Origin: Actinomycetota bacterium
GTDB lineage: Bacteria; Actinomycetota; Acidimicrobiia; Spongiisociales; UBA5794
Assembly: GCA_013151445.1 (NCBI GenBank)
Contig: JAADIG010000057.1
Coordinates: 1 to 35,380 of the forward strand
Direction of reading: 5' to 3'
DNA: 35,380 bases
The notes beneath the pieces were generated by a model. It was not told the origin of the DNA. It made no database searches and was given only the letters and a program-made list of their open reading frames with translations. Every line of letters starts with the position of its first letter. Within the stretch, counting starts at the first letter, position 1. This document shows positions 1-35,380 of this stretch, piece after piece. A program made the position numbers and the translations under genes.

Positions 1-158
1 CCACCACTGACAGGACGCTTGCAAGGATTCGTCAGTTCGGGACGATCAACACGTTGTTGCCGCTCGTCACCATCCGGGCGATCGCCGCCAGGCAGGATGC
101 AAGGTGTTGCGCTCCAGCTGGAGAATGTGTCCCGACAAGCGTGGTTAACCGGTATCTG
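1..158. other. Intergenic or partial flank at window start
   Basis: No convincing coding region is visible in this short flank. It lies downstream of the minus-strand lipoprotein gene that stops at 159. A 12-bp perfect palindrome (CTCCAGCTGGAG, 112-123) and a small GGTTAAC/GTTACC inverted pair next to the stop codon could contribute to transcript termination, but neither has the shape of a strong terminator. Confidence 0.4.
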
Positions 159-1457
159 TTACCAGCCGACCGCCCAGATCTCGGCCCCTAGGTCGACGAG
201 GAACTCGCCGTTGACATAGATGGTGGTTGACTCGACGATCACGTAGTTGGTGCCGTTTGTGGAACCAACGATCCAGGCGTCGGTTGTGATGTCGGTCGCC
301 GTCACGCCACCTGTCGTCAGGTTGCGCCGGTATAACCTCGTCGAGTCGTCACCCGATGTGTTCTCTGCCGTATAGAAGATGTCCTGCCCAACGACAGTCA
401 CCGGAAATCGGATCGTCTCTGAACGGTCGATGATTGGTGCGGCGTCAAGGTTTGGCTGGTCGATGGATACCTGTCGGACTGTTCCGTCCCACTGGAAGAC
501 AAGCAATGTTCGGTTGTCGACCCAGAACAGGTCACTCACTTCGCGATCGCGATTGTCGATGGCCATCGGCCCCTCCATTTGCAGCGTCGCGACGGGTACG
601 GCGATGCCCTGAGAGAGTTGATAGATCTGTATCTGGTCGAACGGCGTTAACCACCACCCTTCCTGTGCGGGATCGGGAACACATTCGGAGGAATCAATCA
701 CCGCAATGAGAGAACCGTCGGGGGAGATCTGTGGGTTGTAACCGGGGTAGGCGATGTCGGTCAGGCCAGTCGACAGGTCAACACGGGCAACGGTTCCCCG
801 GGACGCCTCACACGAGTACCAGAAATCTTCCCAACCGACACCGTAGTAAGCGGCCCCGGAATCCTGGGTGACCGTGAACCGGTCGATGAATATGCCACCG
901 GCATCAAGGTCGACGGGGTCGCCAACGTACTCACCAGTTGCGGGGCTGACCTGGCGAATCCCGGTTTCGGTCCAGATGACGATGTTCGGCAGCGCAACGG
1001 CGACATCCCCGACAAAACGGGGATAACACGTGAAGTCTTCCGGCCGATCATCCGGGCAGGTGCTGGTTGTCGGATCCTCCGGGAACGGCCCGGTGTAGAC
1101 AACCCAGTATCCGGCATTGAGCGACGGATAGTCGTCAGACAGCAACACGCGAGACCCCGCAACCTCTGGTGTCCGCGCCGCAGCGTCCTCCAGGGTGAAT
1201 TCGTCAGTCGGGAGAGAAGCAAGGACGAGGATCCACTGTCCATAGTCCAGGATGTCTTTCGCAATCACGGTTGTCGTCGTGGTCGCGGGCGTAAGGGTGG
1301 TCGATGAACTGGGTGTGGTCGAGATCGTCGTTTGGGTCGAAACTGTTGTAGTCGACGATGCGGTTGGTGCGGCGGTCGTCGTTTCGGCGGTGTTTCCGCC
1401 GCAGGCCGCGACGGCGAATGCGAGTACGAAAACGACTCCCAGCAGGCGTTGATTCAT
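159..1457 (-). CDS. Secreted lipoprotein, probable TolB/propeller-like domain, function unknown
   Basis: This 432-residue protein starts with a lipoprotein signal peptide: basic MNQR, a hydrophobic stretch, and the lipobox VAAC with the modified Cys at residue 19. A linker of about 45 residues made almost only of Thr, Ser, Ala and Pro follows, then a folded domain from about residue 68. That domain holds repeated beta-strand-like segments and phrases such as ISPDGSLIAVID, which resemble blades of TolB/WD-type propellers. Several Cys residues could form disulfides. The start is supported by a purine-rich AAGGTGAAGGAA before the ATG. It is divergent from the helicase gene. No enzyme motif is seen. 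A role as a surface protein is inferred from the lipobox only. Confidence 0.8.
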   Translation of the reverse strand: MNQRLLGVVFVLAFAVAACGGNTAETTTAAPTASSTTTVSTQTTISTTPSSSTTLTPATTTTTVIAKDILDYGQWILVLASLPTDEFTLEDAAARTPEVAGSRVLLSDDYPSLNAGYWVVYTGPFPEDPTTSTCPDDRPEDFTCYPRFVGDVAVALPNIVIWTETGIRQVSPATGEYVGDPVDLDAGGIFIDRFTVTQDSGAAYYGVGWEDFWYSCEASRGTVARVDLSTGLTDIAYPGYNPQISPDGSLIAVIDSSECVPDPAQEGWWLTPFDQIQIYQLSQGIAVPVATLQMEGPMAIDNRDREVSDLFWVDNRTLLVFQWDGTVRQVSIDQPNLDAAPIIDRSETIRFPVTVVGQDIFYTAENTSGDDSTRLYRRNLTTGGVTATDITTDAWIVGSTNGTNYVIVESTTIYVNGEFLVDLGAEIWAVGW

Positions 1458-1490
1458 TGTTCCTTCACCTTGTGTTGCGCGTTGTGCTGT

Positions 1491-1524
1491 CTCGTGTTGT
1501 TACTCCACAGACTATCGACACGAG
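1491..1524. repeat. Inverted repeat in the lipoprotein/helicase divergent gap
   Basis: CTCGTGT (1491-1497) and ACACGAG (1518-1524) are perfect 7-nt complementary arms separated by 20 nt. They lie 34-67 nt upstream of the lipoprotein start, so they could form a leader hairpin on that transcript or a protein-binding site. No function is known. Confidence 0.35.
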
Positions 1525-1660
1525 AAGCACGAATGCTGAATCAATGTCTGGTATCGCGTGTTACCGACGAGCCGAGGGTTTCTGTGGGTGTCATCGACGT
1601 TTTGGCTGAACAGTGAGCGCCGGGTGCCTTCTGTGCGCAGCGGCTCACTACCCTTGTGGA

Positions 1661-4141
1661 ATGCCTCCATCCCTTCCCACAACAGGCCTTCCTGTCGAAG
1701 CGATCCTCCCCGAGATCAAGGCCGCGCTCGCCGACGGGGGAAGTGTCGTTGTGGTAGCACCACCGGGTTCGGGGAAGACAACGATCGTGCCGCTCCATCT
1801 ACTCGACCAGCCCTGGGTGGGGGAGCGGAAGATCGTGATTCTCGAACCTCGGCGGCTCGCGACCCGTGCCGCTGCTCGGCGAATGGCACACATTCTCGGT
1901 GAACGCGTTGGGGGTACGGTCGGTTATGTGACGCGAGGCGACCGTCAAGTGTCGCGGAGAACGCGCGTCGAGGTCGTGACGGAAGGTGTGCTCACGAGGC
2001 GGCTGCAGCGTGATCCCGAGATGGCGGACACCGCCGCGGTGATATTTGATGAGGTTCATGAACGGAACCTTCAGACGGATCTCGGACTTGCTCTCGCACT
2101 TGATGTTCGCGACACGATCCGTCCGGACCTGCGCCTCGTTGTCATGTCCGCAACGGTGAGCGCGGTGGCGATCGCTGATCACCTCGGTATCGGTGCACCC
2201 GCCGCGATCGTCGAATCTGCCGCTCGGTCCCATCCGATCGATATGCACTGGACTCCGGTAAAACACGGCGTTCACCTCGAGGCTCACACAGCGCATGTCG
2301 TGCAGCGCGCGCTTCGGTCACACGATGGCGACATGCTCGTGTTTCTCCCCGGTATGGCTGAGATTCGTCGTGTCGAACAAGCGCTCCGCGAAGCGGACGT
2401 TTCGGCGCAAGTGCGTATCTTGCATGGCTCGCTTCCCGTGGAGCAACAGGACCTGGCGCTGGCAGCGAGTTTCCCCGGGGAACGCAAGGTCGTGCTTGCT
2501 ACCGACATCGCGGAAACGAGCCTGACGGTCGAGGGTGTGCGCATCGTTGTTGATACGGGTAGGGCAAAATCTCCACGTTTCGATCCTCGCACCGGGATGA
2601 CGCGCCTACTTACCCACCCAATATCGAAGGCCTCGGCAGATCAGCGGTCTGGACGTGCGGGCCGCACGGAACCAGGGTTTGCGTATCGCCTGTGGTCAAA
2701 AGTCGAACACAGCTCGCGCCAACCCTTCATCGAGCCTGAGATGGCATCAGTCGACCTCACCGGGTTGGCACTGGAGCTCGCCAGCTGGGGCGTATCGGAC
2801 CCCTCCCGGCTCCGCTGGTTGGACGCACCCCCGGCCGCCGCCTGGAACGAGGCCATCGAGCTGCTGCGGCTCCTCGGAGGCATCGACCGTGACGGTACCG
2901 TCACCGATCTTGGGAAGGCGATGGTTGATCTCCCGCTGCATCCCCGGCTGGCCCGCATGGTGGTCGGTGCTGGCCCGCATGGGTGGTTGGCTTGCATCCT
3001 GGCGGCTCTCGTAGACGAACGTGACGTTCTTAGTGGACGTCGTGACGAAGTCCCCGTCGACCTGGCGTTGCGGGTACGCATCGTCGACGGTCTTCGCAAA
3101 CATCCGTTGATGCGTTCCCGGGCCGTTGATGCGGTTCGCAGGACCGCGAGTGACATTGCGCGTCGCGCTGGTGTTCCGGAAGCTGGCGCGGACCCCGACA
3201 AGACCGGACTCGTTCTTGCCACAGCCTTCCCAGATCGGCTAGCCGTTTTGCGTGGGTCACCCGGTCGCTATCAGCTGAGGACCGGAAACCGTGCGTGGAT
3301 TCCCGAAGATGACACGCTCGCCCCCGAACAGTTCCTGGTCCCCGCCGACCTCGATGGGAATCGGAAGGAGGCACGGATCAGGCTCGCCGGGGCGCTTGAT
3401 GCGGAAGATGTCGCGGACCTTTTCGCCAATGATGTGACCGAGCAGCAACATCTACGCTGGGTCGGTGATCGCCTCGTGGAACGTCGCGAACGCCGGCTCG
3501 GTGGCGTCGCCCTACAGACGATTGATGTACGCCCCGAACCGTCTCGGGAAACAACCGCGGCACTGCTGAAACGTGTCGCGGAGCGGGGACTCCACACGTT
3601 GGGATGGACAGATGCGACCACAATGCTGTGTGCACGTGTGACGTTCCTGCACCGTCATGTTGGATCGCCCTGGCCCGACTGGTCACACGGCACGTTGGCC
3701 GAGACCCTCGATGCCTGGCTGGCACCATATGTGAGGAACCCGAGCGGGTTGGATGATCTTCGGGCCCTCGATCTCACCTCTATCTTGCGCGGTCAACTCG
3801 ATCACCGCCTTTCCGCGCAACTGGGTGAACGTGCACCGGCGACCCTGTCCCTGCCCAGCGGTCGCACGCTGAAGCTTGACTACTCGACGGACGTGCCCGT
3901 TGTTCGGGTAAAGGTGCAAGAGGTCTACGGACTCACAACGACTCCGACCGTCGGAGGCGTCCCAGTGGTGATGCACCTCCTCTCACCGGCCGACCGCCCG
4001 GTGCAGATCACGAGCGATCTCGCCGGATTCTGGGCGGGGAGCTGGTCGCAGGTTCGCAAGGAGATGGCCGGACGATATCCCAAACACGACTGGCCGGCCG
4101 ATCCCGCCACTGCGAAGCCTCGACGCCACCGCGGTCGTTAG
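1661..4141 (+). CDS. hrpB: ATP-dependent helicase HrpB (DEAH/DEVH family)
   Basis: This is a superfamily 2 DExH-box helicase of the HrpB type, about 826 residues, the usual length for HrpB. Visible motifs, in order, are Walker A PPGSGKTT near the N terminus, EPRRLATRAAARR (motif Ia), DEVH (motif II), MSAT (motif III), the strand LATDIAETSLTVEGV (motif V) and QRSGRAGR (motif VI). A long helical C-terminal part follows and ends in the HrpB-type tail with DWPADPATAKPRRHRGR. The ATG at 1661 is preferred because the helicase fold begins just after it. An upstream ATG at 1613 would add 16 Cys-rich residues of poor quality. HrpB is cytoplasmic; its cellular substrate is poorly defined in most bacteria. 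It appears monocistronic. Confidence 0.93.
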   Translation: MPPSLPTTGLPVEAILPEIKAALADGGSVVVVAPPGSGKTTIVPLHLLDQPWVGERKIVILEPRRLATRAAARRMAHILGERVGGTVGYVTRGDRQVSRRTRVEVVTEGVLTRRLQRDPEMADTAAVIFDEVHERNLQTDLGLALALDVRDTIRPDLRLVVMSATVSAVAIADHLGIGAPAAIVESAARSHPIDMHWTPVKHGVHLEAHTAHVVQRALRSHDGDMLVFLPGMAEIRRVEQALREADVSAQVRILHGSLPVEQQDLALAASFPGERKVVLATDIAETSLTVEGVRIVVDTGRAKSPRFDPRTGMTRLLTHPISKASADQRSGRAGRTEPGFAYRLWSKVEHSSRQPFIEPEMASVDLTGLALELASWGVSDPSRLRWLDAPPAAAWNEAIELLRLLGGIDRDGTVTDLGKAMVDLPLHPRLARMVVGAGPHGWLACILAALVDERDVLSGRRDEVPVDLALRVRIVDGLRKHPLMRSRAVDAVRRTASDIARRAGVPEAGADPDKTGLVLATAFPDRLAVLRGSPGRYQLRTGNRAWIPEDDTLAPEQFLVPADLDGNRKEARIRLAGALDAEDVADLFANDVTEQQHLRWVGDRLVERRERRLGGVALQTIDVRPEPSRETTAALLKRVAERGLHTLGWTDATTMLCARVTFLHRHVGSPWPDWSHGTLAETLDAWLAPYVRNPSGLDDLRALDLTSILRGQLDHRLSAQLGERAPATLSLPSGRTLKLDYSTDVPVVRVKVQEVYGLTTTPTVGGVPVVMHLLSPADRPVQITSDLAGFWAGSWSQVRKEMAGRYPKHDWPADPATAKPRRHRGR

Positions 4142-4244
4142 GAGCCTCGGGGAAGATCGCGCGCTGACGGCGCCGTTCCGCCGCAGGTCGTCCGGTGGGA
4201 ACACGAGATGTGGTCGGCCGAAAACGCCAAGAAAGGGGGACCAT

Positions 4245-4274
4245 TTGACGCGGTGAAATCACGCCTCCTATTAT
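4245..4274 (+). promoter_or_regulatory. Predicted promoter of the ROK/ABC/GH operon (leaderless)
   Basis: A TTGACG -35 box (4245-4250), an 18-nt spacer and a TATTAT -10 box (4269-4274) form a good sigma-70-type promoter. The -10 ends only 8 nt before the ATG at 4283, so transcription probably starts at or next to the start codon. No Shine-Dalgarno sequence precedes that ATG, which fits a leaderless mRNA. Confidence 0.65.
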
Positions 4275-4295
4275 TTCATCCAATGAATGAAATAA
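4271..4295. promoter_or_regulatory. Palindromic operator overlapping the -10 box and ROK start codon
   Basis: The arms TTATTTCAT (4271-4279) and ATGAAATAA (4287-4295) are perfect inverted repeats around a 7-nt centre that is itself nearly symmetric (CA-a-TG), centred at 4283. ROK repressors bind A/T-rich palindromes of this size. Its position over the -10 box, likely +1 and start codon suggests direct autorepression of the whole operon by the ROK protein encoded there. Assignment to that protein is inference. Confidence 0.65.
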
Positions 4296-5566
4296 GAGTT
4301 GATCGATATTTCGGGAAAGCAGTCAACCTCAGCTTGGTGCTGAATCTTGTCAAGAGTGCTGGTCCAATCTCCCGCGCAGAGATCGCGACACGGTCCGGTC
4401 TGAGTGCGGCCACGGTCTCCAACCTCTCGTCTGAACTGATCGACGACGGCCTGGTACATGAAACCGGTGTGGTCGAAACCTCCCGAGGGCGCCCCCCGGT
4501 CACCTTGAGTCTCAACAGCAAGGCCAAGTACGTCGTCGGGGTGAAGGTCATGCCCGGGTCACTCGTAGCGGTGGTCACCGATCTTGACGCACAGGTCGTC
4601 TCGTATCAGGAATCAACGGAACTCGATGAAGCATCGTTTCGCAACGGTAAAGCCTCAGCCGCTGTGGTAGTTGGGAACATCGCCAGCCTGGTCAAGTCTG
4701 TTATCACCGCGTCGGGCGTGGACCAGGCCGACCTACTGGGTGTCGGTCTTGGTCTCGCCGGAATTGTGGACAGCACGACCGGGACGTGTCGGTACTCGCC
4801 ATTTTTCGGTTGGCGCGATGTCGATCTCGCCAGTCCTCTGGCATCGCTCCTGGGGCTTGATGTCTACTTGGAGAACGATGTCAACTCGCTGACGATCGCC
4901 GAGCAGTGGTTCGGTGATGGGAGGGGTTATGACTCCTTTGTGGTGGTGACCGTCGGCAGCGGTGTAGGTGCCGGGTTTGTGCTGAACGGTCAGTTCTATG
5001 GCGGAGACGGCCGCGGCGTTGGTGAACTCGGCCATATCACCGTGATGCCCTCTGGGCCGACGTGCGGGTGCGGAAAGCGCGGTTGTCTAGAGGTAATGGC
5101 GAGTGATGCCGCGCTTGTTGCGGCAGCGAAAAAGGCCGTACAACGTGGCGAGCTCACTCTTCTCGATGAGTCGTCCGAGGTGACTCTGGAGACTGTGGTC
5201 AGCGCGGCAACAGCAGGTGACGAGCCCGCACGGCGCCTGCTTGCAGATTCCGGCCGTTGGCTTGGAGTGGGGCTGGCCATGATCGTGAACCTTCTCAACC
5301 CCGAGCTACTGATCGTCGCCGGGGAGGGAGTTGAGGCGGGGAGCTGGCGTCTCGGACCGATGCAAGAAGCGTTGGAAGAGAACCGATTCGACTCCCTCGG
5401 TTCAGGAACCAAACTCGTCGTCGAGTCGGCAGGTGACGTTACCTGGGCGCGCGGAGCGGCGTGCGTCGTCCTCAGCGAGTTCTTCAAGTCACCGCTGCAC
5501 CGTGGTCGCCCCGCGGCTGTGCCGGCCGGCGCCGGTCGTGGTGTCCATGGAGAAGAGTTGCCATGA
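4283..5566 (+). CDS. ROK-family transcriptional repressor, first gene of the sugar operon
   Basis: An N-terminal winged helix-turn-helix (SRAEIATRSGLSAATVSNLSS) is followed by a ROK sugar-binding domain with GVGLGLAGIVDS, ENDVNSLTIAEQWFG and the zinc motif CGCGKRGCLE. The ATP-binding loop of ROK kinases (DxGGT) is replaced by VKVMPGS, so this is a regulator and not a sugar kinase. The ATG at 4283 is chosen because MNEIRVDRYFGKAVNLSLVL matches typical ROK N termini and the promoter lies just before it; an upstream ATG at 4208 would precede the promoter. The stop overlaps the next start as ATGA. The likely inducer is the imported oligosaccharide or a breakdown product. It is a paralogue of the ROK protein at 18511-19719. 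Confidence 0.92.
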   Translation: MNEIRVDRYFGKAVNLSLVLNLVKSAGPISRAEIATRSGLSAATVSNLSSELIDDGLVHETGVVETSRGRPPVTLSLNSKAKYVVGVKVMPGSLVAVVTDLDAQVVSYQESTELDEASFRNGKASAAVVVGNIASLVKSVITASGVDQADLLGVGLGLAGIVDSTTGTCRYSPFFGWRDVDLASPLASLLGLDVYLENDVNSLTIAEQWFGDGRGYDSFVVVTVGSGVGAGFVLNGQFYGGDGRGVGELGHITVMPSGPTCGCGKRGCLEVMASDAALVAAAKKAVQRGELTLLDESSEVTLETVVSAATAGDEPARRLLADSGRWLGVGLAMIVNLLNPELLIVAGEGVEAGSWRLGPMQEALEENRFDSLGSGTKLVVESAGDVTWARGAACVVLSEFFKSPLHRGRPAAVPAGAGRGVHGEELP

Positions 5567-6441
5567 CGTGGTTGGGTTCCGCACGGCGTTGGTGGGTCGT
5601 ATTCCTCGCGCCGAGTTTTGCCCTGCTGCTCCTCTTCACGGTGGTCCCAATCGTGGCGGCGGGTGTTCTAAGTCTGTTCGAGTGGGATCTCCTCACCAAG
5701 CCCGAATTCGTGGCCCTGGGCAACTTCACGGAGCTAGCAGGCGACCGGCAGTTTCGTGCGGCGGTTGTCCATACGTTGGTTTTCATCGCCGGTTACCTAC
5801 CCGTCGTAATGGTTGTCGGGCTCTCGCTGGCACTCTTGTTGAATCGACGAAGTCGTCTCGCCGGCGTGTCCCGAGTGGTGTTCTTCATGCCGGTCGTATC
5901 GGCGTGGGTTGCGGTGGCGTTGATGTGGCGGTGGATGCTGAACTCGCGCTTCGGTGTCATCAACTGGATGCTCAGTCTCGTCGGTATCGACGGCCCTCAG
6001 TGGTTATTCGAGCGCGGGTGGGCGATGGTTTCGGTCATTGCGGTCAGTGTTTGGAAGGACGCCGGTTTTGTCATGATCCTCTTCCTCGCTGGCCTGCAAG
6101 CCATTCCTGCAGACTGTCGTGAGGCAGCCTTCGTGGACGGAGCGAATCCGTGGCAGACGTTCTGGAAGATCACGCTTCCACTTTTAACTCCGACCGTGTT
6201 TTTGGTCTCGGTCATTCTGCTCATCAACTCATTCCAGGTGTTCGAGCAGGTATGGATACTCACCGGAGGCGGTCCGCTGGAGTCGACGACGGTGGTCGTC
6301 GAACAGATCGTCCGAAATGCGTTCAGTTTCGGTCGCATGGGGTACGCCGCGGCGATGTCGTGGATTCTGTTCGCCTTTATCTTCATCGTCACCTTGATCC
6401 AGACGCGGCTGCAACGAAGGTGGGTTCACTATGGCGGATAG
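5563..6441 (+). CDS. Sugar ABC transporter permease, MalF/UgpA type (CUT1)
   Basis: This 292-residue inner-membrane protein has about six hydrophobic helices and the binding-protein-dependent transport signature (EAA loop) EAAFVDGANPWQTFWKITLP, which contacts the ATPase. The first helix (WWVVFLAPSFALLLLFTVVPIV) and the following periplasmic segment are typical of MalF/UgpA/LacF-type permeases that lack the long MalF loop. The ATG at 5563 overlaps the ROK stop (ATGA) and has GGAGAAGAG upstream, so translation is probably coupled. An in-frame upstream ATG lies inside the ROK gene and encodes an Arg/Pro-rich extension that does not belong to the family. It pairs with the next permease. Confidence 0.93.
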   Translation: MTWLGSARRWWVVFLAPSFALLLLFTVVPIVAAGVLSLFEWDLLTKPEFVALGNFTELAGDRQFRAAVVHTLVFIAGYLPVVMVVGLSLALLLNRRSRLAGVSRVVFFMPVVSAWVAVALMWRWMLNSRFGVINWMLSLVGIDGPQWLFERGWAMVSVIAVSVWKDAGFVMILFLAGLQAIPADCREAAFVDGANPWQTFWKITLPLLTPTVFLVSVILLINSFQVFEQVWILTGGGPLESTTVVVEQIVRNAFSFGRMGYAAAMSWILFAFIFIVTLIQTRLQRRWVHYGG

Positions 6442-7309
6442 CCCACTCCAGGTTGCGGATCGGTCGATTGTGCTCCCACGCAAGCGCGCAGCTGTCCGCC
6501 TGCGCAGATCCGCCGGATGGCTCGTTCTCGGAGTGCTCGGGCTCACCATGATCTTTCCATTCGCATGGAGCCTGTCGACATCGTTCCAGGGCACGGACCG
6601 TCTTCTCCAAGTTCCGCCTCAGCTCATACCGGAAGCACCGACACTCGATGCGTACCGCCGGGTGGCTGAGGTAATACCCCTCGTTCGAATACTGATGAAC
6701 TCGATCGTAGTCACCCTGTCCGTGACCATTCTTCAGATCATAACGAGCGCCCTCGCCGGATACGGACTCGCCCGCTTCAAATTCAAGGGTCGTCAGATCC
6801 TGTTCCTTCTCTACCTCGGCACCCTGATGGTGCCGTTTCAGGTCACGATCGTTCCGCTGTTCATCGGGATGAGCAGGCTCGGCTGGCTCAATTCTCTGCA
6901 GGCCCTGATTCTTCCCATGATTGCGAGCGCCTTCGGGGTGTTCTTGTTTCGGCAGTACTTCCTGCAGATGCCGGACGAGATGGAGGAGGCGGCTGCAATC
7001 GACGGCGCCGGACCCTGGCGAACCTTCTGGAAGGTAGCGTTTCCCTATGCTCGCCCGGTGGCCGCGACCCACGGCATTCTGGCGTTCATGGCGTCGTGGA
7101 ACTCCTTCTTGTGGCCCCTGTTTATCGCTCGAGATGAGCAATCGATGACGCTTCCCGTTGGGCTTGCCTCACTCCATGGCAGATATCAGACCGACTGGAA
7201 CCTGGTGATGGCAGGTTCCGTGATTGCTGTTGTGCCGGTGATTCTGGTGTTCGCTGCCATGCAGCGACACATCGCTGCGGGCCTACTCCTCGGTGGTGTG
7301 AACCGGTGA
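6431..7309 (+). CDS. Sugar ABC transporter permease, MalG/UgpE type (CUT1)
   Basis: This 292-residue partner permease has an Arg-rich N terminus, six predicted transmembrane helices and the EAA loop EAAAIDGAGPWRTFWKVAFP. The N-terminal PFAWSLSTSFQ segment and the C-terminal VPVILVFAAMQRHIAAGLLLGGVNR are characteristic of MalG/UgpE-type CUT1 permeases. It overlaps the previous gene by 11 nt, which implies co-translation. No ATP-binding subunit gene is present anywhere in the operon, so the pair probably uses a shared MsiK/MalK-like ATPase encoded elsewhere. Confidence 0.93.
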   Translation: MADSPLQVADRSIVLPRKRAAVRLRRSAGWLVLGVLGLTMIFPFAWSLSTSFQGTDRLLQVPPQLIPEAPTLDAYRRVAEVIPLVRILMNSIVVTLSVTILQIITSALAGYGLARFKFKGRQILFLLYLGTLMVPFQVTIVPLFIGMSRLGWLNSLQALILPMIASAFGVFLFRQYFLQMPDEMEEAAAIDGAGPWRTFWKVAFPYARPVAATHGILAFMASWNSFLWPLFIARDEQSMTLPVGLASLHGRYQTDWNLVMAGSVIAVVPVILVFAAMQRHIAAGLLLGGVNR

Positions 7310-7407
7310 AAGCGACTACCTCACGTTCTTTGTACCTCAGCCATATTGGGTATCGAACTCTCCCGCGAGATACCTGAAGAAACCAGCCGGGAGGAAGGAA
7401 AAGGAAC

Positions 7408-8745
7408 ATGAAAAAACGAATACTGATATTGGTCGGTGTGATGGCGCTACTTGCTGCCGCGTGCGGCGGGGGCGCATCGACGACGACCACGACAACGACG
7501 GCAGAAGAGGCAACCGCCCCGACTACGACACAGGCACCAGCAGAACCGACAACGACCCAAGCAACGACGACCGCGGCACCAGCCGAACCGACGACGATCC
7601 GGTACTTTACGTTCTCGGCGGCGCCGGACAATCTCGACGTTCTCGACGAGATGATCGCGGCGTTCGAGGCGCAGAACCCCGATGTCAAAGTCGAGGTAGA
7701 GACGGCACCCTTCGGAGACTACTTCACGTTGTTGCAGACCCAAATAGCGGGTAATGATGCTCCCGACGCGTTTGAGCTCAACTTTGAGAGCTTCGTGTCG
7801 TTCGCCTCGAAGGGCGTCCTAGCCGACCTCGGTCCTCTAACCACAGCAGACTCGGACTTCGATGGCGCAGCGTACTACCAACGGGCTTTCGATGCTTTTG
7901 CAATCGACGGCACTCAGTACGCCTTGCCTGAGAGTTACTCGACCGTGATGCTGTTCTACAACAAGGACCTGTTCGACCAAGCCGGGATTGCATACCCGAA
8001 TGACAACTGGACCTGGACCGACGAACGCGCCGCTGCCGAAGCAATCAATGCATTGGGTGACAACGTGTGGGGTTCGTTCGCAGGTGTTCACTTCTGGGAG
8101 TTCTACAAAGCTGCCGCACAGAGCGGGTGTTCGTTCTTCACCGGGGATCAGGTGACTGTGAACGGTGCGGGTTGTGTTGAGGCTCTGGACTTCATGATCG
8201 GTAACGTAACGAGCGGCGTGCAGCCCTCGGCAGCGGACATGGGCGGCGTCTCCGACGGCGACATGTTCATCAATGGTGAGCTTGGCATGATCACCACAGG
8301 TATCTGGATGTTTGGCGCCTTCGCCGATGCCCCATTCGAGTGGGACGTTGTCGTCGAGCCGGGCAACACCCAGGGCGGAAGTCACTTCTTTGCGAACGGT
8401 GTCGGCGTCTCGGCCGCATCTGACAAACAAGAGGCTGCCTACCGCTGGCTGCGGTTCTTCACGTCGAGTGATGAATCTGCGAAGCTCCGCATCGCGGCTT
8501 CGTGGGAGCTGCCTACCCTGACGGACCAGAGCCTGTATGACGCCTACCTCGCGGCTACGCCCCCGGCGAACCGTGAAGCAGTCCTGAAATCACTGGAGAA
8601 CGTTGTCGTTCCACCGGTGATCGAGCGTCAAAACGAGATGCAGGATCTGCTCAATGGACTCATCGAGCGGGCCCTGGCTGGCGAAATGACATCACAGGAA
8701 GCCCTTGATCAGGCGAAGGCCGAGATCGAAGCCCTCCTGAACTAA
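7408..8745 (+). CDS. Sugar-binding lipoprotein of the ABC transporter (extracellular solute-binding family 1)
   Basis: This 445-residue protein has a lipoprotein signal peptide with lipobox LLAAAC (Cys at 19), a 40-residue Thr/Ala/Pro linker and a family 1 solute-binding domain. Recognisable family segments are the mature start TIRYFTFSAAPDNLDVLDEMIAAFEAQNPDVKVEVE, then YALPESYSTVMLFYNKDLFDQAGI and FFANGVGVSAASDKQEAAYRWLRFF. It should capture an oligosaccharide outside the membrane and pass it to the two permeases encoded upstream. The start has a very strong purine-rich ribosome binding site (GGGAGGAAGG, 7389-7398), unlike the overlapping genes around it, which fits the usual high expression of binding proteins. 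A strong hairpin follows 17 nt after the stop codon. Confidence 0.94.
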   Translation: MKKRILILVGVMALLAAACGGGASTTTTTTTAEEATAPTTTQAPAEPTTTQATTTAAPAEPTTIRYFTFSAAPDNLDVLDEMIAAFEAQNPDVKVEVETAPFGDYFTLLQTQIAGNDAPDAFELNFESFVSFASKGVLADLGPLTTADSDFDGAAYYQRAFDAFAIDGTQYALPESYSTVMLFYNKDLFDQAGIAYPNDNWTWTDERAAAEAINALGDNVWGSFAGVHFWEFYKAAAQSGCSFFTGDQVTVNGAGCVEALDFMIGNVTSGVQPSAADMGGVSDGDMFINGELGMITTGIWMFGAFADAPFEWDVVVEPGNTQGGSHFFANGVGVSAASDKQEAAYRWLRFFTSSDESAKLRIAASWELPTLTDQSLYDAYLAATPPANREAVLKSLENVVVPPVIERQNEMQDLLNGLIERALAGEMTSQEALDQAKAEIEALLN

Positions 8746-8762
8746 GCGCGTTCGCCACCCTC

Positions 8763-8801
8763 AGTGGGGGTGAAGCAGCACGCATCTGCTTCACCCCCAC
8801 T
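8763..8801 (+). terminator. Strong hairpin between binding protein and GH31 genes
   Basis: AGTGGGGGTGAAGCAG (8763-8778) and its perfect 16-nt complement (8786-8801) enclose a 7-nt loop CACGCAT. There is no downstream T-run. Placed between two co-oriented genes, it probably works as a partial terminator or as an mRNA 3'-end stabiliser that raises the binding-protein level over the downstream enzymes, as known for other binding-protein operons. It also argues against the GTG at 8764 being the GH31 start. Confidence 0.75.
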
Positions 8802-8823
8802 CACTATCTATCCGGAGTTGACA

Positions 8824-11400
8824 TTGGTTGACCTGTTGATCCACGATCCCGCTGGTGATCACAACCCCTACGATGCCGTGCCGTGGTCTCGTGACCCATT
8901 GGTCCCCACCACACAAGATGCCATAACAGTCGGTGTACGCACCACAACAAATTTTGAGTCGGTTGTTATTGAACTGAACAGCGCCGACGACACCTCTACC
9001 GCTCTGCTCAAGAATGATTCCGGCACCTGGACCGGGACGATAGATCCGCTCGATGGTGATGCCCGGTACCGGTTCCTTGGGTCCTTGCCGGACACCGAGC
9101 GCGATGAGGTCACCGAATGGTTTGACCTTCCGGTGGCCCGATGGAATGCCGTACGGTTCACGTCTCTCGCAACCATCGGAACATCCATTGAGGCCTCGGG
9201 CAACGACGCTCTGCTGCGCATTGACACCAAACAGCGAGGTGTACTCGACTGGGTGATTGCAAACGGGAGCAACGACGGACCTCCGGGGGAGACATGCACG
9301 AGCGGGGGTTGGACGGCTGTTCTAGTCGACGGCAGTCTCGCTCTGTCCAGCGAACTCGGCACCATCACCCTCGCTGTCGAGGGTTGTCGCATCGGCGATC
9401 AAATCAGTGCCTGGCGCCTGGTGTGGGACCTCGACAACGAGGAGCTCCTGTTCGGAACCGGGGAGCGCTTCGACAGTCTCAATCAGCGTGGCAAGGCTCC
9501 GGACATTCGCGTCTACGAGCAGTACAAACAGCAAGGTGGGCGAACATATTTTCCGCTGCCGTGGCTGTGGTCCACCCGCGGATATGGCCTCGCCATCGAC
9601 GGGAAATCTCGAATCTCCTACGACCTCGGTGTCACCGCGCAGGACCGGGCCTCTGCGACGATCCCGACTCAATCAGGAGCGTCCGGCCGCTGGTACTTCG
9701 GGAAGCCAAAGGCTCTGGTACAAGCGTACGTTCACGATACCGGGCGGCCTTCACCGCTCCCGGTATGGGGATATGGGCCGTGGATGTCCGGAAACGAATG
9801 GAACACTGACCGGCGGGTTCGCGAGGTTGTGGAACGTTCGGTTGCTGAAGGCATCCCGGCGTCAGTCATAGTCATTGAGGCATGGGCAGACGAAGTCACC
9901 TTCTACCTTTTCAACGGGGCCACCCACGATGTTGTCGACGGGGATACCGCCGTTGCGGCTGACTCGATGCGGTACGGGACCGAATGGCCCGATCCGGCAG
10001 GGTTGGTCGACTGGCTTCACGAGCAGGGGGTGCGGGTTCTGCTCTGGCAGATTCCACTCCTAAAAGACGTGGAAGGCCACGCCCAGCACGACGCCGATCT
10101 TCGTTTTGTCGGCGAGGCCGGATTGGCCGTCGGCACGACCGACGGCGGCGTTTACCGTAATCGCGGCTGGTGGTTCCCGAACTCTCGCGCGATCGATTTC
10201 ACCAACCCGGAGGCGCGGCGCTGGTGGTTCAACAAACGGGCCTATCTGCTCGATGAGATCGGCATCGACGGATTCAAGACCGATGGGGGCGAGCACCTGT
10301 GGGGGAGTGACGTGTCTACCTTTGCGGGTGAGACAGGTGACGAAGCCGCCAACGCGTATCCGACCCACTACCTCAGTTCGTATCACGCGTTTCTTCGTGA
10401 GCACGGCCACGACAAGCCCCTCACTTTCAGCCGGGCGGGTTTTACCGGATCGCAGGCGTTCCCGGCTCATTGGGCAGGGGATGAGGACTCCACATGGGTA
10501 GCCTTCCGGGCTTCCCTTGTTGCCGGTTTGTCCGCTGCAGCATCGGGAATCGCTTTTTGGGGGTGGGATCTCGCCGGCTTTTCGAAAGAACTGCCAACCG
10601 CGGACCTGTACAAACGTTCCACCGCCATGGCCGCCTTTTGTCCAATCATGCAATACCACTCCGAGCACAACGAGCACCGGCAACCGCTTGCTGATCGAAC
10701 GCCCTGGAACGTCGCCGATCACACCGGTGATGCCACGGTCACCGACGTCTACCGGTTCTATGCCAACTTGCGGATGAATCTTGTTCCCTATTTGCTGTCG
10801 CTTGGGGATGAGGCAGTCACCCACGGAACACCGATCATGCGGCCGTTGGTGCTCGAGTTTCCCCACGATGAAGAGGCTGTGGGAATCGAGGATCAGTTCC
10901 TGCTCGGTGCGGACATCCTTGTTGCCCCCGTCTTGACCCCGGACGCAACCGAGCGCAACGTGTACCTGCCAGACGCCGAATGGTTTGACCTGTGGACCGG
11001 AGCGCCGATGGATGCGGGATGGAGTGTGGTGCCGGTGACCTCGGATCTTGTCCCGGTGTTTGTTCGCGCCGGGGCGTGCATCCCGCTCTGGATGCCGGAC
11101 ACCGTCGAACTGGGGGCCGAGGTCGGTCTTCCCAGCTCCGAGTCCGGCCATCTTGTCCTGATGATGTTCCCCGGAACAGGCAAGCGCAGCGTGGTTGACC
11201 CCTTAGGTGGGGGGTCGATATCCGCGCAGCTCTCGCTGGAGAACCAGATGTTGACGGTCGCCACGGACGGCGTTCCAGCGGGGACTTCTCTCTGGATTCG
11301 GGGGTGTGCGGCGGGAGAAACACCGGCGGTGGATCACCACCAACAGCTCGATGCCGGAGCCAGCGTCGTGACGGTCAGAGTGAGTTTCGATGCAAGCTAG
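8824..11400 (+). CDS. Intracellular GH31 alpha-glucosidase-type enzyme, candidate cyclic/branched alpha-glucan hydrolase
   Basis: This protein of about 858 residues has no signal peptide. It has an N-terminal beta domain (HDPAGDHNPYDAVPWSRDP), a GH31 N-terminal beta-sandwich (LLFGTGERFDSLNQRGK), then a (beta/alpha)8 barrel from VWGYGPWMSGNEWN with nucleophile Asp in IDGFKTDGGE and acid/base Asp in HWAGDEDSTW, and C-terminal beta domains. It aligns motif by motif with the first GH31 module of the large secreted protein at 12686-18412. That resembles the known relation between cycloalternan-degrading enzyme and 3-alpha-isomaltosyltransferase. A TTG at 8824 is preferred because GGAG lies 6 nt upstream; the GTG at 8764 sits inside the hairpin stem. 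It overlaps the GH15 gene by 11 nt. GH31 membership is secure; the substrate is inferred. Confidence 0.88.
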   Translation: MVDLLIHDPAGDHNPYDAVPWSRDPLVPTTQDAITVGVRTTTNFESVVIELNSADDTSTALLKNDSGTWTGTIDPLDGDARYRFLGSLPDTERDEVTEWFDLPVARWNAVRFTSLATIGTSIEASGNDALLRIDTKQRGVLDWVIANGSNDGPPGETCTSGGWTAVLVDGSLALSSELGTITLAVEGCRIGDQISAWRLVWDLDNEELLFGTGERFDSLNQRGKAPDIRVYEQYKQQGGRTYFPLPWLWSTRGYGLAIDGKSRISYDLGVTAQDRASATIPTQSGASGRWYFGKPKALVQAYVHDTGRPSPLPVWGYGPWMSGNEWNTDRRVREVVERSVAEGIPASVIVIEAWADEVTFYLFNGATHDVVDGDTAVAADSMRYGTEWPDPAGLVDWLHEQGVRVLLWQIPLLKDVEGHAQHDADLRFVGEAGLAVGTTDGGVYRNRGWWFPNSRAIDFTNPEARRWWFNKRAYLLDEIGIDGFKTDGGEHLWGSDVSTFAGETGDEAANAYPTHYLSSYHAFLREHGHDKPLTFSRAGFTGSQAFPAHWAGDEDSTWVAFRASLVAGLSAAASGIAFWGWDLAGFSKELPTADLYKRSTAMAAFCPIMQYHSEHNEHRQPLADRTPWNVADHTGDATVTDVYRFYANLRMNLVPYLLSLGDEAVTHGTPIMRPLVLEFPHDEEAVGIEDQFLLGADILVAPVLTPDATERNVYLPDAEWFDLWTGAPMDAGWSVVPVTSDLVPVFVRAGACIPLWMPDTVELGAEVGLPSSESGHLVLMMFPGTGKRSVVDPLGGGSISAQLSLENQMLTVATDGVPAGTSLWIRGCAAGETPAVDHHQQLDAGASVVTVRVSFDAS

Positions 11401-12574
11401 CTCCGGGCCGCGCCCCCTCGTAAAGTCGAGTATCGAGTTGATTCTCAACCACCAGGCATCGACAGGTGCGTATCTGGCTGCTCCGGGGTACGGAACATAC
11501 GACTATTGCTGGATGCGCGATGGGGCTTTCATTGCTTCTGCCATGGATGCGCACGGTCACCATGACAGCGCCGAGGCATTTCATCGTTGGGTCGCCCGAG
11601 CAATAGAGAGATACGCCGACAAGGTGGGCCTCCTGGAGGGAAACCTGGAAACAGCGCTTCGAGGCACCGAGGATCCACTCCAGCCGCTCGACGATCGATA
11701 CGTCCTGCACACTCGCTTCACCGTGGACGGTGAGGAAGGCAGCAACGACTGGGGGAACTTCCAGCTCGATGGATACGGATTCTGGCTGACGATGTTGGCC
11801 CGCCATCTGAAGGCAACACTCGCCGATCCAACTCCGTATCTGAGAGCGGTAGATCTTGTTCGCCGATACCTCAGTGCAACCTGGGAGCTGACATGTTTCG
11901 ACTGCTGGGAGGAGTATCCGACCCGTCGTCACTCGACGACATGGGCTGCTGTGGCACGGGGGTTGACCGACAGCGCCGGGCTTGTTAGCGGCGAGTCGGC
12001 CGGCATGGTTTCCAAGACGATCACAAAGCGGCTCCTCGACGACGCCGCCGTGCACGGGGTGATCCGAAAGTTCATTTGCGATCCACGGTCCGGTGCCGCC
12101 CCAGTGGCGCCGTCGGCGGGTCTCGCTGTTGCCGGTCACGAGCGTGTCGGACGGGTGCTCGCCGAGGACGCCATCGATGGTGGTGTCCTGCTTGTGCTCG
12201 GGGAGCTTGGTCCCTTGCCGCCGAACCACGCCGCGATTCGGGCAACCCTCAACAGGGTCGAGGACACACTCGTGGTCGATGGTGGTGTTCACCGGTACCT
12301 GGAAGATGAGTACTACGGCGGCGGTCTCTGGATCGTTCTGGCGGGTGCGCTCGCTTGTGTCCAGGCCAAGTATGACAAGACCCGGGCGAGCGAAGTTCTC
12401 GACTGGATCGAACGGCAGGCGGACGCCGACGGATATCTGGGCGAGCAGGTCGATTCAGCGCTTCGGCATCCCGACCGCCGATCTCCATGGGTCGAGAGAT
12501 GGGGCCCCCCGGCCTCTCCGCTGCTGTGGTCCCACGCAATGTATCTGCTGGGGACCGCCTCCATCAAGATGTGA
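11390..12574 (+). CDS. Compact GH15 glucoamylase/glucodextranase-like enzyme, catalytic barrel only
   Basis: This 394-residue cytoplasmic protein consists almost only of an (alpha/alpha)6 barrel. Family signatures are YDYCWMRDGAFIASAMDAHG near residue 37, DWGNFQLDGYGFWL near 120, the acid motif CWEEYPTRRHSTTW (Glu174 as general acid) and, near the C terminus, YLGEQVD (Glu352 as probable general base, compared with the SEQ motif of fungal glucoamylase) followed by SPLLWSHAMYL. Bacterial GH15 enzymes are usually above 600 residues with an N-terminal super-beta-sandwich; that domain is absent here. The gene overlaps the GH31 gene by 11 nt, so it is likely translated with it. A role in releasing glucose from short alpha-1,6 or alpha-1,4 oligosaccharides such as isomaltose is inferred. 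Confidence 0.87.
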   Translation: MQASSGPRPLVKSSIELILNHQASTGAYLAAPGYGTYDYCWMRDGAFIASAMDAHGHHDSAEAFHRWVARAIERYADKVGLLEGNLETALRGTEDPLQPLDDRYVLHTRFTVDGEEGSNDWGNFQLDGYGFWLTMLARHLKATLADPTPYLRAVDLVRRYLSATWELTCFDCWEEYPTRRHSTTWAAVARGLTDSAGLVSGESAGMVSKTITKRLLDDAAVHGVIRKFICDPRSGAAPVAPSAGLAVAGHERVGRVLAEDAIDGGVLLVLGELGPLPPNHAAIRATLNRVEDTLVVDGGVHRYLEDEYYGGGLWIVLAGALACVQAKYDKTRASEVLDWIERQADADGYLGEQVDSALRHPDRRSPWVERWGPPASPLLWSHAMYLLGTASIKM

Positions 12575-12610
12575 GGGGTGGGGCGTGCCCCGACCCCGCG
12601 ACCCGCAACG

Positions 12611-12649
12611 CATGGAGTCCCATCCGCGGTGAGCAGATGGGACTCCATG
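12611..12649. terminator. Bidirectional terminator between convergent operons
   Basis: CATGGAGTCCCATC (12611-12624) and its perfect 14-nt complement (12636-12649) enclose an 11-nt loop. The plus-strand side continues with GTTTCT. It lies between the GH15 stop (12574) and the stop of the minus-strand giant gene (12686), so it can end transcription from both sides. Confidence 0.8.
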
Positions 12650-12685
12650 GTTTCTCGCACCTGGTGGTTTAGAACACCTGGTTCA

Positions 12686-15600
12686 TTAGAACCCGCCGGT
12701 CGTGGTTCCACCATTGCCGGAGGCGGGTGAGGTGAACGTATTGTTCGCACCCGATTCCCATTCGTCGACGGTGTCGGGATAGTTGGCTTCCTGGCGCTTG
12801 ATGCACTTCCACTCAACCGCTGCGTTGGGCTGCAGAACGGATATGGTTCCCGTCCATGTCGGATAGCTCGTTGGATCAAGTTTCACCGCGCTGGCGGCGT
12901 TCCATTCCCCGAGCTGGGGAATGTTGCCGATGACATACACCGACTGGCCCGACGTCGTAGTCCCATTCGTACACACGAAGTCCATCGCAGATGGGGTCTG
13001 ACCGAGCGTGAATACGAGCGTCTTGCTCGTTGTCACGCTCACCGAACCCGTTTTTGCAACCACGAGATTGCTGCCCGCGTTGTACCAGCCGCTGGTGGCG
13101 GCATCGAAGGCTGCCTTGGTGTTGTACTGCGTGAGTGTTCCACTGTTGTAGGTGACCGCCGACACCTGGGTGTTGTTGACAACCAGCTCCACCACGTTGT
13201 CGCGGCTTCCGGGTGCTCCTGTGTAGGTCCCGCTTGCTGCTGCGATGGTGACGGTGGCTGTCGTTCCGGTCTGAGACTGGCTGATCAGTGTGGTCCGCAC
13301 ACTGCCGGTTTGGTAGGCAGTGGAGATCCCGTCATCCTCGTAGAGGGTGAAGGACGTACTTGTCGGATCTGCATACACACGGGCGATCAGTTCGTTCCGT
13401 GTCGTGGAGTCAAGACGTCGTCCTGTCACGTTCATGGTTTGATCGTCAACGTACATTCGAGGGATGATCGCTCCCGCTCTTGCCATTGCGGGAAGCCGGA
13501 ACGTTCCATTGATCCACAGGGGGAGGTTGTTAAACCACTGACCCGTACTGCTGTATCGCTCGTTTGTGTAGAAGTTGATCCAATCGCCTGCGGGAAGGTA
13601 CATGTTCCGCTGCCGTTGGTTAGCGCCGGCAACTACACCAACAAGCAGGTCTCGCCCGATGAGCTTCTGGCTGCCCATCTCACGCACGTTGGAATCGTTC
13701 TGGTAGTAGTAAACCGGTGGCGGAACCAACGGCTCTCCGTATAGGTAGGCGCGGTGGGCCAACGAGTAGTAGTACGGCGTGAGTTCGTAGCGCTGACGGA
13801 TGTTTGCGAGGTTGCTGTCAACATCACCGATCAGATCGGGTGACGTGTCGGCGCAGTCGCAGAGGTTCTCGGTGTGGGGTCGCACGGGAACATCGAACCA
13901 GGCTCCGTTAGCGAACCACTGTGTGTACAACTCGTCGAGATCGGAGTCCAGCATCTCACGGCGGAAGCCACCGATATCGGATCCGAAGTAGTCGATCCCC
14001 GACATGGACATCTGCATCTGGACGTTCGCCTGCGCAGCGAGAGCCGTGAGCTTCGAACCGATGTCTCCGGACCACATCGCAACGCCTTCGCGTTGGATGC
14101 CTGCGGCACCGGACCGGGCGAGGAGGAACGGTCGTTGGGTGACGTTGTTCTCTTCATATTCGGTCGTGATGCTGCGAGCCCACTTCAAGTTGTACATGTT
14201 GTGGTAGTCGGCCTGGTCGTGTTTTCCGGGGAGTACGCCCTGCGTCCAGTCGGCTGCATCGAACATTTCGGGTTCGCCCAGATCGAGCCAATGACCGATT
14301 ATTCCTGCATCAATGAGTGGCTGCCTCTTCGTATCGTGCCAATACACTCCCGCCGACTCGATCGTCCAGTCGATCATCCCGCCGCGGCCCCACCAATCGT
14401 TTGTTGTGAGGTACGTTGCTCCACACGCCGAGCAACCGTCACGCACCAGGTACCCACGATCCTCAAGGTCAGTGTGCTCTGCAAGACCCTTCCCGACGTA
14501 CGACTCTTCGATGGTTATCAAACCGATGCCGTCGTTGGTTTCGTAGTTGCCAATCTTGGTTGTCGGATTGGGGAAGGCGGTCGTATCCCAAGTAAGGGTC
14601 CCCATGTTCGTGTTATCCGAGCCAGCGGTAACTCCACCGAACCAGAACAGGTCGAGGAGGAATCCATCGATGGGGAATTTGCTACTGCGTAACCCGGTAA
14701 GAATTCCGTCGATTTCTGCCCAGTTGTCATAGCCGTACTCCGAGACCCACAGCCCGAGAGCCTTTTTCGGTGGAACAGGAGGTCGGCCCGTTAGTTCCAT
14801 ATAGTCCTCGCGGAGGTCGGGCAGGTCTGGACCGGTCATGGTGTACCAGCGAATCTGGTCACCCCATGTCTCCATGGTCCATGGGTCTCCCGTGAGATCC
14901 CACTGTTGTTTGTACACTTGGTCTACGAACAGTCCGTAGTTCTTGTTGCTTGCTCCGACGGCGAACAGCACCGGTATCTGAGCGTTACCGACCGGGCCGT
15001 TGTCAGCGTCGTACACCATTGCGTTCCCCTGGGTATTGCCAGGTGTACGGACACGACCGACCCAGTCGCCGTCCGCGCTGCCACCGGTGAAGAACTGTTC
15101 ACCGAGGCCGTACGCGTTCTCCATACTCGATTTAGTGAACGACAGTCCCTTCCACGTCTGGGTGAGGTTCACCGGACAGACGGTGTGCAGAAGTAGGTCG
15201 GGGGTCACGGTTGTGTCGTAGACATCCGCACACAGGGTTGTGCCGTTGACCTCGACCCTGATATCCGCTGTCGAAAGGATATTGCCCGACTTTGTGAAGC
15301 TTGTCGGCCCGGTGTAGTCAACCTTGTCGACCTGGCCGGTTGTGAAGATCGGCGCATCGGCGCCCGGACTGTTGCCCGCTCCCAACTCGAAATGCACCAG
15401 GTCGTCATCCAGGAACTCGACGATCAGATAACTACCGCCTGCGGTGAATTCGGTGCGAGCGATTCCCGTGTACGCCGCGAGATCGATCGTTCGGCTGGCC
15501 GTACTGCTCGCCAGCTTTACATAGGTAGTTTGCTCGACATCGTTGCGGTACCAGCCCTCGGTTGCGACCTTAAGCGACGTCAATGTCGCATACTCGGTCA

Positions 15601-18412
15601 TCGCTGTGCCACCCTTCTTGACAGTCTTAGGCCGAGACCCGACGACCTGGAGGGTGCTAGTTGTTGGCATCGGTGGCGCGGTGACCGTTACGTCCTGAGT
15701 CGTGGAACTCTTGGAGACGGAGAAGGTGCGATAGGTGCTGGTGGAATCGTCGTAGTAGTCATAGGACGATGTTCCGTCCGGGAAGATCCGGAACGCAAGA
15801 TTCGCGTAGGTGTTGATGTTGTTACTGATTGTCCCGCCAAGCTGATAGTCGGCGTTGAGATTGAGGGGTACTACGGCGCCCGGTCGAGCGTAGACCGGGA
15901 TCGTGTCGAGTTCGACCGTGTCGGTGACCGTGACTGGACCCAGGACGGTGTTGCCACTCCAGAAGTCGACCCAGCGACCCGACGGAATGTAGACACTCTT
16001 GGTGGTGGCAAATTCAGTAGTGACCGGAGCCACCAGAAGCTGATCACCGAACATGTACTGCTGGTCGAGGGCAGCGGCAGTGGTATCGCTCGGGAACTCG
16101 GACGCCATTGCTCGCATCAGCGCGACACCAGTCGTGGAGCTCCGGTTTGCTTCGGTGTAGATGTAGGGGAGCAGGTTCATCCGAAGGTTGGCGAACTTTC
16201 GGAATATCGGGATGACAGTGGTATCGCCGGTACGGGCCTGGACATTCCACGGTGTGCGGGCTTCCGACGTCGTCGGATTGGACTTTTCGGAGTGATACTG
16301 CATGACGGGCGAGAAGGTCGCCTGGGCAGTGGAGCGCAGATACAGCTCAGCGGTCGGGAATGAGCCGGTGAATCCAGCGAGATCCCAAGACCAGAACGGC
16401 ACCCCGGACTGGCCGGCGCTGAGGCCTGCTCGAACGGCTTCCCGGAACGCCCCGAAGGTAGATTCTTGGTCACCCGCCCAGAAGATTGAGTTGGTCTGGG
16501 CTCCTGACGTGCCCGCTCGGCTGAAGATTGCGCCCGTGCCGCTGGTCTTGGTATCGACGTAGGCGTCGTAGACACGGGTGTACTCATTGGGGTATTGGTT
16601 GCGCATTTCGTCACCGGTACGACCGTCGCTGAAGAGCACATTGCGTCCAAAGATTGCTTCGCTGCCGTCCGTCTTGAATCCATCGATTCCAACATCATCG
16701 AACAGGTAAGCGCGTTTGCTCATCCACCAATTGGAGGCCGCGGTGCTGGTGAAGTCCGGAACCATACTGTCGCCGAACCACTTTCCCGTAGGGATCCGGT
16801 ACGGACTCCCCGCTCCATCTTCGACGACGTAACCCTGAGTCGTGGCGTAGGACTTGTCGTTGAGATGCTGCTGCGGGGCCGACGAAGGGTTGGTGTCGAA
16901 GTTCTCTTTGAGGACCGGTATCTGCCACAGCAGAACCTTGATGTCCTGGTTGTGGGCCTTGGTCACCATCGCTGCGGGGTCTGACCATGCGGATCCGCTT
17001 GGGAAGGTGAGGTCGCTTAGGCTTAGGGTGCCAGATCCGCTCGTCGCAGTGTACGTAGCGCCGTGCCACACATAGAACGTGGCTTCGTCGCTCCATTGCT
17101 CAAGCACCATGGCGCTGTGGGGAATGTCGTAGTTCGTTACGTTCGCGAGCTCTGCCTCAACCTCAACCTGGGTGTTCCACTCGTTAGCCGACATCCAGAG
17201 GCCGAATGCCCATTTTGGTGGTAGCTGTGGTCGGCCGGTCAGCGTGGTGTATTGGTTGAGGACCTCGGTTGGATTGCCGGCAAAGAAGTAGTAGTCGAGG
17301 GTGGAGTTCAGGCTTCCATCCGTGTCGACGGTGAACCCCGCCATGTCGCTGAGGTAGGTGCCGAGATTGAAAATAGAGTATCGCGTGCTCGGTATGTAGA
17401 CACCGTACCCTGCCGAGTTCGTGAAGAATGGGACGGACAAGTAGGTACGTTTTGTACTGCCCTGGTTGCGGTACTGGTTGTACACGTAGTTGTTGACGTC
17501 CTCGCCACGTTGGTTCAACGCGTTATAACGTTCGCCGAATCCCTCGAAACGTTCGTTCGTGGGACTCTTGAGGTGGTCCTCGATCTTCGTAACGGTTGAG
17601 CTGCCGTCGCTGGCCCACCCGATGTTGCGGAACGTCGCCGGGTCGTACTGCTCCGTGATGAGAGTCGTGCCGTCTCCCTTGTAGATAGATAGCCGATACG
17701 GCGTCTTTTGGAGCTTGAGGACCAGGTCGGAGGTGGCAATCTGAAGCGTGCCGGACGAGTTGGTAATTGTGTAGTTCGATGCTCCCGAGATGTTGAGACC
17801 GTTGCCGTTGGGGGCTATTTGGGTGCGGAAGCTGTCGGTCGTGGGAAACGCGAACCGGATCTTAGGCGTGAAGTCTCCGGCGCTGTCACCGGTGGTCACG
17901 TCGACCGATGTTCCGTTGTCAACGTAGCCTGTGACGTTCGTGACGGTGCTCCAGGACGTAACGGTGAACGAGAAGGGTCCGATGCTTCGCTGACCCGTGC
18001 CGTTGACATCGGCGTTCACGGTGTAGGTGATGTCGTCGCCACGGGCGAACGTTCCCATGTCGATGTCCCAATAGGAATTGTTGCCGCTGTTGGATGTCCA
18101 GCTCGCCCCTATCGGCGTCTGGTTCAGACCGTTCTTGGTCCATGTCACCCACACGGACTGGCCGGATTCGATCGGCCAGGTAGTGGCCTTCACATGAACC
18201 GCGTCGCCCGCCATCGGGTCGCGTGGAGACCGTTCGGTCAGTGTTGTGGCGTACAGTTCGTCATCGCCGTACGGGTCATGGAAGACTCCGTCGAGAGCTT
18301 GCGCACGCGGTGCGGGTCCGGCCAGGACGAGAACCGATGCAAGAAGGGTGATCTGTAGCGCAAGGGCAAGAGATCGCGAGGCGGTACGGGTGCGGTGGGC
18401 TCGACGGTTCAC
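12686..18412 (-). CDS. Giant secreted double-GH31 alpha-glucan-modifying enzyme with C-terminal CBM20
   Basis: About 1908 residues from a GTG at 18412, preceded by GAAGGGGA; an in-frame ATG at 18445 adds 11 residues and lacks this site. Numbering here is from that ATG. Order: Sec signal peptide ending near AQA (residue 50); beta domains to about 400; GH31 module 1 from PPKWAFGLWMSANEWN (409), nucleophile Asp593 in FKTDGSE, acid/base Asp659 in WAGDQEST; beta domains (about 780-1010); GH31 module 2 with PPKKALGLWVSEYGYD (1225), nucleophile Asp1388 in HWLDLGEPE, acid/base Asp1461 in MWSGD; beta domains; CBM20 at 1821-1905 with LGEWNAASAVKL, YPTWTG and DEWESGANN. Module 1 resembles the intracellular GH31 and isomaltosyltransferase (CtsY) types, module 2 the LDLGEPE class that I associate with 6-alpha-glucosyltransferase (CtsZ). 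Both catalytic pairs are intact. Starch binding is well supported; the transferase reactions are inferred. Confidence 0.87.
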   Translation of the reverse strand: MNRRAHRTRTASRSLALALQITLLASVLVLAGPAPRAQALDGVFHDPYGDDELYATTLTERSPRDPMAGDAVHVKATTWPIESGQSVWVTWTKNGLNQTPIGASWTSNSGNNSYWDIDMGTFARGDDITYTVNADVNGTGQRSIGPFSFTVTSWSTVTNVTGYVDNGTSVDVTTGDSAGDFTPKIRFAFPTTDSFRTQIAPNGNGLNISGASNYTITNSSGTLQIATSDLVLKLQKTPYRLSIYKGDGTTLITEQYDPATFRNIGWASDGSSTVTKIEDHLKSPTNERFEGFGERYNALNQRGEDVNNYVYNQYRNQGSTKRTYLSVPFFTNSAGYGVYIPSTRYSIFNLGTYLSDMAGFTVDTDGSLNSTLDYYFFAGNPTEVLNQYTTLTGRPQLPPKWAFGLWMSANEWNTQVEVEAELANVTNYDIPHSAMVLEQWSDEATFYVWHGATYTATSGSGTLSLSDLTFPSGSAWSDPAAMVTKAHNQDIKVLLWQIPVLKENFDTNPSSAPQQHLNDKSYATTQGYVVEDGAGSPYRIPTGKWFGDSMVPDFTSTAASNWWMSKRAYLFDDVGIDGFKTDGSEAIFGRNVLFSDGRTGDEMRNQYPNEYTRVYDAYVDTKTSGTGAIFSRAGTSGAQTNSIFWAGDQESTFGAFREAVRAGLSAGQSGVPFWSWDLAGFTGSFPTAELYLRSTAQATFSPVMQYHSEKSNPTTSEARTPWNVQARTGDTTVIPIFRKFANLRMNLLPYIYTEANRSSTTGVALMRAMASEFPSDTTAAALDQQYMFGDQLLVAPVTTEFATTKSVYIPSGRWVDFWSGNTVLGPVTVTDTVELDTIPVYARPGAVVPLNLNADYQLGGTISNNINTYANLAFRIFPDGTSSYDYYDDSTSTYRTFSVSKSSTTQDVTVTAPPMPTTSTLQVVGSRPKTVKKGGTAMTEYATLTSLKVATEGWYRNDVEQTTYVKLASSTASRTIDLAAYTGIARTEFTAGGSYLIVEFLDDDLVHFELGAGNSPGADAPIFTTGQVDKVDYTGPTSFTKSGNILSTADIRVEVNGTTLCADVYDTTVTPDLLLHTVCPVNLTQTWKGLSFTKSSMENAYGLGEQFFTGGSADGDWVGRVRTPGNTQGNAMVYDADNGPVGNAQIPVLFAVGASNKNYGLFVDQVYKQQWDLTGDPWTMETWGDQIRWYTMTGPDLPDLREDYMELTGRPPVPPKKALGLWVSEYGYDNWAEIDGILTGLRSSKFPIDGFLLDLFWFGGVTAGSDNTNMGTLTWDTTAFPNPTTKIGNYETNDGIGLITIEESYVGKGLAEHTDLEDRGYLVRDGCSACGATYLTTNDWWGRGGMIDWTIESAGVYWHDTKRQPLIDAGIIGHWLDLGEPEMFDAADWTQGVLPGKHDQADYHNMYNLKWARSITTEYEENNVTQRPFLLARSGAAGIQREGVAMWSGDIGSKLTALAAQANVQMQMSMSGIDYFGSDIGGFRREMLDSDLDELYTQWFANGAWFDVPVRPHTENLCDCADTSPDLIGDVDSNLANIRQRYELTPYYYSLAHRAYLYGEPLVPPPVYYYQNDSNVREMGSQKLIGRDLLVGVVAGANQRQRNMYLPAGDWINFYTNERYSSTGQWFNNLPLWINGTFRLPAMARAGAIIPRMYVDDQTMNVTGRRLDSTTRNELIARVYADPTSTSFTLYEDDGISTAYQTGSVRTTLISQSQTGTTATVTIAAASGTYTGAPGSRDNVVELVVNNTQVSAVTYNSGTLTQYNTKAAFDAATSGWYNAGSNLVVAKTGSVSVTTSKTLVFTLGQTPSAMDFVCTNGTTTSGQSVYVIGNIPQLGEWNAASAVKLDPTSYPTWTGTISVLQPNAAVEWKCIKRQEANYPDTVDEWESGANNTFTSPASGNGGTTTGGF

Positions 18413-18450
18413 AGAATTCCCCTTCAGTGACTCGAAATTGGGCATTTTGC

Positions 18451-18482
18451 ACTATCTTCGGTCACTGACCGAAGAAAGTCAA
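18451..18482 (-). promoter_or_regulatory. Promoter and palindromic ROK-type operator of the giant GH31 gene
   Basis: TCTTCGGTCA and TGACCGAAGA are perfect 10-nt arms around a single central base at 18465. After one mismatched pair the symmetry continues with ACT/AGT, giving a 29-bp palindrome (18451-18479). On the minus strand a TTGACT -35 box (18482-18477) abuts it, and candidate -10 boxes (AAGATA or GATAGT) lie inside its distal arm. A repressor bound here would block the promoter directly. The ROK gene immediately upstream is the natural candidate regulator; its sequence differs from the operator at 4271. Confidence 0.7.
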
Positions 18483-18510
18483 CTACTTTTATGCCTTGAT
18501 TTCCGCTGAA

Positions 18511-19719
18511 TCACATCGAACGAGCCACGAGAGCCGGTCGGCGGGAGTTTTTCGGCCGAGCCGTGGGAGCTTCAAAGAGTTCGCCGAGAAGCAGACTTGC
18601 AGCACCTCGGGCCCAGGCTTCATCGCTCCACGGTTTGATGACCACCCTGAGGTTGTCTCCAAGACTCCCGAAGCAATGAAGACGGAGGGACGTTTCAAAC
18701 TCCTCTTGGATAATATCCCCCGCCTGAGTGCCCTCTCCACTCAGGACGATGACGTCGGGGTTCAGAATATTCACGAGGTTGGCAGTGGCAACTCCCAGGA
18801 TGCGGGCCGCCTCCAGGAACACGTCGAGTGCCGCTCGTTCTCCCGAACGTGCGAGATCCGCAGCTTCGTCGATCGTGACGCGACGACCGATGCGGCGCGA
18901 CACCTCGGATGAGATCGCCGGGTCGCTGATTACGGACTCCAGGCACCCGGAGGCACCGCAGGCGCAGGTCGATCCTGAGGGTTCCACTTGTACATGTCCG
19001 AACTCACCCGCACCGCCGTTTGCGCCGCGGAAAAGCTGCCCGTCCAGGACCATGCCAAGGCCGACGCCATGGCCCAGGCAGACAACGAGGAGGTTCGAGA
19101 CGCTCCGTCCCGCACCGAACCACTGTTCCGTGGCGGTGAGCGTATTGGCATCGTTGTCAATGATCACCGGCAGGTCGAGGCGATCCTCAAGGAGCCGAGC
19201 GAGCGGAACCTCCCGCCAGTCGCCGTAGGGGGCGTGGTGCACGACGCCGTTGTGAGAGTCGACGATGCCCGCAAGCCCAACGCCGACTCCGTAGACGGGT
19301 CGATCGGCGGCGTCGAGGATGAGGCGGCTGCTCACCTCTTCGACGGCGTCGAGAACATCGTCGACATCGTGCCGGTCGAGTGTCAGCCGTTGCCGTGCGA
19401 TGATTGTTGCGTCGAGGTCGGTGAGAACCGCGATAACCGCCGACTCGGTGACTTTCACTCCCACCGCATAACCTGCTGATGCGTTGAGTTGCAACAGAAC
19501 CGGGCGCCGACCGCCAGCTGACTTGCCGGTGGCTCTTTCTCGCAGGAGACCATTGGCGATGAGTTGACCGGCGATTCCGGATACGGTCGCCGGACTCAGG
19601 CCGGTCGCGACGGCGATTTGACTGCGTGACGCCAGGCCTTGCTCACGCACCACGTTGAGCACGATTGCCTGGTTTATCTCGCGGATAAGTTGTTTGCTAC
19701 CTGTGCGAACGCGCTGCAT
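18511..19719 (-). CDS. ROK-family transcriptional repressor, probable regulator of the giant GH31 gene
   Basis: This 402-residue protein has a winged helix-turn-helix at residues about 29-57 (SRSQIAVATGLSPATVSGIAG) and a ROK domain with GVGVGLAGIVDS, DNDANTLTATEQWFG and zinc motif CACGASGCLE. As in the ROK protein at 4283, the kinase ATP loop is absent (VKVTESAV), so it should act only as a sugar-responsive repressor. The two ROK proteins align throughout and are paralogues. It is encoded just upstream of the giant GH31 gene on the same strand, with a 98-bp gap that holds the 29-bp palindrome. The ATG at 19719 has AAGG about 8 nt upstream. The effector is unknown; a product of starch breakdown is a reasonable guess. 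Confidence 0.91.
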   Translation of the reverse strand: MQRVRTGSKQLIREINQAIVLNVVREQGLASRSQIAVATGLSPATVSGIAGQLIANGLLRERATGKSAGGRRPVLLQLNASAGYAVGVKVTESAVIAVLTDLDATIIARQRLTLDRHDVDDVLDAVEEVSSRLILDAADRPVYGVGVGLAGIVDSHNGVVHHAPYGDWREVPLARLLEDRLDLPVIIDNDANTLTATEQWFGAGRSVSNLLVVCLGHGVGLGMVLDGQLFRGANGGAGEFGHVQVEPSGSTCACGASGCLESVISDPAISSEVSRRIGRRVTIDEAADLARSGERAALDVFLEAARILGVATANLVNILNPDVIVLSGEGTQAGDIIQEEFETSLRLHCFGSLGDNLRVVIKPWSDEAWARGAASLLLGELFEAPTARPKNSRRPALVARSM

Positions 19720-19970
19720 TGTCGGCCTTGGGAGGTCCGAGAATGATCACTCGGATATCGGCACGCTACCACCCCGACGTTGGTACATGCTTCCTTTTTC
19801 TCAGCGGGCATATTGCTCGGTAGATGACAGCACATCGCGGCGGGCGGTGTGGTCGGCGTGGATAGTCGGGGAGTGGGGTCCGCCGAGTATCCCGGGCGTC
19901 ACAACCCGTCGGTGAACGCTGGTGCGCAGTGCTCGGCGTCTTGGTCGGGCGGTGAGTACTATCGGGGTCG
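19720..19970. other. Divergent intergenic region between ROK and kinase genes
   Basis: This 251-bp gap carries the outward-facing starts of the ROK gene (-) and the kinase gene (+). An inverted pair TCCGAG (19736-19741) / CTCGGA (19750-19755) lies 17-36 nt before the ROK start and could be an autoregulatory site; it does not resemble the palindrome at 18451. A TACTAT box (19957-19962) sits 8 nt before the kinase ATG, a leaderless-type -10. No gene is seen. Confidence 0.4.
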
Positions 19971-20840
19971 ATGACGCCGACCGTTGATGATCCCGTACTG
20001 CTGGAGATCATCTCCCGCGTGCCCCTGTTGTCGGGAGCGGCGAACCTCGTGGTATCGGTGCTCCCGGGTGGACTCTCCAACGCCAGCTACAAAGCCGAGG
20101 CCGACGGTGTCGAGTGTGTCATCCGCATCACCGGTGAGAACGGGCGAACGCTTGGCCTCGACCGCGCTCGCGAGGCCGCCGTCCTTGCAGCCGCACAGAG
20201 CGCCGGCATCTCTCCAGAAGTACTGGCGTTCTTTCTCCCGGAAGGTCATTGTGTGACGCGGTACGTCGCGTCTGGCAAGGCATTGACACGTGAGCAGTTC
20301 GAGGCACCCGACACGATTGCACGTGTCGCACAGCGCCTCCGCGACATCCATGCGCTCGATTCGGTGGCGGGCAGCTTTGATGCGTGGACTGACATCCGTT
20401 CCTGGATGAGTATCGCCGATGCCAAGGGACTGCAGCGGCCGGGCCGGCTCAACGCACTGCTCGATCGCGTGTTCGAGATCCAACGCAGCCTGGCATCCGA
20501 GCGCATGGTCGAACCGGTGTTGTGCCACAACGACCCGTATCACCGAAACTTTCTCGACGACGGCACCCTGTGGGTTATCGACTGGGAGTTTGCCGGCATG
20601 GGAGACCCGCTCTACGACCTCGCCGCGGTTGCCTACTCATTCGAAAGCGAGCAGCGCGACCTGTTGCTGGCGTCCTACTACGGAGACGTCGACCCGCTCA
20701 TCCGGCATCAGCTCGACGACCTCATCGTGGTGTACTTGTGCTGGTGCGTCGTATGGTCGGTCCTGCAGATTGACGACGGCATCATCGACTGCGACTTCGC
20801 CAAACTCGCCGAGTCCTACCTCGACATGGTCGAGCAGTAG
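19971..20840 (+). CDS. Choline-kinase-like phosphotransferase (APH/ChoK fold)
   Basis: This 289-residue protein carries the Brenner motif LCHNDPYHRNF (His186-Asn187-Asp188 and Asn193, catalytic base Asp188) and the metal-binding VIDWEFAGMGDPLYDLA (Asp204). The N-terminal lobe has a Gly-rich GGLSNASY loop, and CVIRI where choline kinases also carry Arg. Length and motif order fit bacterial choline/ethanolamine kinases and related small-molecule kinases. It is encoded 17 nt before a GNAT acetyltransferase, so the two are probably co-transcribed. A TACTAT box 8 nt before the ATG and no clear Shine-Dalgarno sequence suggest a leaderless mRNA. The substrate cannot be told from sequence; choline, a nucleoside, a sugar or an antibiotic are all possible within this superfamily. 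Confidence 0.83.
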   Translation: MTPTVDDPVLLEIISRVPLLSGAANLVVSVLPGGLSNASYKAEADGVECVIRITGENGRTLGLDRAREAAVLAAAQSAGISPEVLAFFLPEGHCVTRYVASGKALTREQFEAPDTIARVAQRLRDIHALDSVAGSFDAWTDIRSWMSIADAKGLQRPGRLNALLDRVFEIQRSLASERMVEPVLCHNDPYHRNFLDDGTLWVIDWEFAGMGDPLYDLAAVAYSFESEQRDLLLASYYGDVDPLIRHQLDDLIVVYLCWCVVWSVLQIDDGIIDCDFAKLAESYLDMVEQ

Positions 20841-20857
20841 CCGACTACGGTCCTGTT

Positions 20858-21280
20858 ATGACGGTTGACTACGTGTGGTGCGGTGAATTCACGAACGGCG
20901 AACTCAACATGCTCCACGCCGAGGCGTTCGAGACCCGTGTGTTTGGTGACAAGGAGTGGGACTGGCGCAAACAGGTTGCAACGCACAGTTGCGGATGGGT
21001 CGTTGCCCGCGGCGAGGACGGGACTCTCGCCGGTTTCGTCAACGTGATCTCGGATGGCCTCGTGCACGCATGGATACAGGACCTTATGGTTCCGAACTCG
21101 GTACGCCGTCAGGGTGTCGGGCGCAGGCTTGTCCAAGTCGCTGCCGAGGCGGTGCGAGCAGGTGGCCACGAGTGGCTCCACGTCGACTTCGATGACGAAC
21201 TCATCGACTTCTACATTGAGAGTTGCGGGTTCACTCCAACCAATGCCGGTCTCATCGAGCTCCAAGGATCGCGGTCCTGA
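20858..21280 (+). CDS. GNAT-family N-acetyltransferase
   Basis: This is a 140-residue single-domain GNAT protein. The acetyl-CoA pyrophosphate loop is RRQGVGRRLV (motif A), preceded by the beta-4 strand HAWIQDLMVPNSV, and the C-terminal motif is LIDFYIESCGF. The substrate is not evident. The gene follows the kinase by 17 nt and has no obvious ribosome binding site. A TACGGT box 6 nt before the ATG could be a second, leaderless promoter, although read-through from the kinase is more likely. A terminator hairpin begins 9 nt after its stop codon. Confidence 0.86.
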   Translation: MTVDYVWCGEFTNGELNMLHAEAFETRVFGDKEWDWRKQVATHSCGWVVARGEDGTLAGFVNVISDGLVHAWIQDLMVPNSVRRQGVGRRLVQVAAEAVRAGGHEWLHVDFDDELIDFYIESCGFTPTNAGLIELQGSRS

Positions 21281-21288
21281 ACCAAGAA

Positions 21289-21316
21289 GTTGAGGAGCCC
21301 GCAGGGACTCCTCAAC
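21289..21316. terminator. Hairpin terminator between GNAT and nrdJ (convergent)
   Basis: GTTGAGGAG (21289-21297) and CTCCTCAAC (21308-21316) form a perfect 9-bp stem with a 10-nt loop. It lies between the GNAT stop (21280) and the nrdJ stop (21344) and probably terminates both transcripts. Confidence 0.65.
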
Positions 21317-21343
21317 TCCGGATCACGACTTGGCAGAGGGCGG

Positions 21344-24300
21344 CTAGCTGCAGCCCTTCGAGTCGCCACAATTGAGACAGCGGTAACACGAGCCGTTGCG
21401 GACCGTGATGTGTCCGCAGGTGTCGCACAGGGGAGCGTCGCCCATCTTGTCGGCGAGCACTGCCTGGACCGCAGCCGTTTGCATCTCGGAAGCCGACATT
21501 GTTGCTCGCCCTCCAACGGTTGCAGGTACCGGGTTGGCCGCGGCGACCTGGGTCGCGGCGAACCCACCGGAAGGTGTTGACGGGGCATCGACGAACTTCG
21601 CCGCTGCCACCTGTGCCTCGATATCGGTCTCCATGACAGCATCCGTCAGGTCGAGTTGGATGCCAGCATCGACGGCGAGACCCTTGGGTGCCTCGGGGAG
21701 CTCGCGTTCCGGTGGGACCTGGGCGAGTTCGTCACGATGTAAGTACTCGACACCGAGAGCCCGGAACACGTAGTCGACAATGGAGTTTGCCATCTTGATA
21801 TTCGGATGCCCCTCGACCATGCCCCGGGGTTCAAAGGTCTGGAAGGTAAACGTGTCGACGAACTCCTCAAGCGGAACTCCGTACTGGAGGCCCTTGCTCA
21901 CCGCAATGGCGAAACAAGAGAGAATGCCGCGCAGCGTTGCTCCCTCCTTAGCGAGGTCAATAAAGACCTCACCGAGTGTGCCATCCTCGTATTCACCCGT
22001 TCTGAGGAACAGCTTGTGACCACCAACTCGGGCCTCCTGGGTGTATCCCGAGCGCCGTCCGGGGAGTAGGAAACGAGGCCGCGGCATGTTGGCATACACC
22101 TCGGTCGGTGAAATGCCTGCCGGGAACGTTCCGTTGAACGCAAAGCCCGAGATGATGTCCATCTCGGCGTCGAGGGCTTCGACGACTTCGCCTTCTTCCT
22201 CGTCAGACGTGCCTTCCTCCGACTTGGACGACAGCGGCTGGGAGGCCTTCGAACCATCGCGGTAGAGGGCCATCGCCTTTAGACCAAGCTCCCACGACAT
22301 CTGGTACGACTCTTGAATATCGTCTGTCGTCGCTTCGTTTGGCATGTTGATCGTCTTCGAGATCGCACCCGAAATGAACGGTTGTGCGGCTGCCATCATC
22401 TTGATGTGACCGGCATGGTGAATGAATCGTTCGCCGTACTTGCCGTTGCGGTTTGCGCAATCGAAAACCGGAAGATGTTCGTCCTTGAGACGCGGAGCGC
22501 CTTCGATGGTCTGCCGACCACAGATATAGTCGTTCGCTTCGACGATCTCCTCTTCGGTGAATCCGAGAGCCTTCAACATGTCGAAACCGCTGCCGTTGTA
22601 CTCGTCCGGGGTAAAGCCGAGACGCTGCATCGACTCCTCGCCGAGTGTCCACTGGTTGAATGCGAAACCGAGTTCGAACACGCCCGGCATGATCGTCTCG
22701 ATCGTTTCGAGGTCCTCGGCAGTGAAACCTTTGGCGCGCAGGGTTGCGGTGTTGATGTGTGGCGAACCGTGCAGACTCATCGTGCCGATCACGTAGTCGA
22801 TGATCTGTTCGATGTGGCGCTCGGAGTAACCAAGAGTTTGCAATGCTGGGGCAACCGACTGGTTGGCGATCTTGAAGTAACCGCCCCCAGCGAGCTTCTT
22901 GAACTTCACCAGGGCAAAGTCGGGCTCAACACCTGTCGTGTCGCAGTCCATGAGTAGCCCGATTGTCCCGGTCGGTGCCAGCACCGTGGCCTGGGCATTG
23001 CGATAGCCATACTCTTCGCCAAGTTTGACTGCGATATTCCACGCGTTGTGAGCTTCGCTCAGCATGTCGGCAGGGCACAGGTCTTGATCGACCGCAAGAA
23101 CCTGATGGCTGATGCCCTCATACTCCTCGATCGGAACGTCATAGGCAGCGCGGCGATGGTTCCGCATCACCCGAAGCATGGATTCCTTGTTTTCGTCGAA
23201 CTTGGCAAAAGGTCCGACTACCGATGCTATTTCAGCCGAAGCGGCATAGGAGTATCCGGTGAGGATCGCGGTCAATGCTCCGGAGATCGCACGTCCCTCA
23301 TCGGAGTCATACGGGATGCCCGAACGCATAAGTACGGACCCGAGGTTGGCGTACCCGAGGCCGATCGTGCGGTAGTCGTACGAACCCTGGGCGATCTCGC
23401 GTGATGGGAACTGCGCCATGGTGACAGAGATCTCGAGCACCATCGTCCAAATTCGGATGGCGTGGCGGTATCCCTCTAAGTCGAATACTACGGTGTCGTC
23501 GTCATAGAACTTCACCAGGTTCAGGGATGCGAGGTTGCATGCGGTGTTGTCCAAGAACATGTATTCCGAACATGGGTTAGATGCTCGGATCTCACCGCCC
23601 GCCGGAGAGGTGTGCCACTCGTTGATGGTGGTGTGGAACTGCACACCCGGGTCGGCGCACGCCCATGCCGCATCGGCGATCTTGTCCCAGAGCCCGCGGG
23701 CTCTCACCGTCCGCATGACGGAGCCGTCGGTGCGGGTTGTGAGGTCCCAGTCGTCGTCGCGTAGTACCGCCTCGACAAATTCGTTGGAGAGGCGAACCGA
23801 GTTGTTCGAGTTCTGTCCGGATATGGTGGCGTATGCCTCGCCGTTGAAATCGGCCGGATATCCGGCAGCGATCAATGCGCGAACCTTGTCCTCTTCTTTT
23901 GCCTTCCAATCGATGAAGGTTTCGATGTCGGGATGGTCGATATCGAGGATCACCATCTTGGCGGCACGTCGCGTTGTTCCGCCTGATTTGATGGCTCCGG
24001 CCGCACGGTCGCCGACCTTGAGGAAAGACATGAGTCCGGATGACTTGCCACCACCGGAGAGGCGTTCCCCTTCGGCTCGGATGCTTGAGAAGTTGGACCC
24101 GGTACCCGAACCGAACTTGAAGAGCCGCGCTTCACGGACCCACAGGTCCATGATGCCACCCTCGTTAACAAGGTCGTCCTTCACGGACTGAATGAAACAG
24201 GCGTGTGGGGCGGGGCGGCTATAGGAGTCGGGTGACTCGACGAGCTCTTCGGTTTGTGGGTCCACGAACCAGAAACCCTGGGCCGGTCCCTCAATCCCGT

Positions 24301-24757
24301 AATTGTGGTGTAGGCCAGTGTTGAACCACTGTGGGGAGTTCGGTGCGGCCATCTGGTGCAACAGCATGTACACCAGCTCGTCCTCAAACACCTGGGCGTC
24401 GTCTTCGGTCGCAAAGTAGCCGTGGTTCTCACCCCACCAGCGCCACGTCGTCGCAAGTCGGCCGACGACCTGACGAGCAGAGCGTTCGGGGCCGAGCACG
24501 GGGTCGCCGGCATCGTCAATGAGGGCTTCGCCGGTATCGTCGAACTGGGGGACACCGGCCTTGCGGAAGTACTTAGAGACCATGATGTCGGCAGCCACCT
24601 GGGACCAGGCCGCAGGAATCTCAGCATCGCTCATCTCAAACACAACGGACCCGTCGGGGTTTGTGATTCTTGAGTCCCTGCGGGACCATTCGACGGTGTC
24701 GTACGGGCTTTCGCCGTCCTTTGTAAACCGTCGCTCGATGCTCAGACCTTGGGTCAT
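21344..24757 (-). CDS. nrdJ: Adenosylcobalamin-dependent (class II) ribonucleoside-diphosphate reductase NrdJ
   Basis: About 1137 residues, the long actinobacterial form of NrdJ. It reduces ribonucleotides to deoxyribonucleotides with a radical generated from coenzyme B12. Visible signatures are the N-terminal MAAPNSPQWFNTGL, the substrate-site ASNPCSEYMFLDNTACNLASLNL, VLAPTGTIGLLMDCDTTGVEPDFALVKFKKLAGGG, a C-terminal TSCPD-type domain (FCAIAVSKGLQYG-like segment, here SCFAIAVSKGLQYG) and a zinc-ribbon tail with CDTCG and CYRCLNCGDSKGC that may also shuttle electrons. The ATG at 24757 is preferred because AAGGGAGA lies 8 nt upstream; an upstream in-frame ATG at 24835 would overlap the NrdR box. 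Two NrdR-type boxes lie upstream. No cobalamin riboswitch is recognised. Confidence 0.94.
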   Translation of the reverse strand: MTQGLSIERRFTKDGESPYDTVEWSRRDSRITNPDGSVVFEMSDAEIPAAWSQVAADIMVSKYFRKAGVPQFDDTGEALIDDAGDPVLGPERSARQVVGRLATTWRWWGENHGYFATEDDAQVFEDELVYMLLHQMAAPNSPQWFNTGLHHNYGIEGPAQGFWFVDPQTEELVESPDSYSRPAPHACFIQSVKDDLVNEGGIMDLWVREARLFKFGSGTGSNFSSIRAEGERLSGGGKSSGLMSFLKVGDRAAGAIKSGGTTRRAAKMVILDIDHPDIETFIDWKAKEEDKVRALIAAGYPADFNGEAYATISGQNSNNSVRLSNEFVEAVLRDDDWDLTTRTDGSVMRTVRARGLWDKIADAAWACADPGVQFHTTINEWHTSPAGGEIRASNPCSEYMFLDNTACNLASLNLVKFYDDDTVVFDLEGYRHAIRIWTMVLEISVTMAQFPSREIAQGSYDYRTIGLGYANLGSVLMRSGIPYDSDEGRAISGALTAILTGYSYAASAEIASVVGPFAKFDENKESMLRVMRNHRRAAYDVPIEEYEGISHQVLAVDQDLCPADMLSEAHNAWNIAVKLGEEYGYRNAQATVLAPTGTIGLLMDCDTTGVEPDFALVKFKKLAGGGYFKIANQSVAPALQTLGYSERHIEQIIDYVIGTMSLHGSPHINTATLRAKGFTAEDLETIETIMPGVFELGFAFNQWTLGEESMQRLGFTPDEYNGSGFDMLKALGFTEEEIVEANDYICGRQTIEGAPRLKDEHLPVFDCANRNGKYGERFIHHAGHIKMMAAAQPFISGAISKTINMPNEATTDDIQESYQMSWELGLKAMALYRDGSKASQPLSSKSEEGTSDEEEGEVVEALDAEMDIISGFAFNGTFPAGISPTEVYANMPRPRFLLPGRRSGYTQEARVGGHKLFLRTGEYEDGTLGEVFIDLAKEGATLRGILSCFAIAVSKGLQYGVPLEEFVDTFTFQTFEPRGMVEGHPNIKMANSIVDYVFRALGVEYLHRDELAQVPPERELPEAPKGLAVDAGIQLDLTDAVMETDIEAQVAAAKFVDAPSTPSGGFAATQVAAANPVPATVGGRATMSASEMQTAAVQAVLADKMGDAPLCDTCGHITVRNGSCYRCLNCGDSKGCS

Positions 24758-24833
24758 TGCGGTGTCTCCCTTCGTCACCACCCGACTTCGGGAAGCGACA
24801 TCAACCTTGATTTGTCCACAAAAATATCCACAC

Positions 24834-24881
24834 ACACAACATCTAGTATGGGGCGGTTCCTACACCTACTAGATCTTGCGT
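24834..24881. promoter_or_regulatory. Tandem NrdR boxes upstream of nrdJ
   Basis: ACACAACATCTAGTAT (24834-24849) and CTACTAGATCTTGCGT (24866-24881) both fit the NrdR consensus acaCwAtATaTwGtgt at the core positions C4, A6, A8-T9, T11 and G13. They are 32 bp apart, three helical turns, as is usual for NrdR box pairs. NrdR, encoded elsewhere, would repress nrdJ when dATP is plentiful. Confidence 0.72.
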
Positions 24882-24895
24882 AAGGGATTGCAGCT

Positions 24896-24915
24896 TAGTT
24901 ACAAAGGTGTAACTA
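24896..24915. promoter_or_regulatory. Palindromic operator-like site, regulator unknown
   Basis: TAGTTACA and TGTAACTA are perfect 8-nt arms around AAGG. The site is 15 bp beyond the distal NrdR box, in the gap shared by nrdJ and the divergent secreted-protein gene. It does not match the NrdR consensus, so a second regulator is possible. Confidence 0.45.
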
Positions 24916-25119
24916 CGTCAAGGGCATTCGGTTCGCGGTAAAAACCCCTGAACTAGCTGGGGAAGCGGTCATATTTCTAATGGATAACCCCTCCTTGGGG
25001 CAAGCTGAGCGCGTGATTTTGTTTCGCGAGATGAATGAGTTTTTCGCGTACTCGACACGCTGTGAGGTCGGATGAGTACATTGTCGACTGTCGAAGGGGT
25101 GAGAATGCCAGAGGAATGC

Positions 25120-25866
25120 ATGAAGAAGTTCGTACTAGCCGTCCTAACCGGTGCCCTAGTGCTTGGCGTGGTGAGCCCGGCGGGCGCCTCGGTTGCTGGC
25201 GCTTGTAGCGGCCAGGCCACCATCCAGGGTGTCACCTACACGCCAGCCAACGACACCCCCTCGAACCCGATCATCCTGCCCAATCGCAACGGTGTCACGA
25301 TTCCGTATGAGGGAACGGTCGGATTCTCAAACAAGAACTTCAGTGGCGAGATCGGTGTCACGATCGCAGGCGTCAACGTCAAGATCGATGATTGGAAGGG
25401 TGTCAACGACGACGACATCCGCGAGACGAAGGGTGATTACGCACTCGACGACTTCTACTCCCAGGTCGATTCCATGGTTCCTGGCGGTCGTGTCCCCGGG
25501 CTGTGGCGCCTCTGGGTTCAGAATTCCGCCGACGGGGGATCGTGTTCAGCCTTCGCCATGGTCAAGATCGAAGGCAATCCGCTCTCGACACCGGCCGGAG
25601 CGCTCACCCTGATCCTCACGTTGATCGCTGCGGGCCTCTTGACTCGGAGTCTGTGGGTGAAGGTGAGAGAAGGCATGGTGAAACAGCGTATCGTCCTCGG
25701 TGTGATCACCGGGCTGGTACTCGGTCTGGGTATTGGGCTGCTCATGTTCATGTACGGTTTGCGGACCCTCGACAGAACTGTTCTGATTTACCTGCCGCTC
25801 TTCCTTGCTGCGATCGGGCTAGCGCTCGCAAGGTGGGGTCCGATGGGTCGGCCGCTGAACATGTAG
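25120..25866 (+). CDS. Secreted/membrane protein with signal peptide and three C-terminal helices, unknown function
   Basis: From the ATG at 25120 (GAGGA upstream) this is a 248-residue protein: signal peptide MKKFVLAVLTGALVLGVVSPAGAS, an extracytoplasmic domain of about 120 residues with two Cys (SVAGACSGQ and GGSCSAF) that may form a disulfide, then three hydrophobic helices (LTLILTLIAAGLLT, IVLGVITGLVLGLGIGLLMFMYG and VLIYLPLFLAAIGLALA) joined by short basic loops. No family is recognised. The extracellular part has a beta-rich look with alternating polar and apolar residues. An upstream ATG at 25072 would put 16 non-hydrophobic residues before the signal peptide and is not favoured. It is divergent from nrdJ. 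Confidence 0.75.
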   Translation: MKKFVLAVLTGALVLGVVSPAGASVAGACSGQATIQGVTYTPANDTPSNPIILPNRNGVTIPYEGTVGFSNKNFSGEIGVTIAGVNVKIDDWKGVNDDDIRETKGDYALDDFYSQVDSMVPGGRVPGLWRLWVQNSADGGSCSAFAMVKIEGNPLSTPAGALTLILTLIAAGLLTRSLWVKVREGMVKQRIVLGVITGLVLGLGIGLLMFMYGLRTLDRTVLIYLPLFLAAIGLALARWGPMGRPLNM

Positions 25867-26202
25867 TCGCAGGACGCGGCTCGTCTCTTCCCGACCACAC
25901 AGCCGTCGAGGTACTCGTGCGGCTCCGACAGTTTCGGCACGTTGCGGAATGAATGCAGCGCGTATCCCGTCTGCGGCACTCGGGTATTCGCCCCGTGCGA
26001 TGGATGGAATCGACATCCGGGGAACCGGGTAGACGTCGGTGCATGTGTGCGGTTCCGTGTCGAAGTTGTCGTTACCGTCGGGGAACGGACCGGTCCCTTG
26101 AGTGTGTGCGCCGAACTTCGCAGCCGGGACAGACCAGCCGACTCCTGGCATTCCCTGAAAGTACTTTCGCGGGATCGTTTTGGCGGCGCCGTGATGGGTG
26201 AA
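25867..26202. other. 336-bp gap without a recognisable gene
   Basis: This convergent gap follows the membrane protein and precedes the stop of the EamA transporter gene. Open frames across it show no family motif and no good start site. A 12-bp palindrome GAAAGTACTTTC (26157-26168) is the only notable element. No tRNA or terminator with a long stem was found. Confidence 0.4.
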
Positions 26203-27102
26203 TCAACCGAACATCGTGACGACCGTTACGCCAATGAGCACCAGAGCGCTTGCTAGGTACTCGCTGGTGTTGTGCCGTTCATGGAGCCAGAACTTACCGA
26301 TCAGGAAAACTATCACGAGTTCCACTTGACCGAGAGTTCGGACCTTGGCCGCATTCTCGAGCGTTACCGCCCATGCCCACCCGATCGAGCCGAGAAGGCT
26401 GAGGACGCCGACCGGTATGGCATCGCGCCACGCCGCCAGAGCCGCGGTGATCTCCCGGCGATCGGTGATCGCAAAGTAGACACCGTTGCCGAGTGTCTGG
26501 ATGGTCAACATCACGGTTAGGGTGACGAGTGCTCGATCGAACGCGGGGGCGGTACTCAGGCTCAGCGCCGCACCGCGGATACCGACCGCAGCAACGGCAA
26601 ATGACCCAGCGGCAGCGATCCCGGCGAGTGCAGCCCGGTCACCAGCACGTCTCAGAAGAGCGACAAGCGACCCTCGCGAGGCGAGCCATGCCACTCCGAC
26701 CGTCACGATCCCAGCTCCGGCCCAGCCGATTGCGGTGAGCGGCTCTCCCAGGCCGAATGCCGAGACGAGCGCGATCAAGAGGACCTCACTTTTTGCGTAT
26801 ACCGTTCCGATGGAGAAGTCCCGGAGTTTGAAGGCAGTCAGCAGGGCAACGGTTCCGAAGATCTGGGCGAGACCGGCGGCCGTGATGATGAGCCAGAAGC
26901 GTCGTGGTGCAGCGGGGAGTTGGTGGCCGAGTGGTCCGAAGAGCAGCACCGCCATTCCGATCACCAGCGGCGTTGCGTAGAGGTAGCGCACGAAGCCTGC
27001 CGCGGTCGTCGACAACACCGAACGCAACTGGTGCTGTCGGGAGGTGCGGAGCACCTGGAAGGTTGCCGCGGCGAGGGTGATGGGAATCCACAGGGTGTCC
27101 AT
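26203..27102 (-). CDS. EamA/DMT-superfamily transporter
   Basis: This membrane protein of about 299 residues has around ten hydrophobic helices in two homologous halves, the arrangement of drug/metabolite (EamA) exporters. Recognisable stretches are the end of the first half (FSIGTVYAKSEVLLIALVSAFGLGEPLTAIGWAGAGIVTVGVAWLA) and the matching end of the second (VRTLGQVELVIVFLIGKFWLHERHNTSEYLASALVLIGVTVV), both with the typical E-x-L helix followed by a conserved Glu. The substrate is unknown. The ATG at 27102 is chosen because a TAGCAT box lies 7 nt before it and no Shine-Dalgarno sequence is present, which fits leaderless translation; a GTG lies one codon upstream. Confidence 0.87.
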   Translation of the reverse strand: MDTLWIPITLAAATFQVLRTSRQHQLRSVLSTTAAGFVRYLYATPLVIGMAVLLFGPLGHQLPAAPRRFWLIITAAGLAQIFGTVALLTAFKLRDFSIGTVYAKSEVLLIALVSAFGLGEPLTAIGWAGAGIVTVGVAWLASRGSLVALLRRAGDRAALAGIAAAGSFAVAAVGIRGAALSLSTAPAFDRALVTLTVMLTIQTLGNGVYFAITDRREITAALAAWRDAIPVGVLSLLGSIGWAWAVTLENAAKVRTLGQVELVIVFLIGKFWLHERHNTSEYLASALVLIGVTVVTMFG

Positions 27103-27170
27103 CACCGCGATGCTACCGCCCGAAGAGTGTGCCGCGGCGAGCGGTGATGTTCGTACGCCAGTAGACGAGG

Positions 27171-27200
27171 GATGGGCGGCCCCGCGAGAGGCCGCCCATC
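27171..27200 (-). terminator. Hairpin terminator after the beta-propeller lipoprotein gene
   Basis: GATGGGCGGCC (27171-27181) and GGCCGCCCATC (27190-27200) form a perfect 11-bp GC-rich stem with an 8-nt loop. It is 23 nt beyond the stop codon of the minus-strand gene ending at 27224. No T-run follows. Confidence 0.65.
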
Positions 27201-27223
27201 ATGTCATGTGTTGCTGATTGCTG

Positions 27224-29272
27224 TTATCGGTACCAGAGGGTGAACGATTCCTTTTCCAAGGTGTCGAGCGTTGACTGGAGCAGACCCTGCTCGGAGATTG
27301 TGTACACCGAGTCTCCGATGACGACGGTGCGGCGGACCTGGGCCTGCCAGTCCCACGGGTTATCCTTCTTGTTGTCGGACTGCACGATCCGGCGGATCTC
27401 CTTGATCCCGTTCTCCGTGACCTCAAGACCGATGGCGCCGGTGAAACCCTGCTCTTCTTCGGTACTTTCATCCCACCACCAGGTGTTGAGTGGCAGGACG
27501 ACGAGATCCCTTGGCTCCCAGTACAAGAACGCCCGGTGATCCCACTCGGCCTCGGAGTTGCCGCCCTTGATCGTGTACTTGTCGATCCTCTTTGGGTTCG
27601 CAAGGTCCGAGACGTCGAAGAGCGAGACCTGCATGCCGAGGATCTGTCCCTCATCGGTCGCATCCTGGCCAACACCGATGAGGAGGTCATCGGAGATGGG
27701 GTGCAGATACGCCGAGTATCCGGGGATCTTGAGCTCGCCGACGACGGTTGGATCGGTTGGATCCGACAGGTCGAGCGTGTACAGGGGGTCGGTCTGGCGG
27801 AATGTCACGACGTAACCGACGTCACCCATGAAACGGACCGAGAAGATGCGCTCACCCTTGCCAAGACCGCCGACTTCGCCGATCCGCTGGAGTTCGCCGT
27901 CTTTCTCCGTCAGTACGGTGACAAAGCTTTCGGACTCTTGCTCAAACCGCCAATCCGGCTGGGATGTCGACGCCACCCGGAGATCACCGTTGTATTCGGA
28001 CATTGACCACTGCGACAGCATGTAGCCCTTCACGGAACCGCTACCGCGGTAGGTCACCGTCTTCGGGTCCGAGATGTCGAACTTGTGGATATCGGTCGTT
28101 GACTCGTTGACGACTTCGGCGATGGCATCTGATTCCGTGATGGCCTGCCAATCGACCCAGCGAGTGGTGGCAATGTAGAGGGCGTCGGTCGATGCGTACA
28201 CGGTTTCTCCGCTGGAGAGAACACCCGTCGCGTTTTCGATGTCGAGACCATTGGACATGTCAATCGTGACAATCGAGATCATGTCCAGACCGGCAAAATT
28301 GGCTGGGGCGTTCGCTTCGTCACAGGCAAGCAGTGCGCCCTGCTTGACGACAGTGGCACGTCCGGTGTCGCTCACCGTCTCAAGCACGTAGTAGGGGACC
28401 CAGTTCTCGATCGTGGAGTCGTCGATGATCTGCTTGTTGCGTTGCGTGGCCTGGCGTTCGGCACGCAGACCGGAACCTTCCGGTTGCACGAACTGCAATC
28501 CGACCGGCGACGAGTTCACGACGAGGCGGACGGTGTCGTCGATCATGCGGGCACTGACGTAGCGGCCATCCATCTGGAGTTGCTTGGTCACAGTCGGGTT
28601 GTCGCTATCGGAAACGTCGACCTCGATGATCCAGAGCGTGTTCGAGTAGCCCCCCACGATGGGTGAGAAAGCGACGTCGCTTGCGACCGGGTAAGCGCCG
28701 CCACCGCCGCTCGCAATGAGCAGTGCCGTGTCACCCGAGAACAGCATGTCCTGAACATAGAGATCGTTGAGTCGCAGGGAGCCTCGAACGTCCGGCGTCC
28801 GACCGGTGACATCGACAATCTGGAGTTCACCGTTGGTGAGGACGAGCAGCCGTTTGCCGTCGGTCTTGACGATGTCGGGTTCGTCGACTCCCTTTTCCTG
28901 AACGTTGGTTGTCGAGAACTCCGAGTCGGGTTCGCTCTTGAAGGTGGCCTGTGTGGACGCATTTGTGCGTGCTCCGGCGCCGGCAACACCGTCGGTCGCG
29001 GGGGCGGATTCTGCGACTGCGATCTGGTCGATAAAGCCGTAACCGAATCCGTAACCGAGACCGTACGGTCCGACCATGTCTTTTGCGTTCGTCTTGACGT
29101 AGTCGAGGAAGTCGACGCACGCATCGAAGCGCTGCAGTGAGTACTCGTTGGCAACTACGTTGCCGCCGGGGATCTCTTGCTGCGCGATCGTCGATGTGGT
29201 GGTGTTTTGTGAGCAGGCGGCGACGACCAGGCTGAACGCCGTTGCCGCAAGAAGTGTTTTGGTGAGTCTCAT
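27224..29272 (-). CDS. Secreted lipoprotein with C-terminal beta-propeller domain (PF09826-like)
   Basis: This 682-residue lipoprotein has signal peptide MRLTKTLLAATAFSLVVAAC with the modified Cys at residue 20. It is followed by a short variable region rich in Gly/Tyr (YGLGYGFGYGF) and then the segment TTNVQEKGVDEPDIVKTDGK, a hallmark of the beta-propeller family of secreted proteins (Beta_propel). Repeated blades follow, for example DISDPKTVTYRGSG, DLSDPTDPTVVGELKIPGYSAYLHPISDDLLIGVG and DVSDLANPKRIDKYTIKGG. The start at 29272 has GGAGAC upstream. An open frame continues 144 codons further up, but only because it crosses the palindromic repeat and the neighbouring promoter. The family's biochemical role is not established; a cell-surface binding or sensor role is possible. 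Confidence 0.88.
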   Translation of the reverse strand: MRLTKTLLAATAFSLVVAACSQNTTTSTIAQQEIPGGNVVANEYSLQRFDACVDFLDYVKTNAKDMVGPYGLGYGFGYGFIDQIAVAESAPATDGVAGAGARTNASTQATFKSEPDSEFSTTNVQEKGVDEPDIVKTDGKRLLVLTNGELQIVDVTGRTPDVRGSLRLNDLYVQDMLFSGDTALLIASGGGGAYPVASDVAFSPIVGGYSNTLWIIEVDVSDSDNPTVTKQLQMDGRYVSARMIDDTVRLVVNSSPVGLQFVQPEGSGLRAERQATQRNKQIIDDSTIENWVPYYVLETVSDTGRATVVKQGALLACDEANAPANFAGLDMISIVTIDMSNGLDIENATGVLSSGETVYASTDALYIATTRWVDWQAITESDAIAEVVNESTTDIHKFDISDPKTVTYRGSGSVKGYMLSQWSMSEYNGDLRVASTSQPDWRFEQESESFVTVLTEKDGELQRIGEVGGLGKGERIFSVRFMGDVGYVVTFRQTDPLYTLDLSDPTDPTVVGELKIPGYSAYLHPISDDLLIGVGQDATDEGQILGMQVSLFDVSDLANPKRIDKYTIKGGNSEAEWDHRAFLYWEPRDLVVLPLNTWWWDESTEEEQGFTGAIGLEVTENGIKEIRRIVQSDNKKDNPWDWQAQVRRTVVIGDSVYTISEQGLLQSTLDTLEKESFTLWYR

Positions 29273-29366
29273 CTTCGTCTCCAGTGGTGTGTCGCCGCTA
29301 TGACGCACGATTCGGTTGCGGAGGTTCCCAAGATTCCACGCAGAGTGGTCGCACCCACGTCCGCCA

Positions 29367-29424
29367 TCCTCGTTCTGGCGTCCATATGGGCGATATACCG
29401 CCCATATGGACGCCAGAACGAGGA
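29367..29424. repeat. Palindromic repeat, copy A (26-bp arms)
   Basis: Two perfect 26-nt arms (29367-29392 and 29399-29424) enclose ATATAC, most of which can itself pair. The outer part of each arm contains CGTTCTGGCGTCCA, shared with copies B and C. The inner part is TATGGGCG. It lies in a divergent promoter region, between the starts of the beta-propeller gene and the acyl-CoA synthetase gene, so it is not simply a terminator. Confidence 0.9.
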
Positions 29425-29485
29425 GAGTGGGCGATGTCTGGTGGGTGTCCGCTACATTGAGTTGGTCCCACCACGAGGAGTGCCC

Positions 29486-31286
29486 GTGACCGACTACCCG
29501 GCGTGGCAACCCAACCCCAACGAGTATGCAGCGACCAACATCGCAGCCCTCGCGCAGCGAGTCGGCGTGAGTTCCTACGAGGCGTTGCACCAATGGTCGG
29601 TCGACCATCGAGCCGAGTTCTGGGCCGAGGCGATCGCCGACCTTGGTGTCGTTTTTCAGACTCCGCCCGCCGACATCCTCGATCTCGCCAACGGCGTTGA
29701 ACACCCCGCCTGGCTGCCGGGCGCCCGCCTCAACATCGTCGAATCATGTTTCACCGCGCCGCCGGACGCTATCGCGGTGGTCCACCGTCGCGACGGAAGA
29801 CTGTTGCGGCTGACGTACGCCGAATTACTTGCTCAGGTGCAGGGTTTTGCGGCTGGGTTTGCCGAGTCAGGGTTACGCCCGGGCGACGCCGTTGCGATCG
29901 CGATGCCGATGCTGCTCGAGGCTGTCGTCGCGTATCTCGGCATCATCCACGCCGGTGGGGTAGTGGTCTCGATCGCCGACAGTTTCGCACCCGACGAGAT
30001 CACGACCCGGTTACGCATCGCAAACGCCAAGGCGATCGTCACCCAGGACGCGATGGTGCGAGCGGGACGCACACTCCCAATGTTTGCGAAGGTTGTTGCG
30101 GCTGATGGACCGATGGCGATTGTTGTACCGACGGGTGCTGACGTAAGGCTGCGGGAGGGAGATGTGTACTGGGACGATTTTGTCGGGTCGGGTCCGGTGG
30201 ATCCCGTTGTCGGGACCCCCGACACCTTCATCAACATCCTGTTCTCCTCGGGTACAACCGGCGATCCGAAGGCCATCCCGTGGACACACATCAACCCGAT
30301 CAAGGCCGCTACCGACGGACGCTACCACCATGACATTCAGCCGGGGGATGTTGTTGCGTGGCCCACCAACATGGGTTGGGTCATGGGGCCGTGGTTGGTG
30401 TTCGCTTCGTTAATGAACCGGGCCACGATGGCATTGTTCGATGATGCGCCAACGGCACGACCATTCGGGGAGTTCGTGCGCGACGCCGGGGTAACAATGC
30501 TGGGAGTGGTGCCGTCGATCGTCGGTGCGTGGCAGGATTCTGGCTGCATGGAGGGTTTGGATTGGTCGTCGGTTCGCCGATTCTCTTCGACGGGGGAATC
30601 ATCGAGTCCGGATCAGATGGTGTATCTCATGGCGTTGGCGGGTGACGTCCCGGTGATCGAATATTGTGGCGGTACGGAGATCGGAGGCGGGTATATCACC
30701 TCGACAATGGTGCAGCCGTCGTTTCCGTCGACCTTCACGACCCCCACGCTTGGTCTCGATGTCGTCATCCTTGATGATGAGGGACGGGAAGCGGACGTGG
30801 GTGATCTGTACCTGGTGCCACCCTCGATTGGGTTGAGCGTCGAGCTGCTGAACCGCGATCATCACGAGGTGTACTACGCCGACCTGCCTGAGTTTGATCG
30901 ACCATTGCGTCGCCACGGCGACTACTTTTCTCATGTTCCCGGCGTCGGATACCGCGCCATGGGTCGCACCGACGACACGATGAACCTGGGCGGGATCAAG
31001 GTGTCATCGGCCGAGATCGAAAGAGTCGTGGCTGATACCGGTCTGGTCGGGGAGGTCGCTGCGGTTGCCACCACCCGACGGCGGCCCGTCGCAGCTGGTG
31101 TTGTTCGTCGTGGGCGCCACGGTGTCGGGTGATGAGTTGTTGGCCGGGTTGCAGCAGGCGATCCGGCGTCATCTCAATCCGTTGTTCAAGATCCGCGACA
31201 TCGTCGAGGTTGAGACGTTGCCGCGCACTGCCTCGCAGAAGGTAATGCGCCGATCACTGCGCGCCGACTACATCGACTCCCACTAA
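29486..31286 (+). pseudogene. AMP-forming acyl-CoA synthetase, frameshifted near its C terminus
   Basis: The main frame (GTG 29486, GAGGAG upstream, to the stop at 31132) encodes an ANL-superfamily acyl/aryl-CoA synthetase: an ACAS-type N-terminal domain, phosphate loop ILFSSGTTGDPKAIPWTH, YCGGTEIGGG and the hinge region GYRAMGRTDDTMNLGGIKVSSAEIE. After EVAAVA near 31067 it runs into a low-quality Arg/Gly tail. The expected C-terminal subdomain continues in another frame (PPPDGGPSQLVLFVV ... LNPLFKIRDIVEVETLPRTASQKVMRRSLRADY, to 31286) and contains the catalytic Lys of TASQKVMRR. A net +1 or -2 change relative to an intact gene explains this. It may be a sequencing error, a real disruption or, less likely, recoding. 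The substrate is unknown; the N-terminal ACAS domain suggests a short or medium-chain acid. Confidence 0.83.
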
Positions 31287-31298
31287 CCCCGACTCTCT

Positions 31299-31345
31299 CG
31301 TTCTGGCGTCCAATAACGCATGATGCGTTATTGGACGCCAGAACG
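31299..31345. repeat. Palindromic repeat, copy B (23-bp perfect arms)
   Basis: Two perfect 23-nt arms flank a single central base at 31322. The outer 14 nt (CGTTCTGGCGTCCA) match copy A exactly, while the inner 9 nt (ATAACGCAT) are unrelated to those of A yet still perfectly self-complementary. It lies between the convergent synthetase and pirin genes and could serve there as a bidirectional terminator. Confidence 0.9.
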
Positions 31346-31381
31346 GGCAGGTTTCTTCACGATCCGCGGTGGCGAGATCGA

Positions 31382-32413
31382 TCAGTGGGCGTCGGGCACA
31401 GCATCACGTTGTTCGACCCGGCCGTCGGCGTGGCGTGCAAACCGTCCCTGGGTTCTCTTGTGGACCGGATCCGGTGTCTTCCACGGCCAACCTCCGAATG
31501 CGGTCCGGCGATAGTCCGCAAACGCCTGCTGGAGTTCCTCGGGTGTGTTCATCACAAACGGTCCGAGTTGGAACATCGGTGCACCGATCGGGCGGCCCTC
31601 TAGAAGCAGGAACTCGACGTCGGAGTCGGTGGCCCGCAGCTCGACATCACTTGCCGAAACCAGCTTTGCTGCCGTATCCATCTGGACGGTTGCCTCTCCA
31701 ATACCGACGTCGGTACCCACGTAGCAATACAGCATCCTGTTGAGCCCCGCTGCCGATGCGGGGAGTGTCCAGGTCGAGCCGGCCTTCATCTTGATAACCC
31801 AGATTGACACCTCGGACCCGGGCTGTGATGCCCACGAATCCGGGTTCGGCGCAGGGGGAGTGCGCCCGTCGAGTGATCCGCAGACAACTTTGATCTGCAC
31901 GGCCCCGTCTTCGTAGCTGACCGTTGGGATGTCTTCTTTCCACAGCATCCCGAAATATGGATCGACCATCTTTGTATCCGGTGGGAGGTTGAGCCATATC
32001 TGGAACAGCTCCATTGTGTTGTCGCCATCGGTGCTCCTCAGTGGGAACATCTCGGCGTGCATGATCCCCGACCCGGTGGTGAGCCACTGGGTGTCACCCT
32101 CGCCATACCTGGCGGTGGCGCCCAGCGAATCGGAGTGGTCGGTGTAGCCGCGTTGCATCACGGTGACGGTTTCGAAGCCTCGATGCGGGTGCTGGGGAAA
32201 GCCAGGGACCTCATAGCCGTGGTACATGCTCCAACCGTCACGGTACGAGAAGTCCGACCCCATGTTGCGACCCATGCGACGTTCCGAGTCAATGCCCTGA
32301 TAGGCGTTGCCCTCGGGGTATCGGTCGAGATGGTGCACCGTGAAAATGAACGGATCGAGCGATACCCACGGCATCTGGAGCGAGACGAGTTCGATGATGG
32401 GGTCCTGGGTCAT
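31382..32413 (-). CDS. Pirin family protein (bicupin)
   Basis: This 343-residue protein has the N-terminal pirin cupin with the metal-binding signature FPQHPHRGFETVTV (two His ligands) and, further on, SGIMHAEMFP (third His and a Glu ligand), so the iron site looks complete. A second cupin-like half follows (SEVSIWVIKMKAGSTWTLPASAAGLNRMLYCYVG), and the C-terminal FVMNTPEELQQAFADYRRTAFGGWPW is typical of pirins. The final 25 residues are charged and unlike the family. The ATG at 32413 is chosen for its GAGGAG site 7 nt upstream; an in-frame upstream start lies 5 codons earlier. Bacterial pirins include quercetin dioxygenases and stress-response proteins; the role here is unknown. Confidence 0.92.
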   Translation of the reverse strand: MTQDPIIELVSLQMPWVSLDPFIFTVHHLDRYPEGNAYQGIDSERRMGRNMGSDFSYRDGWSMYHGYEVPGFPQHPHRGFETVTVMQRGYTDHSDSLGATARYGEGDTQWLTTGSGIMHAEMFPLRSTDGDNTMELFQIWLNLPPDTKMVDPYFGMLWKEDIPTVSYEDGAVQIKVVCGSLDGRTPPAPNPDSWASQPGSEVSIWVIKMKAGSTWTLPASAAGLNRMLYCYVGTDVGIGEATVQMDTAAKLVSASDVELRATDSDVEFLLLEGRPIGAPMFQLGPFVMNTPEELQQAFADYRRTAFGGWPWKTPDPVHKRTQGRFARHADGRVEQRDAVPDAH

Positions 32414-32504
32414 GACCGTGCTCCTCACGATGCGATGGCGGAGTCCGCGGTGACGGCCGCGGCATCAACCTTACGCGTTCTCTGTCGTTGTCGAGACGGT
32501 GTTC

Positions 32505-32556
32505 TCCTTTTGGCGTCCGTTTGCGCATCATCGTGCGTTATTGGACGCAAGAACGA
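32505..32556. repeat. Palindromic repeat, copy C (decayed)
   Basis: The right arm (TGCGTTATTGGACGCAAGAACGAG) is one or two bases different from that of copy B. The left arm, with TTTTGGCGTCCGTTTGCGCAT, has several more changes, so the hairpin is imperfect. It lies between two co-oriented minus-strand genes, 9 nt past the stop of the large secreted protein gene. Confidence 0.75.
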
Positions 32557-32565
32557 GGGAGGTGT

Positions 32566-35370
32566 TTACCGGTTGATGTTGGGATCGAACGTGACGGCAC
32601 GAATCGTGAACTCAACGAGACCTGAATCCGACGTTAGCGTGACCCCGGAGCGAAGTTGTTCAATGCTCAGATCGGCTGCAAGCACGATGCTCTCCTCGAG
32701 GTCACCCCGGGCACAGTCCCGCAGGACCACGCCACCGACCGGGCGGTTCTCGTAGATGTCGACCACGACATTGATGTTCGTACCCTGCTGTGGGACCCAA
32801 GTAAACGCTGCGAGTGGTACACCCGTCGAAGTTCTCCTGGCGAACACCTCAAGATCACTGGCACCTTCACGACCGCAGGCATTTGCCTGACCGTCCAGCC
32901 CGAACATCTGCCATCCGGCGCGTTGCGCGGCGTCGCGATCTGCGGCTGGCCATGTCCATCCAAGGTCACGACCAAAGGTACCGATGGCATCGAACCCGGT
33001 TGTGCGGACGGGGCGCAAGTACACGGTGTGGGAGTGACCGGCATGGGGGGCCGAGACAGTGGCGGAGATTTCCGTCGTGAGCATGACCGTGGGTACGTTG
33101 AGCTCCACCGAGTTGTCAAGCGTTCGGGGAATGTTCCCGACGACGTCTGCGAGTCGACCCGCTTCGTCACGAGCGTTCACGGTGAGCCTGTATCCCTGGC
33201 CAAGGCACAGTGGGTCGAGCGTGATGGTGTGTGTCATCGCGAGTGTGGCCGAGCTGTAACCATCGACCGTTCCAAGAGTACAGATCTCACCGGCGGAGAA
33301 GACGTCGGCGACAGAGAGGTCGAGCGTTACCGGGCGGTCCGCAACGAAGGTGAGCGTTGCGCGGGCACCCCGCTCAGGGTTCCGGTCGATGAGTTCGTAG
33401 TCGGTTGTCACGGCCACCCGTGGGTCGTCCGCGAGCGGCGGTGGAGCGTCTTCGACCGCTGAAGGTCGGCCGATGCTCCAGCTTGTTCCGCCAGAGCCTG
33501 TCGATGCCATGTATCGGATCTCCAACACCGCGTCGCCGGCACTGATTGTTCCGCTCAAACACCCGGTTCCGAACCCGGTGCCGCAGCCGTCTTCACCCAC
33601 GGTGACGTCTGGCAAAGCGACCAGAGCAAGCTCGTTGAGGCGCAGGAGGCATGGGACCGTGCGGCAGTTCACGTTGGTACGGAGATAGGTCCCGCTGGTT
33701 GCTGTCGTGCCGTCGCCGCGCGTGATGGTCGTGTCAACGCGTATGCCGCGCCGGTTGACCTCGTTGAGACCGCTGTCGAACGTGCACAACTCGATCGGAT
33801 CGCCATATGTCTGGAGGATTCCGGTCCTGCCCCGTGCCGTGACGGAACGGTCCGTGAGGTCGAATGATGTCCTGCCGTTGCATCCCGGGATGGACACGGT
33901 GACCCGGTCAACGTCGCCCATGAGGTTCGTAACGCGCTGGAGCATGATCTTGGGACGGTACGCCTCCGGCGTCGATACGGCTATCGCTTCGGTTTCGGTG
34001 ACAACCTGGCGGTCAAAGGCCGGGCCGTCGTCGAGCCAATAGATACAAACGACGTAGTCAGTACCTTCTTCCAGATCGAGCCGCTCGACGAGCGACACCG
34101 AGTAGTCCACAAAATACGGGTACGCCGGGTCGTCGAGAATGGAGCGGCCGATCTCGGACTCGGCGGTCGCCACCGAACGAACGGTTCCGGGCCCGGTATA
34201 GATGGAACGTTCGTCGCCTGCGATCTCGCATGCCGCGACGTCGCTGCCGAGGCGTGCGGCGACAGCCACGTCTTGGGCTGGTGTTCGGGTGACTCCGATG
34301 AAGAGCTGGTCAATACCGAGTGGAAGAGCAGTGGTCGGGCGCCGCTGGGCACCGGGGACGAGCCCATCTGGACCCGGAACAACGAATCGGATCAGGCGAT
34401 CAAACGGCCGAGCCTGGATCGACGGGTCATCCTTGTCAGCAAAGACGAAGCGGGCCTGGTAGTCGTCGCGTGGGGGGAGGTCGGTGAGGGTGATGCATGT
34501 CTTGATCCATGCCGCGGGATCGGAGGCGCTTGCGGTGTCATCGGCGAACCATCGTGCCCACGCGGAATCTCCAGCACCCGAGGTCGAATCCGAGAATCGG
34601 GTCCACGGTATCCCGCCCCGATCGGAACGCCACTCAATCGTGCGGTATTCAAGGGTTATGAGCGCCGGTCGGTTCGTTGACACACCGAAATATGCGGTGC
34701 CTTCCTGTGGGTCTCGTGCCGGGCACTCCGGCCACCCACCGCGCGGAGCGGTACCGGGAAGGTACGGGTCGAACGATGCGATTCCGGCGAGGGGCGGGAG
34801 GTCTCTGATGGCGAGGATGGTGCCCGAGATGCCCTCGGGACAGTCGCCGCCACCGTCTGTGCACGTGTCGGAGACCCGCTCCTCGGGTGGCGCGAAACCG
34901 TCGCCCGGCGGAACTCCGATATCCGGTGCTCCGGTATCACTCGGTGCTTCCGGTGCTGAGGTATCGCCCGGTACGGTTGATTCAGGAGTTGTGGTTCCAG
35001 GCGCGGTGGTTGAACCTGGTGTTCCATCACCGGCGCCAGGGGAGCTGTCTGTTTCCGGGGCACGGTCGGCGCTGCCGACTATCGGTTCAAGCGCGATCCC
35101 GCTTGTCTCGATCGGTTCGAGTGTGATCTCGAGTTCCGAGGCGACGGTGCGTGCCGCATCGGTCTGCTCGGTGAGCATCTCGATGGCGGCCTCCACATCT
35201 CCGTCGAAGGCGACCGGGACAACAACCGGCAGGGCTTCTTCGTAGGTGGGTTCGACGGTGGCTGTCGGGACTGCCTCGGTCTTGAAAACGAGCGCCCCGA
35301 AGTATCCGACGACTGCAGCGGCGGCGAAGGTGGCGATACCGAGGGTGATGGTTTTGGATCGTGAGTTCAT
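32566..35370 (-). CDS. Large membrane-anchored extracytoplasmic protein, unknown function
   Basis: This 934-residue protein begins with MNSRSKTITLGIATFAAAAVVGYFGALVF, a single hydrophobic segment that is either a signal anchor or an uncleaved signal peptide. A short helical stretch (about 55-85) and a Pro/Thr/Ser/Gly-rich linker (about 104-170) follow, then a long beta-rich extracellular part with several Cys pairs (CTDGGGDC, CETD-free segments such as CGTGFGTGC, and CRTVPC). Repeated strands such as ALITLEYRTIEW, VLEIRYMAS and YELIDRNPERGARATLTFVADRPVTLDLSVAD suggest tandem Ig-like or fibronectin-like domains. No catalytic motif was recognised. The start codon is only 10 nt from the window edge, with AGGA just upstream. 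Surface attachment is likely; the function is unknown. Confidence 0.8.
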   Translation of the reverse strand: MNSRSKTITLGIATFAAAAVVGYFGALVFKTEAVPTATVEPTYEEALPVVVPVAFDGDVEAAIEMLTEQTDAARTVASELEITLEPIETSGIALEPIVGSADRAPETDSSPGAGDGTPGSTTAPGTTTPESTVPGDTSAPEAPSDTGAPDIGVPPGDGFAPPEERVSDTCTDGGGDCPEGISGTILAIRDLPPLAGIASFDPYLPGTAPRGGWPECPARDPQEGTAYFGVSTNRPALITLEYRTIEWRSDRGGIPWTRFSDSTSGAGDSAWARWFADDTASASDPAAWIKTCITLTDLPPRDDYQARFVFADKDDPSIQARPFDRLIRFVVPGPDGLVPGAQRRPTTALPLGIDQLFIGVTRTPAQDVAVAARLGSDVAACEIAGDERSIYTGPGTVRSVATAESEIGRSILDDPAYPYFVDYSVSLVERLDLEEGTDYVVCIYWLDDGPAFDRQVVTETEAIAVSTPEAYRPKIMLQRVTNLMGDVDRVTVSIPGCNGRTSFDLTDRSVTARGRTGILQTYGDPIELCTFDSGLNEVNRRGIRVDTTITRGDGTTATSGTYLRTNVNCRTVPCLLRLNELALVALPDVTVGEDGCGTGFGTGCLSGTISAGDAVLEIRYMASTGSGGTSWSIGRPSAVEDAPPPLADDPRVAVTTDYELIDRNPERGARATLTFVADRPVTLDLSVADVFSAGEICTLGTVDGYSSATLAMTHTITLDPLCLGQGYRLTVNARDEAGRLADVVGNIPRTLDNSVELNVPTVMLTTEISATVSAPHAGHSHTVYLRPVRTTGFDAIGTFGRDLGWTWPAADRDAAQRAGWQMFGLDGQANACGREGASDLEVFARRTSTGVPLAAFTWVPQQGTNINVVVDIYENRPVGGVVLRDCARGDLEESIVLAADLSIEQLRSGVTLTSDSGLVEFTIRAVTFDPNINR

Positions 35371-35380
35371 GATCGTCCTA

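Follow-up and report, generated by a model that had tools for sequence, protein, structure and literature searches.

A predicted one-chain cycloalternan synthase encoded by a rare fusion of two GH31 genes in an Actinomycetota genome

Two GH31 transglucosidases produce cycloalternan (cyclic nigerosyl-nigerose, CNN), and the cycloalternan-degrading enzyme CADE breaks it down (PMC9061262). Listeria makes CNN with two enzymes, and its protein Lmo0181 binds this sugar (PMC7676653). The pathway of Listeria monocytogenes consists of the cycloalternan-forming enzyme (CAFE) Lmo2446 and the 6-α-glucosyltransferase Lmo2444, two separate secreted proteins that both carry CBM35 rather than CBM20, together with Lmo0178-0184 for import and degradation. 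The import operon ends in an annotated α-glucosidase and contains two GH31 genes (L046:8112-13708), of which lmo0182 groups with CNN-degrading enzymes and lmo0183 weakly with the dextranase FjDex31A. CNN loci are also present in actinobacteria (Nonomuraea, Herbidospora, Kribbella, Arthrobacter and others), and the KfGH31A/KfIG pair of Kribbella flavida belongs to such a locus. A one-chain enzyme of comparable design is the Thermoanaerobacter thermocopriae CITase, in which a GH66 cyclising glucanotransferase is followed by a C-terminal GH15-type 6-α-glucosyltransferase (PMC13084667, PMC12446779); CITase differs in its families, GH66/GH15 instead of GH31/GH31, and in its products, which are cycloisomaltooligosaccharides.

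The stretch of DNA analysed here, referred to as the window, comprises 35,380 nucleotides of an Actinomycetota draft genome and carries the same genes and neighbours as the actinobacterial CNN loci. Its placement in Actinomycetota agrees with the recurrence of genomes of its genus, family and order within the class of the L079 genome (see below); its ribonucleotide reductase was of no use for taxonomy. In those loci an Lmo2446-type GH31 with a CBM35 (here M1) and a second GH31 with a CBM20 (M2) are encoded by adjacent genes, the stop and start codons of which overlap in places, and are secreted separately, whereas in the window the two are joined in one gene (Table 1). Module M1 is approximately 59-72% and module M2 approximately 64-76% identical to the unfused proteins. 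We propose that the fused gene probably encodes a secreted, starch-bound, one-chain CNN synthase.

The minus-strand frame 12686-18445 has no internal stop codons and encodes 1908 amino acids from GTG 18412 or 1919 from ATG 18445. Translation probably starts at the GTG, because GAAGGGGA immediately precedes it and nothing comparable, that is, no ribosome-binding site, is found before the ATG; the choice of this codon in the initial annotation is therefore the better supported one. The signal peptide ends near residue 50 and is followed in Pfam searches by an Lmo2446-like N-terminal domain (residues 55-126; PF22681, E=3e-32), GH31 TIM barrels and GH31 C-terminal domains, two of each, a DUF5110 domain (residues 1685-1755) and a CBM20 (residues 1822-1915), which scored 77 bits against a cut-off of 23.3. 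The nucleophiles D593 (FKTDGSE, M1) and D1388 (WLDLGEPE, M2) and the acid/base residues D659 (FWAGDQ, M1) and D1461 (MWSGDIG, M2) all fall in the alignment columns that hold the catalytic residues of characterised GH31 enzymes. Frame, Pfam domains and catalytic columns thus agree with the original description of a signal peptide, two GH31 modules with intact Asp pairs and a CBM20 in a single chain.

A scan of one collection of 84,980 genomes for M2 yielded 72 loci. When the window and the locus of Nonomuraea gerenzanensis are added, 39 loci encode both M1 and M2 at a minimum of 58% identity. That the two enzymes are normally separate proteins, as had been supposed at the outset, holds for 37 of these 39 loci, where M1 and M2-CBM20 are encoded side by side by individual genes. 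The two modules share one frame only in the window and in L079, a metagenome-assembled genome of the same class (Actinomycetes bacterium Dive96_bin3.143). The L079 gene is 81% identical to that of the window and has the same frame and an identical joint, but the contig runs out before its CBM20 region is reached. In Nonomuraea, the stop codon of M1 and the start codon of M2 overlap (ATGA), M2 begins with a signal peptide of its own and the C-terminus of M1 is extended by a stretch that Pfam identifies in the relatives and in Lmo2446 as a CBM35. Both this CBM35 stretch and the M2 signal peptide are gone in the window and in L079. The fusion probably originated by an in-frame loss of the C-terminal CBM35 of M1, the stop/start region and the signal peptide of M2. 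Since the window and L079 pair in the trees of both modules (SH-aLRT 100 and 98) and have the same joint, one fusion event is enough to account for them. It could be argued that the single frame was created when two neighbouring genes were joined by an assembly or sequencing error, the genome being a draft in 159 contigs. This is highly improbable, and indeed largely refuted, because the independent L079 genome has the same fused frame and joint and because the stretch with the CBM35, stop, start and signal peptide is wholly absent and not just frame-shifted. As judged from these sequences, the fused gene is a real and rare gene fusion for which a single event suffices. Of 138 genomes of the order that were searched, the remaining 137 showed no fusion, nor was one detected among 395 genomes sampled from the class to which the Arthrobacter genome belongs, and among 394 sampled genomes of the window's own class L079 was the only other case. 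A third candidate, an open frame of 2101 amino acids in G1058 (= L050), was rejected: in this Phytoactinopolyspora halotolerans locus the frame of M1 continues into that of M2, but a single TAG stop (L050:9599-9601), a few codons 5' of the M2 ATG, separates the two genes. In two Nonomuraea-type genomes (L058:2989-9662 and L060:6367-9671), M1 is split across two frames by a frameshift or an assembly error.

Residues 48-980 of the fused protein match the Listeria cycloalternan-forming enzyme (PDB 4kmq/5f7u) from end to end with 990 bits, as compared to 470 bits for the next family. In a phylogenetic tree of 43 GH31 cores, M1 falls within the actinobacterial M1 clade (support 100/100), which then joins Lmo2446 (85/70). 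Its acid/base motif, WAGDQ, resembles the WSGDQ of Lmo2446, as opposed to the WAGDE of CADE-type degraders. The C-terminal CBM35 that Pfam finds in Lmo2446, L108 and L050 is absent from the fused M1; however, it is an accessory domain outside the catalytic definition of a cycloalternan-forming enzyme. The assignment of M1 as CtsY-like is borne out by the full-length homology and the grouping with Lmo2446, and its reading as a predicted CtsY/Lmo2446-type 3-α-isomaltosyltransferase, or cycloalternan-forming enzyme, is well supported.

Enzymes of the M1 type require isomaltosyl ends. Module M2 had been considered possibly CtsZ-like, and orthology to the CtsZ/Lmo2444/Ps6TG31A enzymes of Bacilli did not hold: with approximately 26% identity to Lmo2444 and Ps6TG31A, M2 forms its own clade (100/99) apart from these two proteins (100/100), so that the Listeria 6-α-glucosyltransferase comes from another GH31 clade. 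The CtsZ-like role, by contrast, is retained by context and exclusion. The window genome, which is 98% complete, encodes three GH31 modules and one GH15, all at this locus, and a single GH13, apparently cytoplasmic, with a GH1-like gene nearby; M2 is therefore the sole candidate for making the isomaltosyl donor among its GH31, GH15 and GH13 proteins. No ortholog of Lmo2444/Ps6TG31A was detected in seven searched genomes with M1 and M2, and no M2-type protein was seen in the Listeria records found, in which Lmo2446 is paired with Lmo2444. Because of this distribution and the lack of another candidate in the genome, together with its position in the operon, M2 most likely replaces the 6-α-glucosyltransferase of Bacilli. 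The CtsZ of Arthrobacter globiformis A19, at approximately 965 amino acids, would suit the M2 type, represented in Arthrobacter (L108) by a protein of 969 amino acids, an agreement in size only.

Among solved structures, M2 is closest to Agd31B, the single-module oligosaccharide 4-α-glucosyltransferase of Cellvibrio japonicus, with which it shares the nucleophile motif DLGEPEM. This transglucosylase is the best PDB match by sequence (198 bits, approximately 22% identity) and the best match of the structure model of M2 (pLDDT 85.5, pTM 0.82) in VIA-align 2 (Z 42.4 over 751 residues at 2.8 Å, the next different enzyme having 39.3); in Foldseek, it ranks about equal with FjDex31A. This kinship, as far as the model goes, speaks for transglucosylation of α-1,4-glucans by M2 and is silent on the linkage made. 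Agd31B forms α-1,4 and not α-1,6 bonds, which, along with the occurrence of M2 relatives without M1 in other phyla, would fit a different role: M2 could be a disproportionating 4-α-glucosyltransferase of the Agd31B kind, or an α-glucosidase, that conditions maltodextrins, with α-1,6 ends coming from elsewhere, such as environmental isomalto-oligosaccharides or dextrans, and no CNN being made from starch alone. We regard this as unlikely, given the low identity to Agd31B, the absence of an alternative enzyme among the GH31, GH13 and GH15 proteins of the genome and the fact that M2 adjoins M1 in the Actinomycetota loci found (39 with both), in the position that the 6-α-glucosyltransferase has in Bacilli. 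A plain α-xylosidase, maltase or sulfoquinovosidase was rejected for either module: matches to the NCBIfam models for α-xylosidase and MalA fell short of the respective cut-offs, and in the tree, which left out the human maltases GAA and MGAM, both modules stand apart from the α-xylosidase YicI and the sulfoquinovosidase YihQ.

M2-type GH31 proteins, mostly with a CBM20 and with no M1 nearby, are encoded in L076, L078, L081-L085, L087-L107, L109-L112, L114 and L117, which span cyanobacteria, Chloroflexota, Vibrio, Nitrospirota, Bdellovibrionota, Bacteroidota, Planctomycetota and others. A search of 13 genomes from other phyla that carry M2 homologs detected no M1-like protein above approximately 34% identity, and CNN formation is therefore not the role of the whole M2 clade. 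No characterised member of this wide GH31-CBM20 clade was found, nor, in the literature searched, any biochemical characterisation of the fused protein or its close relatives.

Table 1. Features of the fused gene and its surroundings in the window
Feature	Position	Strand	Basis
ROK-family regulator of transporter operon	4208..5566	+	Homology
ABC sugar permease	5461..6441	+	48% identity to its Listeria counterpart in L046
ABC sugar permease	6431..7309	+	Homology
Solute-binding protein like CNN-binding Lmo0181	7408..8745	+	5f7v matched at 410 bits, the next protein at 84 bits
GH31, cycloalternan-degrading-enzyme-like	8764..11400	+	Groups with KfGH31A/TpCADE/lmo0182; WAGDE motif
GH15, isomaltose-glucohydrolase-like	11390..12574	+	KfIG of Kribbella (5z3d) as sole strong match in the PDB, 195 bits
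Fused gene: signal peptide, M1 (CtsY/Lmo2446-like GH31), M2 (GH31), CBM20	12686..18412	-	Frame, Pfam, inspection of ribosome-binding site
CBM20 starch-binding domain	12689..13000	-	Pfam PF00686, E=7.7e-22
M2, GH31 of distinct clade, inferred 6-α-glucosyltransferase	13001..15457	-	PDB search, tree, motif columns, structure comparison
M2 acid/base D1461	14063-14065	-	
M2 nucleophile D1388	14282-14284	-	
Fusion joint, residues 983-996	15458..15499	-	M1 CBM35 and M2 signal peptide missing relative to unfused relatives
M1, 3-α-isomaltosyltransferase-like GH31 with Lmo2446-like N domain	15500..18295	-	4kmq/5f7u match, tree, motif columns
M1 acid/base D659	16469-16471	-	
M1 nucleophile D593	16667-16669	-	
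Signal peptide, residues 12-50, cleavage AQA/LDG	18296..18412	-	Sequence
Palindrome CTTCGGTCASTGACCGAAG, candidate operator	18456..18474	.	Core conserved upstream of L079 fusion
ROK-family regulator directly upstream of fused gene	18511..19719	-	Homology, synteny

A run of genes for a ROK regulator, two permeases, a binding protein, a CADE-like GH31 and a GH15 points towards the fused gene. The regulator, the permeases, the CNN-binding protein and the CADE-type GH31 correspond to those of Listeria, and the GH15 stands in place of the annotated α-glucosidase. In the tree, the CADE-like protein groups with KfGH31A and TpCADE (100/99); it has a long branch, no more than 47% identity to other CADEs and a weak Lmo2446-like N domain, and similar genes occur without M1 or M2 in some genomes of the window's genus, family and order. 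By homology, a CNN utilisation set composed of a CNN-binding protein, a CADE-type GH31 and an α-1,6-glucosidase thus adjoins the synthase, and these neighbours are predicted to be the set needed for CNN import and its cleavage to isomaltose and glucose. Product size is not readable from sequence, and the C-terminal CBM35 that Lmo2446 and unfused relatives possess is missing from M1, so the product might be another alternating or cyclic α-glucan, such as a linear alternan-like oligomer or a ring of greater size, instead of the tetrasaccharide. Such a product is very unlikely, as the importer, GH31 and GH15 fit the proteins specific for CNN in Listeria, Trueperella and Kribbella and the catalytic part of M1 is intact.

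The ROK gene upstream of the fused gene has orthologs in Kribbella, Kibdelosporangium, Actinocrispum and L079, where they likewise precede M1. Between this gene and the fused gene, both fused loci contain a palindrome with the core TTCGGTNASTKACCGAA (L079:6730-6746), which a scan of the other related loci did not detect and which is a candidate operator for the adjacent ROK regulator or another repressor. No operator common to both operons was found. Between the convergent GH15 and fused genes lies a strong inverted repeat (12615-12645) with 12-base arms and a 7-base loop, probably a shared terminator.

The anatomy of the sequence, the fusion with its joint and the homologies are observed directly; for the CNN synthase favoured here, we infer activities, linkage specificity and coupling as follows. 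M2 would supply isomaltosyl ends for use by M1, which, by homology to Lmo2446, would transfer isomaltosyl units to O3 of another isomaltosyl end and then close the ring to release the cyclic tetrasaccharide. CNN would be taken up via the Lmo0181-like binding protein and the ABC permeases and cut at its α-1,3 bonds by the CADE-like GH31 into isomaltose, which the GH15 would convert to glucose. More tentatively, and with lower probability than CNN synthesis as such, a single polypeptide could turn granular starch into CNN, its coupled sites passing M2-made isomaltosyl ends to M1 on a CBM20-bound chain, and M2 could represent a second GH31 lineage of 6-α-glucosyltransferases that evolved apart from the Bacilli type and that cyanobacteria, Chloroflexota, Vibrio and others widely possess in the absence of CtsY.

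The fused gene joins known parts in a way that is rare in nature, and it entails no new chemistry. The parts, the pathway and the gene order have been described, and as far as our sources show, the single-chain form is undescribed in the literature searched. Since CITase already combines a 6-α-glucosyltransferase and a cyclase in one chain, the fusion is a variant on an existing theme. If active, the protein would provide a natural one-enzyme path from starch to cycloalternan, which otherwise takes two enzymes to make, and would serve to test whether linking linkage-making and ring-closing transglycosylases raises yield. The CNN pathway of Actinomycetota uses a candidate 6-α-glucosyltransferase from a GH31 clade other than that of Bacilli, and the analysis brings to light a large uncharacterised GH31-CBM20 clade present in many phyla.
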